From a virus, in the IMG/VR virus record IMGVR_UViG_3300013005_000033, positions 1-64,000 of that record: a stretch of 64,000 bases of DNA; one strand, given 5' to 3'. Below the pieces are notes generated by a model, which was given only the letters and a program-made list of their open reading frames with translations, was not told where the DNA came from and made no database searches. Positions within the stretch are counted from its first letter, which is position 1. The number at the start of each line of letters is the position of its first letter. The position numbers were made by a program, and so were the translations under genes. Shown here piece after piece: positions 1-64,000 of the stretch.

Positions 1-163
1 CTCAGTGGGTGTCGGAGACTCAGTGGGTGTCGGAGACTCAGTGGGTGTCGGAGACTCAGTGGGTGTCGGAGACTCAGTGGGTGTCGGAGACTCAGTGGGT
101 GTCGGAGACTCAGTGGGTGTCGGCGTAGGGGTATCCGTGGGCGTAGGGGTATCCGTGGGCGTA
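1..163. repeat. 18-bp tandem repeats encoding a Pro/Thr/Ser/Glu tract
   Basis: Six full copies of an 18-bp unit (ctcagtgggtgtcggaga) and a partial seventh fill 1-123. A related 18-bp unit (gtaggggtatccgtgggc) then runs about twice to 163. There are no spacers, so this is not a CRISPR array. On the minus strand it reads as repeated PTPTES and PTPTDT, a plausible protein linker. On the plus strand it gives a Gly/Val/Asp repeat with no credible gene around it. The repeats continue off the left edge. Confidence 0.9.
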
Positions 164-219
164 GAGTCTAAGCCTAGGCCCCTAACTAAAGGAGCATTTT
201 GATGAGTGCCAGATCGCAT
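1..219 (-). CDS. P/T-rich repeat protein, N-terminal part (runs off left edge)
   Basis: An open minus-strand frame starts at ATG 219, three bases after the PhoH stop, and stays open to the window edge (73 codons seen). It begins [16 protein letters not shown] and then becomes repeated PTPTDT and PTPTES. The strand matches its neighbours and the frame crosses the whole repeat without a stop. No domain is visible before the tract. Such low-complexity P/T tracts often link domains in secreted or virion proteins, but the function cannot be told from this fragment. Confidence 0.6.
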
Positions 220-222
220 AAA

Positions 223-948
223 CTACTCGCCTATTTTGGATAGTATCTTAGAAATCACGGGATTTCTGATTATATCTATGTTCTCTAGCTTGAAAGTGCC
301 GACATCTTGTATGCCTTGAAGTTTATCATGCCAATATGGAAGGCCCGACTTTCCAGACATAAGATCGGACTGTTTGTCATCGCCTACCAAAACGGCTTTG
401 CTATTAAATCCGACTCTTGTAATGAAAAGTTTTATTTGCTCTTGAGTGCAATTTTGAGCTTCATCAAGTATCATGTAGGCATCGTGGTAGTTCATTCCGC
501 GCATATAGGCCAAAGGGGCTATGATTATCTCTTGCGACCCTCTATATCCGGCTCCGTTATTGATAAATTCTTGAAGTTGAGCCTTGGAAAGGTACTGGAG
601 AAGTTCATAATAAATGGGCTGAAGATACGGGTCTATCTTCTCTGAGAAACTTCCTGGGAGATAGCCCAGTTTTTCTCCCGCCTCAACTACCGGCCTGGTG
701 ATGACCAGCCTCTTGTATTCGCCAAGCAAAAGTTTTTCTATGCCGTAGGCGACAGAAATTTTGGTCTTGCCGCACCCAGCCGGACCCATTGCGAGGGTGA
801 CGGTATTCTCGGCTAGTGTTCTTATGAGCTCAGCTTGGTTTTCAGTCTTTGGTTTCAGCCTTGACCTAAACGGCTTGTCTTGATGTTGATTCTGCTGCTG
901 TTGTTGTCTTTGCTTTGGTCTAACGGACTTTTTCTGCTTGTGGCCCAT
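223..948 (-). CDS. phoH: PhoH-like ATPase
   Basis: This 241-residue protein is a PhoH-family P-loop ATPase, a family very common in large phages; its role there is unsettled (RNA helicase or phosphate-stress links have been proposed). Visible motifs are Walker A GPAGCGKT at residues 55-62, a Walker B-like LDEAQNCT and a downstream GDDKQSD. The first 35 residues are basic and Gln-rich and lie outside the ATPase fold. The start is set by GAGGATAA just before ATG 948. It is followed directly by the P/T-rich gene. Confidence 0.93.
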   Translation of the reverse strand: MGHKQKKSVRPKQRQQQQQNQHQDKPFRSRLKPKTENQAELIRTLAENTVTLAMGPAGCGKTKISVAYGIEKLLLGEYKRLVITRPVVEAGEKLGYLPGSFSEKIDPYLQPIYYELLQYLSKAQLQEFINNGAGYRGSQEIIIAPLAYMRGMNYHDAYMILDEAQNCTQEQIKLFITRVGFNSKAVLVGDDKQSDLMSGKSGLPYWHDKLQGIQDVGTFKLENIDIIRNPVISKILSKIGE

Positions 949-1007
949 TTATCCTCGTTGTTGAAATTATTGAACCTGCTTAGCTACAGAACGCAGAACG
1001 TTTTCAA

Positions 1008-1014
1008 TATATAC
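1008..1014 (+). promoter_or_regulatory. candidate phage late-type promoter (TATATAC)
   Basis: TATATAC lies about 32 bp before the metallopeptidase start, with no convincing -35. A similar TATATA(A/C) element precedes several putative virion genes in this window, recalling the T4 late -10 (TATAAATA). This rests on motif recurrence only. Confidence 0.3.
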
Positions 1015-1045
1015 CCCGGAGAGTCCAAATTACCAGGAAGCCCAG

Positions 1046-1492
1046 ATGAGATTTGCGGAATACTTGAACGAACAAACCGAGTCCGAAAAAGACATCAAAA
1101 GGACAATGAAAAAACTACCCTCCGAGCACGCCAGACTAGTGCGGGGCTACAAAGTGGTTTTTCAGCCTTCGAACTCGCTCAAGGGCGATAAAAAGCACAT
1201 AGGGCTAATAGACGAAAAAAACAAAACCATAACGATATCATCCCCATGGCATTACGGAAGAGAATACACATTGCTTCACGAAATCGGGCACGCAGTTTGG
1301 AAATATTTGGTGAGCGACGAAAAAAAAGAAGAATGGAAAAAAATACTTTCCAAAGTAAAAGCGGAAAACAAAAAAGACTTGAATCAAGATGAAGAGGAAA
1401 TTTTCTGCATGTCGTATGCTCAGTACTATGCTAAAAACAAGATTAAAAAATATGATCACAAAATCCTAGTGGATTTTATATCAGAAATCTAA
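1046..1492 (+). CDS. zinc metallopeptidase (HEIGH motif), possibly capsid-packaged
   Basis: This 148-residue protein has the zincin motif LLHEIGHAVW (about residues 77-86). A later acidic segment followed by FCMSYAQYYA resembles the distal part of ImmA/IrrE-type M78 peptidases. The N-terminus MRFAEYLNEQ matches a short aromatic/Leu motif seen on several unrelated proteins here and resembles the capsid-targeting sequence of T4 internal proteins. It is a rightward gene among leftward ones, with AGGAAG before the ATG. Protease fold is well supported; packaging and target are inference. Confidence 0.7.
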   Translation: MRFAEYLNEQTESEKDIKRTMKKLPSEHARLVRGYKVVFQPSNSLKGDKKHIGLIDEKNKTITISSPWHYGREYTLLHEIGHAVWKYLVSDEKKEEWKKILSKVKAENKKDLNQDEEEIFCMSYAQYYAKNKIKKYDHKILVDFISEI

Positions 1493-1505
1493 TTGTGGAG
1501 AAAAA

Positions 1506-1841
1506 ATGAGCGAAGGAGAAGTATACTGCGTAATCAATCTGGAGAAGTATGCTGAGTACATGAGAAAAAATGCAGCCATTTCTTTCGCAGAGAATTACGA
1601 AGATTCGCTGGATGACTTTGTAACGATACCTCAATCGTGCAACATAATTAAAGAAAATTCAATAGGTCAAGACGAAGAAGGAAGATGTCTTTTAGATGAC
1701 AAAGCCCATGAGAAAATTTCAGAGGCGCTAAGGGTCAGAATATACAATGTCGGCGTATCAAAACTAGCGGCGGAAGGTCACTTGGAGTGTGCTTGGGACG
1801 ATGAAAAAAATGAAATGATCTTCTGGGCGAAAGAAGAGTGA
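1506..1841 (+). CDS. hypothetical protein (111 aa)
   Basis: I do not recognise this protein. It is soluble, moderately acidic, with no signal peptide, membrane segment or metal-binding cluster. GGAGAAAAA precedes ATG 1506, 13 bases after the metallopeptidase stop, so the two are probably co-transcribed. It could be a partner or inhibitor of the peptidase, but nothing in the sequence shows this. Confidence 0.7.
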   Translation: MSEGEVYCVINLEKYAEYMRKNAAISFAENYEDSLDDFVTIPQSCNIIKENSIGQDEEGRCLLDDKAHEKISEALRVRIYNVGVSKLAAEGHLECAWDDEKNEMIFWAKEE

Positions 1842-1866
1842 AATTCGCCCAACAAAATTTTCTTAT

Positions 1867-2595
1867 TTAAATATCTCTGCCCTGTTTTTCCCTGACAACC
1901 TGAGGGATCATTACCATGGCTTGCTCTATAAGCCTCTCATACTCGTTTATGTCCAAAGAAAAGATTCTGTAGTGGTGGGCAATGATGTTCTTCATTATCT
2001 GCGGCTTGAAGCCCTTGTTTTGAGCCTCTACCGTAAAAACAAATGGAGCTCCTATTTGAGGAAGTCTTTCTTCAAAAGGCCCGACCTTTTCCCAACAATT
2101 TCTCGTAACAAGCATGCACCATTCTTGAATAAAGTCAACCTTCTGAGATTGCATATAGTACGACTGAAGTTCCAGCCCTACCAGACCTGAGTTAGAGGAT
2201 TCGGAAACATTAATCAGAAGATCCATCCAAGCAGGATTGGTGATGACGACATCGCAATGAAGGAAAATAAGATACTTGGACTTTTTATTGGCTCTTTCTG
2301 CGCCTTTATTCGCTGCTGCGCTCCAGAACAGATTCTCCTTGTTTTTTATTACTGTGACCTCATTCTTGATATCATCCAAGAAGTCCTGGGAGTCTGCCCC
2401 AGAATTATTGTCTACGACTATTATTTCATAGTTATTGTTCATGCTTGTTACAGCAATTGACTGGAGACATATATTCAGGTACTCCGGTCTGTCTTTGTGA
2501 ACTATGATTATGGAAACTTGCTCATCGCTGTTGCTTTCCAAGTTCAAAGTAAGTTCTGGTCGCTCGCCTTCAAGTGGATTGTGGGGTATCATCAA
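1867..2595 (-). CDS. family 2 glycosyltransferase
   Basis: The protein begins its fold with VSIIIVHKDRPEYLNICLQS, the usual GT2 start, followed by IIVVDNNSG and the nucleotide-sugar region YLIFLHCDVV, in which HCD stands where the DxD usually is. At 242 residues it is a minimal GT-A enzyme without membrane anchor. It is one of about ten glycosyltransferases in the window, so it probably helps build a glycan on virion proteins, phage DNA or the host surface. The acceptor is unknown. Its start overlaps the small upstream gene. Confidence 0.85.
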   Translation of the reverse strand: MMIPHNPLEGERPELTLNLESNSDEQVSIIIVHKDRPEYLNICLQSIAVTSMNNNYEIIVVDNNSGADSQDFLDDIKNEVTVIKNKENLFWSAAANKGAERANKKSKYLIFLHCDVVITNPAWMDLLINVSESSNSGLVGLELQSYYMQSQKVDFIQEWCMLVTRNCWEKVGPFEERLPQIGAPFVFTVEAQNKGFKPQIMKNIIAHHYRIFSLDINEYERLIEQAMVMIPQVVREKQGRDI

Positions 2596-2764
2596 TATCT
2601 CCTTCGGTTTTGTTCGGAACGGAACTCAAGTCTATTTTAGCTTTGAGGCTATCTATTTGATTATTGGTCGCTGGAAAAAAAACGGAGGATATGGGCGGAC
2701 AAACAGGTCCGATCTCTACAAACCCATCCCCGCACTTAATTTTAATCACCTTGTCGTCAATCAT
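2570..2764 (-). CDS. hypothetical small protein (64 aa)
   Basis: A short, unrecognised protein overlapping the glycosyltransferase start by 26 bp and the upstream gene's stop by 8 bp. The dense overlaps and shared strand support translation. It has a cysteine pair (KCGDG and PVCPP) but no clear fold. Confidence 0.55.
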   Translation of the reverse strand: MIDDKVIKIKCGDGFVEIGPVCPPISSVFFPATNNQIDSLKAKIDLSSVPNKTEGDIDDTPQST

Positions 2765-2999
2765 TGTCTACCTCTATTTCAAAAACACCAGCCTCTAGTT
2801 GGCAAGTGGCATCCCCTTGGGGCGTGGATATAATCTTTGGCTTCCACTTTCCGTCTTCGGTCACAAACTGCGCCTTGAGGGTCTTCAAAAAAGAGTCTGC
2901 CTTTTGTGCAGACTTAAATGCTTTTTCAGTTTTTATGAAAACATATTCTCCATCAACTTGTCTCCCTACAGTGACCACGGCGTATAACTTGTCCATCAT
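2757..2999 (-). CDS. hypothetical small protein (80 aa)
   Basis: The start is placed at the ATGATG at 2999 because its ATGA overlaps the stop of the dUTPase-like gene, the coupling used throughout this genome; an ATG 15 bases upstream is also open. The protein has a beta-rich opening (LYAVVTVGRQVDGEYVFIK) followed by a helix. I do not recognise the family. Confidence 0.65.
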   Translation of the reverse strand: MMDKLYAVVTVGRQVDGEYVFIKTEKAFKSAQKADSFLKTLKAQFVTEDGKWKPKIISTPQGDATCQLEAGVFEIEVDND

Positions 3000-3445
3000 T
3001 CTTTCACTATCCATTCAAAGAAGTAAATAGGCTCTATCCACATTTTAGCAATTTTTTGCTTGTGTCGCAACATGATTTTGCTGCCCGAGTTAAAGACCTT
3101 AAGCTTAAAACGCTTAGATTCTAAAGTTTCCACAAACAAGCCAGGAACCAAACTTGAAACACAACACTTGTATCCGACGGGAATCTTCAAAGAAAATCCG
3201 CAATCAAAAGTGTGAGACCCCGACTCCGAAAGCAAAACCTCTTTTTCCGGTATGTTTGCAATCAATTCGGCCTTGCCGGCCTGCTCGAGGGAATGTTTCG
3301 GAATGAACTCTTCCTCGTCGCTTTCTATGCACACAGCAACTTTCTTGACATCTAAATAGATATAGTTAGAGGCGGGACTATGCGGCAGTTTTGACGAAAC
3401 TTTGATTTTGTGCTCAGAAGACCAACTATCTTTCTTTTGTTCCAT
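2996..3445 (-). CDS. dUTPase-fold protein, probably diverged
   Basis: The middle and end follow the trimeric dUTPase pattern: AGKAELIANIPEKEVLL, then a DCGFSLKIPVGY stretch like the LVPTGL...IPxGYEA segment, then GSKIMLRHKQKIAKMW like the IKKGDRIAQLV strand. In active dUTPases the first motif contains a D (AGxDLxA); here it reads AGKAELIA, and the C-terminal Gly-rich motif V is not visible. So it may be inactive, or have a regulatory or other nucleotide-binding role. The assignment is by pattern only. Confidence 0.45.
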   Translation of the reverse strand: MEQKKDSWSSEHKIKVSSKLPHSPASNYIYLDVKKVAVCIESDEEEFIPKHSLEQAGKAELIANIPEKEVLLSESGSHTFDCGFSLKIPVGYKCCVSSLVPGLFVETLESKRFKLKVFNSGSKIMLRHKQKIAKMWIEPIYFFEWIVKE

Positions 3446-3453
3446 ATTTTAAT

Positions 3454-3702
3454 TCAAGGCTTCAAGTATTTCTGGTAGTTGGATCTAAAGTACGAGAGCG
3501 ATCCATTAGGTATAGAACGGGCTGTTTTTGAAAGATGGGCCTTGTCATTGGATCCTACATTCAAGTTTTTGATGAACAATAATATGTCATCTAAAGTGGG
3601 ATTGTCATACCTAGGATTTCTAACTATTCTTCTTTTGTCTTTGCCAGTGTCCGGCCTCTTCATGTGACCTACACTAAAATTTATTCCCTCCGCGTCCATC
3701 AA
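3454..3702 (-). CDS. hypothetical basic protein (82 aa)
   Basis: Unrecognised; rich in Lys/Arg/Asn (GKDKRRIVRNPRYDNP) with a short C-terminal helix-like region. Its start (ATGATG) overlaps the stop of the upstream gene by 4 bases, so translation is probably coupled. Size and basic charge would suit nucleic-acid binding, but no motif proves it. Confidence 0.65.
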   Translation of the reverse strand: MMDAEGINFSVGHMKRPDTGKDKRRIVRNPRYDNPTLDDILLFIKNLNVGSNDKAHLSKTARSIPNGSLSYFRSNYQKYLKP

Positions 3703-3971
3703 ACTCTCCTGAAAATGTGTTTGTTGTTTTCTTCGGAAAGTTTTTGCTCGGTCCGAAGCACTTCCCGTATTTTGTCGTGCGGCATATTAAAAGCAGAATT
3801 GGCCTGCTGTTTAAACAAGGCAGAAATGATCTGCGCTGTTGAGTCTTGATCTAATTCGCACCCGTCAAGACAATAAGCCTTCTGATTCTCTACATCCAAG
3901 AACGCTATCATTTCTCCGGATTCTAAAGACGCCCTGACGGCCATGAGCATATTGACCAATGTTTTCACCAA
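3699..3971 (-). CDS. hypothetical protein (90 aa)
   Basis: Unrecognised soluble protein with a helical N-terminus, a short beta segment (MIAFLDVENQKAYCLDGC) and a charged helical C-terminus. It starts at GTG 3971 with AAAGGATTG just upstream, which decides the start. It is the first gene of a leftward run, facing away from the rightward gene at 4007. Confidence 0.65.
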   Translation of the reverse strand: MVKTLVNMLMAVRASLESGEMIAFLDVENQKAYCLDGCELDQDSTAQIISALFKQQANSAFNMPHDKIREVLRTEQKLSEENNKHIFRRV

Positions 3972-4006
3972 TCCTTTGTTTTGAAGCCTAAGCGATATAT
4001 AAGAGT

Positions 4007-4441
4007 ATGAACTTCAGACAATTCTTAGAGCACAACCCGCTTAAGATATATTTCCCCTCAAAAGGAAACACAGTCGGAATGCACAACGACGGCAATAGGG
4101 ACGGGTCTGTTGGGTCTTTTTTGCCCTCGACATGGACAGGGAGCGAAGACTTGGGAGTGTATGGGTATGGGATGCCAGGGACCGACATACAGCTGCCCAC
4201 CGTTTCGGTAGAATCTGCGATTCGCTCAATAGAAGGCTACGATCCGAAGCCTGGGGGGAAGTGCAAAGATCCGATATGGATTACAATGATGAATGGAACT
4301 AGGTTCAGCGTGCCTCGTAAATATTTCAGAGCAAACTACAAAGGAATCAAGGAAGGAGATAAGCTAAAAATCGTTTTCCGCAGAAATCCAGGCTATACCG
4401 GCGAAGAAGCATCAAGAATAATACAAGTATCTAAAATTTGA
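4007..4441 (+). CDS. hypothetical protein with capsid-targeting-like N-terminus (144 aa)
   Basis: The protein begins MNFRQFLEHNP, the same short M-x-F-x-(E/Q)-(F/W/Y)-L pattern as several rightward or isolated small genes here. The middle is Gly/Pro-rich; the end (ISTMMNGTRFSVP-like beta segments, then EGDKLKIVFRRNPGY) looks like a small beta barrel. It has no catalytic motif. It stands alone between leftward genes, as T4-type internal-protein genes often do. Packaging is inference from the N-terminus. Confidence 0.65.
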   Translation: MNFRQFLEHNPLKIYFPSKGNTVGMHNDGNRDGSVGSFLPSTWTGSEDLGVYGYGMPGTDIQLPTVSVESAIRSIEGYDPKPGGKCKDPIWITMMNGTRFSVPRKYFRANYKGIKEGDKLKIVFRRNPGYTGEEASRIIQVSKI

Positions 4442-4444
4442 ACA

Positions 4445-4648
4445 CTACTCAAAGTTGGAGGTAGGCCTCTTCGGGGGGACCTTGTCGGGGTCAAAACCAG
4501 GATCATAAGGGCCCGGAACATATTCTCTCTTCAATGTTTCTATTACTCTATCGGCAACCTTTTTGGTTAAAAAAAGGTTATTTACAAAGAGCACTCCGAT
4601 AAGTGCTGTGAGGATAATCGCCAACATTTTCAACTGTTCTTTATTCAC
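4445..4648 (-). CDS. small membrane protein (67 aa)
   Basis: One transmembrane helix (LAIILTALIGVLFVNNLFL, about residues 9-27) sits near the N-terminus after a short charged leader, followed by a charged, Pro-rich tail (YVPGPYDPGFDPDKVPPKRP). No lipobox is present. AGGAGAATT precedes the ATG. A lysis, superinfection or envelope role would be usual for this layout, but nothing specific is visible. Confidence 0.7.
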   Translation of the reverse strand: MNKEQLKMLAIILTALIGVLFVNNLFLTKKVADRVIETLKREYVPGPYDPGFDPDKVPPKRPTSNFE

Positions 4649-4673
4649 AATAATTCTCCTTGGTGTAAAATAG

Positions 4674-5672
4674 TTAGTTCTTATCCATTTCTAAAAGACG
4701 AGATAACATTCTCTCATGAGACTTGCTTATTTCTTTAGGCATTTTTAATCTAGCTTCCACCAACAAGTCTCCCTTTATGCTTGGATTACGAATTGATGGC
4801 ATTCCTTGACCCTTGACTCGCAACCTCGTTCCGGCCATTGTCCTCGGGGGTATTCTTATCGATAGTTTCGTTCCGAATATATCGTAGGAAATTTCACCTC
4901 CCAGCACGAGAACGGAATATGGAACATTGACATGTCCGACAAGAAAATTGCCGTCCCTGGAGAGGGAATCGTCTTTTTCCACATTTACCACAACAAACAA
5001 ATCATTTCCATCCGCCGCAGCACCGGCCATTCGAATTTGGGTAGCATCCTCTACGCCAGCCGGTATTTTCACCTCTACTTCTTTGACAAAATCAACCAAA
5101 AATCCATTGCCGACGCACTCCTCGCATTTCTTAGCAGGGACTGAGCCCCGGCCCAAGCATACAGAACAAGAAGTTTGAATCCTCAAAGGCCCATTGTTTG
5201 AAAACACAAAGCCTTTGCCCGAGCAGCTGCCGCAAGCATCCCAAGAGGTCGAGCCTGTTCCTTTGCAAGAATCACAAGACTTTCTCTTTTCGGTCTTGAC
5301 ACTCTTTGTGGTGCCTAAATAGGCTTCCTTGAGGGAAACCTTCACCCTGACCTTTGATCCTCCCAAGGCTGACTTTTGATCACCAAAAAAATGATGAAAG
5401 ATGTTGTCAAAAACATCGTCCACGGAGTTTCTGCTCCTGAAGCTGAAACTTGGGGCGCTTGAGCCTCCAAAAAAGTCAAACTTTTTGCGCCTTTGCTCAT
5501 CCCCTATCAACTCAAAGGCGGCCGAGATCTCTTTGAACTTCTCGGCCGCCTCGGCTGTATTTTCCGGATTCTTATCGGGATGATATTTGGCCGCCAAAGA
5601 CCTGTACGCCTTGGCTATCTGATCTTGAGAGGCGTCTCTGCTTACTCCCAAAACAAGGTATGGATCCATCAT
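4674..5672 (-). CDS. dnaJ: DnaJ-type Hsp40 co-chaperone
   Basis: A full-length type I Hsp40: J domain at residues 3-70 with the essential HPD at 31-33, a Gly/Ser/Phe linker, a Cys-rich zinc domain with CDSCKGTG, CGSCSGKG, CSVCLGRG and CEECVGNG, and the substrate-binding C-terminal domains. It would recruit host DnaK to phage substrates. At 332 residues it is slightly shorter than E. coli DnaJ, mainly in the linker. Its start overlaps the end of the GroES-like gene, so the two form a chaperone pair. Confidence 0.95.
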   Translation of the reverse strand: MMDPYLVLGVSRDASQDQIAKAYRSLAAKYHPDKNPENTAEAAEKFKEISAAFELIGDEQRRKKFDFFGGSSAPSFSFRSRNSVDDVFDNIFHHFFGDQKSALGGSKVRVKVSLKEAYLGTTKSVKTEKRKSCDSCKGTGSTSWDACGSCSGKGFVFSNNGPLRIQTSCSVCLGRGSVPAKKCEECVGNGFLVDFVKEVEVKIPAGVEDATQIRMAGAAADGNDLFVVVNVEKDDSLSRDGNFLVGHVNVPYSVLVLGGEISYDIFGTKLSIRIPPRTMAGTRLRVKGQGMPSIRNPSIKGDLLVEARLKMPKEISKSHERMLSRLLEMDKN

Positions 5673-6031
5673 CCTTCCAAAAACACTGCCTTTATCTGGA
5701 TGGGTTCAACCAAAATCCAAGGCCTGTGCGGATTCTTACGCTGCAGCTTCTGACCTTCGGGCAGAGGCGTATAATTTCCGTGAAGGGTGACTCTGTCGCC
5801 CTCCTTGAATCCCCAGTCAGAAGCGACCTTGGGACCAAGCTTGATTACATAACCTTGGGGGGCTCCATTTACAGAAGCGGACGAATCTATCTGGAGGACG
5901 GTTCCAAGCGCCTCTTGAGCAGTAAGAAGCTCAACGAGCACCTGCGATCCGCAAGGGTTGACATCAACCACTCCCGGAACTCTTGTAGCACTTTCTCCAT
6001 CCGCTCCCAAAATCGTCGTATTTTTAGCCAT
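5669..6031 (-). CDS. GroES/Cpn10-like co-chaperonin
   Basis: The protein follows the Cpn10 pattern: NPCGSQVLVELL (like KPLGDRVLVK), a mobile-loop position (TAQEALGTVLQID), GYVIKLGPK, FKEGDRVTLHG and a final ILVEPIQIKAVF. At 120 residues it is longer than GroES, with extra sequence at the N-terminus and before the last strand. T4 gp31 and related phage proteins replace GroES on host GroEL to fold capsid proteins; the same job is inferred here. AAAGGAAAAAA precedes the ATG, and DnaJ follows in the same operon. Confidence 0.8.
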   Translation of the reverse strand: MAKNTTILGADGESATRVPGVVDVNPCGSQVLVELLTAQEALGTVLQIDSSASVNGAPQGYVIKLGPKVASDWGFKEGDRVTLHGNYTPLPEGQKLQRKNPHRPWILVEPIQIKAVFLEG

Positions 6032-6057
6032 TTTTTTCCTTTATGAGTTTTGGTTCT

Positions 6058-6237
6058 TCAACTATCATAGTGTTGCTTTTCAAAAAGCATCAAATTCTTT
6101 CTTGGAAGGTTTTCAAATAGTTTCAATTGTTTGTCTTTGCATGATCTCTCATCTACGCTCTTCCTATCTCTGCAAATAAAGCAACGATCATCATCACAAT
6201 CAGAAACAACCCCTCCACAGCGAACACAATTGATCAT
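6058..6237 (-). CDS. small zinc-finger-like protein (59 aa)
   Basis: Start placed at ATG 6237 (AAGGAAA upstream) rather than the longer frame, which would lie inside the IscA-type gene. The N-terminus has two CxxC pairs, INCVRCGG and RCFICRD, enough for one zinc site, followed by a basic and then leucine-rich tail. It follows the IscA-type gene by 17 bp. The function is unknown. Confidence 0.65.
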   Translation of the reverse strand: MINCVRCGGVVSDCDDDRCFICRDRKSVDERSCKDKQLKLFENLPRKNLMLFEKQHYDS

Positions 6238-6254
6238 TCGAGTTTCCTTTTCAA

Positions 6255-6602
6255 TCACGAGCAAGATCCCTTGGAGCATCCACAACCCGTTTTGACATTC
6301 GGGTTGTTGAAAACAAATCCTTTCTGATCGTCCTCGTCCTTCCAATCAATCATCACTCCGTCCAAATAAAAGGCAGACCTCTTATCTACGACCAGCTTCA
6401 TTCCGTCATAATCCTCGATAATGTCGCGACTTGCGTCAAAATCTTCTTTGTCCACAAAGAACAAACTATATTTGAATCCGGAACAGCCGCCTCCTTGCAC
6501 AGAAACCCTAACCAGATCATTTTGGTTTGAATTCTCTAGCAAGGCCTTCTTGAATTCATTGATGGCCGAGTCCGCGATCTTAAAATCTATATCAATTTTC
6601 AT
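6255..6602 (-). CDS. A-type iron-sulfur carrier (IscA/ErpA family)
   Basis: Of 115 residues, close to the family norm. The three ligand cysteines are present: GGGCSGFKY near residue 40 and CGCSKGSC at the C-terminus, with the expected VVDKRSAFYLDGVMIDW between. The family holds and delivers Fe-S clusters. In a phage it could mature a viral or host Fe-S enzyme; no client is evident here. It overlaps the infC start by 11 bp and lies in the same leftward operon. Confidence 0.9.
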   Translation of the reverse strand: MKIDIDFKIADSAINEFKKALLENSNQNDLVRVSVQGGGCSGFKYSLFFVDKEDFDASRDIIEDYDGMKLVVDKRSAFYLDGVMIDWKDEDDQKGFVFNNPNVKTGCGCSKGSCS

Positions 6603-7137
6603 CTTGATCCTTAATTTCTTTTGGTTCTATAAGGCAAAAAATATTTCTTCCTTCCATTTTGGGCTTACTGACGATCTCCCCAAAATCTTTCAATCTTTCC
6701 ACAAAAGAGCCAATAACATCAAACCCTATTCCTTGATGAGCCATTTCCCTCCTCTTGAATTCAAGCTTCACGCTGACCTTCTGGCCGGAGGAAAGAAACT
6801 TGACCGCAGATTTGGCTTTCGTCTCTATGTCATGCTCTTGAATAGATGGGGAAAGATGGATCTCCTTAGTCTGTGTGTTCTTCTGGTGCTTTTTGCGCTG
6901 CTTTTTCTCCTTGACAGCTTGGTTGAATTTGAATTTTCCAAAATCCATTATTCTACAAACCGGCGGCCGGCTGTTGGGTGATATTTCCACGAGATCCAGG
7001 CCAACATCCAAGGCCAAGCCCTTCGCACTCTGGAGAGGCATCGCGCCCATGTTTTTGCCGTCTTGATCGATCACTATTACGGGTGACAACTTTATCATGT
7101 TGTTGACCCTGTAAAACTTTTCGTTTTCTTGTCTCAC
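6592..7137 (-). CDS. infC: translation initiation factor IF-3
   Basis: At 181 residues this covers both IF-3 domains: the N-domain with YRVNNMIK, VIVIDQDGKNMG and DLVEISPNSRPPVCRIMDFG, a Lys-rich linker, and the C-domain (IHLSPSIQEHDIETKAKSA to KPKMEGRNIFCLIEP). It starts at GTG 7137. IF-3 controls start-codon choice and subunit joining, so a viral copy could bias host ribosomes. With bS21 and deformylase nearby it forms a translation-takeover set. An ATT start used elsewhere here (42235) is of interest because IF-3 normally selects against such codons. Confidence 0.93.
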   Translation of the reverse strand: MRQENEKFYRVNNMIKLSPVIVIDQDGKNMGAMPLQSAKGLALDVGLDLVEISPNSRPPVCRIMDFGKFKFNQAVKEKKQRKKHQKNTQTKEIHLSPSIQEHDIETKAKSAVKFLSSGQKVSVKLEFKRREMAHQGIGFDVIGSFVERLKDFGEIVSKPKMEGRNIFCLIEPKEIKDQDEN

Positions 7138-7228
7138 TTTTTAAGCCAACCCCGAGAGATCATGTCGTATTGTAGCCATAGATTGATAATAGTGACAACC
7201 CAAATAAATTAAGAACGATCTATTTCAT

Positions 7229-7921
7229 CTATATTTCAGAGGTTGGCGAATCAACCACACTTATCAGAAAACCTTCGCCAGAAAGCGGGAATCTTTTTGT
7301 CCAATCCACACCGCCGGATGACATCATTATCAACTTGAATTCAAGCCAATAACATCCCGGAAGACTGGTGTGGTTTCCGCTCCACTTGAAAACCAAGAAT
7401 GTATCGGTAAGTTCTGTTGTTACAGTTCCGTCTAATTGCATCAAATCGCTGAATACAGATTCTATCTCGGCTGGCTGGTCTCTGAATCTGAATATCTTAA
7501 GACCATCACCCTTAGACCAAGGTTGGGCGGTCGTTCCTTCATAACCTCTCTCCACAATGATGGACTTTGAGGATTCATCTATTGATGTGACGAGCATTTT
7601 TTCTGGGTTTCTTGGGCGATTCGTAGAAATCACATCGCCCACAAGAACACTGTTAAACCCGATGCTGTCGGCAAAAAGAATGTCAGTGTCGGTCGGAGAG
7701 ATGTTGGCCTTTAGCTTGGCATTGAACCACATGCTTGCCTCAAGAACCAAATTTTCGTCTGTCAAATCCACGACGCCATCACAGTCCGAAACGGCGACCT
7801 TGAAATAAGGCCTTCCGTCATGCCTCTTTATGCAAAGATCGGGGGTTCCAGGGCATCCACTAGAATCTTGACATCTATTCTGCGTAGGGTTGCAGCCAAC
7901 TCCCACTTCTGCGTTATACAT
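7229..7921 (-). CDS. putative tail/baseplate-type virion protein (230 aa)
   Basis: The mid-region contains ILFADSIGFNSVLVGDVIS and VERGYEGTTAQPWSKGD, a pattern (VxRGYxGTxAxxHxxGD) frequent in phage tail and fibre proteins. The rest is beta-rich; the N-terminus has four cysteines. GGAGG lies nine bases before the ATG, and a TATATAAT late-type element precedes that. The regions 7137-7229 and 7922-7965 hold no gene. Virion role is inference from the motif and promoter. Confidence 0.6.
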   Translation of the reverse strand: MYNAEVGVGCNPTQNRCQDSSGCPGTPDLCIKRHDGRPYFKVAVSDCDGVVDLTDENLVLEASMWFNAKLKANISPTDTDILFADSIGFNSVLVGDVISTNRPRNPEKMLVTSIDESSKSIIVERGYEGTTAQPWSKGDGLKIFRFRDQPAEIESVFSDLMQLDGTVTTELTDTFLVFKWSGNHTSLPGCYWLEFKLIMMSSGGVDWTKRFPLSGEGFLISVVDSPTSEI

Positions 7922-7939
7922 GCGGCAAAGCCTCCAAAA

Positions 7940-7947
7940 ATTATATA
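7940..7947 (-). promoter_or_regulatory. candidate late-type promoter (TATATAAT)
   Basis: Reading leftward, TATATAAT is followed by a GGAGG ribosome site and the ATG of the tail-type gene at 7921, a spacing that fits a -10 with a short leader. There is no clear -35. Confidence 0.4.
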
Positions 7948-7960
7948 CTGAAAATATGAT

Positions 7961-7990
7961 AAAAAACGGCAGGACCTAAGTCCTGCCGTT
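7961..7990 (-). terminator. rho-independent terminator after dCMP deaminase
   Basis: An 11-bp perfect stem (AACGGCAGGAC with its complement, 4-base loop) is followed on the minus strand by a T run. The deaminase stop codon lies in the loop region, so the terminator overlaps the end of the gene and separates it from the tail-type gene downstream. Confidence 0.8.
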
Positions 7991-8464
7991 CGAATGGGGG
8001 CAAAAATGTGAAAAATCACCTCCTTCAATGCCCTCCAATATGACACTTGCTAAATTAGCTATGCTCATGCTTATTTGCCAATCTTTTTCATCTACGCACT
8101 GACTGGATCTTGGGCCGTACACGACTCTGGTTATGCCAGAATGCGCTATCCTGAGCATACATCTGCTGCACGGGGGGCCAGTCACATAAATGGAACATCC
8201 ATCAAGATCCTTTCTGTCGGCAGTCCATAGACTATTTTCCTCGGCATGAAGAACATAAGAATATTTTGATGGTCTAGACCAATCTATTAGATTGTCATCT
8301 ATTTTTCTGCAACCGCCATTGTATCCTGTGCTTATTACCCTGCGGTGCTCATCTACAAGGACCGCTCCGTGTTGGGTTGAGGGGTCTTTGCTCCTCCTCG
8401 AGACAACATCTGCCATCTGGAGGAAATAAATGTCCCATTCGGGGACTTTTCTAGGTGCAAGCAT
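7976..8464 (-). CDS. deoxycytidylate (dCMP) deaminase
   Basis: The zinc-dependent deaminase motifs are complete: HAEEN (about residues 80-84) with the catalytic Glu, and PPCSRCM about 25 residues later. The opening WDIYFLQMADVVSRRSKDPSTQHGAV is typical of the phage dCMP deaminase family. It converts dCMP to dUMP, the substrate of ThyX at 47 kb, so the two act in one dTMP pathway. Length (162 residues) is normal. Confidence 0.93.
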   Translation of the reverse strand: MLAPRKVPEWDIYFLQMADVVSRRSKDPSTQHGAVLVDEHRRVISTGYNGGCRKIDDNLIDWSRPSKYSYVLHAEENSLWTADRKDLDGCSIYVTGPPCSRCMLRIAHSGITRVVYGPRSSQCVDEKDWQISMSIANLASVILEGIEGGDFSHFCPHSNGRT

Positions 8465-8496
8465 TTGAATATTTTAATGCTTGGATCTATCGCAAG

Positions 8497-8946
8497 TCAA
8501 GTCTTATTTTTAGACTTCTTGGATCTAATCTCTTCCTTTTTGGAGGGATCCTTTTTCTCGCTCTCCTTATCTCCATCAAGATCTTTGTTTTTGATGGGGG
8601 AATTGTCTTTTTTTTGCTTGTTGTCTTCTGCTTTCTGTCTCTTGGAACCATTTATGGCCCCAAGCCTCTTCAAGTCCTTTTCCAACTCCTCCACGGATCG
8701 AACGAAAACATCTATTGATTTGTTTTGAGGCGCGTTATCGCCCTTCTTTTTGCCGCTCTTCCTTTTTTTACGACGCTTTTTCTTGGCGAGCAGTTTCTTC
8801 TGTTGCCATTCCGGGGCGGTTGAATGGCTGTTTATTGAGGCCGAAGGAATAGGAGGCATAAGACCCAAGGCAGAAGCATTTCTTAGCCTCGTGGCGGGGC
8901 TGGACTCCCTGGCTATTATCCAATCGCAAAATTTGACAAAACTCAT
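8497..8946 (-). CDS. Lys-rich basic protein with capsid-targeting-like N-terminus
   Basis: It begins MSFVKFCDWIIARESS, resembling the M-x-F-x-(E/K)-(F/W)-(L/I) leader of other genes here. The remainder is strongly basic and low-complexity (AKKKRRKKRKSGKKKG and many KK/EK pairs). T4 internal proteins are likewise small and basic with a cleaved N-terminal targeting peptide, so this is a good candidate for a DNA-associated internal protein. There is no enzyme motif. Packaging is inference. Confidence 0.6.
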   Translation of the reverse strand: MSFVKFCDWIIARESSPATRLRNASALGLMPPIPSASINSHSTAPEWQQKKLLAKKKRRKKRKSGKKKGDNAPQNKSIDVFVRSVEELEKDLKRLGAINGSKRQKAEDNKQKKDNSPIKNKDLDGDKESEKKDPSKKEEIRSKKSKNKT

Positions 8947-8954
8947 GAAAATAT

Positions 8955-9137
8955 CTAGAGGAAAGACTCAAATTTTGAAACGCACAAAATCATCTCGGAT
9001 TCCAAAGACTCTATCGACTTGAACACTTCGGGAGCCGATTCCGGGTCTCTTTTTAATTTTTCTCTTAGAATTTTTGCCTTCATGCAAATTTCAGACATCA
9101 TCCCAAGCAAAACAGATCTTTTTTCTCTCTTTTTCAA
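8955..9137 (-). CDS. small helical protein (60 aa)
   Basis: Unrecognised, predicted almost all helical (ICMKAKILREKLKRDPES). The start is uncertain: TTG 9137 gives the full frame, while the internal ATGATG lacks a well-spaced ribosome site. Confidence 0.45.
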   Translation of the reverse strand: MKKREKRSVLLGMMSEICMKAKILREKLKRDPESAPEVFKSIESLESEMILCVSKFESFL

Positions 9138-9176
9138 TTATCTTATGCTCCCGTAAAACACTATTATAGTGGGAAA

Positions 9177-9482
9177 ATGAAGATAACAGACAGAGATCTG
9201 AAATTTACATCTGAATTTCTAGAGGAGCCCGTTCCGCAAGATCAATCTTGGCGGCTTAAATACTTTAAAACAAGTATAAGGAACGACTTCTTAAGGTATT
9301 TCATGACATTCGGAAATTCCATAAGGTTTCGCGAACATACAGGTTTTTGTTGCTCGGAACGATATGTAAAAAAGATGAAGAGCGACTTGCTCATTTTGGA
9401 GAAAAAATACGCCTCGGCAAAAAGAGAATTAGACTTTGAGCTTGTGGCGGAGATAGAAATGGGCATGCTGAAACTATCATAG
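9177..9482 (+). CDS. hypothetical protein (101 aa)
   Basis: Unrecognised rightward gene. It has a charged N-terminus, an aromatic-rich middle (RNDFLRYFMTFGNSIRF), a CC pair and a C-terminal coiled-coil-like helix (ILEKKYASAKRELDFELV). A TATAGT box lies about 12 bp before the ATG, which would leave almost no leader. Confidence 0.6.
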   Translation: MKITDRDLKFTSEFLEEPVPQDQSWRLKYFKTSIRNDFLRYFMTFGNSIRFREHTGFCCSERYVKKMKSDLLILEKKYASAKRELDFELVAEIEMGMLKLS

Positions 9483-9537
9483 AATGTGCCGGTTCTGGAT
9501 GAATGGGAATTCATGAGTATATGAAAGAGAAAGAGAG

Positions 9538-10188
9538 ATGCCCCGAGCAACAAATATTCAAATAAGAAGAGGCAGCTCCACAGAATGGGCCAACGAAAAT
9601 CCGGTACTCAATAGCGGCGAGCCAGGGTACGATAGTACGAAAAGTGCCCTGAAGATAGGAGATTCAGCAAACGAGTGGAGCAAGCTGCCCTCTGTTGTTC
9701 TGAGCGCCAATCCCGATCTCGCTTCCGGAAGCGCGCAATACAATGTGATATCGTTGAGATCTCAAATAGTAGATTTCAAGTCTGTCGGCGACACAACAAT
9801 ATTTACAGTGCCGGAAGGGCACATGTTTTTCATAGACAAAATGGAAGTCGTGACAACTTCCATATCGTCTCCAAACAGTGCTCCGCACATAAGATTTGGA
9901 AAATACGATTCTCTAAGCGAATTTTATGCCTCTTCCCAAGTGAGCTCCAACGCATTGGGAGAAAGACACATAATTGAGCACCCGCAAAACGGAATAACAG
10001 CGGGATCCGCAATAACCTTTGGGGTAACTGTGGCCTCTACCGCAGGATCTCATTATGGATGCGGAATAATTGTGGGGTTTCTTTTGATGGTGGAGACAAC
10101 AAACTCAAGCTCTAGCAGTTCAAGCAGCGGAGTTTATGGAGCAAATTACTTTAGAAGCGGCTCGAAAAAACTTGATCTGTCTTGGTGA
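9538..10188 (+). CDS. tail-fibre-type protein
   Basis: The first 55 residues match the repeated fibre/neck module: IQIRRGSSTEWANENPVLNS, GEPGYDSTKSALKIGD, NEWSKLP. After that come beta-rich segments, an SSSSSSSS linker and a Tyr/Phe-rich tip (GVYGANYFRSGSKKLDLSW). It lacks an identifiable receptor-binding domain. The same N-terminal module recurs at 53620, fused to the small array family. AAAGAGAG precedes the ATG. Confidence 0.75.
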   Translation: MPRATNIQIRRGSSTEWANENPVLNSGEPGYDSTKSALKIGDSANEWSKLPSVVLSANPDLASGSAQYNVISLRSQIVDFKSVGDTTIFTVPEGHMFFIDKMEVVTTSISSPNSAPHIRFGKYDSLSEFYASSQVSSNALGERHIIEHPQNGITAGSAITFGVTVASTAGSHYGCGIIVGFLLMVETTNSSSSSSSSGVYGANYFRSGSKKLDLSW

Positions 10189-10197
10189 GAGTTGAAT

Positions 10198-10608
10198 TCA
10201 GTCTATTAATACGCCATCTATTAATTCTAGATGAACCAAAAGCATTCCTGCAGAAAAATCTTGCGGAACAATTCTTCTTATATCTCCCAAAGTTCTTATC
10301 ACATGCCTTATGTCTTGTGAAATCATATGCTCGCTGGAGGAGGTGTCAAACTTTCCGCTTTTTGCCATGCAATCATACGCCTTGTCAACAGCTCGGCATA
10401 TGTCCATCCCAACGCAGAAATCTATGTATTTTGGAGAAAAAATGTCAAGGCCTTCTAGAATGGATTTGTCTTCAAAATATTTTTCAATATGAAGACGAGC
10501 CATGTCCCTAATTTCTTCGCCGTTTAAGGCCGGAGCGACTTCGCACACATCAACGGACTCATCACCCAATTCGTCCAATTCATCGTACTGGTCAAAACTG
10601 AAATTCAT
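10198..10608 (-). CDS. hypothetical acidic protein (136 aa)
   Basis: Unrecognised; an acidic N-terminus (FDQYDELDELGDES) is followed by a helical domain with scattered Cys and Met. A strong ribosome site (AAAGGAGG) precedes ATG 10608. It converges with the tail-fibre-type gene, 9 bp between stops. Confidence 0.65.
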   Translation of the reverse strand: MNFSFDQYDELDELGDESVDVCEVAPALNGEEIRDMARLHIEKYFEDKSILEGLDIFSPKYIDFCVGMDICRAVDKAYDCMAKSGKFDTSSSEHMISQDIRHVIRTLGDIRRIVPQDFSAGMLLVHLELIDGVLID

Positions 10609-10687
10609 TTAAGGCCTCCTTTGTTCCCACAAGATATCTAAAAAAAGAGACGCAGTCAATAGATACCCATAGAAATCTGGAGACGAG

Positions 10688-11164
10688 ATGAAAATGAAAA
10701 AAGTAGCCTTGGTCGTACTGCTTGCCGCATCAATTTCCGGATGCAATGTTTCGCCGCTGAGTCCTTCCAACAAGCCAAGAATTAAAAATAGCGGAGAAAT
10801 AGGAGACATAAAGAACAACCAGAACGGCATAATGGCGGAAATCATGAGCCTAAAGAACAAGCTTGATCTCGTCGCTAGGGATGTGGAAAACTTGCAGAAC
10901 GGACTGATCAACAGCAACAACAAGAATTTCGGCGTTCAAATATTTCAAGGCGACGGCGGCTTAGCCGTCGGCCTCTCTCTCTTAACGATACTTGCATTAT
11001 TAGTCATAAACTACAAGCTTAAATCGGAAAAGTACAAAAAAACCGCGGAACTATTCGGAAAACAAATAAGAGAATTGAAAAATCCCAGCATAGAAGATGA
11101 AATTTTCAAGGCAGCACTTGCAAACAAAGTTGAAAAGGATGTTTACAAAATACTGAAAAATTAG
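10688..11164 (+). CDS. lipoprotein with a second membrane segment, spanin-like layout
   Basis: A lipoprotein signal is clear: MKMKKVALVVLLAASISGC, with the lipobox ISGC. A coiled-coil-like stretch follows, then a transmembrane helix (LAVGLSLLTILALLVINY, about residues 96-113) and a charged helical tail. A lipobox plus a later transmembrane segment is the layout of unimolecular spanins, which fuse inner and outer membranes in phage lysis of Gram-negative hosts; but the 45-residue tail after the helix is longer than usual. A superinfection-exclusion lipoprotein is the alternative. GGAGACGAG precedes the ATG. Confidence 0.7.
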   Translation: MKMKKVALVVLLAASISGCNVSPLSPSNKPRIKNSGEIGDIKNNQNGIMAEIMSLKNKLDLVARDVENLQNGLINSNNKNFGVQIFQGDGGLAVGLSLLTILALLVINYKLKSEKYKKTAELFGKQIRELKNPSIEDEIFKAALANKVEKDVYKILKN

Positions 11165-11412
11165 TCCACATCATATCCTTGATGTATGTGCTTGAGAAGT
11201 GGATATCCGCAGCAATTGTCGCCCGAAGGAATAATTGAATCCCTAGATGCAGACTCAACATGCTTATCTATTTTTATCTTGGCATTATGTTGAAGTTTTT
11301 GGCAGTACCACTTGTTCTCGTCAAACTCGTCATTCCTTAAATAACGACATGTTTTGCTTTTGCTTGGGCTTCCAAGAAGACAAACGTCTATTAGATGCTT
11401 ATAACTTAACAT
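11161..11412 (-). CDS. Cys-rich hypothetical protein (83 aa)
   Basis: Six cysteines (CLLGSPSKSKTCRYL, WYCQKL, CCGYP) suggest a metal site or disulfides, but the spacing is not a standard zinc finger. It overlaps the end of the deformylase gene by 7 bp, so it is probably co-translated with it. Family not recognised. Confidence 0.6.
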   Translation of the reverse strand: MLSYKHLIDVCLLGSPSKSKTCRYLRNDEFDENKWYCQKLQHNAKIKIDKHVESASRDSIIPSGDNCCGYPLLKHIHQGYDVD

Positions 11413-11891
11413 GAAAGATAAATTCGCTTTCCTATGGAGTCTATCATCCTGTCTCTTCCAAAATTATGGTCTATCTCGTGCTGCAATATCACTGCGCAAA
11501 TTCCGGAAAAACTACTTTCAAAGTCTTCTATTCTTAGCTTATCCTCATCGCAAACCAGCCTTTTCCCCTTTACAATTACTTCGCCATACCTTTGAAGCCT
11601 GAAATGCATGCCTTTCAAAGACAAGCACCCTTCTATGGAGTCCGATTTAGCTCCTATGCCTTGATAATCGCAATCAATTAGGCAATCATACTTACGAAGC
11701 TTTTCTGGGTAGTTGGACCAATACACGAATAGCCTCCAAGGAATTCCGACTTGAGAGGCAGAAAGGCCCATCCCATCAAGTTCATCACACAAAATCTCCA
11801 TACCTTTTGCGGCAACATACAAATCTTTAAGATTTTGCAAAGGAGTGTGAGATTCCGGTTTTGGTATCTTATCAAGAGGAACTATTTCCAT
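11406..11891 (-). CDS. def: peptide deformylase
   Basis: All three deformylase motifs are present: GLSASQVG (residues 42-49), EGCLS (87-91, with the metal-binding Cys) and HEIDH (138-142). It removes the formyl group from nascent proteins using a divalent metal. At 161 residues it lacks the C-terminal extension of many bacterial enzymes, as in viral deformylases. It sits in one leftward run with bS21 and a ribbon-helix-helix protein, fitting a role in supporting heavy viral translation. Confidence 0.93.
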   Translation of the reverse strand: MEIVPLDKIPKPESHTPLQNLKDLYVAAKGMEILCDELDGMGLSASQVGIPWRLFVYWSNYPEKLRKYDCLIDCDYQGIGAKSDSIEGCLSLKGMHFRLQRYGEVIVKGKRLVCDEDKLRIEDFESSFSGICAVILQHEIDHNFGRDRMIDSIGKRIYLSC

Positions 11892-11892
11892 G

Positions 11893-12165
11893 TCAATTTG
11901 CCAAAGCTTTGGTTATCGCCTCAGACTTTTGATTCAACCATGCTCTCAGGGCCTCCGGATTGTCTTTTAACTGACCCGGAATCCTTAATATCACGGGAAT
12001 GTCATCAGAGTCATTCACAAGCAGCCCGAGATATTTGGAGACCAAATCCCTGATCACTTGTGATACATTTTTGTGACCAAGCTTTCTTGCCGAACTTTTA
12101 ATCTGTTCGTGCATCTCGGGATCAAGAGACAAACTTATAATTTTTATCTTGCTATCTTTGCTCAT
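11893..12165 (-). CDS. ribbon-helix-helix-like DNA-binding protein
   Basis: The N-terminal half reads as a strand (KIIISLSLDP-like: IKIISLSLDPEMHEQIK) followed by two helices with NVSQVIRDLVSKYLG, a CopG/Arc-type ribbon-helix-helix pattern. The rest (VILRIPGQLKDNPEALRAWL) could be an effector or dimer extension. It lies between deformylase and bS21, and could regulate this operon. AAAGG precedes ATG 12165. Fold assignment is by pattern only. Confidence 0.65.
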   Translation of the reverse strand: MSKDSKIKIISLSLDPEMHEQIKSSARKLGHKNVSQVIRDLVSKYLGLLVNDSDDIPVILRIPGQLKDNPEALRAWLNQKSEAITKALAN

Positions 12166-12174
12166 GATGCCTTT

Positions 12175-12417
12175 CTAAAAATGCGATCTGATTTTTTCTT
12201 TACGGCGCTCTATCTCAGATTCCTTTCTCTTTCGCTTCCTCTTTGCACTTGGACTTTCGTAGTACTGTCTCTCTTTATATTCCGAAAGTATTCCCAACTC
12301 GTTCACTTGTCTCTTGAAAATTGACAACATCGTCTTGAATGCCCTTTCACGCTCGTAGTACGAAGCATTCGGAGGCAGATCTTTCAATTCAACCCTAACT
12401 AAAGCTTTCCTAGCCAT
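12175..12417 (-). CDS. rpsU: ribosomal protein bS21
   Basis: The 80-residue protein has the bS21 layout: a short beta start, FKTMLSIFKRQVNELGILSE, YKERQYYESPSAKRKRKRKE and a basic end. bS21 sits near the anti-Shine-Dalgarno region of 16S rRNA and affects mRNA recruitment; virus-encoded bS21 is known from large phages, where ribosome takeover has been proposed. A short hairpin (12462-12480) lies upstream of the gene. It works with IF-3 and deformylase as a translation set. Confidence 0.88.
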   Translation of the reverse strand: MARKALVRVELKDLPPNASYYERERAFKTMLSIFKRQVNELGILSEYKERQYYESPSAKRKRKRKESEIERRKEKIRSHF

Positions 12418-12498
12418 TGTTCAACTCTAATTATTGACCGATGAAATGTTATAGTACGGAGCCAATGCGACGAGCATTGGGCATACAAAAACACACAA

Positions 12499-13635
12499 TC
12501 AGTCCCTTTGTACTTTAATAAATCTTGAACCCAACTTCTTGTTCTTGATTCTTCTGACCGAGTCGTAAGGAACTATCTCCTCAAACTCCGCAGAAGAAGG
12601 CCAAGAATCCCTATCCATCTTGCCGTATATCTTGTTCAACTTCACGATAAGATGATCTAATAGGTTTGAATTCCAAGAAGCCCTATCTCCACTCTCTATG
12701 ATAGCTCCAAATCCAAAAATATACTCCTTGGGAACCTTGTGTCCGCAAAGATCATTTAATTCGTAGTCCTTCAAACCGTTGAATTTAGCCCTCTCGTCAA
12801 AACAGACGAAGGGCGTCCTTGCTGCAATTGCGTATCTTGATATTCCACTGAACATGTCAACTACACAGCCAGTTGCCCTCATGGCCCCCAAGCACTTCAT
12901 TAGGTCTATGTCTTTAAGATGAAGGCAATCGTTCGTGAACTCAGCAGAAAGATCGTAAGAGAATATGTCGTTATAGACGACCGGAAAGAATTTATTCTTC
13001 AAAAGCCTGTCGATCAAATCCGTCCAAAACTCTTTCGGAACGGAAAGTTTAGCAAGCCCTCCAAATCTCCATGAAAAAATGGTTCTTGAAGGATATATGA
13101 AAACCTTAGATTCTCTCTGGGCGAGTACGCGGGCGGACTCAACGCCTAAAGATGCACTTGAGGGTATTGCAGGCAGATATGTTTTGACATGTTTAAGCCG
13201 TTCAAAGAATTCCTTTGTTATGCCATTATTGTAAAAAGGCAAAAGATCCTTGTCTGACATGACATCGTAAAAATACTGATTTAATGCCCTGTGGATCAGC
13301 GTAGCTACAGATGAGTTATTAGAAAATCCAGATGTCTCTGTTCTCAATTTGTCCAGGGAAGTCTCGTCTTCGACCTGCCAGTATTCGTCAACATAGGGAA
13401 ATAAACCCTCGTGCCCCGGCCATGAAGCAAGAATGAAATACTTGGAAGCCTTCAATTCATCTTTTATTCTTTTCAGCAAAAGAGAAGAAAGCACAAAAGA
13501 GGAGCGGTGATCGCCAAAGAACGGAAGAATTACTATGTTTTCCACAGATGTGGGCAAGTTTCTTTCTTTGAAGCGAACTCGGATAAGACCCGATTTTTCT
13601 GCGGACTTTTTGAGAAGGCTTTGCGTGTCAATCAT
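12499..13635 (-). CDS. GT-B-type glycosyltransferase-like protein
   Basis: The 378-residue protein opens with a Rossmann-like strand (NIVILPFFGDHRSSFVLSS) and has a C-terminal segment CVVDMFSGISRYAIAARTPF, resembling the sugar-nucleotide-binding half of GT9 (heptosyltransferase)-like enzymes. No HxE-type catalytic motif can be named. It overlaps the next upstream gene by 4 bp (ATGA), so the two probably act together on the same glycan. HldE at 46 kb could supply an ADP-heptose donor, but this link is inference. Confidence 0.6.
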   Translation of the reverse strand: MIDTQSLLKKSAEKSGLIRVRFKERNLPTSVENIVILPFFGDHRSSFVLSSLLLKRIKDELKASKYFILASWPGHEGLFPYVDEYWQVEDETSLDKLRTETSGFSNNSSVATLIHRALNQYFYDVMSDKDLLPFYNNGITKEFFERLKHVKTYLPAIPSSASLGVESARVLAQRESKVFIYPSRTIFSWRFGGLAKLSVPKEFWTDLIDRLLKNKFFPVVYNDIFSYDLSAEFTNDCLHLKDIDLMKCLGAMRATGCVVDMFSGISRYAIAARTPFVCFDERAKFNGLKDYELNDLCGHKVPKEYIFGFGAIIESGDRASWNSNLLDHLIVKLNKIYGKMDRDSWPSSAEFEEIVPYDSVRRIKNKKLGSRFIKVQRD

Positions 13636-14861
13636 TTGTCGCCCACCCTTTTTCTGTTGTCCTCTCTAAGCTTTGAAACAATAGACTCTTCCACCAAACC
13701 GATATGATCTTCAAAATCTCCCAATTCCATTTCCTCTATGCATTTCTTAACTATTTCCAAACCCTTGGCATTATCTTGATATACATTCAAATAGTGATTT
13801 ATTGACAGTTTTCTCGGGCCAAAATCACAAAGATTTCTTCTTATGCCTTCCTGCCCTTGTCCCCATATCTGTTCCGGGCTCTCAAAAAGCAAGTAGGGAA
13901 CGCCCATCATTCCGGAAAGTCTAGTGGACGCAGTCCAGAACTGGACAGTAAAACTGCACTGTTTGATGATCGCAAGGGTCGATTCCAGATTCTTGGATTC
14001 GTCCATCCTAGAAAAATCAACAACATCAGGAACGGGACAGGGCATAGTACTGACCTTCTCGCCGAGCCAAATAGGGTCATACCCCATGCCTCTCATAAGT
14101 TCTATCAAACCAACATAAAATTCAGGCTGCAGGTTCCTTCCGTAGCACTTTCTTGCCCTTGCGAAGATTCCCACGGGCTTTTTACCTAAATATTTCCTTA
14201 CGCTCTCGAGACAAGATTCATCGGGCGGAGGGATCCTTATTGCCCTCGGCTTCCAATAGGAAACATCTCCCGATATGGAAGGCATTATGTTTGAACTATG
14301 GCATTGGGGGCAAGTTTTCTTTTCGTACCTACCGTCCAAGAAAACAGTGTTGTAAAAAAGCTTACAATCAAAGCACTTGGCTGATATGAATATCCTGCCT
14401 AGGTAAGAGGATGGGACTACAACACCAAAGTTCTCCAAGGTCTTTTCTAGCCTATGCAAATTTTTTGAATCGTGATGGAATGCCCTTGCATACTCGCGAA
14501 GCCACATGTGTTCCGGCTTGACTGCCCAGAATTCATCAACAAGATGCCTGTAAAGGTATTCCCTGCCGTGCCATCCGACAACTATTTTGTACTTTCCCGG
14601 ATGATCCCTCATTATTCTTGGCAAACAATAAATGACCCCGGTGGTCTCGCAGCCGAACTCAGAAAAGCAACTTACAATTATGACTTGTCTAGGATCATTT
14701 GGTTTGGGCCTGTCGTTGAGCTTAAAGACATCAAATTTTATGTCTTCAATCCTCTCCTCTGCTATGAAGTCTTTTTGATCCCCAGGATTTCTTTTTGCGG
14801 TCTTTAAAAGTTTCAAGAGATTTTCCTTGTCATCTTCGCCATTCTCTTGCAAGAGGGGCAT
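13632..14861 (-). CDS. glycosyltransferase-like protein with zinc-ribbon insert
   Basis: This 409-residue protein has a GT-B-like outline: VIIVSCFSEFGCETTGVIYC near the start and KPVGIFARARKCYGRNL with CSFTVQFWTASTRLSGMMG in the second half. Between them a CFDC...CPQC pair forms a likely zinc ribbon, unusual for a sugar transferase. It is translationally coupled (ATGA) to the following glycosyltransferase-like gene. The substrate is unknown; the zinc ribbon might bind protein or nucleic acid. Confidence 0.6.
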   Translation of the reverse strand: MPLLQENGEDDKENLLKLLKTAKRNPGDQKDFIAEERIEDIKFDVFKLNDRPKPNDPRQVIIVSCFSEFGCETTGVIYCLPRIMRDHPGKYKIVVGWHGREYLYRHLVDEFWAVKPEHMWLREYARAFHHDSKNLHRLEKTLENFGVVVPSSYLGRIFISAKCFDCKLFYNTVFLDGRYEKKTCPQCHSSNIMPSISGDVSYWKPRAIRIPPPDESCLESVRKYLGKKPVGIFARARKCYGRNLQPEFYVGLIELMRGMGYDPIWLGEKVSTMPCPVPDVVDFSRMDESKNLESTLAIIKQCSFTVQFWTASTRLSGMMGVPYLLFESPEQIWGQGQEGIRRNLCDFGPRKLSINHYLNVYQDNAKGLEIVKKCIEEMELGDFEDHIGLVEESIVSKLREDNRKRVGDK

Positions 14862-14998
14862 CTAAAACGCCTTGGACGCCCACAATTAGAACAAGAATTA
14901 TTAATCTCCACTAAATGAGATAAATCTTTAGAAAAACCAGTGGACTCTTCAAACCACTTGCAATAACAGCACTTTATTATGAAATTATTCTGTGACAT
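14813..14998 (-). CDS. small multi-zinc-ribbon protein (61 aa)
   Basis: Three CxxC pairs (CCYCKW, CSNCGR, CPSCKR) in 61 residues indicate one or two zinc ribbons. It overlaps both neighbours. Small zinc-ribbon proteins may bind RNA, DNA or proteins; no partner is apparent. Confidence 0.65.
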   Translation of the reverse strand: MSQNNFIIKCCYCKWFEESTGFSKDLSHLVEINNSCSNCGRPRRFRCPSCKRMAKMTRKIS

Positions 14999-15368
14999 TC
15001 AACTTGGATATTTTGTGGGGTCTCTTCACGATTCCAGAATTGCTTATGGTCTCATCACCCATCCAGATGTGACAAAATCCAGAAGTTCTGTCCTTTCCTA
15101 GGGCCAGTATTCCATTCTGATCAAGCCCAACCACGACATGGGTTCCGAAATAACCCATAGGCATCTCGTTCCGATATTTATCAATCCACACCGGACCGCC
15201 CGAAACCTTTATGTAATCCCCGGGATGCAGAGTCCTCCAGTCGGAAACGGAAGATCTCCTAGGCCTTTTTTTCTTGACTTTGAAGGCAAATTTAGCGTCG
15301 CACTTTTTGCACTGCCTGAGTCTGGGCGCGCATTTTGTTCCGCAATTCGGACATGTTTTCAAAGGCAT
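14985..15368 (-). CDS. zinc-ribbon protein with small beta domain (127 aa)
   Basis: The N-terminus has two CxxC knuckles (CPNCGTKC and CKKCDAKF), then a basic linker (KVKKKRPRRSS) and a beta-rich domain (DYIKVSGGPVWID, GTHVVVGLDQNGILALG) that resembles an SH3-like barrel. Nucleic-acid or ribosome binding is plausible. AAGGAATAA precedes ATG 15368, directly after the DHH gene stop. Confidence 0.6.
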   Translation of the reverse strand: MPLKTCPNCGTKCAPRLRQCKKCDAKFAFKVKKKRPRRSSVSDWRTLHPGDYIKVSGGPVWIDKYRNEMPMGYFGTHVVVGLDQNGILALGKDRTSGFCHIWMGDETISNSGIVKRPHKISKLNVTE

Positions 15369-15369
15369 G

Positions 15370-16437
15370 TCATTTATTCCTTATAATTCTGAATACTCTC
15401 TTGGTCTCTTTGTACTCAAAAAGATCCCAAGCCTTTTTTTTGATTTCCTCGTCCTCATCCTCATCTATGGACGCCCCAGCCAAATCATATCGGTACGCCC
15501 CCTTGCCCAACTTTCCGCCTCCCTTGCCAAACTTGCCCGCAAGATCCTGGCAGAGCGCAGGAACCGAAACGGACGAGGCTTTGGTTCGAACGCTTCCCTC
15601 CATCTTATTTCCATCAACAAGAGCAAAAACTACCGCCGTGTTGACATCCTCCCAAGTAACCATCTCATCGGCCATGTCTGCGATCATATCTCTGTGCTTG
15701 GCTGGTATGATGCCCATTCCAACCACACCCACACTGTCTTCCACCGTGGCCTCAGAGCATGCCAAGGCCTTGGATTCTGTCCAGAACTTTGGGCGCTCAA
15801 AATTTATTATCTGCTTGAGGAGCAGAGGATCCCTGTATGGGAACATTTTGCTCCAAGCGTTGAATTCAAATTCGCTACAGTCATCAGACATAAGAAAGTC
15901 AGTGTCCGTTGTGATTCCAACCATCATTCCGGTCGTGACAAGCGAGTCGTTTTCATCAAACTCGAGGCCAAAATACTCAATGATTGAGTAAATCGTCGCA
16001 CAAGCACTCCCGGCTTTAAAGTTCATATAAAGACCGTCAAAATTCCTCGGCATTTCCTTGTGATGGTCTATAACAACATCAAATTTAAAATTCGGATCGG
16101 GAACCCCCGCATTCTCAGGGATGCAATCAACAGTGACCCTCAAGCAATATTGCGAGTCTGAGTAGTCGCCCAAGAGTTTAAGATCGGGCTCCAAAAGGTT
16201 AACCATGGATCTGTTCTGGGGGTGGGATATGGTTCCCGTATAAAATAAATCCGATGATATGCCGAACCTTCCCAGCAGCCACTTTAGACCCATCATGGAG
16301 CCTATCGCATCAGGATCAGGATATGGATGGGTGAATATGGCAACCTTTCCAGAGCAACCACGAATCAATTCCCTGAGCTTATCCATGCTGGCTACATCGG
16401 GCCTTTCGCAAGCCAAATCTACCATTTTTCTTTCCAT
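15370..16437 (-). CDS. DHH-family phosphoesterase (NrnA/RecJ-like)
   Basis: The metal-binding DHH motifs are clear: THPYPDPDAIGSM (DPD at residues 41-43), TVDCIPEN and VIDHHKE. The C-terminal DHHA1-like region has GGGKLGKGAYR where the usual substrate-binding motif is GGGHxxAAG, so the His is replaced. NrnA-type enzymes degrade short oligoribonucleotides or 3',5'-pAp. In a phage this could recycle nucleotides from RNA decay or destroy signalling oligonucleotides. The missing His may change the substrate. Confidence 0.8.
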   Translation of the reverse strand: MERKMVDLACERPDVASMDKLRELIRGCSGKVAIFTHPYPDPDAIGSMMGLKWLLGRFGISSDLFYTGTISHPQNRSMVNLLEPDLKLLGDYSDSQYCLRVTVDCIPENAGVPDPNFKFDVVIDHHKEMPRNFDGLYMNFKAGSACATIYSIIEYFGLEFDENDSLVTTGMMVGITTDTDFLMSDDCSEFEFNAWSKMFPYRDPLLLKQIINFERPKFWTESKALACSEATVEDSVGVVGMGIIPAKHRDMIADMADEMVTWEDVNTAVVFALVDGNKMEGSVRTKASSVSVPALCQDLAGKFGKGGGKLGKGAYRYDLAGASIDEDEDEEIKKKAWDLFEYKETKRVFRIIRNK

Positions 16438-16443
16438 GAAAGG

Positions 16444-16962
16444 CTATTTCTTAATTCGACCCATCTTGTCGCTGAGTTCATCAATCTTGGAAATCAAGGA
16501 CTTGATCTGAGACTGGTAGTCCTTGTCGTCCATGACCGCCACCTTGCACTCCAGATCGTGAAGTTTTTTCTTCATATCTCCCAGATCATCAATGTCCTTC
16601 TCGTCAAAGGTGGATGCAAGGGCACCGGCGTCAAGATTCTGGTCTTTGCCCTCTGTGCCTCGACGTACGGGATTTGGCGGATCTTCGGAAACGGTAGATA
16701 CACTTACGGCCTCGTCAATTCTCTGTACATCCACGCCCCCGTCAGCGACGGCATTTATAGCTCGCCAGTAATCGGAATCGGAGGAATCAATTGAATCAGT
16801 CGGATTAGACTGTTGCAGACCAAAAAAACTATCGCTCGAGGTGTGCTTGCAAGTAGAAGGAGGCTTGGGAGCGTCCTTGAAAATGTCGCTCTGTAAGGCT
16901 TTGTCCCACTTGTCCACCCAATTATCAAAATCTTCCTTGGATGCCTCAAACGCGTCTTTCAT
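16444..16962 (-). CDS. acidic coiled-coil protein, possible virion assembly factor (172 aa)
   Basis: The N-terminus (DNWVDKWDKALQSDIF) is amphipathic, the centre low-complexity, and the last 60 residues are a predicted coiled coil (DMKKKLHDLECKVAVMDDKD and following). There are no enzyme motifs. A late-type TATATAC element lies about 30 bp upstream. A scaffold or other assembly role is a guess based on charge, helix content and promoter. Confidence 0.55.
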   Translation of the reverse strand: MKDAFEASKEDFDNWVDKWDKALQSDIFKDAPKPPSTCKHTSSDSFFGLQQSNPTDSIDSSDSDYWRAINAVADGGVDVQRIDEAVSVSTVSEDPPNPVRRGTEGKDQNLDAGALASTFDEKDIDDLGDMKKKLHDLECKVAVMDDKDYQSQIKSLISKIDELSDKMGRIKK

Positions 16963-16990
16963 TTTGCCTTTTTCCTCAATTAAAGTCCTT

Positions 16991-16998
16991 TGTATATA
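16991..16998 (-). promoter_or_regulatory. candidate late-type promoter (TATATACA)
   Basis: TATATACA reads leftward between the methyltransferase end and the acidic coiled-coil gene, which starts 29 bp on with AAGG as ribosome site. It matches other TATATA elements here. Confidence 0.35.
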
Positions 16999-17003
16999 GA
17001 CCC

Positions 17004-17975
17004 TCAGTTCCCAAAACCGACTATGCCCAAATTTTCCTTTACAGAAGGAATCAAGGACTTGACGACATCCACGACTATGCTGTTACCCAAATAAAATATT
17101 TTTTGCTCATCTCCTATCTCTAAAAAATCAAAATCATTGGGGAAGCCGAACATCTTGAGGCACTCTCCGACATTGAGCCTTCTGATGTTGTTCCCGACCT
17201 TGTAGAGACCAGTCTTTGCCCCAGGACCGCCCGAAGAAGCACAAATTGTCACGCCGCATGATCCAACGTCATAGATCCTCTCGCCTTGCCTTCCGCCCTT
17301 CTTCTTTTCGTTAGAGAATATGTTGAAAAGGATTCTAGGCTTGAACGGACGGGCCTTGGAGTTCTTGGCCACAAGATAGTGCTTGCTTCCGTCCCAACAC
17401 GAATTATCAGATCTGTCCAAGATTGAAGACACGGCACGATGTTTAGATGTCTTGTCCGGGAAGACAAAGTCGCCGGACTTTGTGGCGACCATGAAAATTC
17501 TTTGGCGACATTGGGGCGAGCCGTAATGCGCAGAATCCATCACCTTAGAAAAGAACCCATAACCTCTGTCTTCAAATGACTTCTTAATGGTTGCGTAGGT
17601 TCTTCCGTCGTCATGCGTCTTCAAGTTCTTGACATTCTCAAGAATTGCCATGGCGGGCTTTTTCGCGTCCACAATCCTCAAAATGTCATAGAATAGATTG
17701 CCCCTGTCGTCTCCGAAACCGAGCTTGGATCCAGCAATGCTGAAGGGCTGACAAGGGAAGCCCGCACAAAGAATTTCAAAATCAGGCAAGGATGAGGCAT
17801 CAACGCTTTTGATGTCGCCATGGGGATCAAGGCCGTAGTTGGCCTTGTATATTTGCCTGACCTTGTCGTTTATATCGCAAGCGAAAACGCATTTGAACTC
17901 GGGATGTTCTTTAAAGGCTTGGTGAAACGCACCCAGTCCGCAAAAAAGATCCACATACCTTGTTTGTTCCATCAA
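17004..17975 (-). CDS. DNA (cytosine-5) methyltransferase
   Basis: A complete C5-methyltransferase of 323 residues: motif I YVDLFCGLGAF, motif IV GFPCQPFS with catalytic Cys75, motif VI LENVKNL, motif VIII QCRQRIF and motif X YLGNSIVVDVV. Target specificity cannot be read. No restriction enzyme is adjacent, so it is an orphan phage methylase, likely shielding viral DNA from host restriction. Its start overlaps the end of the preceding gene by 4 bp. Confidence 0.95.
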   Translation of the reverse strand: MMEQTRYVDLFCGLGAFHQAFKEHPEFKCVFACDINDKVRQIYKANYGLDPHGDIKSVDASSLPDFEILCAGFPCQPFSIAGSKLGFGDDRGNLFYDILRIVDAKKPAMAILENVKNLKTHDDGRTYATIKKSFEDRGYGFFSKVMDSAHYGSPQCRQRIFMVATKSGDFVFPDKTSKHRAVSSILDRSDNSCWDGSKHYLVAKNSKARPFKPRILFNIFSNEKKKGGRQGERIYDVGSCGVTICASSGGPGAKTGLYKVGNNIRRLNVGECLKMFGFPNDFDFLEIGDEQKIFYLGNSIVVDVVKSLIPSVKENLGIVGFGN

Positions 17976-18580
17976 GGCCTCACTAAAAGTCTTTCTATCT
18001 GCTGCTGACTAGTCATCTTGGGTTCTTCAGGAGATCCTCCTCCCCATCTAAACTGGTTGTACCAGCCTCGGCGCTTGCCTGTATATCTGGTGTGGCCTTC
18101 CAAAAATCTGCGGACTGCGAATTCGGTGTGCTTGGTATAAAGCACGCTGAAAAGAGCGTCCTCAAAGTCGTCTATTTTAGGATGGTAATTCTGTCCGCAT
18201 CTAAGCAAAATTGTAAAAAGAGACCTCTTCATTGAGGTTGAAGTCCACCATAGCGAAGATCTTATCCAAGATATGTTATTTCTCTGTGTCGGGCCTACAA
18301 CAGACCTCTTGAAAAGGCCAAGTCGCTCCTCAACCTTGTTCATGAAGGCCGCTATGTTTTTAGATTTATTGGGCTTGTGACAAAAAAGAAAACGCCTTAT
18401 GCCTTGGGATTCATCTTGAAAATATTCTCTGCAATACAGCCACTCCATCGCAACAAGTGTACCGTCGGGCCTAATTTTCTCTATCCTAGAGAAAGATCCC
18501 CTATTCAACCTCTGGTACTGGGACGCTTTGGGCATCTCCACCCGACGCATCTTGCCAAGATTCGGAATCAAAACGCTCAC
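17972..18580 (-). CDS. hypothetical basic protein (202 aa)
   Basis: Start set at GTG 18580 because GGGAGG lies six bases before it; a TTG 21 bases upstream has no such site. The protein is rich in Arg, Trp and Tyr (NNISWIRSSLWWTSTSMKRS), with no motif I recognise. It overlaps the gene upstream by 80 bp in another frame and is coupled to the methyltransferase by a 4-bp overlap. Confidence 0.55.
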   Translation of the reverse strand: MSVLIPNLGKMRRVEMPKASQYQRLNRGSFSRIEKIRPDGTLVAMEWLYCREYFQDESQGIRRFLFCHKPNKSKNIAAFMNKVEERLGLFKRSVVGPTQRNNISWIRSSLWWTSTSMKRSLFTILLRCGQNYHPKIDDFEDALFSVLYTKHTEFAVRRFLEGHTRYTGKRRGWYNQFRWGGGSPEEPKMTSQQQIERLLVRP

Positions 18581-19085
18581 GGCTATCCTCCCGGAACTCA
18601 AGATTCAACTTTTCGGATTCCTCCTTTGGAAGAATCCTTGATTCTATCTGTGGTTCGTTTGTTTTATCAAGAAACTCATCAAGATTCAATACCGAAATTG
18701 TGCTCCAATGAGGATCGTTCTTCGGCATGTTCTCTGGCTTTGTGTAGAAAAACATTTCTAGAGTGTACTTGTACGGCTTTTGAGCGACTTCGTCCTCGCT
18801 CATTCCCGAGAGAATGTCCTCGGCCATCATCCTGGGAACCCTGTAGGCGTCCAGCTCGGAAGCGTAAAGAAGCTTCCTCATGACTTGGGCGGTGGCCTCC
18901 ATCTTGTTCTCCGTGGATGTCAAAAGAGATATTATCTGCCTCTTCTCGTTACCCTCCACGAACTCCGCAGTGGCCGAATACTGCGCTATTATCTCGCCCT
19001 TCTCGGGAGAGCTGTTTCTTACATCTCTGAAGTAGGAGGAAAAGTTCTCCTCCGTGATTTCAATATCTTCAACTGCTGATTCCAT
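18501..19085 (-). CDS. hypothetical acidic protein (194 aa)
   Basis: A well-formed soluble protein: helical N-terminal part (GNEKRQIISLLTSTENKMEA, VMRKLLYASELDAYRVPRMM), a beta segment (YKYTLEMFFYTKPE) and an acidic, disordered tail. I do not recognise the family. It lies next to the DNA polymerase half-gene and reads the same way, so a replication link is possible but unproven. Confidence 0.65.
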   Translation of the reverse strand: MESAVEDIEITEENFSSYFRDVRNSSPEKGEIIAQYSATAEFVEGNEKRQIISLLTSTENKMEATAQVMRKLLYASELDAYRVPRMMAEDILSGMSEDEVAQKPYKYTLEMFFYTKPENMPKNDPHWSTISVLNLDEFLDKTNEPQIESRILPKEESEKLNLEFREDSRERFDSESWQDASGGDAQSVPVPEVE

Positions 19086-19112
19086 GATTTAAAATAGTAA
19101 TTTTGCACAAAT

Positions 19113-21683
19113 TCAAATAGGAGACTCCATTATTTGCAACCTGGGGTCGTTTTTCTTGTCGGCAGGCACGACCTTGTATCGTATCGCCTTGGGAGGAGAC
19201 TCAAAAGTATAGGATTTAAATCCTGAGCCGGGGCGCGTCAGCCTCATTCTCATAAAATGGCCACGGTTCTGCTCCTCGTTCCAATACTCTAGCTCTTCCT
19301 TGAATCTCGTGTAGTCCTCAGACCAGAATGTGACAACCTCCACATTCCAATCCTCATCCTCCACAAGTACAAAGTGGTACTTGTTGCCCTTCTTTGAGCT
19401 CTTTTCCTGAGGCCTTTTGACGATCATCACCTCCACGCCGGCATTCACTATGTCGTCGTTCTCCTTGAATATTCCAAAAGAATGGCCGCCTATGTAGTCA
19501 GGGCTCTTCTGTATGGGGTGCTCCCAACTGAACCCGTAGTGGCGCCTTTCCAACTCAAATATATTGGGCCATTTATCTAGGGGGTATCTGTTCTGAGGGT
19601 TCCAGTTCTCCAAAGATATTGAATTTGACTTGCTGAAGTTGGCCTTGTGTTCAAAATCAAGAACGGACTTCGCATACTTCTTAACAATGACAAAAACATC
19701 AGAGGTGTCAAATTCGGGCGATATTGCAGTCTTCATAGGCGACGCGTCGCCGCCCTCAAAGACCCTCATCAGAAAATCATGGTCAAGATAGGAGTCAGAT
19801 CCCTCCCTCAGCATGGATCGTATGGACTGTTTGAGCTCATCACGGCGCTTCATCTGCCTTTTTTCTTTGTCGATGTTGCCCTTGGACCATTTTTTATAAT
19901 CCTCATAAAACTCAAGCAGAACATTGGGAGGCGCGTCTTTGAAAACGCCAAGGCAAATAAGCGGCTCTACTATTCTCTTGTCCGTGCCGAACCTGTCCAA
20001 AAAATCGGGGAAGCCGGAGAAAGGTTGCAACGATACTATCCTCTCAGCGACCTCCCTGCCTACGCCCTTAATGTTAGAGAAGCCGACATAGATCTCGTCG
20101 CCGACAATCTCGTAGTTGACCTTGCTCTTGTTGAGGTCGCATCGGTTAATCTTTATTCCGCTGCGTTCCGCTTCCCTCTTGTACATCTTCACCTTGTCCT
20201 CGTCTCCTTCAAGGCCAAGCGTGGAGCAGAAGAACTCAAGAGGATAGTGAGCCTTTAAATAAAGAAGCCTAGAGGATGTAAATGTATAGGCCACTGAATG
20301 GCTTCGATTAAATCCGTACGAAGCGAAGGATTCTATCAAGTTGAAAAGAAAGTTCATGTTCCTTTCGTCATCGGACTCTATCGGCCAACCAGTCTTCTTG
20401 CTGCCGTTCTCAAGGAACATCTGCTTGTACTTGATGAATTCGGCCGTCTTCTTTTTGCTGATTGCCTTTCTGATTTTCTCACAGTGGATGAGGGGAATGT
20501 CGCCAAGGATGTTCAATATCTTCATGACCTGCTCTTGATAAACAAGAACACCGTAGGTTCTCTCGAGAACATCCCTTATGCAACTTGGAACTTGATCCTC
20601 CCAGTCCTCCTTTCCCCTCTTTCTCTCCACATACCTTTCGTGCATCTTCATGCCAAGCGGGCCGGGTCTAAAAAGAGCAGAATAGGCGACGAGATCCTCA
20701 AATCTCTCAACTCCACCAGCTTTTATAAGCTTTCTCATTCCCTCGCCGTCGAACTGGAATATGCCTCTGGTCTCAGCCCTATTTGCAAGCTCCAAGGATT
20801 TTGGATCATTCAGATACGAAGTATCGCTCCAGTCAGACCCGCCAGGGACAGCAGAAATGCTCGCGATATCGGGATGTCTGGTCTTTACAAGATTGCAGCA
20901 GTGGGCGATTCTTAAAAGATCCTTCACCGCCAACACGTCAAACTTGATGAGTCCGACAGGTTGAAGGTCTTGGTCGTGCAAGCCTTCAGTCCACCCCGAG
21001 ACGGGGTTGCCATCGGTATCAATCATGACCGGCACAAGGTCAGATATGTTTATGTTAGAGACCACAGTGCCGCCGGCGTGCTTGCCGCGACCCCTGTTCC
21101 TGTCTATAAGGCGGCGGGCTGCGTCTGCTATCTCGGGATTGCGCTCACAGTAGGAAGAAAGGTCGGGCGTGGCTTCCAAGGCCTTCTCCCAAGTAAGAGG
21201 GCGACCTTCTTCGTCTTTATCTTGAAGATTTTTGGTTATGGTCTGAATTTCTTGGTAGTCGGCACCGTGAACCCTCGCCATGTCCAAAAGGGCAGACTTG
21301 ATTCCAAAGGTTCCGTAATTACCTATATTAACAACCTTATCCCGGCCAAACCTCCTAGGACACCAGTCCTTTCTCAAGTATTCTTGAACAACCGGGAGGT
21401 AGTCCACGTCTATGTCAGGAAATTCGCCTTGGACATAAGCAGGCTCGGAAGCGATGTCAAATTCATCGGTCAGCCCCAAGAGGTACGGAACAAGCAGATT
21501 ATTCTCATTTTTCTTGAATTTGGCTCGTTTTTCTACAAGTTCCAAAAAATACTCATGTTCCGCTTGATTGTCTATTTCTTTTATTTCAGATTTGAGCCGA
21601 TCCTTGAAATCTTTAGGATCAAGGCCTCTTTTGGAAATGCCGTCTATGCAAAGCTTGAGCAGTTTCTCTCTAGAATCTTCCAT
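19113..21683 (-). CDS. dnaE: DNA polymerase III alpha, C-terminal half (catalytic)
   Basis: This 856-residue protein begins with a linker-like helix (EKLLKLCIDGISKRG) and goes straight into the catalytic palm, FPDIDVDY, carrying two active-site Asp. It continues with NIGNYGTFGIKSALLDMARV, RGKHAGGTVVS, IKFDVLAVKDLLRI, YQEQVMKI, SFASYGFNRSHSVAYT and a C-terminal OB-like domain. It lacks the PHP domain and the GPGRGS motif, both found in the separate gene at 23559-24863. About 80 N-terminal residues parallel the end of that other half, suggesting two complementary relics of a duplicated gene. Confidence 0.92.
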   Translation of the reverse strand: MEDSREKLLKLCIDGISKRGLDPKDFKDRLKSEIKEIDNQAEHEYFLELVEKRAKFKKNENNLLVPYLLGLTDEFDIASEPAYVQGEFPDIDVDYLPVVQEYLRKDWCPRRFGRDKVVNIGNYGTFGIKSALLDMARVHGADYQEIQTITKNLQDKDEEGRPLTWEKALEATPDLSSYCERNPEIADAARRLIDRNRGRGKHAGGTVVSNINISDLVPVMIDTDGNPVSGWTEGLHDQDLQPVGLIKFDVLAVKDLLRIAHCCNLVKTRHPDIASISAVPGGSDWSDTSYLNDPKSLELANRAETRGIFQFDGEGMRKLIKAGGVERFEDLVAYSALFRPGPLGMKMHERYVERKRGKEDWEDQVPSCIRDVLERTYGVLVYQEQVMKILNILGDIPLIHCEKIRKAISKKKTAEFIKYKQMFLENGSKKTGWPIESDDERNMNFLFNLIESFASYGFNRSHSVAYTFTSSRLLYLKAHYPLEFFCSTLGLEGDEDKVKMYKREAERSGIKINRCDLNKSKVNYEIVGDEIYVGFSNIKGVGREVAERIVSLQPFSGFPDFLDRFGTDKRIVEPLICLGVFKDAPPNVLLEFYEDYKKWSKGNIDKEKRQMKRRDELKQSIRSMLREGSDSYLDHDFLMRVFEGGDASPMKTAISPEFDTSDVFVIVKKYAKSVLDFEHKANFSKSNSISLENWNPQNRYPLDKWPNIFELERRHYGFSWEHPIQKSPDYIGGHSFGIFKENDDIVNAGVEVMIVKRPQEKSSKKGNKYHFVLVEDEDWNVEVVTFWSEDYTRFKEELEYWNEEQNRGHFMRMRLTRPGSGFKSYTFESPPKAIRYKVVPADKKNDPRLQIMESPI

Positions 21684-21752
21684 GCCTTGATTCTACACGA
21701 ATGATCTCGCCGGTGCAAGCTCGAAGGCTTTAAAAAAGCTGCGGGGGCTATC

Positions 21753-21760
21753 TATATAAC
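21753..21760 (+). promoter_or_regulatory. candidate late-type promoter (TATATAAC)
   Basis: TATATAAC lies 26 bp before ATG 21786 of the acidic-repeat protein, with GGAG as ribosome site between them. The position fits a -10; no good -35 is seen. Confidence 0.4.
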
Positions 21761-21785
21761 TAGCGATTCAAAAATGGAGCTAAAA

Positions 21786-23195
21786 ATGGCAAAATTACCA
21801 TCTTTCCTAGAGTACTTGAACGACAAGGGCGCCGTGGTGGAGAAACCAGAAACGGAGACTGTGTCGGACTACAACGGTCCGGACGAAAAGAGCCCTCCGA
21901 ACAGCAAGGTTCCGTACAAGACACCGGTGGCGAACAAGGCCGCGGAAAAGGGAGAGAGCGGACTGGCCGAGCTCGGCGACAAGGCTCTGAAGTACGAGCC
22001 GAAAGTAGACGCAAAGACCGAGGTCAAGAAAGAGGTAATGAAGGAATATGTCGACGAAAACGGAAAGGTCGGCAAGCCAAAGGTAGACATAAACGCCAAG
22101 TATACAGGCAAGGTTCCGGAGTGCCCGCCGGGCAAGGGATCAAAGCCGTACATAAGTCCCGCCATCAAAACAGGAAAGTCCGAAAAAGGGTTGGGGGAGC
22201 TTGGACACAAAGAATTTGAATACAATCCGGACACCAAGGCTGCGTCCAAGGTTACAAAAACAGAAAATTTCTTAAACAAAACAAAGGGAATGTCGCTGGC
22301 TGAGTTCACAAAGTACATGATGGACGAGTGCGGCTGCGGACAAGTAGACGACGATACGCTGCCTTTCATAACAGCATACACCACCGGAAAATTTCAACCT
22401 CACCCCCCGGAAGTGATAAGATATGTTTCGGTTCTTGCCGACAAGAATCAAGGCATACTCAACAATCTTGTTTCAACCATGATAAGCATGGGGTATTTAA
22501 ACAAACTTCTAAAAGCCATATTTGAGCACCCAGAGGCCTACGAAGAGTTGACAAATCTGCTCAACGACGATGAAGAGGGGCCGTCCAGGTGCGACTCTCT
22601 CGTTGGATCAATAAATAATGCTTATTCAAAATTCGTCTCGGATCAAGAGGGAATGTATGAGTCCGTGAGTTCTCCGGTAGGATTCGATATGGATGACATG
22701 GACACAGAAGAATCGGACTCCACGGAAGATGAAGAAAGTGAGATTGACGATGAGCAAGAGGATTCCGAGGATTCCGACTTCGAAGACGAGGAAGATTCCG
22801 ACTTCGAAGACGAGGAAGATTCCGACTTCGAAGACGAAGGCGAGGAAGATTCCGACTTCGAAGACGAAGGCGAGGAAGATTCCGACTTCGAAGACGAAGG
22901 CGAGGAAGAAATTGCTCCAAAAAGCGAAAAGAAACTAAAAAAGAAGTTTGCTCACCATCACATCTTGGATGCCATGAGGAAGCATGGACACATGATGAGT
23001 GCGATGCAGTCAGAGTCGGTAGACAGAGAGGCCCAACTCAAGAGAATGCTGAGCCAGGTTAAGCGAGACCCCAAAATGGACAAATTCTTCTACCTGATGC
23101 CAGGGAAGTGCCCTCTGTGCGGGAAAAGAAAGAAGTCGGGAGATCCTTGCAATAATCCAGAATGCAAGGAAAGCTACGACAGAATCGAGAAGTAA
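21786..23195 (+). CDS. acidic-repeat protein with C-terminal zinc finger, possibly capsid-packaged
   Basis: Start chosen at the second ATG (21786) because GGAG lies seven bases upstream. The protein (469 residues) begins MAKLPSFLEYLNDKG, another variant of the targeting-like leader. It then has Lys/Pro-rich repeats (SGLAELGDKA, KGLGELGHKE), a helical domain (LAEFTKYMMDECGCGQVDDD...), a long acidic DSDFEDEE repeat tract, and a zinc finger CPLCGKRK...CNNPEC. It stands alone, rightward, between the two polymerase halves and ends in a strong terminator. A core, scaffold or injected-protein role is inference. Confidence 0.7.
   Translation: MAKLPSFLEYLNDKGAVVEKPETETVSDYNGPDEKSPPNSKVPYKTPVANKAAEKGESGLAELGDKALKYEPKVDAKTEVKKEVMKEYVDENGKVGKPKVDINAKYTGKVPECPPGKGSKPYISPAIKTGKSEKGLGELGHKEFEYNPDTKAASKVTKTENFLNKTKGMSLAEFTKYMMDECGCGQVDDDTLPFITAYTTGKFQPHPPEVIRYVSVLADKNQGILNNLVSTMISMGYLNKLLKAIFEHPEAYEELTNLLNDDEEGPSRCDSLVGSINNAYSKFVSDQEGMYESVSSPVGFDMDDMDTEESDSTEDEESEIDDEQEDSEDSDFEDEEDSDFEDEEDSDFEDEGEEDSDFEDEGEEDSDFEDEGEEEIAPKSEKKLKKKFAHHHILDAMRKHGHMMSAMQSESVDREAQLKRMLSQVKRDPKMDKFFYLMPGKCPLCGKRKKSGDPCNNPECKESYDRIEK
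22770..22907. repeat. in-frame 24-bp and 30-bp acidic repeats
   Basis: Two 24-bp units encoding DSDFEDEE are followed by three 30-bp units encoding DSDFEDEGEE. The copies are identical at DNA level, indicating recent expansion, and all stay in frame. Confidence 0.92.
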
Positions 23196-23231
23196 AACAA
23201 GTGCCCGCAATGACTTGCGGGCACTTGTTTT
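23194..23231. terminator. strong bidirectional rho-independent terminator
   Basis: A perfect 17-bp stem with a TGAC loop, flanked by A4 and T4-5 so that it works both ways. It lies between the rightward acidic-repeat gene and the leftward gene ending at 23235. Confidence 0.95.
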
Positions 23232-23234
23232 TAA

Positions 23235-23516
23235 TCAAGGCGTGAGAAGGCCAGAATTGGGCAAAATGATTGCGCCTATTTGATTCAAATAGGAATTCTT
23301 GATTTCGTCCTCGGGCTCTGCTTCAAAAAGAACATTTTGGGCAGAAATTTCATAATCTTCGCTCTTGGCGAAGGGACAGAGCGGCATAGAGGCCAAGCCT
23401 TCTCTAGAAAAAATAAGCCTGTGGGGCTTCTTGAGAACGACCACCTCTCCTTTTCTCTCTATCTCGCATATCACATCGTCTCCAGTAACCAATCTAATAA
23501 GTTTGATCATGTGCAT
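23235..23516 (-). CDS. conserved small phage protein, Sm-like pattern (93 aa)
   Basis: The opening IKLIRLVTGDDVICEIERKG, then VVVLKKPHRLIF, PLCPFAKSEDYEISAQNVLF and EPEDEIKNSYLNQIG, resembles a small beta-barrel (Sm/Hfq-like) protein often seen in T4-type phages, whose role is unsettled. It sits between the two DNA polymerase halves in the same direction, so it may share their transcript. Fold assignment is by pattern only. Confidence 0.65.
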   Translation of the reverse strand: MHMIKLIRLVTGDDVICEIERKGEVVVLKKPHRLIFSREGLASMPLCPFAKSEDYEISAQNVLFEAEPEDEIKNSYLNQIGAIILPNSGLLTP

Positions 23517-23558
23517 TCATTCTCCTTGATCTAATACAGTTCTTGGGAATCGTTTTCG

Positions 23559-24946
23559 CTAATCCAATATTTCTGGGTCAAAAGAAAAACGAAGCTTCAT
23601 CTGCTTGCCACCTCGGGCTGGACTTAAAAACCTCGAGAAAAGAAGATCGTGCTCTATGGGGTCAACATCCGTTATGCCCAGACAATAACAAACCAAAGCC
23701 CCCACGGCAGAACCTCGGCCAGGACCCACCGCTTCAGATCCGTCACCATATCCAAGAAGTTGCCTAGAAACCCTCCTGGCCTCATCGGTCATCATCTTTT
23801 GAATGATGAAGTATGATGCGAAGCCCTTGCTACATATGAGGTCATACTCCTCCTTGATCCTACCCATATATGTCGCGTTACGGGGAAGCCGCCTCTTCTT
23901 GAAGCCAATTGAAATATATTCAAGGAGTTTCTGTTCGGCATCCTCTATGTAGGGCAACTTGACGGAGCGGTCCAGCTTAACACCCTTGGCCCGCTCGGCA
24001 ACCTTGACCGTGTTCCGCTTGGCCTCCTCAAAGAACTCAAGCGGTATCGTTTCGCTGTAGTCCGAGGCCCATTTTTCGTTGAGTTCCTCCTCGCTCTTCA
24101 TCCAGAGGTTCGTGTCTTGGAGTTCAAACAAGTCGGAAGTGTCCTCCCTGTCCATCTTCTCCTGTATCTCCTGGAGGGTCTTGCGAGTCTGCACCATGAG
24201 CATGAGACGCTGCATCTTGCTATCCTCGCGCTGGGCGTAGTGACAGTCCTGCGTCAATATTACTGGGAGCCCGTACCTCTCGTGGGCCCTGATTATGAAC
24301 TGGTTGTAGGGCTTCTGCTTGCTGAAGTCCAGAAGCATGATCTCAAGGAAGAAGTTGTCCTTGCCGAACATGCCGATGTACTTCTCAACCATAGTAAAGC
24401 CCTCGTCGTCGCCTCCTCGCTCAAACGCCTGGCCGATCTCGGAGTTATAGCAGCAAGAGGTAAATATAATCCCCTCCTTGTGCTTCAAGAGCATCTCGTG
24501 GTTGACCCTTGGCTTGTAGTAGAAGCCTCGCGTCCACGCCAATGACGAGAGATTCACTAGGTTGCTATAGCCCTTCTGAGAGGTAGCGATGGCTAGCAGA
24601 TGGTAACTCTTACCGAGCTTCTTCTTTTCCTCGGGGCTCATATCCTCCGTGCGTTCCGAGGTCTTCTCGCCCGGATTCAGTTCGGGCTGCATCGGAGAGA
24701 CATATAATTCGCAACCAAATATAGGATCCCTGCCGTACTCCTCGCAGGCTTGTATCTGCCTCGGCACGGCACCCATGGAGCCATGGTCGGTCACACAGAG
24801 AAAATTTTGATTTATTTCCTTGGCTCGGCTCGCCATTTCATGGCAGGTTCCGAAACCGTCCAAGACACTGAAATCCGTGACGGCTAGTGCAGGTGAAGAT
24901 GTTCAAATCCGACAATCTTCACCTGCGAGCCCCCTTTCTCTATCAT
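23559..24946 (-). CDS. dnaE: DNA polymerase III alpha, N-terminal half (PHP domain), interrupted near its start
   Basis: A good start (AAAGGA, then ATG 24946) gives 20 codons ending ...GFEHLHLH and then TAG (24884-24886). The natural continuation, TDFSVLDGFGT, follows in another frame after an extra 8 bases (24879-24886). From TTG 24863 the frame is open and encodes the PHP domain and the start of the palm, up to AVGPGRGSAVGALV and DLLFSRFLSP, then ends just before the catalytic Asp motif. The catalytic half is at 19113-21683. If the insertion is real and not bypassed, the first PHP histidines are lost. Confidence 0.85.
24889..24926 (-). other. inverted repeat beside the 8-nt insertion in dnaE
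   Basis: An 11-bp perfect stem (GCAGGTGAAGA with its complement, 16-base loop) ends two bases before the TAG that interrupts the polymerase N-half. One arm encodes the LHLH histidines. It has no T run, so it is not a terminator. It may have caused the insertion by template switching, or act on translation. Confidence 0.7.
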
Positions 24947-24996
24947 TTTAGGTTCCTTTAAGTTGATAATAGCCATCAAATTCTACGAATCTATGT

Positions 24997-26316
24997 CTAC
25001 TTAGTCCAGAGCACGGGACATCTATTTTTTTCCTCTTCAGTCATATCCTTGTTATTCCTAGCAAGATTTTCTAGGGCATTTTCAACCCTCACTGTATTTT
25101 CGCCGTTTTCAGAAAATGACTTTTCGTGACTAGCATGAAATCCCTTTCTGACGAAGGAGGCTTTTTTTCTTTTTTCTGGTGTGGCTTCTTGCAAGTCAAA
25201 ACCTATCAATCGAGCCAGATGAGTTATCTTTGATATGTTGCTCATGGCACAATTAGTATTGTTTTGTTTGCCATCCTTATCGTCATAGAAAAAAGCACTT
25301 CTGCCCTTATTGTTTTTCAAGAATTTTTCAGTGAAGTCTTTTATTCTTGATACTGGGACTCCCAAGTTGGACAAGTGAATCTTAGCTATCAGCCACCATC
25401 TGAAGTTAACCTCAGCAGGAATGATTCTTTTTCCAACGACCTCTTCAAATATCTGATTGTAAAATTGAGTTGCGTTTTCAACCATGTTCTCGAATTGATC
25501 AAGTTTTTTGTCAAACTCTTCATGATCAAATTCTTTCAGAATTTTCGTCAAAGAAGACTCCAAAGCAAGAGAATTTTTATCCTTGTATATGGGCTCTGCC
25601 ACTCTGTAACTCTTTGTGGTTTTATCCTTAGAAATGAACTTCAGAAAAATTGACAAATTGTCCCTTTTTTCTTTATGTTCCCTTATTCTCTTTTGGGCTT
25701 TGCTTTTTTTACAACCAACATTCAACACCGCCTTTTTAACTATTTCATGAATTCTGTTGAGCCTATGCTGCCAGAAGGAGCTAAACTCAGACAATTCTTG
25801 GCAAAATACGGTCTTGCCCAATTCAAAAGGAGTTGTAATCGTACCTTTATTGGCTCCGACAAAGCCACTTATTGCTTGCTCTATATTTTCATATTCTACC
25901 CGTTGAACTTCTAGTTTAATTTCTTGCATCATATCCTTGAAGTCTTTTGACTTTCCTTGATCAAACATTTTCTTAAACTTGTTTTGGAATCTCAAAGATT
26001 CACATATTTGCTTTATTGAAAAAAAAGTTCTCTGCAATCCGTCATTGACATATATGACATCTTCTCCTTTATAGTTATAAACTTGTATGGTGCCTGTCAT
26101 CTGGCCGCCACCCTCATTATAAAATTTGATTAGGTCTGCGTAATAGTCTTTTATTGCCTTTTCATCCCAGGCTCGCTCCCTCTGATGTTCTGGGGCTCTC
26201 CATATGTTGGGTCTGGAGGGGTACTTCTTTCCCTCCTCACTATAAATTTCGCCCGGATGAATATTTGTAAAGCATTCCCATAAAGAAAACATTGTATTCG
26301 AAATGACTCTGGTCAT
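24997..26316 (-). CDS. DUF262/GmrSD-like protein with HNH-like C-terminus
   Basis: The N-terminal third follows the DUF262 (ParB/Srx-like) pattern: APEHQRERAWDEKAIKDYY and VIYVNDGLQRTFFSIKQI, matching the usual Q-R-x-x-W and DGQQR. Near the end GFHASHEKSFSENGENT...NALENLARNNKDM resembles a DUF1524/HNH nuclease site (H-x-x-H-x...N...N), though diverged. GmrSD enzymes cut modified phage DNA; in a phage such a protein could act against competitors or host DNA. The middle (NLSIFLKFISKDK and following) is helical. The function is inferred. Confidence 0.6.
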   Translation of the reverse strand: MTRVISNTMFSLWECFTNIHPGEIYSEEGKKYPSRPNIWRAPEHQRERAWDEKAIKDYYADLIKFYNEGGGQMTGTIQVYNYKGEDVIYVNDGLQRTFFSIKQICESLRFQNKFKKMFDQGKSKDFKDMMQEIKLEVQRVEYENIEQAISGFVGANKGTITTPFELGKTVFCQELSEFSSFWQHRLNRIHEIVKKAVLNVGCKKSKAQKRIREHKEKRDNLSIFLKFISKDKTTKSYRVAEPIYKDKNSLALESSLTKILKEFDHEEFDKKLDQFENMVENATQFYNQIFEEVVGKRIIPAEVNFRWWLIAKIHLSNLGVPVSRIKDFTEKFLKNNKGRSAFFYDDKDGKQNNTNCAMSNISKITHLARLIGFDLQEATPEKRKKASFVRKGFHASHEKSFSENGENTVRVENALENLARNNKDMTEEEKNRCPVLWTK

Positions 26317-26429
26317 GTCTGATCCTATTGAGTAGAGTGGCGATGACTAAGTGAGAGCATACACTATTTTCTAGTGCATTTCAATAAGAAAACCAAAAAG
26401 CACATAGCCGTGATAAGACTACCAGTGAA

Positions 26430-26735
26430 CTACGGCAAAAAGCCCAAAGCCAAAGCCCTCATTGCGAAATCTTTGGGGACATCCAAACATTTATCGCCCC
26501 ATATATTTCTTATTCTCACCACGCCTTCGGGTAAAAACATGGCTCCTCCCGGGGGCGGGAGGTCGGAGCGGCATTCCTTCTCGCAGTTGACAATCGCATT
26601 CAACTTCATTCCCAAGGTCTCACAATAGTCGCACAGAGCCTTGTCGTGCGTCTGGAGTCGCGGAAGCGAAGATCTGATCGCATAGAACTTGGCCTTGACC
26701 AGTTCATGCAACTTTTCCATCAACTCTTGTTCCAT
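26430..26735 (-). CDS. LGFP array family protein, outlying leftward copy (101 aa)
   Basis: Start set at ATG 26735 (GGAGA upstream). It has all three family blocks: MEQELMEKLHELVKAKF, LCDYCETLGMKL and the end LDVPKDFAMRALALGFLP. It is the only copy outside the 51-63 kb array and the only leftward one, 25 bp after the DUF1501 gene. It may have moved together with DUF1501. The function is unknown. Confidence 0.8.
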   Translation of the reverse strand: MEQELMEKLHELVKAKFYAIRSSLPRLQTHDKALCDYCETLGMKLNAIVNCEKECRSDLPPPGGAMFLPEGVVRIRNIWGDKCLDVPKDFAMRALALGFLP

Positions 26736-26760
26736 CACGGAATCTCCACGATGGCTGGGC

Positions 26761-28026
26761 CTAGAACAACTCTTTGATGACCTTGCCGGAGTTGGCAATC
26801 TTCATCGGGCGGCCGTTCTTGGCGGTGAATGTAGTCTCAAGAGATATCCCAAGAGACTTCAAGACGCTGGCCATGACGTCTTGGGACGAGTAGGGTTCGG
26901 TAACCACTTCCTTGCCGTCGGAGCTTGTTTCGCCGACCACCACGCCGCGCTTGAAGCCGGCGCCACCGACCACCACGCTCCAGCTCCTCGCCCAGTGATC
27001 CCGGCCGCCGTTGCCGTTGATATTGGGCGTACGGCCGAATTCTCCCATCCAGATGATGGCCGTGTCGTCCAGCATTCCCCGATCTGAAAGATCCGACACC
27101 AGGGCGGACATGGCTTTGTCCAATTCTGGGAGTTTTTGGTCGGACAGGGTGGGAAATATATCGGCATGGTTGTCCCAGCCGCCGAGATCAACCTCCACGA
27201 AGGGAACACCGGCCTCCACGAGCCTACGGGCGAGCAGACAGCCCCGGCCGAAGCCGGTGGCTCCATACCTATCTTGAACCTCCTTGGGCTCCTTGGCAAC
27301 CTTAAAGGCCTCCATTTGCTCGCTTGTCATGAGCCTCACGGTCTTGTCAATCACCTTCTTGTGATCCTCGGCGAAGCCGCCGCGCCTCTCGCCTATAAAC
27401 TTGTCTTCTATAGTCCCTAGCATCTTCAGTCGCTGTTCTATACGGGACGGATCAATCCCCATGTCAAGGTCTCTAACCTGGCCGTTGGAATTGACAACGA
27501 ACGGCGCCCAAGTCATACCCAGGAAGCCGGGGCCGACGCTCCCGCCGCCCACGGAAACAAAAGGCGGAATCTCAAGATTTGAGATCTGCTCGGAAAGTTC
27601 GTGCGAGATTACGGATCCATACCCCGGGTGTTCTATGTTGGGATTCGGCACATATCCCGTGTGCATGTAATAACGCCCTCGCATATGGTCGGCCTCGCGC
27701 GTACTCATTGACCGCACTATTGACATATGGTGCATCTGCTTGGACATCAGCGGAAGGTGCTCACAAATGGCTATTCCTTCTGCGCTGGTGGATATCTGCT
27801 TGAATGGGCCACCGGTCGCAGATCCGGGCTTCAAATCCCAAAGATCCATTGTGCTAGGTCCGCCGCCCATCCATAACAAAATTGCAGCCTTGTGCCGCTT
27901 CTTGATGTCAGCTGCATTTGCAAGGAGCGAATTGGTGAATGCCATTGCGGGCGCCGCCATCGCAGTCGCTCCCGCAAGGTGACTCATAAAATGGCGTCGG
28001 CTCATTCCGTCTGGTGTTTGAAGCAT
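26761..28026 (-). CDS. DUF1501 protein with Tat-type signal
   Basis: A 421-residue DUF1501 protein: twin-arginine start (MSRRHFMSHLAGATAMAAPA), then AAILLWMGGGPSTMDLWDLK, GYVPNPNIEHPGYGS, EVDLGGWDNHADIFPTL and IWMGEFGRTPNINGNGGRDHW. The family is abundant in Planctomycetes and relatives, usually exported and related to the sulfatase/alkaline-phosphatase fold; substrates are mostly unknown. The region is visibly richer in G+C than the genes around it, pointing to transfer from a host. AAGGAGA precedes the ATG. Phage carriage is unusual. Confidence 0.92.
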   Translation of the reverse strand: MLQTPDGMSRRHFMSHLAGATAMAAPAMAFTNSLLANAADIKKRHKAAILLWMGGGPSTMDLWDLKPGSATGGPFKQISTSAEGIAICEHLPLMSKQMHHMSIVRSMSTREADHMRGRYYMHTGYVPNPNIEHPGYGSVISHELSEQISNLEIPPFVSVGGGSVGPGFLGMTWAPFVVNSNGQVRDLDMGIDPSRIEQRLKMLGTIEDKFIGERRGGFAEDHKKVIDKTVRLMTSEQMEAFKVAKEPKEVQDRYGATGFGRGCLLARRLVEAGVPFVEVDLGGWDNHADIFPTLSDQKLPELDKAMSALVSDLSDRGMLDDTAIIWMGEFGRTPNINGNGGRDHWARSWSVVVGGAGFKRGVVVGETSSDGKEVVTEPYSSQDVMASVLKSLGISLETTFTAKNGRPMKIANSGKVIKELF

Positions 28027-28158
28027 AGAATCATTCTCCTTGATTAATTCGTTGGTTAAGGATTAAATTATTTCCCTACGGACAATGCATTCAAGGCAAG
28101 AGAATCCTAAGGCAAGAATCCTTTCGGCCAATATTTCTTCAGCATCCACTACGAGAAC

Positions 28159-28602
28159 TCATGAGGCGGGAAAGTCTTTAAAGTACAGCTGGACCCACTT
28201 GTTGGCGGAGCCCAGAATCATGCGTCGTTCAAGAACTTCGGTCGCCCTAAATCCCAACTTGTACACAGCCTCGCACAGACCTTCGTATGTTATGGGACTA
28301 TTGTGGAAAGAAAAGCAAAGATCTTGCATGAAAGGACGAACTTTTCTGGGGGCCGATGACTTAAGCCAATCAATTGCGTCCCGAAAAAAACCCTCATCCC
28401 TAACGCAAGATGAAATCTTCTGAAGCATCTGCTCGTCCGTCAAGGCGGGCTGTGCAGGTTGTGCAGGGTTGCTTGTCCAAGTGGTATTTTTGTACTCCCA
28501 AGTAAAATTTTTGTTGTCATATATTTTTTTCATTTTTTTTTCAATCGGCATAGAATTATCTTGCCAAGTAGTGGCAATGTGAAAAATATCAAACTCATTC
28601 AT
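28159..28602 (-). CDS. hypothetical protein (147 aa)
   Basis: Start set at ATG 28602 with GAGGAGG just upstream, one of the best ribosome sites here. The N-terminal part is variable with a PAQPAQPA linker; the C-terminal 85 residues (DEQMLQKISSCVRDEGFFRD, FMQDLCFSFHNSPITYE) are helical. I do not recognise the family. The flanking gaps 28027-28158 and 28603-28754 show no further gene. Confidence 0.65.
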   Translation of the reverse strand: MNEFDIFHIATTWQDNSMPIEKKMKKIYDNKNFTWEYKNTTWTSNPAQPAQPALTDEQMLQKISSCVRDEGFFRDAIDWLKSSAPRKVRPFMQDLCFSFHNSPITYEGLCEAVYKLGFRATEVLERRMILGSANKWVQLYFKDFPAS

Positions 28603-28754
28603 AAAACCTCCTCGTTGATCAGGCATAATTCAAAGCCAATCAACATGTCCCATCTCTTTAATAATTTGCTAGAGTTCTCTCGCCGCATCCTTGGCAAAAC
28701 GAACACATTTTCAAAGAACATGTTAAAATATTTTATGCAAAATGAACAAAGCCG

Positions 28755-29636
28755 TCAATAGATCAGCTCTTTGCCTTCATCCACAAATGTAGCCATGTGG
28801 GGCAAGTGCGAAAAAAGCATGCTCCACGACGGTTTGTCTCCGATATAAAAATCAGAAGAATTGAGCTTGTATTCGGCCCCATACTCCTTCATCATAGTGT
28901 CCATCCATCTGTCGTAGGAAGGAGAGTCTGGGGGCAGCTTTTTCAGAATTTCAACATGCTCCAATAAAAGATCTTTGCTATAGCCAAGCTGGGTCTCGTC
29001 CTCTAGAGGAAGCCTTCTTTGCCACTTATCAATTCTTTCCTTGGCGGGCCTCACGCACAAGTGCTTGAGAACAATATTGCACCACCCAGTTTTTTGGTTT
29101 TTGCAAAAAGGCTTGCAGTGCTGCGTGGGCTTGTTATTTTGAAAAGTGTATAGTGGGGCTATGTCGGCAAATCTCATAAGTATATTTCTCTTGAAAGGAA
29201 TCTTAATCTGATTTTTATTGAATTTTGGTCCGTAGCCCCAAAAAACCGCCTTGTTGTTCGTCTCGTCACAATACGGCCACATCAACGAAACTGAATTATA
29301 TTCTGAGTTGAAAATCTTTTCTTTGTGGGAATTAAATTGGTCAGCATCCAATCTTTCATCCACATCCAATATCAACACCCAATCGGGATCATAGGCTTGG
29401 GCTATAGTCAAAAGCGAAACATAGTCGCAACCCTCTCCCATACAACCATCTGTTCGCTGAAACGACTCCCAAGCCCTCAAAACAGCAGGATGAGATTTTG
29501 CTAAATAAAGGGATTTGTCGCTAGAGTGGTCGTCAAGCAAAAGAACGCCTTCGGATATAGAGCCGCACATATCCAAAAAATCACCGATCTGTCGCTCTTC
29601 ATTCCTACACCTCGTCAAAATAACCATACGACTCAT
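28755..29636 (-). CDS. family 2 glycosyltransferase
   Basis: The GT2 fold is clear: MVILTRCRNEERQIGDFLDM, VLLLDDHSSDKS and WVLILDVDERLD with a DVD metal motif. The remainder (294 residues in all) holds a Cys-rich stretch (CKPFCKNQKTGWC). It overlaps the downstream end of the disrupted gene by 4 bp, so it was part of the same operon before the IS605 insertion. Confidence 0.85.
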   Translation of the reverse strand: MSRMVILTRCRNEERQIGDFLDMCGSISEGVLLLDDHSSDKSLYLAKSHPAVLRAWESFQRTDGCMGEGCDYVSLLTIAQAYDPDWVLILDVDERLDADQFNSHKEKIFNSEYNSVSLMWPYCDETNNKAVFWGYGPKFNKNQIKIPFKRNILMRFADIAPLYTFQNNKPTQHCKPFCKNQKTGWCNIVLKHLCVRPAKERIDKWQRRLPLEDETQLGYSKDLLLEHVEILKKLPPDSPSYDRWMDTMMKEYGAEYKLNSSDFYIGDKPSWSMLFSHLPHMATFVDEGKELIY

Positions 29637-30034
29637 GATTTCTCCCCCATCTCCATCAGGCGCTCCAACATCTTGTTTTTGTCGTATTTTTTATGGCAAA
29701 AATCCAAAAAGTTCTCGCCAATGCAATCTATAGCCTGCTGTTTGATGTGCCGAGGACTTTCATTTTCATATGGCGGAGAATTATCGGAATTCTCTTTTAT
29801 GATATTTGAATTCGCAGATATGTGATCCATTAAGTCCACATATTCCAAGAAATCAATCGAGGGAGCCACAACCTCATTAAAGTATGATTTCCTCATGAAT
29901 TTGACATGGTTCTCCAATTCGGGACCCAAACGAAGAGCAAGTTTGGACAAATGCCACGCGGCGGGCATTTCAATCATCAAGGTAGGCACTCCAATCTTGA
30001 TTATGTCCGCGAGCATGCTTTTCCATATTCTAAG
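29633..30034 (-). pseudogene. C-terminal fragment of a gene cut by the IS605-type element
   Basis: The frame is open upstream of its first ATG (30016) right up to the right end of the insertion element (reading GWEHSLRIWKSM before ADIIKIGVPTLMIEM). That suggests it is the tail of a longer protein, whose N-terminus may be the fragment starting at 31739 on the other side. The fragment is helical, with no motif I recognise. Translation could still start at 30016. Confidence 0.55.
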
Positions 30035-30050
30035 TGAATGCTCCCACCCC

Positions 30051-31178
30051 CTAAAGGGAGTGGGCTTCTAAGACATTGCTGTCTAAAGAGTTCATTCCAA
30101 CTCTTAATATGTTTTTTGCAGCGTTAAGGTCTCGGCTCAACTTTAAACCGCAAGCGAAACAGTCGTGATTTCGCTCGCCCAGTTCTTTCTTAACCTTAAT
30201 TCCACAACCACTGCATATTTGACTCGTATATTCTGGTTTGACTTCCGCTACCACACAACCAGCCTCTTCCGCTTTGTAATGTAGCATATTGCGAAAATTA
30301 GTCCAGCCACTATCAAGTATGCTTTTGTTCAACTTACGCCAGTTATCCTTGAGCATGTTTTTTACGCTTAACTTCTCAACGCAGATAACAGAATATTTAT
30401 TTACAAGATTTCTACTTGTCTTATGTAAGAAGTCTTTTCTTTGATTTTTGACTTTGAGATGAAGGTTTACAAGTTGCTTCTTTAATTTGATTTTACTCTT
30501 ATCTTCTCTAGGCAGGGTCTTCAACTTGCTGTATTTTGATTGAACCTTTTTAAGTTCGTCTTCTGACTGTCTCAGGTAATGAGGATTCTTTATTGTTGAA
30601 CCATCACTCATAGTGGCAAAGTCTATACAACCAACATCAATCCCAACTGCCTTGGTTTCAATCCTTTCCTGCGGTGTTGTTTCCATGTCACAGGAGAAAA
30701 TCACATACCAATCGTTCGCTTCCCGTTTGATGGTACAAGTCTTTAACTTACCAGTTAGTTCTCTATGTTTGATTACTTTTACTTCGCCAATCTTTGAAAG
30801 GTAAAGTTTGTTGCCTGTAAGTTTGAATCCGGACTGTGGGAAGCAGAAAGAATCATACCTGTCGTAACTTTTGAATCTTGGATATCCAGCCTTTTCCTTG
30901 CTTTCTTTTAATCTTCGAAAGAACCCTTGGAATGCAAGGTCAACTCTTGCTGATACATTTTGTAAAACCTGCGAGTGGACGCCCTCTATCTTCCAAGTTT
31001 TAATGAGATTATGGCAGTCGTAAACACCAAGGCTTTTCTTGTCTTTTTCCCAACTGTTTTTTCGTGTTTCCAAAACTTTGTTGTAGGTTCTACGGCATAC
31101 ATCAAGGGTTTGTTGCAACCTTTTCAACTTGCCATTTTTGGCATATATCCTATACTTGATGTTCCGTGTGACCTTCAT
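30051..31178 (-). CDS. tnpB: TnpB RNA-guided nuclease (IS605 OrfB)
   Basis: Start placed at ATG 31178 (MKVTRNIKYRIYAKNGK), which is where TnpB homology begins; a longer open frame reaches into tnpA. The RuvC acidic residues are all present: AVGIDVGCID, ICVEKLSVKNM and SRDLNAAKN, with a CSGCG...CFACG zinc ribbon between the last two. At 375 residues it is of normal size and looks active. Its reRNA/omega-RNA would come from the 3' end and the right-end hairpin. Confidence 0.93.
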   Translation of the reverse strand: MKVTRNIKYRIYAKNGKLKRLQQTLDVCRRTYNKVLETRKNSWEKDKKSLGVYDCHNLIKTWKIEGVHSQVLQNVSARVDLAFQGFFRRLKESKEKAGYPRFKSYDRYDSFCFPQSGFKLTGNKLYLSKIGEVKVIKHRELTGKLKTCTIKREANDWYVIFSCDMETTPQERIETKAVGIDVGCIDFATMSDGSTIKNPHYLRQSEDELKKVQSKYSKLKTLPREDKSKIKLKKQLVNLHLKVKNQRKDFLHKTSRNLVNKYSVICVEKLSVKNMLKDNWRKLNKSILDSGWTNFRNMLHYKAEEAGCVVAEVKPEYTSQICSGCGIKVKKELGERNHDCFACGLKLSRDLNAAKNILRVGMNSLDSNVLEAHSL

Positions 31179-31236
31179 ACCCTTTATATAGTAGGGTTTA
31201 TGTAAAATTCTCAAAGAATTTTTACTACATAAATGT

Positions 31237-31593
31237 ATGGTTGAATACCACTCCAAAAATCGGCACAAATTCCTTATCAAACTGCACATCATATTTGTGG
31301 TCAAGTACAGGAAAAGACTGCTTGTGAATGACTTGAGCGACGATATCAAGCAGTGGTGTTATGATGTTTGCAACAAGAACAATGTGACAATTGACGAGAT
31401 GGAATCAGACAAGGATCATCTGCATTTGCTTGTGGATATTCCGCCCACACTGGCACCATCCAAACTGGTCATGCTGTTGAAGCAACAGACCACATTTAAT
31501 GCTTGGAAGAACTACGAAGCGTATTTGAAAAAGCACTTCTGGAAAGATAAAAAAGTCGTCCCGCAACGACCCCATTTTGTTTCAAAAAAGTGA
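31237..31593 (+). CDS. tnpA: IS200-type Y1 transposase TnpA, C-terminally truncated
   Basis: The HUH motif HLHLLVDIPP and the opening HIIFVVKYRKRLL identify an IS200/IS605 TnpA. At 118 residues it is about 20-35 residues short: it ends RPHFVSKK just after the usual YFVS-like strand, before the helix that carries the catalytic Tyr. So it should be inactive. The truncation coincides with the element's left junction. Confidence 0.88.
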   Translation: MVEYHSKNRHKFLIKLHIIFVVKYRKRLLVNDLSDDIKQWCYDVCNKNNVTIDEMESDKDHLHLLVDIPPTLAPSKLVMLLKQQTTFNAWKNYEAYLKKHFWKDKKVVPQRPHFVSKK

Positions 31594-31739
31594 TAGTCAA
31601 CAGACTTTTCTTTAAAAAACCTTTTCAATTGGGAAACGAAACAGTAACCGACTCCAAGCGTGTAGCCTCCATCTAGACTAACCAACGAATCCCAGTCAGA
31701 AGAAGAAAGCCACTCTTGAGAAGGTTGCCTCTGCGTCAT
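31590..31739 (-). pseudogene. N-terminal fragment of a gene cut by the IS605-type element
   Basis: ATG 31739 overlaps the upstream glycosyltransferase stop (ATGA), the coupling normal for this operon. It reads MTQRQPSQEWLSSSDWDSLV, then LDGGYTLGVGYCFVSQLKRF, and runs into the element after about 48 residues. The rest probably lies at 29633-30034. Product unrecognised. Confidence 0.5.
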
Positions 31740-32932
31740 TTTGATTCCTTGACTAGGGACATCTCCGTAATGCACAGTTCTTTTGTGGAATCACCTTGGT
31801 TGTGACAAACAATGTCTATTCTTTTTAAAACACAAGAATCAATGTCTTCTTTGAAAAAATCCTTAAGTCTAAAGCATAAATTTGAAACATAATTTCCCTT
31901 CAAATCAAACAAGACTCTTTTTGACTCTAGTGTGCGTCCATTTGTATCTATAATTAGTGAAAATTCCGTTGGTGTTGGGTCTCCTTTGTAAAAAGCTCCC
32001 AAATTAAATGAATCATCGGAGCCCATATTTATGTCGCACCTTATGGAAGAGATGGCATAAAAGCATTTTTCCAATATGCTCAAAGACAAATATTTGATCC
32101 CATTTGACTCCTTTGCGATTAACTTCTTGAATTTGGAATTTATACTGAACGAGTCGTTGTAATAGGCAAACGGATAGTTTCCCGCACCAAAGAAAACAAA
32201 CTTGTCGCCAGAAGGGGCCGGATATTTCGGAAAAGGCAAAATAATTTCGCACCTTTGAATAAGGTCATTTCTTCTTTCTATAAAATTCATCCTTGTGGAA
32301 ATTTTCCCTTCCAAAGCGGCCGGAAGCTCTATATATCCGTTCTTATCCGGGATCGGAAGCACAAGAGGCATTTTCCCCGACAGATGAGAAACTATGTAAC
32401 TAAAGACTATGTCTTCCCCATTGAGGTTGGTATATACATCATAAAAAACAACATCGGAAAACTTGGCATACTCTGAGGCGTACAGCCTGTCGAAACAGGT
32501 GCTTCTGGTGAGCGCTATGGGAACTTCTGTGGGCTCGGAAACATCCTCCACTCTTCCCGGGCCGGGCGCACAAGTATATCCACCTCCTTGTGGAATTCTG
32601 CCTTCGTATGTGTATATCCTCGTATGATCAATCTCAAAATTTCTAATAAGATTTTGAATGTTGGGCTCCGACAGCAGAAGGTCGTCGTCGTGGACTATTA
32701 CACACCTGTTCTTGGCGAGAATGGATCCTACAAATCTTGAATCAAGTCCGAAGTCCGCGTTGCAATTCAGAACCTTTACCTTGCTAAGCCCCAAGTCAGA
32801 AATAAAAAGATGCTTATTGTTGTTCCAAACTATTATCTCGCCAATCGAATTGTAGGTTTCGTACGATTCAATTATTTTGCTCACATTTTCTGGTCTGGTC
32901 CAAGACATCATCACAACAGAACATTTCGTCAT
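31736..32932 (-). CDS. glycosyltransferase (GT-A, exostosin-like pattern)
   Basis: The first 250 residues are a GT-A domain: CSVVMMSWTRPENVSKIIES, EIIVWNNN and CVIVHDDDLLL with the DDD metal site, then VFYDVYTNLNGEDIVFSYIV, resembling exostosin-type enzymes. About 140 further residues (beta-rich, FGAGNYPFAYYNDSF onward) may be a carbohydrate-binding extension. It overlaps the preceding glycosyltransferase by 65 bp. Confidence 0.75.
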   Translation of the reverse strand: MTKCSVVMMSWTRPENVSKIIESYETYNSIGEIIVWNNNKHLFISDLGLSKVKVLNCNADFGLDSRFVGSILAKNRCVIVHDDDLLLSEPNIQNLIRNFEIDHTRIYTYEGRIPQGGGYTCAPGPGRVEDVSEPTEVPIALTRSTCFDRLYASEYAKFSDVVFYDVYTNLNGEDIVFSYIVSHLSGKMPLVLPIPDKNGYIELPAALEGKISTRMNFIERRNDLIQRCEIILPFPKYPAPSGDKFVFFGAGNYPFAYYNDSFSINSKFKKLIAKESNGIKYLSLSILEKCFYAISSIRCDINMGSDDSFNLGAFYKGDPTPTEFSLIIDTNGRTLESKRVLFDLKGNYVSNLCFRLKDFFKEDIDSCVLKRIDIVCHNQGDSTKELCITEMSLVKESK

Positions 32933-33722
32933 TGATCAACTCCTTAAAAATGGGACAGTCCACGGCCCATGGCTTAAAAGGACCCCAGTAGTGAATTATC
33001 TTAACGGGATCTCCTTCGTGGTTAACCGCCCTCCAGCCCAAGGGCCCTTTAAATGCCCTAACGCGTTCCGCACAAGTATTGTAGTGGACGCCGAACTTTT
33101 CGTGCCTGTATTGGTACCCTATGCTGTCGAAATAGGACTTCAAAACCGACTGGTCAGTTCCGGGTATATAAGCCCCGTTTTCCTTGAATCGGCAATTAAA
33201 TCCGCACTTGAACGCATGACCCAGCAGTTTGTCCCAGTTGATCAATAATTTTGATGGGTCGTTGACCATGAAGACCCCTGAGTTTATGAACGGGGGGAAG
33301 CCAACGGTATGGCCTTCTATATCGGGTTCGTGGTCTATGAATATCGCCGGCTTTTCATGAAAAAGGGGCTCAATTTCTTGTATGGAGTCTACCATAATCG
33401 CATCGGCATCCATAAAAATAAATGGAAAGTCCAAGTTGCATATTACATAGAGCTTGTAGGTCAGATTGTAGCCTTCGCTGTGCGTGCCGCAAATGGGAAA
33501 GAAAATGCCCCTAGTGTCCTTGAGTCCGTCCCTAACGCAAAACCTAAATCTTGAATCTTCCCCCACGAATGATTCTAAGGCTTTACTCGGAGGCTTTTTT
33601 GAAAATATGAAGCACGAGTCTCTGCGTAAGAGGTGAGTCTTGGCTTGTTTGATCCAGTTGCAGCACATGGCCAAATATTTTTTGTCAGAAATATCGTAGT
33701 TCATCACGGTGACTAAATTCAA
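32868..33722 (-). CDS. GT8-like glycosyltransferase
   Basis: Start set at TTG 33722: AGGAGG lies six bases before it, at the end of the previous gene, and the protein then begins MNLVTVMNYDISDKKYL, a typical first strand. FPFIFMDADAIMVD holds the metal-binding DAD, and FINSGVFMVND with HYWGPFKPW fit GT8-like enzymes. The ATG 18 bases downstream is an alternative start. Confidence 0.75.
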   Translation of the reverse strand: MNLVTVMNYDISDKKYLAMCCNWIKQAKTHLLRRDSCFIFSKKPPSKALESFVGEDSRFRFCVRDGLKDTRGIFFPICGTHSEGYNLTYKLYVICNLDFPFIFMDADAIMVDSIQEIEPLFHEKPAIFIDHEPDIEGHTVGFPPFINSGVFMVNDPSKLLINWDKLLGHAFKCGFNCRFKENGAYIPGTDQSVLKSYFDSIGYQYRHEKFGVHYNTCAERVRAFKGPLGWRAVNHEGDPVKIIHYWGPFKPWAVDCPIFKELINDEMFCCDDVLDQTRKCEQNN

Positions 33723-33724
33723 AA

Positions 33725-36589
33725 TCAACCTCCTTCCGAGGAAGTGAATCCCTTGTGGAAAAGAACGGATTCGGGATAGAGAGCAGAAAGGTCTTCGGGA
33801 GAAAGGCTCTTTAGTCTGATAAATTTTTCGGCGTCCGGGTTTTTGTCCGGGTTCACACACCACCAGACCGGGTAGAAGTACTTATGGCTTGCGGTCTCCG
33901 TGAGAGAAAGTTCGTCCAAAACGCCTTGTACGAAGTCGGGGCCAGTGGAGGCAACTACGCCATGCCTGCGGCGTTCTGCGTATGACTTTCTCAGTCTTCC
34001 AATTAGAAAAGCTACTATTGGATTGGCTATGGAGGCCCCAAAAACACCATTAGCGCAACGAGTCGTATCCTTGTCCAGATATCCCTTGCCTATGGTCAAC
34101 CCCGCCTTTTCATAGGCTATCATTATTCCATTCTTGCTAGGTACCGAATTCAAAGGCTTGGTTCCCAACCAAACGCAGTCCGAGTCAACATAAAAACCTC
34201 CGAACCTGTTCAATATCTCAAGCCTGGCTATGTCGGACTTGCAGTCATACTCTTTCTCAGATTTGAAGATGTCATCGTTTATCATACCAAGAGACCTAAG
34301 TCTTTTTTCGTTCCATAGTATATACCTTGACCCAGGGTTCTTGCCTATATAGTCCTCCGAGAAGGTCGCCATCATTTCTTTTATCTTTTTAGGCACTTCT
34401 CCAAACCATATCTGGTGTATGATGGGAGGTATGGTCCACCTAAAGTCCTTAAAATAACTCAATGAAAATGACATGAACTGCTGCAAGTCCATTGAAGAAA
34501 TCTTGCGATCCATGCCCTCAAGAATGTAAACCTCCATGGCGCTGAGTGGATCATCAAATTTGGGATAAGGAGTCATCCAGCTTGGACTTTCGTGCTTGTT
34601 TCTTTCCGGAACAAAGAAAACTTCTGAAAAGTCACCGGTCGTTCCAGACTTAATGCCGGGAATATCAAACTGGACTCTCTTCCTGACTTTATAGAAGGCC
34701 TTGTCCCTGGCCCCGTAGACCAAACTCTTCAGATATGTGGCGTCATCGGACATCTTCAGGTGATCGGGTATGTTGTGGCATATAATTGCATGATCTATCC
34801 TCTTGATCTTTCCTAGCTTGAACGCAACTTGCGTGAACTCATCATCGCAGTAATATCCAATATAATCTTGATTATAAACATGTCCAAATCTTAGGTAGTA
34901 AGACTTGCCCATTACGGAAAGGGTGGCCGTTCGCTGGTTGCCGTCGCAAGTCTCAAACCAAAGTGCGCCATCCGTATCGGGGAAATAAAAACCCATGCAG
35001 TCCAATATAATCTGATCGTAGTCTTTTTCAACGGCGATCATGTCGTCCGAAGCGGCCACCAAAACATCAAAATCAAAATTTTCAATATCGGCGTTATACG
35101 CCTCTATCTTGGACTTATGATCTCCAAAGAAAACCTTTATGTTTTGATATTTGGATTTTAGCCCATTGACTACCTCTTCGGTCATGACATCGTCGTCTAT
35201 GTTGCATGTTATGCAAAAAAACACGACATTGTTTCCGGACATTTTTTCAACAAACGAATCCAAGCACTTGCACAACAACTCTGGGCGTCCTAGTGTTGAT
35301 ATCTTTATTAGGATCTGACACCTTGTCTTGAGGTTTTCCGAGGAGTTTTGAGGCCTTATGGATTCAAGTACGCTTGAAAATGATTCAAAATTAAGTTTGC
35401 CGGCCACATCCAAATTGCAGAGATCGTAGGTGGGTTCATGCTCGGTATGGATGAGCTGGTTCATAATCCTGAGTTTCCTTTTGCACGAAGAGCCGTACAG
35501 AGCAGAAACCGCATCGTCCCAGTATGGAGCCCCAATAAGAAGATCGGGCATTCGGCACTTTTGCAGAAGGCTTTTTCTTATGGCTATGCCGTCTATTCCC
35601 TTTTCTACCGACCCCTTATATCTCCCGTGCGAATCAACCTCCTGCCTTTGGAATTCAATATAGTCTCCATCAAATTCTCTTATGTCATTGTAGACGGTGT
35701 CCGCTATCCTGCAGTCGGAATTGCAATAAAAAACCCAGCCGTCACCGTGCAAATACTGCGTTGATATGTTGAATATGTCGTTGAGAAAAGGAAAGTCCTT
35801 GGAGTGTCCGAGCGACTTCGCATCCCTTCCCAGTCGCTCAGAAAAAATACCCTCGCGAAGCAAACAGTCACCCGAGTGGAAGTTGACAAGAATAACGCCC
35901 TTTCCTTGAGCGGCGGAAACATACGAGTCAACGGATTCAAGCTGCTCGCGATACAAGCGACTATTCTCGTCCACGCAGGCATAATTGAATGCATGGACAA
36001 TTCCGCTTTTGGCCCTATTTGCAAACAAACGGTCGCAGTACAATTTCACTGCGACGAGATCCAGAGCCTTGCCTTCTGTTTTGAATCCAGCGGAATCAAA
36101 ATCCAGCCACCAATCTTCAAAGTTCTCGCCGAAACGAACTAATCCAAAAGGATTGCCGGGCGTCAAAAAATCGGAATTTACGATGACAGCCGAGCTGCCC
36201 GGGGAAACTTTCGTGGTCTTTGCGGAAGAATTGACCGTTATATTTCTTTTTTCTATGAAACTCCTAGTCAAATGCTCGTCCAGATGGATGCGCTGCGAAA
36301 AAGGGATGATAACTTGATCCGAAAAAGAAACCAAATCGTTGATGAACTTGAAGTTGAAGAATGTGTCCGGATCAAGAAACATCACGAATTTACTGTCTAT
36401 ATTCAATTCGGAAATTCTAACAGCCTCAGCAAATTCGTTCGTGTACTGAACATCATTGAATGAGGCGATAAATGTTTTGTTTTGTTGCCCGAAAGCGTCA
36501 TTAAGCCTTGCGCACAGGAAGTCCAGATTCCTCCTCCTCTTGTGCGAAGGAGAACCGGAGAGAGGAATTATGGTAGTCAAAAAATTCAT
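33725..36589 (-). CDS. three-domain glycosyltransferase (two GT-A-like units plus GT32)
   Basis: At 954 residues this is the largest glycosyltransferase here. Residues 1-400 form a GT-A-like unit (FVMFLDPDTFFN with DPD). About 430-690 hold a GT2-like unit (LIKISTLGRPELLCKCLDSF, VLVAASDDMIAV). The last 240 form a GT32 domain (IIHQIWFGEVPKKIK; the DxD in GGFYVDSDCVWLG, about residue 800). Three catalytic units in one chain suggest it adds several sugars in sequence, or acts on clustered sites such as a virion protein. Confidence 0.85.
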   Translation of the reverse strand: MNFLTTIIPLSGSPSHKRRRNLDFLCARLNDAFGQQNKTFIASFNDVQYTNEFAEAVRISELNIDSKFVMFLDPDTFFNFKFINDLVSFSDQVIIPFSQRIHLDEHLTRSFIEKRNITVNSSAKTTKVSPGSSAVIVNSDFLTPGNPFGLVRFGENFEDWWLDFDSAGFKTEGKALDLVAVKLYCDRLFANRAKSGIVHAFNYACVDENSRLYREQLESVDSYVSAAQGKGVILVNFHSGDCLLREGIFSERLGRDAKSLGHSKDFPFLNDIFNISTQYLHGDGWVFYCNSDCRIADTVYNDIREFDGDYIEFQRQEVDSHGRYKGSVEKGIDGIAIRKSLLQKCRMPDLLIGAPYWDDAVSALYGSSCKRKLRIMNQLIHTEHEPTYDLCNLDVAGKLNFESFSSVLESIRPQNSSENLKTRCQILIKISTLGRPELLCKCLDSFVEKMSGNNVVFFCITCNIDDDVMTEEVVNGLKSKYQNIKVFFGDHKSKIEAYNADIENFDFDVLVAASDDMIAVEKDYDQIILDCMGFYFPDTDGALWFETCDGNQRTATLSVMGKSYYLRFGHVYNQDYIGYYCDDEFTQVAFKLGKIKRIDHAIICHNIPDHLKMSDDATYLKSLVYGARDKAFYKVRKRVQFDIPGIKSGTTGDFSEVFFVPERNKHESPSWMTPYPKFDDPLSAMEVYILEGMDRKISSMDLQQFMSFSLSYFKDFRWTIPPIIHQIWFGEVPKKIKEMMATFSEDYIGKNPGSRYILWNEKRLRSLGMINDDIFKSEKEYDCKSDIARLEILNRFGGFYVDSDCVWLGTKPLNSVPSKNGIMIAYEKAGLTIGKGYLDKDTTRCANGVFGASIANPIVAFLIGRLRKSYAERRRHGVVASTGPDFVQGVLDELSLTETASHKYFYPVWWCVNPDKNPDAEKFIRLKSLSPEDLSALYPESVLFHKGFTSSEGG

Positions 36590-37158
36590 GGATTCACCGA
36601 AGGCGAATAAATTAAAACGGGTGGCGAAGTTTGAAGCCTCGCCTTTTGACGCACCAATTCCTTGAATCCCTCAAGCGTTATCCGAGGGCCGGCGAAAAAC
36701 GAAACCTTCCTGGCGTCTTCGGGAACACCCATTAAAGATCTATATTCGCTGCAATGGGAGTAGCATATGACCCCGTGGATCTCCTTGGGGCTTGAAACTA
36801 AAAACTCTTGAACCACATATCCGTCCTGGCGGTACTCCTGGTACGAGCCGTCAAGCACAATTGCAGACCCTTTTGCGATAACCCTCCTTTGAGGCGAACT
36901 TTCATTCATTTTCAAATAGCAAAGATCGGTACAATTTAGCCAAGAAGAAATATAAATCCCGTATCCGATATGACCCCTTGTCTCGGCGGAGGGTCGGGAT
37001 GTCTTGCCTATTTCCGCATAAATCGTGTTGGCTCCCACCGTCAAATCGGAATTTAAAATGAGTTCAAAACTACCCATCTCCGAGATGTCTTCAGCAAACG
37101 ATTGAAGGGAGGCCAAAAGCAAGGGAGCCAAAAGAAAGCAAGTAGATAGACGAGTCAA
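36586..37158 (-). CDS. secreted hypothetical protein (190 aa)
   Basis: Start set at TTG 37158, with GGGGAGG five bases upstream, giving a normal signal peptide (MTRLSTCFLLAPLLLASLQS, cleavage after SFA). The mature part is beta-rich with four Cys (LNCTDLCYL, ICYSHC), probably disulfide-bonded in the periplasm. Family unknown. It overlaps the large glycosyltransferase start by 4 bp. Confidence 0.65.
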   Translation of the reverse strand: MTRLSTCFLLAPLLLASLQSFAEDISEMGSFELILNSDLTVGANTIYAEIGKTSRPSAETRGHIGYGIYISSWLNCTDLCYLKMNESSPQRRVIAKGSAIVLDGSYQEYRQDGYVVQEFLVSSPKEIHGVICYSHCSEYRSLMGVPEDARKVSFFAGPRITLEGFKELVRQKARLQTSPPVLIYSPSVNP

Positions 37159-37160
37159 TT

Positions 37161-37367
37161 TCACCTCCCCTTCTGAGAAGATTTCCATTCCTCCCACTTT
37201 GAATTGGCCGCGGCGACCCTGGATTCCAATTCCTTTTTCTTGGCCTTGTATTCATCGAATTTGGCCTTGAAATCTTCCTCCAAAACCTTCTTCTCCTCGT
37301 GAACGGCCGCGATCACCTTGGAAAAAGATACAAACTCATCAGAAAGCAAAAGATCAGCATCTGTCAT
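37161..37367 (-). CDS. small coiled-coil protein (68 aa)
   Basis: Start set at ATG 37367 (GGAGG seven bases upstream). It is almost wholly a charged coiled coil (KVLEEDFKAKFDEYKAKKKE). No other feature is visible. It lies between ClpP and the secreted protein, reading the same way. Confidence 0.6.
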   Translation of the reverse strand: MTDADLLLSDEFVSFSKVIAAVHEEKKVLEEDFKAKFDEYKAKKKELESRVAAANSKWEEWKSSQKGR

Positions 37368-37388
37368 TTTATTAACCTCCAATATAAA

Positions 37389-38081
37389 TTAGTTCTTTTT
37401 CTTCTTCTTTCCTGATCGTATTTTTGCATAGTTTTCAAATCCCTTTTCGCCAAATATCCCGTCGGCAAACCCGTAATAAACAGCCTCTTCTGGCATCAAG
37501 TACCAGTCGCCATTCTGGCGTATCTTCTGGTCTATGAAGGTCATGGCTCTTTTGATGCTGTACTTCCTTTCCTTGAAATAAGTGCCCATAACAGCACGCT
37601 CCGCAAAAATCTGGAGCATTCTCTTGCAATACTTCTCATTCTGGTCTACGGCGCTCTTTACGGCCATGGTCGTGTCCTCAATGGTTAACGAACCATGGTG
37701 TATCATTATCTCGCAGTCAGGCATGAGAACCCGCTTGTCTGCTGCCTGAAAGACAACGCCACTCATGCTGCTCGCTTGGGCATAGCCAAGTATCGTCACA
37801 GACGCCTTGGACATCTGGATAGCGTTGAACATAGCCATTCCGTCGCTCCAGTTTCCACCTATGGTGTGCATGTGGACAAGAATGTTGGCCGAACCATGCA
37901 TCTCCAGTATGTGCATGTTTTTCACGAACGAGGTGGCCATCCTGTAGTCAACCCCGGGCTCCTCATCAGCATCCGCATATCCGTGCAAGTAAATCTCCCT
38001 GCTCAGGTGATTTATGTGATGCTCGTGAATCTCGCTTATCAGCTGCTCGGCCGATATGTTTCGTTTGGCGATGGAATTCAT
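37389..38081 (-). CDS. clpP: ClpP-family serine protease
   Basis: The ClpP triad can be placed: Ser105 in YAQASSMSGVV, His128 in EIMIHHGS and Asp in NGDWYLMPEEAVYYGFADG. At 230 residues it is a little longer than ClpP, with a Lys-rich C-terminal tail (KIRSGKKKKKN). Phage ClpP homologues act as prohead maturation proteases or partner host Clp ATPases; no ClpX/A is seen here. If the short N-terminal leaders found on several proteins are capsid-targeting peptides, this is a candidate for removing them. Confidence 0.88.
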   Translation of the reverse strand: MNSIAKRNISAEQLISEIHEHHINHLSREIYLHGYADADEEPGVDYRMATSFVKNMHILEMHGSANILVHMHTIGGNWSDGMAMFNAIQMSKASVTILGYAQASSMSGVVFQAADKRVLMPDCEIMIHHGSLTIEDTTMAVKSAVDQNEKYCKRMLQIFAERAVMGTYFKERKYSIKRAMTFIDQKIRQNGDWYLMPEEAVYYGFADGIFGEKGFENYAKIRSGKKKKKN

Positions 38082-38147
38082 GATCTCCCGTGTTTAATCT
38101 AGTCAAAAACCACACGGGTATTTAGGCATTTGGAAAAACAAAAAGGA

Positions 38148-38173
38148 AGGCCTTTTTCAATCAAAAAAGGCCT
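38148..38173 (-). terminator. rho-independent terminator after spoVR, with repeated AGGCCT
   Basis: A 10-bp stem (AGGCCTTTTT with its complement, 6-base loop) lies downstream of spoVR, followed leftward by a T-rich run. Two further aggcc/ggcct repeats lie between it and the spoVR stop and can form alternative hairpins. Confidence 0.65.
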
Positions 38174-38193
38174 AAAAATAGGCCAAAAAAGGC

Positions 38194-41028
38194 CTAAAAA
38201 AAGCCGTCCTCGTAATCTTCCCGGGGAATCATATCCACCTTGCAGTCGTCGGATCGGCACCTGTAAATAAATTCATTGCCCTCCTTGTCTCTAGTGGCCA
38301 GATAGACATCGTTCTTCCAAAGTCGCCTCAAGGACTCCAGAACGGGACCCACATAAGAGTCGTGCAGGCCACGGCCGTGCCAATTGTGCTGGAGAAACAT
38401 GATGCCCTTGTTTCTGTGGTTGGGATCCATGAGCCTGATTTCGGGCAATCCGCCATTCATGTATCTGGCCACCAGTTTGGCCTTGATCTTGGTGGGATCC
38501 TTGCTCTCAATCTTATATTCCCCGTTCGGATACTTCTTCCACTCAAAAAATTCATACTTTTCGCAAAACTCGGGCGTGAAGAATTCCATGATGAGGGTTA
38601 AATCGTTGTATAGTTTCCTAACCTCAAAGACCTTGTCGTGACCCAGTCCGAGTTTTAGATCCCAATCTTGTTTCTTTTTTATATCGGGGCACTCTTCCCA
38701 CTCGGTACCGAACTTGCCCTTGTCCCATCGCTCCTCTATGTCGCACAGAAGATTAAATCCAAGCTTATAGGGGTTCATTGAATATTTGCCTCCAAGCACC
38801 CCCATCTTGTGCTTTGCGTACTCTATGATGCCCGAACTTTCGTGCTCTTGGCCGAGTCCGGCAAGTCCTTGTTTTGAAATAATATGATAGTCAACCCAGC
38901 TGTTGTGATTTATAAATCCATGGGCCGCATAGCGATGGGTGTCGTCAACAGTCATGTCATAGACTGTTCCTTGGCCGAATTTTATGGAAACAATTTCATC
39001 AGACCAATTTTCCCTCGTGAACCACAACCTGTCGTTGATGTATTTGCCAAGGGAATCTTGCTTTCTTTTTAGGCCGAAACTTATCTGCTCCATGAATTTC
39101 TTGGCTTGAACGCCGCAAATACGAATTTGCCAAATGTGTGTTTTCTTTTCATCAGAGGCCTTGGCTTTCTTTCTTGAGGAAATTATCCCATAGTTGAGGA
39201 GAATGGTCTGGATCTGTTCTCCCATCTTTTCGCTGGAGGTGGACAAAATCACTCCGGCCTTGCCAGCATAGCCGTCACAATCAAAATAGGATCTAAGAAA
39301 GGCAGACACTACATTCTTGGGAGACCTCAATATACAATTGGGGACTGTCTTTTCTCTGGCGCAGACGCCCGTCTTTAATCCTATACTCTTCAAAAATTCT
39401 TGTAAGCTCTTGGAAGAACAAGAGACTCTCCACCTGCCATTCTTTGAGCTCCCGTCCCACTTCCTCTTGCCAACCAGACCAAAAAGAGATCCCAAAAGAT
39501 TTTCATACTCTTCAATCTGCTCTAGATCACCTGAAGTCAAACCAAAAGATCTACCGGATTCAGAAATATGACCATCGCCTATCATATAGCCCAGAAAACT
39601 AGCCAAACCTTCAGTGACCTCGGTCGGAATTGAGATTTTTTTGCGTCTTATGGTTTGAGTTTCTCCCAACCTTGAAACTTGCTCGTCAAAAATCTTACTC
39701 AACTCCACGACTTTAAGCCCGGCTTGTGCGTCAGTCTGCATTCCCATTCGGTAATAGTTGCATTTCCAGTACTTGGAGCCAAGAATTTCTCGTATCTTTC
39801 TTGTGTCCAGCCTCTCTTCTTCCTTGTAATCCAGACCGACCGGATCTTTAGGCCATACATTGGAACCACTTATCCTTACCTTGTCACCCTCATTTAGGTC
39901 TCTCATATGGATCCATTGACCCTCAGATTCCATAATTCTGTGGTTATCCGATCCTGTGATCTTATATCCCCTCCTTGTCTCTATCGTTACAGTTTTTCTT
40001 TCATTAAAAATGAACCAGTTGCTGACCTTTTTGTTGGAGTCGCCGTCCGAAACCAAGCATGAGATCTTCCCTTCAACAAGCTCTTTCGCTGTTATGATTC
40101 CATTGTCAGTACAAATCAAAGTATCGGGCCCGACACAAGCGTGTCCCTCATTTATAGTCTTTGTCATTCTCTGTGGGGCAAAGTACATGCTTTCCTCGTA
40201 GAGCATAGACACGATGTCGCTCTCCCAAGGCTTGAGAGGGGCGTTGTCCCTAATGAAGCCCATTATGTCCTTGGTGGAACCCACGAAGAGATCCAGATAT
40301 TCGGCAGCTTCAATTTTTTCTATCTCCAACTGCTGTTTCTTGATCCACTCCTCCGTGTTCACATACTCGTCCATGTAGTCGTGGCCGTCCTCGACCTTGA
40401 GTCGCTTAGGATGGCGGTACTTTCGCTTGTCCCTCGGAATGTTGTCCTTGTATTTCTTGGGCTGCCAAGCCTTGGAAGGATCTATCAAAGTCTCTATCCT
40501 GAGCACATGGTCTATAAACTCGGTGACCCTTTCCTTTCCCCAACGGCTCATGTACTTTTTGATCCTGGTGCCGTGGTTGGCCAACTCGTTCATCATGTTC
40601 TGGCTGGTCTGCGAGAAGTAGATGTTGTTTTTGAAAAAATCAGCGTGGCCGAGTGCATGAGCGACTACAGTCACATTGTCAAGAAGGCTGTTCGAGTCTA
40701 GGCAATAAAGGTATACGGGGGTGCAATTCGTGACCATTTCGTATATCCTGTGCATGCCATGAAGATATCCGCGCTGGAGCTCCTCATACTCCATGCCCCA
40801 TTTCCAATGAGGATACCTCACGGGAAAGCCGCCATAGGCTGCTATTTCGCTTATCTCGTCGTAGGTGAGCATTTCAACAACGGTCGGAGGGAAGTCACAG
40901 CCGAACTCGCTCACCTTTCTGAATATCTCGGGAAGGAGTCTCTTAAGTTCCTCGGGCATCGGCACGCCTGGAATCTTACTATTCCCCATCAATACTGGGG
41001 ATCCCATCATGAATTTTCTGTTGTTCAT
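38194..41028 (-). CDS. spoVR: SpoVR-family protein interrupted by an intein
   Basis: The 944-residue product carries a SpoVR protein of about 532 residues once the 412-residue intein (298-709) is removed. SpoVR markers are GYLHGMHRIYEMVTNCTP, LGHADFFKNNIYF, APQRMTKTINEGHA and, after the intein, SWVDYHIISKQGL. The intein sits between GHA and SW, at the conserved NEG-(H/W)-A-(S/T)-(F/W) site. SpoVR (YcgB) normally works with PrkA and YeaH in stress, stationary-phase or sporulation regulation, and both lie just upstream here. It ends the operon. Confidence 0.93.
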   Translation of the reverse strand: MNNRKFMMGSPVLMGNSKIPGVPMPEELKRLLPEIFRKVSEFGCDFPPTVVEMLTYDEISEIAAYGGFPVRYPHWKWGMEYEELQRGYLHGMHRIYEMVTNCTPVYLYCLDSNSLLDNVTVVAHALGHADFFKNNIYFSQTSQNMMNELANHGTRIKKYMSRWGKERVTEFIDHVLRIETLIDPSKAWQPKKYKDNIPRDKRKYRHPKRLKVEDGHDYMDEYVNTEEWIKKQQLEIEKIEAAEYLDLFVGSTKDIMGFIRDNAPLKPWESDIVSMLYEESMYFAPQRMTKTINEGHACVGPDTLICTDNGIITAKELVEGKISCLVSDGDSNKKVSNWFIFNERKTVTIETRRGYKITGSDNHRIMESEGQWIHMRDLNEGDKVRISGSNVWPKDPVGLDYKEEERLDTRKIREILGSKYWKCNYYRMGMQTDAQAGLKVVELSKIFDEQVSRLGETQTIRRKKISIPTEVTEGLASFLGYMIGDGHISESGRSFGLTSGDLEQIEEYENLLGSLFGLVGKRKWDGSSKNGRWRVSCSSKSLQEFLKSIGLKTGVCAREKTVPNCILRSPKNVVSAFLRSYFDCDGYAGKAGVILSTSSEKMGEQIQTILLNYGIISSRKKAKASDEKKTHIWQIRICGVQAKKFMEQISFGLKRKQDSLGKYINDRLWFTRENWSDEIVSIKFGQGTVYDMTVDDTHRYAAHGFINHNSWVDYHIISKQGLAGLGQEHESSGIIEYAKHKMGVLGGKYSMNPYKLGFNLLCDIEERWDKGKFGTEWEECPDIKKKQDWDLKLGLGHDKVFEVRKLYNDLTLIMEFFTPEFCEKYEFFEWKKYPNGEYKIESKDPTKIKAKLVARYMNGGLPEIRLMDPNHRNKGIMFLQHNWHGRGLHDSYVGPVLESLRRLWKNDVYLATRDKEGNEFIYRCRSDDCKVDMIPREDYEDGFF
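38902..40137 (-). other. LAGLIDADG mini-domain intein in SpoVR
   Basis: It spans residues 298-709. It starts with Cys (CVGPDTLICTDNG) and has a block-B-like GSDNHRI, two LAGLIDADG motifs (FLGYMIGDGHIS and FLRSYFDCDGYAG), and the C-terminal splice block VYDMTVDDTHRYAAHGFINHN followed by Ser in the host protein. All splice residues (Cys1, the His of block B, the terminal His-Asn, +1 Ser) are present, so both splicing and homing look functional. Confidence 0.93.
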
Positions 41029-41032
41029 TATG

Positions 41033-42235
41033 TCATCCCAGGTTGTTGGCCCAGTAGTTCTCCGTTCTTCCTCTTCTTCTTCCCTTTCCGAGAAGGTCTA
41101 TAATCGCGTCCTTAATGCCCCTGTCCCTTTCTTGGTCGGACAAGTTGGAGTCCGTGCCCACCTGCGTTGTCTTAAGGTTCGTCGACTTGCATTTTTCATC
41201 TACCGCCTGCTTGAGGCTGTTCTCGTACCTCCATGGAAGTATCTGGGTGATGCCCACCATGTTTACGAACTTAGGACCGAATTCCTCCTCCAGCGTCTTT
41301 ACAAACACATCGTTGTCATTGTCCCAATTCTCGCCGTCCGTGAAATAAAACAAATATATGTTCCACTTGATGGGATTGAACCTGTTCTCAAACATCTTGG
41401 ATATGAGTTTCAATGCGGTGGAGCAGGTCGTGCCTCCGCCGTACCGGTACTTGTAGAACTTCTTCTCATCAACCTCTTTCGCGACCGTGTCGTGCCAAAC
41501 ATAGACACGCTCTACCTTGTCATAAAACTTACGAATCCAAGTGTCTATCCACCAACTCATGTCGCTTACAATGTCGCACTTGTACTGATCCATGGACGCG
41601 GATCCGTCCCTGGCGAAGAATATTACGGCATTGCTAGAAGGCAATTTTATCTCATTAAACTGGCGGTATCGCTTGTCGCTGTTTATGGGGGTTATGAGCC
41701 TAATCGGGTTGGCAAAGCCCGGAATCTGGTAGAGTTTATTTATGGATCCGTCGGCACACTGCCGCTTCAGAGCTTGCTTAAGGGTTCTGGCGTTGTGCCT
41801 GAGCGATTCGGGCCCCACGAGGGCTATGTTGTTATATTTCTTGATTATCTGCTCATAGGTGTCACTCGGCTTGGGTTTCATATCAGGAAGTTCAAGTTCA
41901 TCCTGCATGAACTTTAGAACCTCGTCCATGTCCACGGCAATATCCATGCCGTCGCCCGCGTCTTGTCCGGCCTTATTGCCCTTTCCGTCGCCCTTCTGAT
42001 CGTCCTTGCCTATTACATCGCCCTTTTCGCCCTTTCCACGGCCGATACCGCCGTCGCTATCGCCGTAGACGATGTGCGGTATGTCAATCTTTGGAATTGT
42101 AACGACTATCTTTCCATTCTTTCCTCTATTTCGAAAGATGGATCCATTCTTGATGTACTTTTTAAGTTCTTTCCTTCTTATGCCTCCGTAGACATCTTGG
42201 AAGTCCTTATGATCGGAATCTATGCGGCGTGGAAT
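41033..42235 (-). CDS. yeaH: YeaH/YhbH-family (DUF444) protein, apparent ATT start
   Basis: The first ATG (41947) would remove the conserved N-terminus. The same frame is open for 96 more codons up to ATT 42235, with AGAGGTGA just upstream and only 14 bases after the PrkA stop. The extension (RRIDSDHKDFQDVYGGIRRK..., TIPKIDIPHIVYGD) matches the DUF444 start and gives about 400 residues, near the family norm. No ATG, GTG or TTG is available in it. Later a vWA-like DGSASM and YGGGTTCSTALKLI, NIYLFYFTDGENWDND fit YeaH. It is the middle gene of prkA-yeaH-spoVR. Confidence 0.88.
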   Translation of the reverse strand: MPRRIDSDHKDFQDVYGGIRRKELKKYIKNGSIFRNRGKNGKIVVTIPKIDIPHIVYGDSDGGIGRGKGEKGDVIGKDDQKGDGKGNKAGQDAGDGMDIAVDMDEVLKFMQDELELPDMKPKPSDTYEQIIKKYNNIALVGPESLRHNARTLKQALKRQCADGSINKLYQIPGFANPIRLITPINSDKRYRQFNEIKLPSSNAVIFFARDGSASMDQYKCDIVSDMSWWIDTWIRKFYDKVERVYVWHDTVAKEVDEKKFYKYRYGGGTTCSTALKLISKMFENRFNPIKWNIYLFYFTDGENWDNDNDVFVKTLEEEFGPKFVNMVGITQILPWRYENSLKQAVDEKCKSTNLKTTQVGTDSNLSDQERDRGIKDAIIDLLGKGRRRGRTENYWANNLG

Positions 42236-42249
42236 AACTCACCTCTTTT

Positions 42250-44328
42250 TCAGTCGTCTTCCGAAACGTCTCCGCGAGCGAATATGGAACTTATGTATTC
42301 CAAGACATCGGTCGCGCTCTGCTCGTTGTAGCCGTACTGGTCTATGAGCCTCTTCTTTACGGCGTCTATCTTCTCTTGGATATCCTTGTCCACGACGGTG
42401 GCTCCCTTGATATTTAGAGCCGACAACTTTATGTGATCCTTAGTGTCCTCAAAAAGCTTGGCCTCCAAGGCTTTCTTAAGCTGGGGGTTTGAGTCCCATT
42501 TGAACTTCTTGCCGCCATGGGCTAGGTGGCCAATAAAGCCAGCCAGCATCCTTCTGAAATCGTCGGCACCAACTTCAGGTATATCTATCTTCTCTTCTAT
42601 GGATCGCATCAATCTTTCGTCCGGCTCCTGATCTTGCTCCGTGAAGGGATTTTTTATCTTCGTGCCGTTGATGTAGGCCATGACATTGTCTATGTAGTTT
42701 CCGCAAAGCCTTTCTATGGCATGCTCGTCGCCAACAAGGGCCTTCTGGACTTCGGCCTTAAGTATCTCGTCCAGTTCCTTCCTGGCTAGGTCTATGCAAG
42801 CCACGAATTTGGACTTGTCCTCCTCGTTGTCAAAAAGGGACTGATGGTCTACCCCGGCCTTAAGTTCATTGAGAACCATAAAAAAGTTTATATAATCGTA
42901 GTGCGAACTCAAGCAGTTGCTAATCTTGTCCTGGGTGTAACGACAACTTATTCCCGTCATGCCCTCGTCAGGATATTTGTCCCGCAACTCCTTCACGCTA
43001 TCCTCCGTCCAGCCGGGAAGGGATCTGCCGTCGTACAACTTGGCCTTTTCCACGAGGCTTATCTTCCCGTCCTTGTCTTCTTGAAGTCTAGTAAGAACGG
43101 ACCACAGAGCGGCTATCTCTAAGGTGTGGGGCGCTATGTGCTGCTTGATCTTATCCTTGTTGTACTGGTGTTCCAGAATCTTGAGCTCCTCGCTCCACCT
43201 GAGCAAATAGGGAACATCTATCTTCACAGTCCTATCCCTTAAAGCCTCCATGGTCTGGTCGCTCTTTAGCCTCAAGAACTCAGGAGAGTTTGTATGGCCT
43301 ATGAGAACTGTGTCGACAGCCACTTGCGGGAACTTCTTTGGCTTGATCTGCTTTTCCTGAGAAGCCCCGAGGAGGTCGTAGAGGAACTCCTTGGCAAGCT
43401 TTAAAACCTCTATGAATTCGACAATTCCCCTGCTGCCAACACAGAATTCTCCGTCAAAATTGAACGCCCTAGGATCCGAATCTGTGCCAAAGTGCGGCAA
43501 CTTGCCCCAGTTTATATCACCAGTAAGTTCGGTGCTATCTTGGTTCTTCTCATCCTTGGGTTGGAAGGTGGCTATGCCACAGCGGTCGGCCTCACTGTGA
43601 GTCTTGCGCACGACCCGGATGTGATTTTCCACGACCTTGCCCCAATCCCCATCATTCCTAAGAAGCAGTTCTTGCATGAACTTCTTAGACCTTGGATCCA
43701 ACTCCCCGTCAACATTTAACCTGTATAGTGTCTTGCGATCCTTCTCAGGGGTGTTTTCTACAAGTATCCTGTTGAGATCAGCAACGACATCCTTTCTCAT
43801 GTCTGGAGGGAGAAGTTTGAGGGGATCTTCGTGCATGGGCGACTCGTCCTCGGACTGCGTGTATATGCCGTTTTCCTTATCGGTTGGCAGGTTGACCCAC
43901 TTGAATGTGTACCACGAGCCCTCGTCGGTGAGCGAGTACTTTTCCAAACCCTTTTTTATGCAACGAAGGATTGTGGACTTGGAACTGCCTACGGGGCCGT
44001 GCAACAGCAAGACCCTTCGCTCCGGGCCGTAACCGCCGGCGGCTCCCTTGAAAAACTGAACGAGTTGGTGAAGCGTTTCCGAAAGTCCGAATATTGGCGA
44101 ATCGGAACTGTCAAAAAAATTGTAGTGTATGTAGGTCTTCCTGTATCTCTCCACTTTTGAGGTGCCCTTGCTCATGATCATATCATAAAGATACTGATAT
44201 GCTGTCCTGGCAAGCTTTGGATTAGAATATACCAGATCAAGATATTCGGAGAACGACATCTCCTCGTTAAGTTTCTTGAACTTTTCTTTATCAAACTTTG
44301 AAGAAAGCTTCTTGAGAATTTCGCTCAT
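42250..44328 (-). CDS. prkA: PrkA-family serine protein kinase / AAA+ protein
   Basis: Start set at ATG 44328 (AAAGG upstream). The 692-residue protein has the PrkA AAA+ domain with Walker A GPVGSSKST (111-119) and a DTVLIGHTNSPEF strand, and the C-terminal kinase-like region with GMTGISCRYTQDKI and NPFT-type segments. In E. coli (YeaG) and Bacillus, PrkA acts with YeaH and SpoVR in starvation and stress signalling. Here it is first of a three-gene leftward operon, isolated by a terminator upstream. Length matches the family. Confidence 0.94.
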   Translation of the reverse strand: MSEILKKLSSKFDKEKFKKLNEEMSFSEYLDLVYSNPKLARTAYQYLYDMIMSKGTSKVERYRKTYIHYNFFDSSDSPIFGLSETLHQLVQFFKGAAGGYGPERRVLLLHGPVGSSKSTILRCIKKGLEKYSLTDEGSWYTFKWVNLPTDKENGIYTQSEDESPMHEDPLKLLPPDMRKDVVADLNRILVENTPEKDRKTLYRLNVDGELDPRSKKFMQELLLRNDGDWGKVVENHIRVVRKTHSEADRCGIATFQPKDEKNQDSTELTGDINWGKLPHFGTDSDPRAFNFDGEFCVGSRGIVEFIEVLKLAKEFLYDLLGASQEKQIKPKKFPQVAVDTVLIGHTNSPEFLRLKSDQTMEALRDRTVKIDVPYLLRWSEELKILEHQYNKDKIKQHIAPHTLEIAALWSVLTRLQEDKDGKISLVEKAKLYDGRSLPGWTEDSVKELRDKYPDEGMTGISCRYTQDKISNCLSSHYDYINFFMVLNELKAGVDHQSLFDNEEDKSKFVACIDLARKELDEILKAEVQKALVGDEHAIERLCGNYIDNVMAYINGTKIKNPFTEQDQEPDERLMRSIEEKIDIPEVGADDFRRMLAGFIGHLAHGGKKFKWDSNPQLKKALEAKLFEDTKDHIKLSALNIKGATVVDKDIQEKIDAVKKRLIDQYGYNEQSATDVLEYISSIFARGDVSEDD

Positions 44329-44372
44329 CGTAATGCCTTTCGTGTTTAAATATTCTAGTGTAATCAAACTAA

Positions 44373-44400
44373 AAAAGCACGGCACAAAGGCCGTGCTTTT
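44373..44400. terminator. bidirectional rho-independent terminator before prkA
   Basis: An 11-bp perfect stem (AAAAGCACGGC with its complement, 6-base loop) is flanked by A and T runs. Reading leftward it ends the transcript of the FmdB-like gene, so prkA-yeaH-spoVR needs its own promoter in 44329-44372, where no standard hexamer pair is obvious. Confidence 0.9.
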
Positions 44401-44432
44401 CATTTGAACCTAAAATGGTTAGCACAAACAAC

Positions 44433-44783
44433 TTACTTAACTTCTCCGAAATGATTTCCGCTGGATATGTCGTCTATCTTTCGATACGGCTCGGGGCCAA
44501 CCCTGGATGCCCTTTCGGCGGCCTTCCTCTGGTCGCGCACGCCGCCGGGCTTGTCCATGTTATGCTTGAACCTATAATCGTGACCCTTAGACTCGCTGTT
44601 CCACCTGTCAGTTCCGACCGGATTGGCAAAACTAACCGAGGGGCACCCAAATATTTCAAACTTCTTAGAAGAATTGCACTTGGGGCACTTCGCAGATTTG
44701 ACCGAATCTTCCTTTTCCGCTATCTTTGACCAAACATCATAGACTTCATTGCATTTTCCGCACTGCATCTCATATCTCGGCAT
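44433..44783 (-). CDS. FmdB-type zinc-ribbon protein (116 aa)
   Basis: The opening MPRYEMQCGKCNEVYDVWSK with a second pair CPKC follows the FmdB zinc-ribbon family, often annotated as regulatory. The C-terminal half is basic and unstructured. It overlaps the gene upstream by 14 bp. The role in the phage is unknown. Confidence 0.75.
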   Translation of the reverse strand: MPRYEMQCGKCNEVYDVWSKIAEKEDSVKSAKCPKCNSSKKFEIFGCPSVSFANPVGTDRWNSESKGHDYRFKHNMDKPGGVRDQRKAAERASRVGPEPYRKIDDISSGNHFGEVK

Positions 44784-45042
44784 CGTTCTGTCCTTCTGTT
44801 AGTTTTTTTATCGTCGTGAAAGCCGTTTCAAAAGCTTTTAACTTGTAAGAAAGGCTTCTCAATCTCCAAAAAAGAGATTTTTCGCATATTTTTATGGCGC
44901 AATTAAGGATGTGCTGATCCGGGTTGTCAAACTGGGTCATGGATATCAACTCGGCGGCGTCGGGCATCAAGAACTTGGTCTCGTCAAATTCCTCGTCCTC
45001 TCCGCTATCCTCATCATCTTCACCGAAATAAAATCTCTTCAT
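44770..45042 (-). CDS. hypothetical acidic-leader protein (90 aa)
   Basis: Start set at ATG 45042 (GGAGGCTC directly upstream, and ATGA overlap with the previous stop). An acidic leader (FGEDDEDSGEDEEFDETKF) precedes a helical domain (NCAIKICEKSLFWRLRSLSY). I do not recognise it. Confidence 0.65.
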   Translation of the reverse strand: MKRFYFGEDDEDSGEDEEFDETKFLMPDAAELISMTQFDNPDQHILNCAIKICEKSLFWRLRSLSYKLKAFETAFTTIKKLTEGQNDAEI

Positions 45043-45509
45043 GAGCCTCCAGCGTGTAAATATACATTGTTGCACTGCTCCCACAAATTTAAAACCGCCA
45101 TCTCGTTGACGGTCAATCTACTTGTGCCGAATCTTTTGAGAGCCCTATAAAAAGGAATGTCCGATCTATCTATCCATTCTTTTAAAACAAAATTGCCACA
45201 ACCCTCACTATAGTCAACTAACATGCTTTGGATGCTAGATTTAGAAGAGGCAATGTCAAAGTTTCCTTCAAAGTCTCTCACGGCAACCACCGTCGGCCCT
45301 ATCTTTATCTCGGAGCCCGCTTGCTTGGAGATCTTGACTCCAAGCCTAGAAGCCCACTGAAAAAGGGGCTTGTCTAGGTTTAATTCTAGAACAACCTCCC
45401 AATCCGGCAGTCGCTTTCTGAGGGAGTACCAAGATGCAAACGCCATCCACTCTTGGTGCGGAGAGCAATCGCATGATATAGCTATCTTTAAACTTTGATC
45501 GGGCATCAA
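45039..45509 (-). CDS. hypothetical alpha/beta protein in glycan cluster (156 aa)
   Basis: The start LKIAISCDCSPHQEWMAFAS followed by WEVVLELNL suggests a Rossmann-like half-domain, as in truncated glycosyltransferases, but there is no DxD or nucleotide motif. It is coupled to its neighbour by ATGA. Function unknown; the glycan context is the only hint. Confidence 0.6.
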   Translation of the reverse strand: MMPDQSLKIAISCDCSPHQEWMAFASWYSLRKRLPDWEVVLELNLDKPLFQWASRLGVKISKQAGSEIKIGPTVVAVRDFEGNFDIASSKSSIQSMLVDYSEGCGNFVLKEWIDRSDIPFYRALKRFGTSRLTVNEMAVLNLWEQCNNVYLHAGGS

Positions 45510-45510
45510 C

Positions 45511-45687
45511 TTAAGAATAGTTTGAAAAGCGCCGAATTTTAGTCTTGATCTTGAAAGAATGCGGGCTCGTCATCCGGAAGACCCTCCCGTGCTGGGCCAT
45601 TCCGCCGGTGCCGAGAGCTCCGGTTGCTGTTAACTTTGGGCCCGAACCTTTGCCACCCTCTGAGACCAGCCATTCCTTGAAGCTCAT
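45511..45687 (-). CDS. small protein with capsid-targeting-like N-terminus (58 aa)
   Basis: ATG 45687 overlaps the upstream stop (ATGA). The protein starts MSFKEWLVSEGGKGSGPKLT and continues as a Gly-rich then basic peptide. The MSFKEWL leader is the clearest match here to T4-type capsid-targeting peptides (T4 internal proteins begin MKTYQEFI). No other domain is visible. Confidence 0.65.
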   Translation of the reverse strand: MSFKEWLVSEGGKGSGPKLTATGALGTGGMAQHGRVFRMTSPHSFKIKTKIRRFSNYS

Positions 45688-45956
45688 CTTTTGTTCAGAG
45701 CGGTCAGTATGTCGCTTTTTGAGCGCGAAGCGTCCGCAATCTCCGTGGGATCCGTGCTGCTCTTCATTTTATTGTCATAAATTTGAGCAACTTGCTTGCT
45801 CGCCATCTTTGGGTTCTTTGACTTCATCAAAACAGATCTGATGTTGTCTACGGTAGTATCTTTCTTTTTTACGGAGGTCTTAATCCCCCCTCCAATCAAG
45901 GACTGGATGGGGTTGATCTGATTTTCTCTGATTACGATCCATTCGCTGAATTTCAT
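45684..45956 (-). CDS. basic protein with capsid-targeting-like N-terminus (90 aa)
   Basis: It begins MKFSEWIVIRENQINPIQ, the same M-x-F-x-E-W-(L/I) leader as the gene it overlaps. The body is basic and helical (KTSVKKKDTTVDNIRSVLMK, NPKMASKQVAQIYD). Two adjacent genes with this leader and little else in common support the leader as a sorting signal. Packaging is inference. Confidence 0.68.
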   Translation of the reverse strand: MKFSEWIVIRENQINPIQSLIGGGIKTSVKKKDTTVDNIRSVLMKSKNPKMASKQVAQIYDNKMKSSTDPTEIADASRSKSDILTALNKR

Positions 45957-45968
45957 GAAATTATGTAT

Positions 45969-47318
45969 TCACATGGATCTTATTTTGTCCATCATCAAGG
46001 TTGTGGAATGACCCGAAACCATTGGAAAAAAGCAGACCTCGCGTGCAAATTCAGATCCGACGGGATCCGAGTATTCCGAGCCCTTGACGAGGACTTCCGG
46101 ACATACAAGTTTGACCAGATTATGCGGGGTGTCCTCATCAAATGAAACGACAAAATCCACGCATTCCAACGATGAAATCATCGCTTTTCTATGCTCCAGA
46201 CTGTTGACCAAACCGTGAGCCTTTTTCTGCCTCTTGACGCTATCGTCCGAATTGAGAGCGACCACAAGCTTGTCCGCACGAGATTTGGCAAACTTCAAAA
46301 GTTCCATGTGGCCCGGATGAAGAATGTCAAAGCAGCCATTAGCAAAAGATAATGAAAAGTCTCTTTTGGAAAAAATTCTGGGGTCTACAAACTTAGAAGA
46401 ACATATCTGATACGGGTGCAATGGGCTATTGTGATCCCGTTCAATATACCTAGAACATGCATCAAACGATATTTCTACGGCCTTTCTTATGTCTATAGAA
46501 TGAGCCATACACATTGAAAGAAACGCTATAAACGCATCGCCGGCTCCAATAACAGACCTGGGCGTCTTCTTTACAATGGGCCTATATTCAAACCATGAGC
46601 CCTGGACATTTCCCACCACCCCATCGCCGGCTTGAGTTATGACAACGGCTTGGCAATCCGTCTCTCTCATAAAATATTCACACTGAAGCCTCCAGTCAAA
46701 ATGGCCGCTCATCTCGGCAGCCTCCTTGGAATTGGGTTTTATTATGGTACAACCCTTCCACCTATCAATGGGGTGCTTTTTTGGATCAACTATTGTAATG
46801 GATCCCTCTCCAATGCTCCTTATAAAATCACTTCTTCCCTTCAGCAAGCCCTTGTCGTAATCGGAGAAAATCACGACATCAAACGGCTGGGATTCCGACA
46901 AATTTTGAAGCAACTTGTCTTGAAAAGATTTCATCAAGTCCGGCGAGAGATTATAGTTCTCGCCTTCTATGTCCAACCGACACAACGGAAAACCGCCACT
47001 GTAGAATCTCTTCTTCGTCGGGATGCCCTTAGAAAATATGCAGCCATCCATGTTTATGTCGCCAGCAAAAACCTTCATTGCCTCATTCGTCAAGGCAAAA
47101 AGACTCACATCAAAATTAAAATTTGAAAATTGCCTGCAGACATTAGCAGCTCCTCCAAGAACAATTTTTGGTATTTCATTTGGAGCCTTCATAACCGGTA
47201 TGGGGAACTCCGGACTGACCCTGTCCGCAGAGACATCATAGTATTCGTCCAGAATGGCGTCGCCGAAAACGGCAACTTTTGGCCTATAATCGTAAAGCCT
47301 ATCAATCAAAATACTCAA
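45969..47318 (-). CDS. hldE: HldE-type bifunctional heptose kinase / adenylyltransferase
   Basis: Two fused domains in the HldE order: a PfkB-type sugar kinase (VFGDAILDEYYDV, LGGAANVCRQ, IVDPKKHPIDRWKG, SVIGAGDAFIAFLS) and a cytidylyltransferase-like domain (LSFANGCFDILHPGH). HldE makes the ADP-heptose precursor of Gram-negative LPS core. At 449 residues it is close to the bacterial enzyme (about 477). In a phage it could supply heptose to the many glycosyltransferases here. It overlaps thyX by 4 bp. Confidence 0.9.
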   Translation of the reverse strand: MSILIDRLYDYRPKVAVFGDAILDEYYDVSADRVSPEFPIPVMKAPNEIPKIVLGGAANVCRQFSNFNFDVSLFALTNEAMKVFAGDINMDGCIFSKGIPTKKRFYSGGFPLCRLDIEGENYNLSPDLMKSFQDKLLQNLSESQPFDVVIFSDYDKGLLKGRSDFIRSIGEGSITIVDPKKHPIDRWKGCTIIKPNSKEAAEMSGHFDWRLQCEYFMRETDCQAVVITQAGDGVVGNVQGSWFEYRPIVKKTPRSVIGAGDAFIAFLSMCMAHSIDIRKAVEISFDACSRYIERDHNSPLHPYQICSSKFVDPRIFSKRDFSLSFANGCFDILHPGHMELLKFAKSRADKLVVALNSDDSVKRQKKAHGLVNSLEHRKAMISSLECVDFVVSFDEDTPHNLVKLVCPEVLVKGSEYSDPVGSEFAREVCFFPMVSGHSTTLMMDKIRSM

Positions 47319-47965
47319 AGGCCAAACGCCTCCAGCGTGAATTTAAAAGGATCCCCAGGAATTTTCTTAACTAGATCGAGCATCATTGATGCTACATCCC
47401 TAGTCTCCTTCTGGGCGTCGGGCTTGAGCCTGAGTCTCCACAGGTGCATAAAAGCCGCCAGAGATCCCGTCCAAATAAACTGCGTCTCTAAACAGAGGGG
47501 CAGTATTACCCTGCATTGCTCCTTCGCCACTCCGGAGGACTCCATCTCCTCATAAATATCCTTGCAGACGCCAATTGCTTCCTTGATTTTATTGATAAGA
47601 TACGAATTCCTTTCGGGATCTATGTCGCCAGAACTTCCTTGCTTGCTATCCTTGGACTGAAGCCTCAATTGGTCAGGGATCCAGTACTCGTCTGAAAAAT
47701 CAACATATCTCCCGCTTATGCTGTTCGCCGTGAGTCCCACCTGATGCTTAAACAACTGCCTCTCCACAAAGACGGGGCATTGTATCCTAAATTGAAGCTG
47801 AGGGTGCCTGAAAGGCGAAGTATGGCCATGCTCCACAAGAAACTTTATGAGCCTAGAGTCCTTTTCATCCAAGGAGGCTTTGGCCTTTCCATAACTCACC
47901 CTGGCCGCATTAACGACCATAAGGTCGTCGCCGAAATGACTGAGAAGTTCTGCTTTAATTTTCAT
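47315..47965 (-). CDS. thyX: flavin-dependent thymidylate synthase ThyX
   Basis: Start set at ATG 47965 (AAAGGAGA directly before). The fold is clear: VVNAARVSYGK, FLVEHGHTSPFRHPQLQF, VFVERQLFKHQVG, NSISGRYVDFSDEYW and LETQFIWTGSLAAFMHLWRL. The signature usually written RHRxxxxxxxS reads KHQVGLTANS here, so the two Arg are Lys and Gln. With dCMP deaminase it would make dTMP. Length 216 is normal. Confidence 0.92.
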   Translation of the reverse strand: MKIKAELLSHFGDDLMVVNAARVSYGKAKASLDEKDSRLIKFLVEHGHTSPFRHPQLQFRIQCPVFVERQLFKHQVGLTANSISGRYVDFSDEYWIPDQLRLQSKDSKQGSSGDIDPERNSYLINKIKEAIGVCKDIYEEMESSGVAKEQCRVILPLCLETQFIWTGSLAAFMHLWRLRLKPDAQKETRDVASMMLDLVKKIPGDPFKFTLEAFGL

Positions 47966-48797
47966 TCTCCTTTGAAACTTCAGCCCAAGAAACAAAACTT
48001 GGACGGCTTGATTCTAATATCCGCTTGCCTCTTGAGGCGAGAGCACTTTTGCTTCTCATGGCATGGACTATGGCGGGATCAACGACTCTCCTCGTTCCCG
48101 TCATGTACTCTTGAAATTCCCAAGGCGAGCCGTCCGGGAGCCTGTCGCTCAAAACTCCGGTCCACTCGCTGGCCCATATGTCCTCGTGTCTGGCGTGGAA
48201 TCTGTCCTCGTAGTTCTTGCTGAACATGTGGGACAGAACGGCGACAAAGACTTCCTCCGGAAGGTCGAGACCCCTGTTCTTCTGAAATATCCTGAACCTC
48301 TCCGAGGTTTCCATGGCCATGCGAGCAAACGGCTTTTTGCACATCCAGAAGCCGCCATTCGTACTGTACTTTGTCCTTTGAACGACTCCGAAGTCGCGAT
48401 ACAAGTCCGCCATTAGGGCGTTGGGGAGTCCCCACCAATCGGGACGACGGGTTTGGGGCGAGTTCAAAGGAGACTCCAAAAAAGAGTGCCAAGGATCAAG
48501 CCCGATTATGTCGCAAAAGTCCTTGGGAGGCTTACGGACAAAGTAGTGATCGCTGTCTATGAAAACAAACAAGTCATAGTCAAGCTCACAGACTTTCAAA
48601 AGATATTTGAACTTCCAGTACTGCTTAAAGTCCAGGTCTATTCCCTTGTCTAGTTCGCACGAAGCTGTACCAAAGATAGGTTCGTCCGAAAAGGTCAGAA
48701 TATCGTGTTCCAAGCCCGATTCACGAATGGAACTCACAAGGCTCTGCAACATGAACCTGTATTCGCCCCACGCAACCGACCAAATTAAAGTCTTCAT
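47955..48797 (-). CDS. GT-A glycosyltransferase-like protein
   Basis: The fold begins MKTLIWSVAWGEYRFMLQSL, with a metal site FVFIDSDHYFV and later YSTNGGFWMCKK, typical of nucleotide-diphospho-sugar transferases that read a stored glycan primer. Single domain, 280 residues, no membrane anchor. It overlaps thyX by 11 bp. Confidence 0.8.
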   Translation of the reverse strand: MKTLIWSVAWGEYRFMLQSLVSSIRESGLEHDILTFSDEPIFGTASCELDKGIDLDFKQYWKFKYLLKVCELDYDLFVFIDSDHYFVRKPPKDFCDIIGLDPWHSFLESPLNSPQTRRPDWWGLPNALMADLYRDFGVVQRTKYSTNGGFWMCKKPFARMAMETSERFRIFQKNRGLDLPEEVFVAVLSHMFSKNYEDRFHARHEDIWASEWTGVLSDRLPDGSPWEFQEYMTGTRRVVDPAIVHAMRSKSALASRGKRILESSRPSFVSWAEVSKENEN

Positions 48798-48803
48798 AAT
48801 TTT

Positions 48804-49841
48804 TCAACTCTGTGCGTAATTTAATACAGCGTTCCACTTCCTTTTTGCAGAGGCGGAATCGCACCATATTTCACGGGAACAAGCACTAGCCAGTCGGCTC
48901 ATTTTTCGTCTGAATTCATAGTTGGAAAGATCAATCATTGCCTCCCTAAGTTCATCAAGGTCGTTCCACAAGTATCCCGTTCGCTGATCCCACACCATAT
49001 TGGGAAAGTTCCACTTGTTGGGCGCAACCACAGGACAGCCCGTCAGCTGCGCCTCCACAACAGCACGGCTTTGGTTTTCTATAAACTCGCGATTGCAATT
49101 ATAAAGAAAAACATCAATAGACTTGAGAAAATCAACAGTTCCAACTTGGTTGGCTCCCAAAAGGCTCCACTTGTCGGAAAAGTCAAACCAATCGTACCTC
49201 TTGGCCAGAGGAGAACTCCACCCCATAACCTTGTAAGAAGCGGGAATTGAAATGGTGGCCGATTCATAAAAGACGGGAAAGTCCTCAGAAAACTTGAGGA
49301 AGTCATCGCGGCTTACCTTGCCACAGACAACCGTGGGGCGACGGGGTCTGTCAAAATAAGGCCAAGTGGAACTGTCAAAGTAGTTGTCCAGGATCGCAAC
49401 CTTCTGGTCGGGCTTTACAGAAAGTATTGTGGGCGACACATGGTTGAAGTGAAAGGGCGATGTGAACAGGCAGCAGTCAACCTTGCCCTTGACTATGCCG
49501 TCCAGCTCTTCGCTGGTCGTCCACATCATGTCGTTTGACCAAAGAAATTTAAGATCCAAAGATCTTATGAAATCCAGCCGCTCAGCCTCCTTAAAAAGCC
49601 TGAAGTTGCAATTGGCATATGCGAACCCCTTGGGATTTTTAGGAAGACCTGGGGGCATGCAGTACTTGATGCCCAAAGCGTCCAAGAAATCAGTGTTGTG
49701 CTTCTCGTTGAGCCTTCCAGCGTCGTTTGGTATGCAAGTAATATTGAAATCGTCCTTCAGCAAGACCAACAAGTCTTTCAGTCGCGTATCCGCACCACCT
49801 AGATCCGATATCCACTGAAAAACATAAAGATCGGTCTTCAT
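48804..49841 (-). CDS. GT4-like glycosyltransferase
   Basis: A GT-B enzyme of 345 residues: LYVFQWISDLGGADTRLKDL at the start and IDVFLYNCNREFIENQSRAV, EAQLTGCPVVAPN at the end, the usual GT4 donor-site region (E-x7-E-like). It is single-copy in the window and sits between the cupin and the GT-A gene in one leftward run. Confidence 0.82.
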   Translation of the reverse strand: MKTDLYVFQWISDLGGADTRLKDLLVLLKDDFNITCIPNDAGRLNEKHNTDFLDALGIKYCMPPGLPKNPKGFAYANCNFRLFKEAERLDFIRSLDLKFLWSNDMMWTTSEELDGIVKGKVDCCLFTSPFHFNHVSPTILSVKPDQKVAILDNYFDSSTWPYFDRPRRPTVVCGKVSRDDFLKFSEDFPVFYESATISIPASYKVMGWSSPLAKRYDWFDFSDKWSLLGANQVGTVDFLKSIDVFLYNCNREFIENQSRAVVEAQLTGCPVVAPNKWNFPNMVWDQRTGYLWNDLDELREAMIDLSNYEFRRKMSRLASACSREIWCDSASAKRKWNAVLNYAQS

Positions 49842-50180
49842 TCAGTCCCCCTTGACAATTCTTATGGAGTCCTCGGGCGTGTCGGGGGTAGAGAATTCAA
49901 ACAATTGCGAATCTTCAAGGGCTTCCATCTGGTGGCGTAGACCGAGAGGCACATGAAATATGTCTCCCGTATTCAGAACGGTTTCAGAAGCGGATTCCAA
50001 GTCGTCACAATACCCGTGCCGGACAATGACCTTGCCTACGCAATAAAAAGTTTCCACCTTAATTTTGTGATAATGAAAAGAGCACTTTTTCCCCTTATTA
50101 AAACACAATATCTTGCCGCAGTACCCATCCGCGTTGTGTATGATCTTCTCGTGACCCCAGCCCTTCTCTATCATTTGCAT
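49842..50180 (-). CDS. cupin-domain protein (sugar isomerase-like)
   Basis: Start placed at ATG 50180, where the family pattern begins (MIEKGWGHEKIIHNADGY); an ATG at 50228 would leave no leader after the promoter. The cupin metal site is FHYHKIKVETFYCVGK with a second motif GDIFHVPLGLRHQM. It resembles mannose-6-phosphate isomerase-type cupins that alter sugars for glycan building. It is the first gene of the leftward 50-kb run. Confidence 0.8.
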   Translation of the reverse strand: MQMIEKGWGHEKIIHNADGYCGKILCFNKGKKCSFHYHKIKVETFYCVGKVIVRHGYCDDLESASETVLNTGDIFHVPLGLRHQMEALEDSQLFEFSTPDTPEDSIRIVKGD

Positions 50181-50234
50181 ATCAATATTCCAAAAGATTT
50201 CAACATCATATAAGAAAGTTAATTTCAAGTCAAC

Positions 50235-50262
50235 ATTATACTTGACCGACGATCCGAAACAA
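50235..50262 (-). promoter_or_regulatory. sigma70-type promoter for the leftward genes
   Basis: Reading leftward: TTGTTT (50257-50262), 16-bp spacer, TATAAT (50235-50240). It points at the cupin gene and lies back to back with the rightward promoter in the only divergent gap between the two main halves of the window. Confidence 0.5.
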
Positions 50263-50270
50263 AATACAAT
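50242..50270 (+). promoter_or_regulatory. sigma70-type promoter for the rightward accessory region
   Basis: TTGACC (50242-50247), a 17-bp spacer and TACAAT (50265-50270) precede the phosphoesterase start at TTG 50287. A longer reading of that gene would begin inside the -35, which supports the shorter gene. The leader would be only about 10 bases. Confidence 0.5.
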
Positions 50271-50286
50271 AGGCCAAGGTGCAAAC

Positions 50287-50970
50287 TTGAAGGATCTTTT
50301 CTACAAGCCCGTCAAGATACAGGACAAGGAAGACAATATCTTCTTTTGGTCTGATATGCACCTAGGACAAGAGTGCAGAAGTTGGGACGAACCCTTGTAC
50401 GCCAAAAGAGGATTCTCATCCTTAGAGGAGCACGATTCATCTTTGGTCAAGAGATGGAACGAAAAGATTTCTCAAAAAAGCACAATTTTCAACTTGGGGG
50501 ATATGCTGTTTGGGCACGACGGCGAACGAAGGCTCCTCAACTACTTCCAAATTCTAAATTTCAAGACCATGTACCTGCTTTTCGGAAACCACAATGCCGG
50601 CATTAAGCAGGTGTTTGATAGATTGGAAGAAAATGAACTCCAAATAAACTCCGAGAAGAAAGTGGTTTTCTGCCCCAGTTATCTAGAGGCCGTCGTGAAT
50701 GGAACAATGTGTGTTCTGAGCCACTACGCAATAGCGTCGTTCAACAAGCAAGGAAAGGGCGCCTTCATGATACACGGGCACTCTCACGGCAACCTGTACG
50801 GCTCCGAAATGGGAAAAGTCTTATACAAGGCCAGAGTGGTTGATGTGGGGGTGGAAAGATACCCGAGCCCGCCTTCGTTCAAGGAAATTAAGGAAAAATT
50901 TAAAAACGACCCGGTTAGTTTTGACCACCATGGCTTCAGCGAGCATTCATGCGAGCGTAGCCGTGGGTAG
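50287..50970 (+). CDS. calcineurin-like metallophosphoesterase, C-terminus altered by a transposon end
   Basis: Start set at TTG 50287 (AAGGTG five bases before). The metal-site motifs are present: FWSDMHLGQ, FNLGDMLFGHDGE, LLFGNHNAGI, VLSHYAI and MIHGHSHGNLYG, as in YfcE/MJ0936-like phosphoesterases, whose substrates are phosphodiesters or monoesters. The last 15 residues (DHHGFSEHSCERSRG) are encoded by a sequence matching the right end of the TnpB element at 58.2 kb, so the original C-terminus has been replaced. Confidence 0.85.
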   Translation: MKDLFYKPVKIQDKEDNIFFWSDMHLGQECRSWDEPLYAKRGFSSLEEHDSSLVKRWNEKISQKSTIFNLGDMLFGHDGERRLLNYFQILNFKTMYLLFGNHNAGIKQVFDRLEENELQINSEKKVVFCPSYLEAVVNGTMCVLSHYAIASFNKQGKGAFMIHGHSHGNLYGSEMGKVLYKARVVDVGVERYPSPPSFKEIKEKFKNDPVSFDHHGFSEHSCERSRG

Positions 50971-50979
50971 TTCACAACA
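50931..50979 (+). mobile_element. solitary copy of a TnpB-element right end
   Basis: This segment shares GGCTTCAGCGAGC and GCCGTGGGTAGTTCACAA with the right end of the TnpB element at 58192-58242, and folds into a similar but imperfect hairpin. No tnpB or tnpA is next to it, so it is a remnant or a non-autonomous (MITE- or omega-RNA-like) copy. It supplies the stop codon of the phosphoesterase. Confidence 0.7.
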
Positions 50980-51038
50980 TTTTCGGCAACCACTGGGAGT
51001 TTAGTTCTAAAAACAAACCAATTAACGAGGACGACCTT

Positions 51039-51371
51039 ATGGAAGTGGCAGACACGCTGAAGGCGTTGAAAATGGATCCGGTGGAGAAAAAGCTGCGTGG
51101 CATTATTATAGACCACATGTACACGTGCATTGAAGAGGGGATCGGACTCAAACACTGGATGGATCATCTTGCAAGTATGGACATCTGCGTGCACACCACC
51201 CTCCCAGATCTGATAAGATCTTCGATAGGAATGGGCAAACAGAAGACATGTCCGTCAGATCCCGACAAAATCACGGTGGAGACAAATTTCGGACAAGTAT
51301 ACATGTCGCATGAGACGGCAGAAAAAATCATGACTCTAGGCTACATCCCCCTTCCGGAGAAAACAAAATGA
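51039..51371 (+). CDS. LGFP array family protein (110 aa)
   Basis: First member of the rightward array. The middle block is KHWMDHLASMDI and the C-terminal block VYMSHETAEKIMTLGYIP, followed by LPEKTK. The N-terminal block (PVEKKLRGIIIDHMYTCIEE) is diverged. AGGA lies before the ATG. Its stop overlaps the next start (ATGA). No known domain is visible. Confidence 0.75.
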   Translation: MEVADTLKALKMDPVEKKLRGIIIDHMYTCIEEGIGLKHWMDHLASMDICVHTTLPDLIRSSIGMGKQKTCPSDPDKITVETNFGQVYMSHETAEKIMTLGYIPLPEKTK

Positions 51372-51586
51372 CAAAAATTGAACTGCTTGAGTACCTCACA
51401 AGAATGGCCAAGGAATACAGATCCGGATGCGCAGCCTCCGTGATCAGGAACAGACACATGAACGAGACCAACGGCGAGTGCAACGCCGACCAGAACACAA
51501 TAGACGCCATCTTGGTAGATTTTATAAACCGCATCGGCGTGGACCAACATGTGGACTACGGCTTGTACACGAGGGATTTAAATTGA
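51368..51586 (+). CDS. hypothetical protein (72 aa)
   Basis: Unrecognised, mostly helical (LLEYLTRMAKEYRSGC, NTIDAILVDFINRIGVDQHVD). Coupled to both neighbours by stop/start overlaps. It lacks the array-family signature. Confidence 0.65.
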   Translation: MTKIELLEYLTRMAKEYRSGCAASVIRNRHMNETNGECNADQNTIDAILVDFINRIGVDQHVDYGLYTRDLN

Positions 51587-52149
51587 AAATATACATTGGA
51601 CCATATTTAAAATGGTGGGGTCCGTATCAGATTGCCGATTTGCTCAAGTTTGTCGGCGTTCCAAAAGAACTCCGGGAAAAGATAGGCAAGCGTCTTGCCG
51701 ATACTCCTCTCCTAGGAATATGCGAGTGGATTCACGCTCGCCGCAAGCGCACGGTCAAAATTCGCATAGACAACTACGATGTGTGGGGGATGGACAGCAC
51801 CATCGCCTTGATAGCCTTGCCGTTGCTCAAGAAACTTAAGGAAAAGAAACAAGGATCTCCCCACGTAGACGACGAAGATGTTCCAGAGCATCTTCGTGTC
51901 GCCGCCGCAACGCCCTTGACAGAAGAGGAACAACACTGCGGATATCCCGACAATAATTTTCACCTCCGATGGGAGTGGGTGGTCGACGAAATAATCTGGG
52001 GGTTTGAGAACATGATCGCGGATGACGAAGGAAAGACCGAATTCTACAAAGAAGGCAGGCTGGATCTTGAAGCCCATAAGAAGTTCCACGACAGAATCCA
52101 GAACGCTATGTGTTTGTTCGGGAAGTACCTTCAAGGAATGTGGGACTAA
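51583..52149 (+). CDS. conserved phage protein of unknown function (188 aa)
   Basis: Start set at TTG 51583 (GAGGGA upstream and overlap with the previous stop). The protein has a strongly patterned sequence: GPYLKWWGPYQIADLLKF, IRIDNYDVWGMDSTIALIAL, PHVDDEDVPEHLR, LRWEWVVDEIIWGFE and AMCLFGKYLQGMWD. I recall this pattern from other large and T4-type phages as a conserved unknown, often near DNA-metabolism genes, but cannot confirm it here. Confidence 0.75.
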   Translation: MKIYIGPYLKWWGPYQIADLLKFVGVPKELREKIGKRLADTPLLGICEWIHARRKRTVKIRIDNYDVWGMDSTIALIALPLLKKLKEKKQGSPHVDDEDVPEHLRVAAATPLTEEEQHCGYPDNNFHLRWEWVVDEIIWGFENMIADDEGKTEFYKEGRLDLEAHKKFHDRIQNAMCLFGKYLQGMWD

Positions 52150-52180
52150 GTTCCTTTGCATCGCTAAAAAAGAGACTATA

Positions 52181-52489
52181 ATGGGCGTAGAAAAACTAAG
52201 AACACTGCTGCGTCGCAAACTTGGGTGCATAAGAAAGGATCTCTGGCTCGGGGGGGCTCACGGCGCAGATTGCGAATACCGCCACCAGATCGCCACGGAG
52301 AGGGCTTGGGCGGCTTACCTTGTCTCGATTGGATGTAAACTTGTAGAGGAGCACGCGATCCGAAGAGACTTTGAGAGCGCGTTTAACGATGTCGCCCCGG
52401 GCACGATGTGCGTCAAGGTAGAAAGCGACTTCGTATTTATCCCCGGAGAACTAGCCGCGAAGATTCTCGTATTGGGAGTTCTGCCGTGA
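52181..52489 (+). CDS. LGFP array family protein (102 aa)
   Basis: All three blocks: MGVEKLRTLLRRKLG, RAWAAYLVSIGC and FIPGELAAKILVLGVLP at the very end. The start is ATG 52181 with AAAGAG upstream. An A-tract followed by GACTATAATG overlaps the start; it resembles a promoter but would begin transcription inside the gene, so it more likely serves as leader. A variable loop separates the second and third blocks. Confidence 0.78.
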   Translation: MGVEKLRTLLRRKLGCIRKDLWLGGAHGADCEYRHQIATERAWAAYLVSIGCKLVEEHAIRRDFESAFNDVAPGTMCVKVESDFVFIPGELAAKILVLGVLP

Positions 52490-52531
52490 CAAAAAAAATG
52501 TCGCACATCAAAAACTACTGGGCGATCTGAA

Positions 52532-52750
52532 ATGAAACTCTTTGCTTGCTACGCGATCTTCGCCCTGTTTGTCTCTTCTTGCTTCATGTCTCACCGCCAT
52601 GAAGACTTCAAGTACTTGTCACTTTTCTCGGCGGGCGTCCTGCTGGGTTTCTTGGGCAACGAAATGTTCTCGACGGATTCCATAAAGACGAGAAGGGAGA
52701 TGCCCAAGGGACCTCCTCCAGCGTTGCGCCCCAAGAGGCAAATAACATGA
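52532..52750 (+). CDS. small lipoprotein/membrane protein (72 aa)
   Basis: The N-terminus MKLFACYAIFALFVSSCFM has a lipobox-like VSSC, followed by a second hydrophobic stretch (YLSLFSAGVLLGFLGNEMF) and a Pro/Arg-rich tail. Envelope location is likely; function unknown. The gene is linked to the next by ATGA. Confidence 0.6.
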   Translation: MKLFACYAIFALFVSSCFMSHRHEDFKYLSLFSAGVLLGFLGNEMFSTDSIKTRREMPKGPPPALRPKRQIT

Positions 52751-52881
52751 ACTTCAATGATTTCTGTATAGTGGTCATCGCATACCTCTATATTGACTCT
52801 TGGATGACGGCCTTTCGTTTGAGAGGCATGCAGAAGAAAATCGAGGAACTCCAGAAGGCACTGGGGATTAACGATGAGTGA
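52747..52881 (+). CDS. very small membrane-associated protein (44 aa)
   Basis: A short frame linked to both neighbours by ATGA-type overlaps. An amphipathic N-terminus (MNFNDFCIVVIAYLYIDSW) is followed by a short coiled coil (MQKKIEELQKALGINDE). The overlaps and the absence of another gene in the gap are the main support. Confidence 0.5.
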   Translation: MNFNDFCIVVIAYLYIDSWMTAFRLRGMQKKIEELQKALGINDE

Positions 52882-53098
52882 CAAGAAAGATTGGAAACAG
52901 AAACAACTAGAAGCCATCCGATCCGGCTATACTCGCTCCAAAGAATTGGCAGAAGAAATATGGCTTGAGGGGAACCACGAGGGAACCCCCAATGATTTCT
53001 ATTATTTCCAGTGTGGTTTTGTGGCCGGGTTGAATTATCAACGGCTGAAGGCTTTGGAAAAGCTGAGCGAACTTGATCAAGAATTGGGGTTTCAATAA
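52874..53098 (+). CDS. hypothetical protein (74 aa)
   Basis: Charged and helical with an aromatic centre (NDFYYFQCGFVAGLNYQRLK). Coupled to neighbours at both ends. Family unknown. Confidence 0.6.
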   Translation: MSDKKDWKQKQLEAIRSGYTRSKELAEEIWLEGNHEGTPNDFYYFQCGFVAGLNYQRLKALEKLSELDQELGFQ

Positions 53099-53610
53099 TG
53101 AATAAGATACTTTACTTCTTGAGTACCGGGGTAATAATGCTCTCTATCTTTGACAGTTTCAAGACGAAAAAGGCTCCGGAAGACATCGTCTACCATTCCC
53201 TATCCGCCGAGGGCACCGTGGAATCCATCCACATCGGGGGCCGCACCGAGGTGGCGAAGGTCGTCGGAGCCAAGCTGACAAGGCACGGCAGATACTCAAA
53301 GACCACTAGATGGGGAAGAAGGACAGACCTCTGGACACTGGATGCGGAAATAATCCAGCCCGAGGGCGAGAAGAACTACTTCGCCCCGCACCTTGACGGC
53401 ATGGTGGATGTAAAACAGAAATCTGGGCAGTTGACAGAACACGGAGAGCGCCCTTGGGATGCACTGACCAATATGTGCGTTGGTTGGGATCAGTTAAGAT
53501 TCGCCAATATCGTATTCAAGGACGACAAACCCGTGAGCGTCTACTTCTCCCATTTGAAATTTTCTGAGGGTGAGTGGATAATGGTTGCCTCTTATGTGGC
53601 AAACTTTTGA
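53098..53610 (+). CDS. hypothetical beta-rich protein (170 aa)
   Basis: After a hydrophobic start (MNKILYFLSTGVIMLSIF) the protein is beta-rich (GTVESIHIGGRTEVAKVVGA, WTLDAEIIQPEGEKNYFA, VYFSHLKFSEGEWIMVASY). The start may also be the internal ATG of MLSIFDSF. It does not carry the array signature. Function unknown. Confidence 0.65.
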   Translation: MNKILYFLSTGVIMLSIFDSFKTKKAPEDIVYHSLSAEGTVESIHIGGRTEVAKVVGAKLTRHGRYSKTTRWGRRTDLWTLDAEIIQPEGEKNYFAPHLDGMVDVKQKSGQLTEHGERPWDALTNMCVGWDQLRFANIVFKDDKPVSVYFSHLKFSEGEWIMVASYVANF

Positions 53611-53619
53611 AAGTACTAG

Positions 53620-54063
53620 ATGAGTTCTCACATCAAAATCCAGAAACCCGACTCGTGGGCCAACAATCCCGTGCTTGTCGCCGGAGAGTTGGCGTTGGAC
53701 ACTAACGCGAACATGCTGAAGGTGGGCGACGGCGTGACGGCTTGGACCGAACTTCCCTATATTTCTTCAGACCGTTGGCGCTCGCCCGGAGCCGAGGAGG
53801 CAGACAGGCCGAGGGAAAAATTAAAAGACATGATCTTCTTGAAATATGTCAACATGCTGCGGGAAGAACTCGGCAGGATTGTGATGCCTTCGGATCTGAC
53901 CGGTCCTGAGCCGAATGGTTGGCGAACTTGGATGGAGAGACATGGCCTGAAATACTTGAAGCCGACGAAGGATCATGTGGATGTTCCCTTCATGGGGGGC
54001 GAGTCCATATACATGCCAAGAGACTTCGCGGACAAGGCTCTGGTGCTGGGGTTTCTGCCATGA
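53620..54063 (+). CDS. tail-fibre-type module fused to an LGFP array family domain (147 aa)
   Basis: Residues 1-48 are the fibre module also seen at 9538: KIQKPDSWANNPVLVAGELA, MLKVGDGVTAWTELP. Residues 65-147 are an array-family domain with WRTWMERHGLKYL and the end SIYMPRDFADKALVLGFLP. This fusion is the only domain hint for the family: it may attach to, or be displayed on, the virion. The next gene overlaps by ATGA. Confidence 0.78.
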   Translation: MSSHIKIQKPDSWANNPVLVAGELALDTNANMLKVGDGVTAWTELPYISSDRWRSPGAEEADRPREKLKDMIFLKYVNMLREELGRIVMPSDLTGPEPNGWRTWMERHGLKYLKPTKDHVDVPFMGGESIYMPRDFADKALVLGFLP

Positions 54064-54203
54064 TCGCCGTTGAAATTTTCGTACTAGCCATCGCGATATC
54101 AATCGTCTTCTGGCTGTTCGCCATGCCGGTCATGATTCTTTGTTTATGGTTCATTCAGAGATTCTTTCCTTCCCCCGACACCACTGATCCGGGGCCGAAA
54201 TGA
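54060..54203 (+). CDS. small transmembrane protein (47 aa)
   Basis: Almost wholly hydrophobic (two short helices: VFVLAIAISIVFWLF-like and MPVMILCLWFIQRFF) with a short polar tail. It overlaps both neighbours by ATGA and fills the gap between two array members. Possibly a holin-like or anchor peptide; there is no direct evidence. Confidence 0.55.
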   Translation: MIAVEIFVLAIAISIVFWLFAMPVMILCLWFIQRFFPSPDTTDPGPK

Positions 54204-54502
54204 CAAAGGTAGAAAAAGCAGACAGGCTCTACCAGATATTCAAGCGTAGATTTGATGAGATCAAAGACGACATCGTTCGTGGCTCGGCGAAAAACCGAAT
54301 CTTCTTGATCAACGAAAAGATAGAAGAATACATGGAAAAACTGCATCCTCACGCAAGGATGATGCACCAAGAAACCCTTGTTTACTTGATCAACGAGCAA
54401 GTCGTGGACGCGATTGCCGTGATAAGCCCGGTCCACGAAAAAAAGGTCATCGTATTAGAAGTGGAATACGCAAATAAGATTTTGGTGTTGGGGCTGCCAT
54501 GA
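54200..54502 (+). CDS. LGFP array family protein (100 aa)
   Basis: N-terminal block KADRLYQIFKRRFDEIKDD is very clear; the middle block is weak; the end is VEYANKILVLGLP, a shortened signature. It is most like the next gene, with which it shares the opening MTK-x-EKAD, so the two are a recent tandem pair. Linked to it by ATGA. Confidence 0.78.
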   Translation: MTKVEKADRLYQIFKRRFDEIKDDIVRGSAKNRIFLINEKIEEYMEKLHPHARMMHQETLVYLINEQVVDAIAVISPVHEKKVIVLEVEYANKILVLGLP

Positions 54503-55059
54503 CCAAAAGGGAAAAAGCAGACAAGTTGCATCTGATGTTCAGAAACAGATTCGACGAGATCAAGTGCTATGGGGGTTTCGGCTATTCGGCCGGCGTCAAA
54601 GGAATTGACGAGTATATGGAAAGATTGAAGCCTGATGTTATAATGGTGCGTTGTGTCCATCTTGTATCCGTGATCAACAACGATTTCGTGGATTCAATCG
54701 CCGTGAGGAATCCTTATGACGGCGACAAGGCCATCGTTATGGATGCGGGGTATGCCGACAAGATACTCGTGCTGGGACTACCACGAATAAAAAAAATAGA
54801 GTTGGGGCTGATCGGACTGGGTTTCGCCACCTTGCTTTTTCTGACGCCTTTTCTGAACGAAATCCACAAGAAAAATATTGAATCCCTCCGGGAACCGCCG
54901 GTCTTCAGAATCGAGGAACACCCGAGACTTCAGGCCCACTGCAAGACATGCGAGCGTTGCAGGGAAATGGTATATAATCCCGAAAAGCCTACCCCGCCGA
55001 TTTGCGACATCGGCATGGGCCTCATGGTAGAGGACGTCAAGGAAAGGTGGGGAAAATGA
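54499..55059 (+). CDS. LGFP array family protein with membrane and Cys-rich extension (186 aa)
   Basis: Residues 1-93 form an array domain (KADKLHLMFRNRFDEIK to YADKILVLGLP), a close relative of the preceding gene. It continues with a membrane helix (LGLIGLGFATLLFLTPFL) and a tail with CKTCERCREM and a lone Cys. So the domain is tethered to a membrane here, with a metal or redox tail. The chain continues without a stop after the signature, which is unusual in the family. Confidence 0.75.
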   Translation: MTKREKADKLHLMFRNRFDEIKCYGGFGYSAGVKGIDEYMERLKPDVIMVRCVHLVSVINNDFVDSIAVRNPYDGDKAIVMDAGYADKILVLGLPRIKKIELGLIGLGFATLLFLTPFLNEIHKKNIESLREPPVFRIEEHPRLQAHCKTCERCREMVYNPEKPTPPICDIGMGLMVEDVKERWGK

Positions 55060-55472
55060 CCGAAGAATGCGCCGATCCCGAAGCCCCGAAAGAGAATTGC
55101 GTCTCCTGCGGGAAGATCGTCCACACGTGCGAGAGGAAGACCCCCGTCAACGACAGTTATCTCTGCCCGGCACACGGAGAAGGATGGCAGTTGGACGATG
55201 GAGTCTGGGTCTGCGGCGCGGAATGCGAAGAAAAATACTTCAGGAGGGAGTCTTTCAAGCGGGACATCAAATTTTTCCATCCGTTCAACTTTCTGGTTTT
55301 CAGAAAGCCCAAGATGGACGACCCCGAATGGCACCCCAGCGATGATCTATGCCAGTACGGATTCAGTCTGGATTTGACCACCGAATTGTACTACTACACA
55401 TACGATTGGGGTCGTGGCATCAATTTCAGAATTCTGGGCTTCGGATTTGAATGGACGAAGGTGAAAATGTGA
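55056..55472 (+). CDS. Cys-rich hypothetical protein (138 aa)
   Basis: Start set at ATG 55056 (ATGA overlap). It has NCVSCGKIVHTC, YLCPAHGEGW and VCGAECEEKYF, a treble-clef-like zinc arrangement, then an aromatic beta region (PFNFLVFRKPKMDDPEWHPS). No known family. Confidence 0.65.
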   Translation: MTEECADPEAPKENCVSCGKIVHTCERKTPVNDSYLCPAHGEGWQLDDGVWVCGAECEEKYFRRESFKRDIKFFHPFNFLVFRKPKMDDPEWHPSDDLCQYGFSLDLTTELYYYTYDWGRGINFRILGFGFEWTKVKM

Positions 55473-55723
55473 AAAACTGGGAATTCACCCTAGAACTGAC
55501 GGGCGCGGAAGACTTGACCACCGAACTGGCCGACGCTTTGTTCCTTGCGGGGTGCGCCGACGCAACCCTCAGCAAGTCCGGAGGCAAGTTGTGGCTGGAC
55601 TTTGACAGGGACTCTGAATCCTTGGAAGAGGCCGTTCGGACTGCCATTGATAATGTGCGCCGTGCCGGCGAGAGGCTGGGTTTTTCTTTGGACGCCAAGG
55701 AGGCGAGAGATGGAGATCGGTGA
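55469..55723 (+). CDS. conserved small alpha/beta protein (84 aa)
   Basis: Starts at GTG 55469 overlapping the previous stop (GTGA). The pattern WEFTLELTGAEDLTTELADA, LFLAGCADATLSKSGGKLWL, DFDRDSESLEEAVRTAIDNV resembles a small family I recall from bacterial chromosomes, sometimes near toxin-antitoxin genes, which suggests a host origin. Function not known. Confidence 0.65.
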   Translation: MKNWEFTLELTGAEDLTTELADALFLAGCADATLSKSGGKLWLDFDRDSESLEEAVRTAIDNVRRAGERLGFSLDAKEARDGDR

Positions 55724-56117
55724 TAAGATAGAGGGAGTTTCCGGCCGCTTCGGGGATTTCGTGGGCTCGTTCAACAAGAGCGACATGGAGCCCGACCCGA
55801 ACTTGGAGTACATCTACGATCACGGCACTGTCTTCTGCGAGGAGGCTCCGTACAATCTTCCCACAGAATACGCTTGCCGTGGGCGCAAGATCGCAGTCAA
55901 TGTCAGGAAGCAGAAAGGATATTCTTGTAAATACAGCTTCAACTTCATAGACGACGAGACCAAAAAGGAATACCATACCCACTACGGATGGAGCCTCATC
56001 CCCAACACCTCCGAGAACTTGCTGAGGCTTGAGGAGATCAGAGGGCTCAATGATCAGATTAATCAGCTCGGAATTCGCATAGGGGCGGTCAGGAAGGAAA
56101 TGGGTCACCTGGGGTGA
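55710..56117 (+). CDS. hypothetical protein (135 aa)
   Basis: Start set at ATG 55710 (GGAGGCGAG upstream, inside the previous gene). It has a beta-rich centre (YACRGRKIAVNVRKQKGYSC) and a C-terminal helix (LRLEEIRGLNDQINQLGIRI). Unrecognised. Confidence 0.65.
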   Translation: MEIGDKIEGVSGRFGDFVGSFNKSDMEPDPNLEYIYDHGTVFCEEAPYNLPTEYACRGRKIAVNVRKQKGYSCKYSFNFIDDETKKEYHTHYGWSLIPNTSENLLRLEEIRGLNDQINQLGIRIGAVRKEMGHLG

Positions 56118-56121
56118 GAAG

Positions 56122-56376
56122 ATGACACGCAGTTTGATAGCAATTTCAATACTTTTCCTCTCCGCTTGCGGAGTGAACCAAGAAAAAACTTATAGAGTCT
56201 ACGATGTGACAGACGCTAGTGGCAAAACATATCGCAATCTAAATCATTCAGGCGGCGATGTTTTCATAGACTACGACGGAAATCAATACATTTTCAACGG
56301 AAACTACACGGTAATAACCAGAAAAGTTTCGGGCGAACAGTTTTTGAGGGAAGTTCAACACCGAGAAAAGCCTTGA
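56122..56376 (+). CDS. small lipoprotein (84 aa)
   Basis: Signal peptide with lipobox: MTRSLIAISILFLSACGVNQ (LSAC). The mature part is a small beta-rich domain (YRVYDVTDASGKTYRNLNHS, GGDVFIDYDGNQYIFNGNYT). Envelope-located; could block superinfection or act in lysis. The stop overlaps the next gene's TTG start. Confidence 0.7.
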   Translation: MTRSLIAISILFLSACGVNQEKTYRVYDVTDASGKTYRNLNHSGGDVFIDYDGNQYIFNGNYTVITRKVSGEQFLREVQHREKP

Positions 56377-56645
56377 GAGAAATTGAACAAAAACTCAATC
56401 AGATGATGATCAAACTTATGGCCTTTCTTTTTGAGAGCGCCCAGAACGGAAGTTTCGGCTGGGATGACTGGCTGGCGACGAACGGAATAACGACGACGCC
56501 CGAAAACAAGGACGAATATTGGGCGGTGACAATCAATACTGCATTTTCTAACAAAGGAGAATGCTATGCGCGGCATGAGGCGACCACATTCCATGTCCCC
56601 AAGGAACTTGCCACGAAAGCCCTCGTGCTGGGGTTCTTGCCATGA
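56373..56645 (+). CDS. LGFP array family protein (90 aa)
   Basis: Starts at TTG 56373 (TTGA overlap). Blocks: LNQMMIKLMAFLFESAQ, WDDWLATNGI and TFHVPKELATKALVLGFLP at the end. A compact typical copy, coupled to the next by ATGA. Confidence 0.78.
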   Translation: MREIEQKLNQMMIKLMAFLFESAQNGSFGWDDWLATNGITTTPENKDEYWAVTINTAFSNKGECYARHEATTFHVPKELATKALVLGFLP

Positions 56646-56893
56646 ATCTTGATCGTCTTGAAGCCGCCGAGAAGATTGAGAGCCTCCTGGCCCTCAAATA
56701 CGACCGTGACTTCTACATGACGGGGAAGTCATGGAGTGACTACCTTGAGTCCATAGGGTGCTTCTCCGACCCCCATTATTCGTTCTTCAAGGTGGTAGAT
56801 CCGGAGAGTTTCCACAAGCGCGGCGGCCTTACTTTCGTGAGAATACCCGAAGAATTCGCCTTCAAGGTCTTGGTGCTGGGCGAGTTTCCTTGA
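56642..56893 (+). CDS. LGFP array family protein, shortest copy (83 aa)
   Basis: The most compact member: AAEKIESLLALKYDRDFY, WSDYLESIGC and VRIPEEFAFKVLVLGEFP. It probably defines the minimal domain. Its stop (CCTTGA) is where the TnpB element is inserted; before insertion it likely overlapped the start of the gene now at 58243. Confidence 0.8.
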   Translation: MNLDRLEAAEKIESLLALKYDRDFYMTGKSWSDYLESIGCFSDPHYSFFKVVDPESFHKRGGLTFVRIPEEFAFKVLVLGEFP

Positions 56894-56943
56894 ACTTTAC
56901 ATCTATAAAAAAGGGACTACGAGAAAAGCACGCATAGACCCGT

Positions 56944-58224
56944 ATGGATAAACGGGTCTCCAAAAGAAAAGAAACGAAGAAGCGTCGGTCAAAAATGGAC
57001 TGCCGAGTCTTCGAGTTGAAACTGGACCGCTCCAAGATGTCAAAGAAGACCCGTACGCACCTTTCGCAACTGTTCACGGAGGCGAAGTGGTTCTACAACT
57101 ACTGCCTGTCCATGGATGACATCAACGAGTCCGACACCACAGCCAAGACCGTCCCCGTCAAGGTAGAGGACAGGTACGAGGATCGGCCACTGATTGTTTT
57201 CGGCGGAGAGATGAAGCAGGCGATGAAGGCAAGAATATTCGGGTCTTTGTCCTCGCTCAAGGCCCTGAAGGAAAAGGGACACAAGGTCGGAAGACTAAAG
57301 TTCAAGAGCAGGATCAACTCCATACCTCTGAAACAGTATGGTGCGACCCACCAGTTGGATAAGAAAAAGTCAATGGTCAAGATCAGGAGCGTGAGGAAGT
57401 GGCTCAAGGCATCCGGACTCAACCAAATTCCCGACGATGTTGAGATCGCCAACGCCAACCTCGTGCGGAAGGCCGACGACTTCTACCTCAAGGTCACCAC
57501 CTTCGGCGAGAAGAAGGAGAGGGTCGTGCCGGAGGCGAGCATCGGCATAGACTTCGGGTGCGAGACCCAGTTGACGTTCAGCGACGGTACGAAGGTCGAG
57601 TTCCAGGTCCCCGTGAGCAAGCGGCTCCGCCGATTGGACAGGAAGATCATGAGGGACAGACGTCCCGACTCCAAGAAGAAGAACCAAGACAGGATCAAGA
57701 GACAGCGGGAGTACGAACGTATTTCCAACAGGAAGAAGGACATAAGGAACAAGATCGTTCATGCGATAACCAGCAGTTTCAGGTATGTGTGCTTTCAGGA
57801 CGAGAGCGTCCACGCTTGGCAAGCAAGTGGTCACGGGAGGAAGATACAGAATTCTGGCATCGGCGGGATAATCTCCGACTTGAAGAACAAGTCGGTAACG
57901 CCGTGTGAGGTTCCCAAGTTCTTCCCCTCGACCAAGCTCTGTCCGAGTTGCGGCAGTTTGAATAGGCTTTCTTTGGGGGAAAGGACATACCGGTGCGGTT
58001 GTGGTTTTGAGCGTGACCGTGACTGGAAGTCGGCCTCTTGTATAGAGACCGAAGGTTTGATACAAAAAAGAGTACCTGTGGAACGCAGGGATTTTAAGGT
58101 GCAGGAGAGTTCCGCCTCTGCCTTCGTCGGGCTGTTGAGTAAGATCAACGGAATCCGCGTGAAGGCAAGCGGGTTCAATGAATGCAGGAAGCCCACGGCT
58201 TCAGCGAGCCTGAGGGCTCGCTGA
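56944..58224 (+). CDS. tnpB: TnpB RNA-guided nuclease
   Basis: 426 residues. RuvC acidic residues are present: SIGIDFGCETQL, VCFQDESVHAW and ERDRDWKSAS, with a zinc ribbon CPSCGS...YRCGCG. The N-terminus is basic; the true start may be ATG 56995, since a small hairpin (GACCCGT/ACGGGTC) overlaps ATG 56944. The last residues and stop lie in the right-end hairpin, the region expected to give the omega-RNA. It is G+C-richer than the leftward TnpB and only distantly similar to it. Confidence 0.92.
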   Translation: MDKRVSKRKETKKRRSKMDCRVFELKLDRSKMSKKTRTHLSQLFTEAKWFYNYCLSMDDINESDTTAKTVPVKVEDRYEDRPLIVFGGEMKQAMKARIFGSLSSLKALKEKGHKVGRLKFKSRINSIPLKQYGATHQLDKKKSMVKIRSVRKWLKASGLNQIPDDVEIANANLVRKADDFYLKVTTFGEKKERVVPEASIGIDFGCETQLTFSDGTKVEFQVPVSKRLRRLDRKIMRDRRPDSKKKNQDRIKRQREYERISNRKKDIRNKIVHAITSSFRYVCFQDESVHAWQASGHGRKIQNSGIGGIISDLKNKSVTPCEVPKFFPSTKLCPSCGSLNRLSLGERTYRCGCGFERDRDWKSASCIETEGLIQKRVPVERRDFKVQESSASAFVGLLSKINGIRVKASGFNECRKPTASASLRAR

Positions 58225-58233
58225 AGCCGTGGG
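58192..58233 (+). other. right-end hairpin of the TnpB element, likely omega-RNA 3' scaffold
   Basis: A perfect 18-bp stem (from CCCACGGCTTCAGCGAGC) with a 6-base loop, overlapping the tnpB stop codon. TnpB guides usually consist of this 3' region plus the flanking DNA, so the guide here would read from about 58243 into the next gene. Confidence 0.75.
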
Positions 58234-58242
58234 TAGTTCACA

Positions 58243-58488
58243 ATGAGCGCAGACAACTTTGTCATCGTCCGCAAGTTTGAGGACGGGTGGCGTTGGGCCA
58301 TGGGCTTCGCCACCCATTGTGTTGAAAACAACCTCTCTTTTGGAGAGGGGGTCAAGGACCGGAGTTTCGTCAACGGCCCATTCGGCACGATTGAAGATGC
58401 GTCAAGCCACGCCGAAAAAGAACTCGGAATCATCGAGTACGGAATAATCGTGGACAACCATAAAGAGATCCATAATGACCACGCTTGA
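58243..58488 (+). CDS. MSADNF-type small conserved protein, copy 1 (81 aa)
   Basis: The protein MSADNFVIVRKFEDGWRWAM ... GFATHCVENN ... SFVNGPFGTIEDASSHAEKE matches copy 2 at 63474 along its length. This type of small protein (MSADN... with a Trp-rich strand) occurs widely in phages and bacteria; its function is not known. Its first base pairs come from the TnpB element end: the ancestral start was probably TTG, as in copy 2. Confidence 0.75.
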   Translation: MSADNFVIVRKFEDGWRWAMGFATHCVENNLSFGEGVKDRSFVNGPFGTIEDASSHAEKELGIIEYGIIVDNHKEIHNDHA

Positions 58489-58744
58489 ATATTGGGTTGT
58501 TCGTGTGGCCTATTTGGTCGAGGGCGCCGCCGGAGTCGCCGGACTGGCCGCTATGGTGCTTGTTCCTTGGATTCTTCTGATCGGGTTTGTTTCGTGCTGG
58601 CTTTGGCGCCGATCAAAGTATTCAAAACTCCGTTCCGCCGTCAGGCGCCTCTTGGACGATGTCAACTCCCGCTACCCGGACAAGAACCCAAGGGAGTGGA
58701 GTTGTCCCTATATGCAGGCCTTGGACGACATGACCCATACATGA
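58475..58744 (+). CDS. membrane protein with shared C-terminal module (89 aa)
   Basis: A long hydrophobic segment (GVAGLAAMVLVPWILLIGFV) is followed by the soluble module RRLLDDVNSRYPDKNPREWS...MQALDDM. The module is nearly identical, also at DNA level, to the end of the gene at 63685, which has an unrelated, soluble N-terminus. It follows the MSADNF gene as its counterpart does. Confidence 0.72.
   Translation: MTTLEYWVVRVAYLVEGAAGVAGLAAMVLVPWILLIGFVSCWLWRRSKYSKLRSAVRRLLDDVNSRYPDKNPREWSCPYMQALDDMTHT
58628..58734 (+). repeat. 107-bp duplicated coding segment, copy 1
   Basis: Closely matches 63844-63950 at DNA level, without gaps, and encodes the LLDDVNSRYPDKNPREW module. Sequence identity drops sharply on both sides, marking a module exchanged between two different N-termini. 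Confidence 0.85.
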
Positions 58745-59118
58745 AAAACCAAGCCATCAAACTCTTGCTGTGCCGGATGCACGAACTTTCTTGTTGGTAT
58801 CGGACCAACTTCAGGAACCATAGCCAATTAGACGGCTACAGGTCCGAGTATGACTTGCACCAAGCCTACCTTGAGGAGATCGGATGCTCTTGCGTCCGTA
58901 GAGAGAAAATCATCGTCCGAGAGTTCTTGCAGAATCCCGACAAACAAACCTTGGAATCCCTCGGGCTTCCGGAAGGACGATTCGTCGCTTTGGCCCACCC
59001 TTGGGAGGCGACTACGATCATACTTATACCCGAAGACCTCGCCATGAAGGCCGTCGTTCTCGGGGAGTTCCCGGCAATGGATGCGTTCGGGCAACCAAGG
59101 AGCCATCAACTTGCATGA
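58741..59118 (+). CDS. LGFP array family protein (125 aa)
   Basis: Blocks: IKLLLCRMHELSCWYRTNF, LHQAYLEEIGCSCV and IILIPEDLAMKAVVLGEFP, with a C-terminal extension (AMDAFGQPRSHQLA). A longer variable loop lies between blocks two and three. ATGA overlaps at both ends. Confidence 0.77.
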   Translation: MKNQAIKLLLCRMHELSCWYRTNFRNHSQLDGYRSEYDLHQAYLEEIGCSCVRREKIIVREFLQNPDKQTLESLGLPEGRFVALAHPWEATTIILIPEDLAMKAVVLGEFPAMDAFGQPRSHQLA

Positions 59119-59354
59119 GAGTCTATATCGTCATCGGAACGACGGAAGGCGTCTACCAAGACGAAATCGGCGGGCCTTTTCTCCCTCATCCCGACAAGGA
59201 AATCGTTGAAGTATTCTCAAAGCAGGAGGATGCGGAGAATTTCGTCAAGAACAGGAAGTTGAAGAAGCCGGAAAGAGGGAGTTACGGCGACACCTCCTTC
59301 TACAAGGGCGGATACTACGAACTTGAGGTAGAGGAACATGAAGTCAGAGGATGA
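59115..59354 (+). CDS. hypothetical protein (79 aa)
   Basis: Start set at ATG 59115 (overlap with the previous stop). The fold seems alpha/beta: MRVYIVIGTTEGVYQDEIGG, VEVFSKQEDAENFVKNRKLK, YYELEVEEHEV. Resembles small 'ferredoxin-like' helper proteins, but I cannot name it. It lacks the array signature. Confidence 0.62.
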   Translation: MRVYIVIGTTEGVYQDEIGGPFLPHPDKEIVEVFSKQEDAENFVKNRKLKKPERGSYGDTSFYKGGYYELEVEEHEVRG

Positions 59355-59655
59355 CGACGGACGCTATTTGCTCTTGGGAGGAAGATCCTCGCCCGGCCCT
59401 CTGTCGGCTCAAGGCCCCATCTACGACAGGTTCCAGAATTTTTTGTACGACATGGTGGCCCTCGGTACGCCGCAGCCGAAGGGGAGGGCGGATGCCTTGA
59501 AGACGAGACTAGAGGGTGTCGGGGTCAGATTTTCAAATAACCCATGGCCTCCGACCCGAAAGCCAAACGAATGGGTGTTCGCATCGCCCTTCGGAGCGCA
59601 CCTCGCAATTGACAAGGAAACCGCCGAGAAAATATTGGTGCTGGGACTGCCATGA
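59338..59655 (+). CDS. LGFP array family protein (105 aa)
   Basis: N-terminal block is diverged (IYDRFQNFLYDMVALG); the middle block is LKTRLEGVGVRF; the end is LAIDKETAEKILVLGLP, closest to the ends at 54200 and 59652. Coupled to the next gene by ATGA. Confidence 0.73.
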   Translation: MKSEDDDGRYLLLGGRSSPGPLSAQGPIYDRFQNFLYDMVALGTPQPKGRADALKTRLEGVGVRFSNNPWPPTRKPNEWVFASPFGAHLAIDKETAEKILVLGLP

Positions 59656-59966
59656 GAGACCTTATTGACATCGTAAAGATCGCAAATCAGCATCCCCACC
59701 AAGGCTATCCGAGGAAAATGAAGGTCTATGACATTCTTCAAAGAAAGTATACCGAATCCTTTGAAAACAAAGAGATGGATGTGTTCAGCCATGTGGCCTA
59801 CGCAATGGCAAAGACGAAGTGGCACGAATATCTCAAGTCGCTCGGCATGACTTTTGACATAGAGGAAGGCATACTTGATCCTTCCTGTCATCTGGAATGG
59901 CAGCAGAGATGGATCAAGATTTCCGAAGAAACGATGAACAAGATATTGACATTGGGGTTGCCATGA
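59652..59966 (+). CDS. LGFP array family protein (104 aa)
   Basis: Blocks: VYDILQRKYTESFENKEMD, KWHEYLKSLGMTF and KISEETMNKILTLGLP. Belongs with the short-ended (LGLP) subgroup. Linked to both neighbours by ATGA. Confidence 0.75.
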   Translation: MRDLIDIVKIANQHPHQGYPRKMKVYDILQRKYTESFENKEMDVFSHVAYAMAKTKWHEYLKSLGMTFDIEEGILDPSCHLEWQQRWIKISEETMNKILTLGLP

Positions 59967-60256
59967 GATGGGAAAGACGATCCATATCAAAACTTGAACT
60001 GATTCTTCGCGAGAGGTTTTCAAAACTGCACGCAGAACGCTTGCCCGTGACCGTCGGCCGGCACTTGAACATCGTCAAGGAGTGGACCAAGCTCCTTGAG
60101 GAATCGGGATGTCTTTTTTCTTCAAAGGGCTGTCTCGTGGAGCCCGTGAATCATCCGAAGGGATTCGTCGTCGTGTCCGACCCCATCAAGTGTAGGACGA
60201 TTGCCGTTCCGGAAGAACTCGCCTTGAAGGCGATCGTTTTTGGGGAGATCCCGTGA
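59963..60256 (+). CDS. LGFP array family protein (97 aa)
   Basis: Start set at ATG 59963 (ATGA). Blocks: KLELILRERFSKLHAERL, EWTKLLEESGCLF and RTIAVPEELALKAIVFGEIP. The stop overlaps the next gene's GTG (GTGA). Confidence 0.77.
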   Translation: MRWERRSISKLELILRERFSKLHAERLPVTVGRHLNIVKEWTKLLEESGCLFSSKGCLVEPVNHPKGFVVVSDPIKCRTIAVPEELALKAIVFGEIP

Positions 60257-60618
60257 AAGAAAAACTCTACCAAATCCTCAACGACAAGTGGCTTGACATA
60301 GGTGTTCTCTGGCGAGCCACCTTCCGGCGTCAGATCGGCCTTGAAGGACTGCCCCGCAAAACAAACAGAGGACAATTTGATCAACATTTGTGGGACGAAT
60401 ACTTGCGGGAAATGAACATAACCCATCCGGCGGTAGAGGTTCATTTCCTCGGAAGAGAGACCGAACATTACTTCATCGAGAACCCGGCGGCGAAGGAGAA
60501 GTTGGTGGGAGTCCCCAAAGAACTCGCCATGAAGGCCTTGGTGCTGGGGCACTTCCCCGACAGCCCCTCGATTGAGAAAATGCGGGACTGTTTCCATGAA
60601 CCATCAAAAGCTCCTTGA
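60253..60618 (+). CDS. LGFP array family protein, PDSPS subgroup (121 aa)
   Basis: Starts at GTG 60253. Blocks: KEKLYQILNDKWLDIGVLW, LWDEYLREMNI and VGVPKELAMKALVLGHFP, then DSPSIEKMRDCFHEPSKAP. The PDSPS extension links it with 60596, 60907 and 62563, a recently expanded subgroup. Confidence 0.8.
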   Translation: MKEKLYQILNDKWLDIGVLWRATFRRQIGLEGLPRKTNRGQFDQHLWDEYLREMNITHPAVEVHFLGRETEHYFIENPAAKEKLVGVPKELAMKALVLGHFPDSPSIEKMRDCFHEPSKAP

Positions 60619-60910
60619 AATATTCATCGCCAAATTGGACAAGGTCTGTCCGCCGAAGAGCGGACAGAATGTCCGCAATGACGCTTGGTGGTCAATCATA
60701 GAGAAGTATGGATGCAAGATGATACCATCTGGGCAAATAGCGGACCTGGTCAACAACGGACCGAACGACTATGTGTGCATGAAGTCTTTCAATGTATCGG
60801 TGGTGAATGCCCACTGGGTGCTTGTTCCCAAGGAACTTGCTTTGAAGGCCCTGACGCTCGAATACCTTCCCGACAGCCCCTCGGCAGAAAGACCTCGTGA
60901 ATCCACATGA
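60596..60910 (+). CDS. LGFP array family protein, PDSPS subgroup (104 aa)
   Basis: Start set at ATG 60596, inside the end of the previous gene. Blocks: QKLLEIFIAKLDKVC, AWWSIIEKYGCKM and VLVPKELALKALTLEYLP with DSPSAERPREST. The Gly of LG is Glu here, the one clear loss in the signature. Confidence 0.75.
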   Translation: MNHQKLLEIFIAKLDKVCPPKSGQNVRNDAWWSIIEKYGCKMIPSGQIADLVNNGPNDYVCMKSFNVSVVNAHWVLVPKELALKALTLEYLPDSPSAERPREST

Positions 60911-61371
60911 CAAAAGACAAACTCTACCACATCCTCAACGAGAAGTTGTTTGACATCGCCGATCTGTACAAAGGTCACGAGTTGGAGCATTCCCGGCCTG
61001 GGCCGAAGCCGAACTGGATGCCCGTTATCTCAAGTGCGATAAAAGGAATCTTCACAGAACAGTTTGATCTTGAAATCTGGAAATTGTATCTTGAGGAGAT
61101 TGGAGTTATCAAATTTGTTCGCTCCGGATGGTTCAGGGAGAACGATATGGAGGACGAAATCGAGAACCTCTCCTTCGCGGACCTCCAGGGCCAGAAGGTT
61201 GATATTGAATGGATCAAAGAAAATCTTACGATAATTCCGGATCCGCTCGCACAGTTTCATAGGGTCGGAATCCCCAACGAACTCGCCACGAAGGCGTTGG
61301 CCCTCGGGTACTTCCCCGACAGCCCCTCAATTGAAAGAATGCGGGAGGCCTCCCTTGGACACAGCGGATGA
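60907..61371 (+). CDS. LGFP array family protein, PDSPS subgroup, long (154 aa)
   Basis: Blocks: KDKLYHILNEKLFDIADLYK, IWKLYLEEIGVIKF and VGIPNELATKALALGYFP with DSPSIERMREASLGHSG. It carries two longer variable inserts and is closest to 62563 (KLYDILNKKLFDIADLHY). Confidence 0.8.
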   Translation: MTKDKLYHILNEKLFDIADLYKGHELEHSRPGPKPNWMPVISSAIKGIFTEQFDLEIWKLYLEEIGVIKFVRSGWFRENDMEDEIENLSFADLQGQKVDIEWIKENLTIIPDPLAQFHRVGIPNELATKALALGYFPDSPSIERMREASLGHSG

Positions 61372-61648
61372 ACTGTACGAACTGTACAAAATGCTTGAGA
61401 GGAGACACCGCGACCTCATGGTCTTCTTCAGCAATATTTGTTGCGATCCGAACCGCTGGCCGATACATTTGAGGCCGATCTGGGACAAGTACTTGCTGAG
61501 TCTGGATTGCAAAAAAGGCCTCCAACCAGGCGACTTCCTGTACATCCCCAGTCCCTCGAACGAATGGAAGGAGACGGTAGCCTTCCCCAAGGATGTGGCG
61601 TTCAAAGCCTTGGTTCTCGGCGAACTGCCGGAAATGGACCTGGAATGA
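61355..61648 (+). CDS. LGFP array family protein (97 aa)
   Basis: Start set at TTG 61355, with GGGAGG six bases upstream; a further ATG lies 24 bases earlier. Blocks: ELYELYKMLERRHRDLMV, IWDKYLLSLDC and VAFPKDVAFKALVLGELP with EMDLE. Coupled to the next by ATGA. Confidence 0.75.
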   Translation: MDTADELYELYKMLERRHRDLMVFFSNICCDPNRWPIHLRPIWDKYLLSLDCKKGLQPGDFLYIPSPSNEWKETVAFPKDVAFKALVLGELPEMDLE

Positions 61649-61956
61649 CAGACAAGATCAACGACGAGACATACAGGCTTCTCAAGAAGAGGTTTGACGA
61701 ACTGGCGGGTGTCATGGGCTTAAAGGGTCGCCTTGGCGATCTTTGGCTCAACTACCTTGAGGGCTTGGGATGCGCCGTAGTTGAAAACATTCGCCCAACC
61801 AACCCACCTTCGGAATCGGAGAACTTCGTGGTCTGTCGCAACCCATCAAGCCCCCCGTTCGGCAAAGGGTTTGTCGAGGAGGTGCGGATTCCCAAGGAGA
61901 CCGCGCTCAAGGCTATTTTGATAAGCGATTTTCCACCCGGAACCCAGCAAAAATGA
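61645..61956 (+). CDS. LGFP array family protein (103 aa)
   Basis: Blocks: ETYRLLKKRFDELAGVM, LWLNYLEGLGCAVV and VRIPKETALKAILISDFP, with LG replaced by IS, then PGTQQK. It shares MTDK and LKKRFD with the next gene, so the two are a tandem pair. Confidence 0.75.
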   Translation: MTDKINDETYRLLKKRFDELAGVMGLKGRLGDLWLNYLEGLGCAVVENIRPTNPPSESENFVVCRNPSSPPFGKGFVEEVRIPKETALKAILISDFPPGTQQK

Positions 61957-62282
61957 CAGACAAGATGAGCAAAAAGATATACGCGCTCTTGAAGAAGAGG
62001 TTTGACGACCTCATAGACTTGTACATAAAAAAGAGCGGCTCGCTCTCCATCTGGACTCCAAACATAGACCAGATGTGGCGGGACTATCTTGACGAGATCG
62101 GGTGTTTACGATACCACAGTTCAGATATTCTTGACCATGTCATTTCAAACATTGACGATTATGTGGTCTGTCTGAATCCCCAGAGTAGTTTCACGGGCTA
62201 CATAGCGGTTCCCAAAGAGACCGCGTTCAAGGCCGTCGTCCTCGGCGAGTTTCCGGAGATTTCGTTTGAGGTTGCGAAATGA
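61953..62282 (+). CDS. LGFP array family protein (109 aa)
   Basis: Blocks: KKIYALLKKRFDDLIDLYI, MWRDYLDEIGCLRY and IAVPKETAFKAVVLGEFP with EISFEVAK. A typical, fully conserved copy. ATGA overlaps both neighbours. Confidence 0.8.
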   Translation: MTDKMSKKIYALLKKRFDDLIDLYIKKSGSLSIWTPNIDQMWRDYLDEIGCLRYHSSDILDHVISNIDDYVVCLNPQSSFTGYIAVPKETAFKAVVLGEFPEISFEVAK

Positions 62283-62566
62283 ATTCTGAAATGGGCTCCA
62301 CCAAGCTGCACCAACTTCTAGAGGAGAAGTGGGAAAAGGTGTTTGGACAGTACCGCTCCCTCCAAAAATGGGCGGAATATATCAACGAGATGGGCTTCAA
62401 GACAACAAGAATCGTATATGCTCCCGACGGACATGCCGCATATGCGATGAAATTTCCCGACCACGAGGATGTCTTCTTCGTCCTTGATCCATTGAGCAAA
62501 TTGCATCTCATTTCAATTCCCAAGGAAGTCGCCTTCAAGGTTCTGGCCTTGGGAGGGTTCCCGTGA
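62279..62566 (+). CDS. LGFP array family protein (95 aa)
   Basis: Blocks: STKLHQLLEEKWEKVFGQY, KWAEYINEMGFKTT and ISIPKEVAFKVLALGGFP. The variable loop is shorter than in its neighbours. GTGA overlap with the next start. Confidence 0.8.
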   Translation: MNSEMGSTKLHQLLEEKWEKVFGQYRSLQKWAEYINEMGFKTTRIVYAPDGHAAYAMKFPDHEDVFFVLDPLSKLHLISIPKEVAFKVLALGGFP

Positions 62567-63477
62567 ATGAAAAACTCTATGACATCCTGAACAAGAAACT
62601 TTTTGACATCGCGGACTTGCACTACGAAAAAGCCAATTCTCCGCACCGCCAAGAACCCCGCCACGAGCGCCTTGGCAAAAAGATTGTTTCTAGTTCCCCG
62701 GTTTCTACCTCGTTTGGCCCGAAGATCATGTTCCCCAAGCATGTTTGGCGCTCATATCTCGACGAGATGGGAATCGTCAAAGCCGAGGGGGTTGAACAGC
62801 GAGTCCTTCCTGTCGGAAAATTTTTGATCGTGGCGGATCCTCTTGTTGCATACGAAAAGTTGGGCGTCCCCGAAGAACTCGCCATGAAGGCCTTAGCCCT
62901 TGGATACTTCCCCGACAGCCCCTCAATCGAGAATATGCGGGAGACAGCCTTAGAAGAACCAGTTTACACGATCAAAAGTCGGGGCTATAATGCTCTAGGA
63001 AAAACTCAAATGATCTACCTCGTGCTTGCAGTCGCGCTACTTCTCGCCATCCCGATAGGGCTGGAATGCTTGTTCGCCTATCTCATGGACGACGCCGAGA
63101 AAAACCGCCACCTTCGGGAAACAAGTGATAAAATCATGAAAGAAAATCGCCATGACGCTCTCCTTGAGGCCGCGACGCGACTTTATGAGTGCGATTTTTG
63201 GAAGCCAACTAGAATGTCGGAGGATGAGGCATCTAAGGCGTGGGAGGCGTTGCGTGACGCAATTGGGCTTTCGCCGGGAACAGCCACTCAGTGCGACGGG
63301 CGCATCGGCTCCTCGACTAATGGAGCCTCATCTCTCACCGACGCGGAGCGGGCTGCGATCCTTTTCTTCGTAGACAAGCATCGCAAAATCCAGAAGGATG
63401 GCGAAAATTACTGCTGTATTGAGGCGAGTCTGCACGCCGATGCGCTTCAGGGCTTGCTTGAAAGGGAGTCCCGTTGA
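62563..63477 (+). CDS. LGFP array family domain fused to a membrane protein (304 aa)
   Basis: Residues 1-130 are a PDSPS-type array domain (MNEKLYDILNKKLFDIADLH, VWRSYLDEMGI, VPEELAMKALALGYFP). The frame then continues into a membrane helix (MIYLVLAVALLLAIPIGLEC) and a soluble domain with a Cys-rich end (ENYCCIEASLHADALQGLLE). An internal promoter and an ATG at 63010 with AGGA upstream suggest the second part is also made alone. Probably a recent read-through fusion of two genes. Confidence 0.7.
   Translation: MNEKLYDILNKKLFDIADLHYEKANSPHRQEPRHERLGKKIVSSSPVSTSFGPKIMFPKHVWRSYLDEMGIVKAEGVEQRVLPVGKFLIVADPLVAYEKLGVPEELAMKALALGYFPDSPSIENMRETALEEPVYTIKSRGYNALGKTQMIYLVLAVALLLAIPIGLECLFAYLMDDAEKNRHLRETSDKIMKENRHDALLEAATRLYECDFWKPTRMSEDEASKAWEALRDAIGLSPGTATQCDGRIGSSTNGASSLTDAERAAILFFVDKHRKIQKDGENYCCIEASLHADALQGLLERESR
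62963..62991 (+). promoter_or_regulatory. sigma70-type promoter inside the fused gene
   Basis: TTTACA (62963-62968), a 17-bp spacer and TATAAT (62986-62991), followed by AGGA and ATG 63010. It would express the membrane part alone. The spacer's AAAAG and the GGCTATAATG end resemble the segment before 52181. Confidence 0.5.
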
Positions 63478-63692
63478 GCGCCGACAACTTCGTGGTCGTC
63501 CGCAAATTTGATGACGGGTGGTATTGGGCCATGGGATTCGCCACCAACTATGTGGAAAACGACAAGCCCTTTGAGGCAATTGAACCAGATCAGTTCGTAA
63601 ATGGCCCGTTCGGCACGGCCGAAGAAGCCGAGGAACACGCCAGCAAGGATTTGGGAATCATAGAGTACGGAATAGTGGTGAGTCATGATTGA
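63474..63692 (+). CDS. MSADNF-type small conserved protein, copy 2 (72 aa)
   Basis: Starts at TTG 63474, overlapping the previous stop (TTGA). It matches copy 1 at 58243 over its whole length (MSADNFVVVRKFDDGWYWAM, GPFGTAEEAEEHASKDLGII). It shows the ancestral arrangement that the TnpB element disturbed in copy 1. Function unknown. Confidence 0.75.
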   Translation: MSADNFVVVRKFDDGWYWAMGFATNYVENDKPFEAIEPDQFVNGPFGTAEEAEEHASKDLGIIEYGIVVSHD

Positions 63693-63969
63693 AAAACAAG
63701 TCCCCCTGCACGAGCTTCTGGCGTCCGTCCCGGAAGACCACCGATTGGTCATCCACGGGGAGGGAAGATACCCGTCCAGCACCAGCATCCCTGTGGGAAG
63801 GCTGTGCCAAGAGGCATCCAAGGAGTTAGAGAAACAATTTGAACTCCGTTTCGCCGTCAAGAGACTCCTGGATGACGTCAACTCCCGCTACCCGGACAAG
63901 AACCCAAGGGAGTGGAGTTGCCCCTACATGCAGGCTTTGGACGACATGACACGCGAGAAAACGATATGA
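63685..63969 (+). CDS. soluble protein with shared C-terminal module (94 aa)
   Basis: The N-terminus (MIEKQVPLHELLASVPEDHR) is soluble and unrelated to the membrane N-terminus at 58475; the last third carries the same LLDDVNSRYPDKNPREW module. A further gene may start at 63986 (ATG with AAAAGGA upstream) and run off the right edge, but only five codons are seen. Confidence 0.7.
   Translation: MIEKQVPLHELLASVPEDHRLVIHGEGRYPSSTSIPVGRLCQEASKELEKQFELRFAVKRLLDDVNSRYPDKNPREWSCPYMQALDDMTREKTI
63844..63950 (+). repeat. 107-bp duplicated coding segment, copy 2
   Basis: The partner of 58628-58734; most differences are silent third-base changes, which suggests selection on the module. Confidence 0.85.
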
Positions 63970-64000
63970 AAAGGACTTAAATTGTATGGAATCAAAAATT

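Follow-up and report, generated by a model that had tools for sequence, protein, structure and literature searches.

A split phage DnaE polymerase with a stop-led gap in its PHP half: a candidate case of programmed translational bypassing

The window analysed here, 64,000 nucleotides of the virus record IMGVR_UViG_3300013005_000033, encodes DnaE (DNA polymerase III alpha) in two complementary genes, one carrying the PHP domain and the GPGRGS motif and the other the catalytic region. The catalytic half (856 aa, 19113..21683, minus strand) comprises vestigial linker helices, the catalytic Asp motif PDIDVD (21402..21419, minus strand), fingers, HhH and an OB fold, as judged from Pfam matches (DNA_pol3_alpha model positions 100-260, DNA_pol3_finger and HHH_6), alignment to unsplit DnaE and an AlphaFold model. 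The PHP half (23559..24922 with its leader and gap, minus strand) matched PHP and DNA_pol3_alpha model positions 10-98; after the gap (23559..24878, minus strand) it contains PHP (PF02811, 24336-24878), linker and GPGRGS (23709..23726, minus strand, placed by alignment; PF07733, 23613-23906) and stops short of the catalytic Asp motif. Across both genes Pfam covers the DnaE domain set of PHP, palm, finger, HhH and OB, and GPGRGS and the catalytic Asp motif lie in separate genes, no single chain having all catalytic motifs; we class the window's dnaE as a split variant of DnaE-type DNA polymerase III alpha. This domain division is the one proposed in an earlier note made from the sequence alone; the PHP half is, however, not a single open frame, being interrupted by a TAG. 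Two genes lie between the halves: one of 93 aa (phrog_527; 23235..23516, minus strand), with homologues in the same place in L003, L004 and L009, and on the opposite strand one for a 473-aa acidic protein (21774..23195, plus strand), conserved there in L003, L004, L009 and L010.

The frame opened by the GTG at 24922 is closed by the TAG at 24886-24884, and that of PHP is taken up again at the ACG at 24878 (TDFSVLDG), leaving an 8-nt untranslated gap, TAGCCGTC (24879..24886, minus strand), with the stop codon first. The leader frame, VKIVGFEHLHLH (24887..24922, minus strand), encodes residues 1-12 of the PHP half and ends at the take-off codon CAC; a Shine-Dalgarno-like AAAGGGGG (24930..24937, minus strand) precedes the GTG. 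Comparable gaps were found in about 40 non-redundant relatives (40 interrupted loci in the gap table), three-quarters of them 5-11 nt long. In the two classes of short gap, those with His and with Ser take-off, all 25 distinct gaps open with a stop codon (TAG, TAA or TGA), and five of six long gaps (~40 nt) have no immediate stop codon. Since gaps occur at each length from 5 to 11 nt and so fall in every frame, a single frameshift or stop suppression is inadequate; with no tRNA gene in the window, programmed frameshifting and stop suppression were both rejected. Take-off and landing codons match in the Ser class (TCY and TCN, 11/11) and the Leu class (CTY and CTN, 3/3); L004 reads CTC-TAA-CTT, and L220, an independent case in an NCBI genome bin, reads CTT-TGA-CTA and has a hairpin. 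Members of the His class mostly have the triplet NAY ahead of the resume codon, the window having GTC there; the correspondence with the take-off codon is thus imperfect and the register of landing uncertain. The leader I-V-G-F-E codons have a pN/pS of 0.09 among interrupted relatives; judged from these substitutions, the leader, HLHLH included, is under purifying selection, and TDFSVLDG directly past the gap is conserved. Isolate phages nearly all matched through the HxH region in one piece, both in the 60 top-ranked hits of an initial tblastn and in 60 drawn from the whole range of a second, so that these hits included no cultured example of the gap. In 14 genome contigs, DnaE of cellular or host-binned origin was intact.

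The start-codon region pairs with the HLHLH codons in a hairpin that ends at the take-off codon (MFE -28.9, z -4.4). Its 5' arm, GCAGGUGAAGAU (24915..24926, minus strand), includes the GTG, and its 3' arm, AUCUUCACCUGC (24889..24900, minus strand), codes for HLHLH and ends 2 nt ahead of the stop. The mean MFE of interrupted genes was -21.5 (the window's class), -20.3, -25.9 and -17.7 kcal/mol by class, corresponding in the same order to z values of -4.3, -4.9, -4.9 and -2.2 versus synonymous recoding; 76 intact genes averaged -4.9 kcal/mol (z +0.54). Taken alone, the window hairpin is modest against synonymous recoding (z -2.3) and was matched by 0 of 200 dinucleotide shuffles. Both arms covary among relatives (12 bp, 98.8% paired, 15 double-change cells, 0/500 shuffles), the position of the hairpin tracks the gap and take-off site, and a second clade uses an independent hairpin. 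A search of the 78-kb record for other start-hairpin-stop elements gave weak candidates only.

The locus has features by which bypassing is recognised: an untranslated gap in conserved coding sequence, a stop after the take-off codon (TAG after CAC) and an mRNA stem-loop 5' of take-off. In the mechanism we propose, the ribosome would start at GTG 24922, read the leader and meet the stop while its P site holds peptidyl-tRNA-His; the segment around the start codon, by then already outside the ribosome, would pair with the codons for HLHLH that lie behind the P site, and this zippering would pull the mRNA and move the ribosome over the 8 nt to TDFSVLDG. Alternatively, the leader could simply end at the TAG and a shorter PHP half, without HLHLH, be re-initiated downstream. 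A TTG does lie five codons past the resume point in the window, and 17 of 40 genes have an in-frame ATG, GTG or TTG no more than 10 codons on, but the first ATG is typically 33 codons downstream, by which point the second PHP motif has been passed, and when every kind of start codon is counted the median distance to the first is 27 codons; moreover, the selection on HLHLH, the conservation of TDFSVLDG and a hairpin that follows the take-off site all argue against re-initiation, which we regard as improbable.

An HNH gene or its remnant lies directly upstream of 16 of 32 interrupted genes versus none of 28 intact ones (1/29 when L072, an intact relative that does carry a truncated HNH gene, is counted), an association with p 4e-6 to 4e-5. 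The filled/empty pair L090/L058 involves ~850 nt with an HNH gene plus a 7-nt gap. L078 and L048 have group I introns, located at D|F and L|L and 2-5 codons from gap positions, and some gaps (TAGCTAAC) look like the 5' ends of these introns, TAACTAAC and TAACTGAG. Beside the window's own gap no HNH gene was recognisable; the gene directly upstream of the leader (24997..26316, minus strand) has weak GmrSD_N (DUF262) similarity (E 0.033, below the cut-off) and is a possible nuclease. The nearby introns and their gap-like ends would also suit removal of the gap from the RNA by splicing or processing, perhaps of a group I intron remnant, with ordinary translation thereafter. However, 5-11 nt is too small for an intron core, an Rfam search of the window returned no match, and a leading stop with a hairpin answers the needs of bypassing, not of splicing, so that we consider this unlikely, slightly more so than re-initiation. 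With bypassing as the preferred reading, the gap is most likely kept for its effect on an HNH homing endonuclease (or homing intron), whose target, the invariant metal-site sequence, it would destroy; hairpin and gap would then form an immunity-and-repair cassette like that of T4 MobA/gene 60. On a broader scale, we think it fairly probable that phage DnaE has repeatedly acquired and lost minimal start-codon-hairpin bypass elements (5-11 nt gaps) at its PHP metal-site codons, that these mark the gene as immune to homing endonucleases and introns, and that the phages concerned have a two-chain polymerase.

The earlier note had suggested looking for the same split in related phages, and the two-gene layout indeed recurs in about 25 related contigs of up to 527 kb; the split of dnaE is old and clade-wide, not private to the window phage. 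The note had also named a third, full-length polymerase as the finding that would make relics of the two halves, with another polymerase replicating the phage. The record that holds the window is 78 kb long and may be part of a larger genome, but no such polymerase was found in it or in 30 related contigs of up to 527 kb, most of which have exactly two complementary dnaE pieces, and the catalytic Asp and finger motifs are intact in all split relatives compared, making this very unlikely. Least probable of all is decay of the PHP half into a pseudogene, or else a frameshift or assembly error: its frame is broken and L075 has a plain 1-nt deletion without hairpin, but about 40 non-redundant cases come from unrelated samples, plus the one from an NCBI genome bin, the body shares 91% protein identity with L006 at 76% DNA identity, and the hairpin is structured and covarying.

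Two relatives, L025 and L076, are unsplit. Aligned to L025 (the 1176-aa DnaE of a 595-kb phage, LR756511), the PHP half spans residues 1-430 and the catalytic half residues 329-1166; because these spans overlap, residues 329-430 are present twice, as the earlier note had noticed for the helical region. The catalytic half retains at its N-terminus (residues 1-86; 21426..21683, minus strand) a second, modified copy of the helices preceding GPGRGS, with NENNL in place of that motif; this linker is conserved in split relatives, NENNL being kept in all those compared. The two linker copies are in register (hhalign E 1.7e-4, HH probability just 50%), and this sequence register gives moderate support for homology of the vestigial linker to that of the PHP half. 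Overlapping linkers, the unsplit L025 and L076 and the conserved NENNL replacement fit duplication of dnaE followed by complementary loss, which would have produced the PHP half and the catalytic half. That part of the note's interpretation is thereby supported; it had missed the stop-containing gap and, with it, both the hairpin and the connection with homing endonucleases.

AlphaFold modelling of the catalytic half alone was unusable with 3 sequences (pLDDT 42) and reached a mean pLDDT of 82 with 16. This model matched DnaE structures (VIA Z 21-25; Z 25 over residues 85-850, a span that leaves the vestigial N-terminus outside), and residues 744-855 also matched OB-fold proteins in the structural search. 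The pLDDT fell below 50 at residues 83-96 (catalytic Asp motif), 196-204 and 232-246, as expected if the other chain completes the palm. The model is consistent with halves that associate into an active enzyme: the modified linker probably holds them together, and the two polypeptides would assemble into one polymerase. From these sequence comparisons we put at roughly 0.75 the probability that the phage has a two-chain DnaE whose PHP half is made by programmed translational bypassing, with the gap acting as immunity and the split originating by duplication.

Bypass in T4 gene 60 requires ~46 upstream codons and a nascent-peptide signal, unlike phage dnaE, in which just 12-15 codons precede take-off in interrupted relatives, a difference that weighs against bypassing. 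Other differences are that the protein is a DNA polymerase and not a topoisomerase, that main-class gaps are 5-11 nt, that the hairpin takes in the start codon and reaches right up to the take-off codon, and that several sites show repeated gains and losses within one gene family. In T4 gene 39/mobA/gene 60, a topoisomerase is split by an HNH homing endonuclease and has a 50-nt ribosomal bypass (PMC2988022, PMC5009743). The likenesses are an essential replication protein in two genes, a coding gap with a stop right after take-off, a 5' stem-loop, an adjoining HNH homing endonuclease (in many relatives) and a proposed intron-derived protection (PMC2988022, PMC5009743); for gene 60, the 5' stem-loop as motor and the gap as intron-derived protection have been described (PMC5009743, PMC11194080). 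The byp elements of Magnusiomyces are likewise many short untranslated inserts with imperfect take-off/landing matches (PMC5009743), but are mitochondrial and described as mRNA-context independent, whereas phage dnaE has a stop-led gap and a covarying hairpin. Synthetic 'stop-hops' are matched codons flanking a stop (PMC5009743), the exact form seen in L004 and L220, although the phage polymerase cases are natural and have a hairpin. Reviewers had expected bypass in shorter counterparts (PMC5009743), and the literature searched yielded no paper about phage polymerases made by bypassing or about dnaE split in phages. Efficient bypassing has so far been known largely from T4 gene 60 and yeast mitochondria; with dozens of natural short candidate cases and their intact, intron-bearing and endonuclease-bearing sisters, what the ribosome requires for hopping and why phages keep the gaps become directly testable.

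As to the split itself, NrdA of Aeh1 and gp43A/43B of phages 25 and 44RR are also single enzymes made of two polypeptides (PMC2988022), and the split enzymes of Aeh1 and phage 25 have been linked to homing endonucleases (PMC2988022). Unlike these, the enzyme here is not divided by a simple break: it is a C-family DnaE whose split lies in the palm and whose halves carry overlapping copies of the linker. Such a two-chain replicative polymerase would be a natural complementation system. The cyanobacterial split DnaE intein likewise has dnaE in two genes, but at another site; as first supposed, the present arrangement differs from it, the intein site FASYGFN (20307..20327, minus strand; FASYGFNRSHS) being uninterrupted. 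Pfam detected no intein domain in either half, the C-terminus of the PHP half is MKLRFSFDPEILD, and a split intein was rejected as the cause of the break, which has no intein parts. In three relatives (L053, L214 and L215), inteins apparently lie at or near the FASYGFN site, the matches being broken at residue 461.

Domain matches confirmed the positions of both polymerase genes and their complementary content: the left-lying, catalytic half of DnaE (19113–21683, − strand, 856 aa) contains DNA_pol3_alpha positions 100–260, the finger domain and HhH, and the right-lying PHP half (− strand, frame resuming at 24878) contains PHP and DNA_pol3_alpha positions 10–98. When aligned to the unsplit 1176-aa DnaE of the 595-kb metagenomic phage LR756511 (L025), the PHP half covered residues 1–430 (54% identity) and the catalytic half residues 329–1166 (38% identity); because these alignments overlap, a stretch of about 100 residues ahead of the catalytic Asp is present twice, as expected from the linker that the earlier note had proposed to be shared. 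The copy in the catalytic half has retained its helices, with GPGRGS replaced by NENNL, which was invariant among the nine split relatives compared. In a profile comparison the two linker copies matched in register (E 1.7e-4, probability 50%), a similarity that exceeds chance but is not overwhelming; duplication followed by complementary loss, the origin put forward in the earlier note, is the best available model. Genes for a DHH/DHHA1 phosphoesterase (15370–16437, −) and a C5 cytosine methyltransferase (17004–17975, −) lie near the polymerase genes. Another gene of the window (26761–28026, −) encodes a DUF1501 protein (E 4e-103) that may have a TAT signal; it is unusual for a phage and possibly host-derived.

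Most of 30 contigs of relatives (≤527 kb) contained exactly two DnaE pieces, on the same strand and separated by between a few and about 15 kb. A third, full-length polymerase was found neither in the 78,116-base record, which has no DnaE match besides the two genes, nor in any of the 30 contigs (0/30, sizes up to 527 kb). Since most contigs are two-piece and the only unsplit members, L076 and L025, group together on a tree rooted on these two, the sequences indicate that the split is old and maintained. When the catalytic half alone was modelled with AlphaFold (16 sequences, pLDDT 82), residues 85–850 matched DnaE structures (Z up to 25.5), and pLDDT fell below 50 at the palm catalytic strands (83–96, 196–204 and 232–246). 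An incomplete palm would look like this, although it is no proof of assembly; the halves may associate into one polymerase. In a second phage clade (L014 9821–10682, L016, L018 and L021) dnaE is broken elsewhere, downstream of roughly residue 268 in the catalytic half, and a gene for a DnaQ-like exonuclease (RNase_T) separates the pieces; in L203/L204 (G004, G003) and L205 (G019) the catalytic half is broken again at about residues 347–363, the pieces overlapping at the break.

The larger discovery lies in the PHP half, whose coding sequence is recurrently interrupted by a short, hairpin-associated gap containing a stop codon, a feature overlooked in the earlier note. The window reads, 5' to 3', AAAGGGGG, GTG at 24922, VKIVGFEHLHLH and TAG, and the PHP frame picks up eight bases on, at ACG 24878 (TDFSVLDG). 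The ORF finder lists the PHP half as a 434-aa frame with this leader upstream of it, and its start is likely GTG 24922. The window carries the split, the leader, a 12-bp hairpin and an 8-nt gap. The leader motif HLHLH is the metal-site motif of PHP domains.

Among about 117 non-redundant N-termini from two scans of viral contigs, 40 were interrupted and 76 intact. The break followed HLHLH or HVHS in 20 + 11 of the 40, SD/TD in six (gaps of 40–47 nt, with a hairpin inside the gap) and SVL in three; a contig in an NCBI genome bin (L220) showed a fourth position, HLHL|H, and L035 is one more His-class interruption beyond the 40. Each of the 25 distinct His- and Ser-class gaps and each of the three SVL gaps opens with a stop codon, as does just one of the long gaps. 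Short gaps measured 5 to 11 nt, with every frame represented, and a tree of 59 PHP halves required at least 13 switches between the gap and no-gap states. In L075 (about 3950–4010) a one-base deletion follows HRHSDF. This locus has a complete HNH gene upstream and lacks a hairpin; the deletion is either an error or a gap-less immune allele. L035 (2900–4000, Pfam run) and L072 (2570–4201) have a LAGLIDADG-domain intein at PIFAC|ELY of the PHP half, in L035 alongside a His-class bypass-type leader.

In interrupted genes the start-codon region base-pairs with the codons just 5' of take-off (in the window, GCAGGUGAAGAU with AUCUUCACCUGC). In the three main classes the mean MFE lay between −20 and −26 kcal/mol, for SVL gaps it was −17.7 and for intact genes −4.9; the corresponding z values against synonymous recoding were −4.3 to −4.9, −2.2 and +0.54, respectively. 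Whatever the position of the take-off codon, the hairpin arm stops 0 to 3 bases from that codon's end. Covariation in the window's class amounted to 15 double-change cells (0/500 shuffles), and the second clade has a separate hairpin built on ATGGACGTG/CACGTCCAT with weaker covariation. The I-V-G-F-E codons, mostly in the hairpin loop, showed a pN/pS of 0.09, and therefore the peptide before the stop matters. Two intact loci, L036 and L046, had significant start-region hairpins (z −4.4 and −2.9) and are possibly states just before gap gain or after gap loss.

Of 32 members that are interrupted, frameshifted or carry an intron, 16 have an HNH endonuclease gene of one family (phrog_559), or a C-terminal remnant of it, ending immediately before the leader; this count is not independent of the family profile because the profile was drawn from eight non-intact members. 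Intact members, for which the search was fair, had such a gene in 0/28 cases, or 1/29 (p 4e-5, with related phages treated as independent) when L072 is counted, which is intact and has a truncated HNH gene. Identity between the intact locus L058 and L090 (gap TGACCAT) is 95% on the upstream side and 90% on the downstream side; between these flanks L090 has about 850 additional nt, which hold the HNH gene together with a new leader, and also the 7-nt gap. In the second clade, a different endonuclease-like gene of L115, with an HNH-like motif by eye and only weak HTH matches in Pfam, ends 10 nt before the PLHVHS motif of the leader. Group I introns (RF00028) occupy the dnaE PHP motif in L048–L050 and L078 (L048 3767–3992; L078 3716–3978) at FSL|LDG and TD|FS, which places them two to five codons away from where the short gaps lie. 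In the window no recognisable HNH gene adjoins the gap, and the gene upstream of the leader (24997–26316) gave a GmrSD_N match below threshold and nothing else.

In T4 gene 60 a stop codon follows the take-off site, a 5' stem-loop folds behind the ribosome, pulling the mRNA, and the gap may be a degenerate intron guarding against the adjacent endonuclease (PMC5009743, PMC11194080, PMC2988022). The same logic fits the phage DnaE gaps. From the architecture of split, gap and hairpin, which is directly visible, we infer ribosome hopping, immunity and assembly of the halves: zippering of the hairpin, which is exactly placed for it, would shift the ribosome by a few bases, and the gap would give immunity against a homing endonuclease. 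For Ser- and Leu-class gaps the take-off codon is matched by the triplet that precedes the resume point, and for the window's His class it is not. Gap and split would fall within programmed bypassing and split phage enzymes, with no categorically new system. As a further observation in the neighbourhood of dnaE, phage-encoded tmRNA genes occur in five of 12 related contigs scanned (L010 10677–11066, L038, L048, L050 and L068), and the interrupted second-clade locus L109 has, by eye, another HNH-like gene between replication genes (upstream of the leader, −1675 to −1142).
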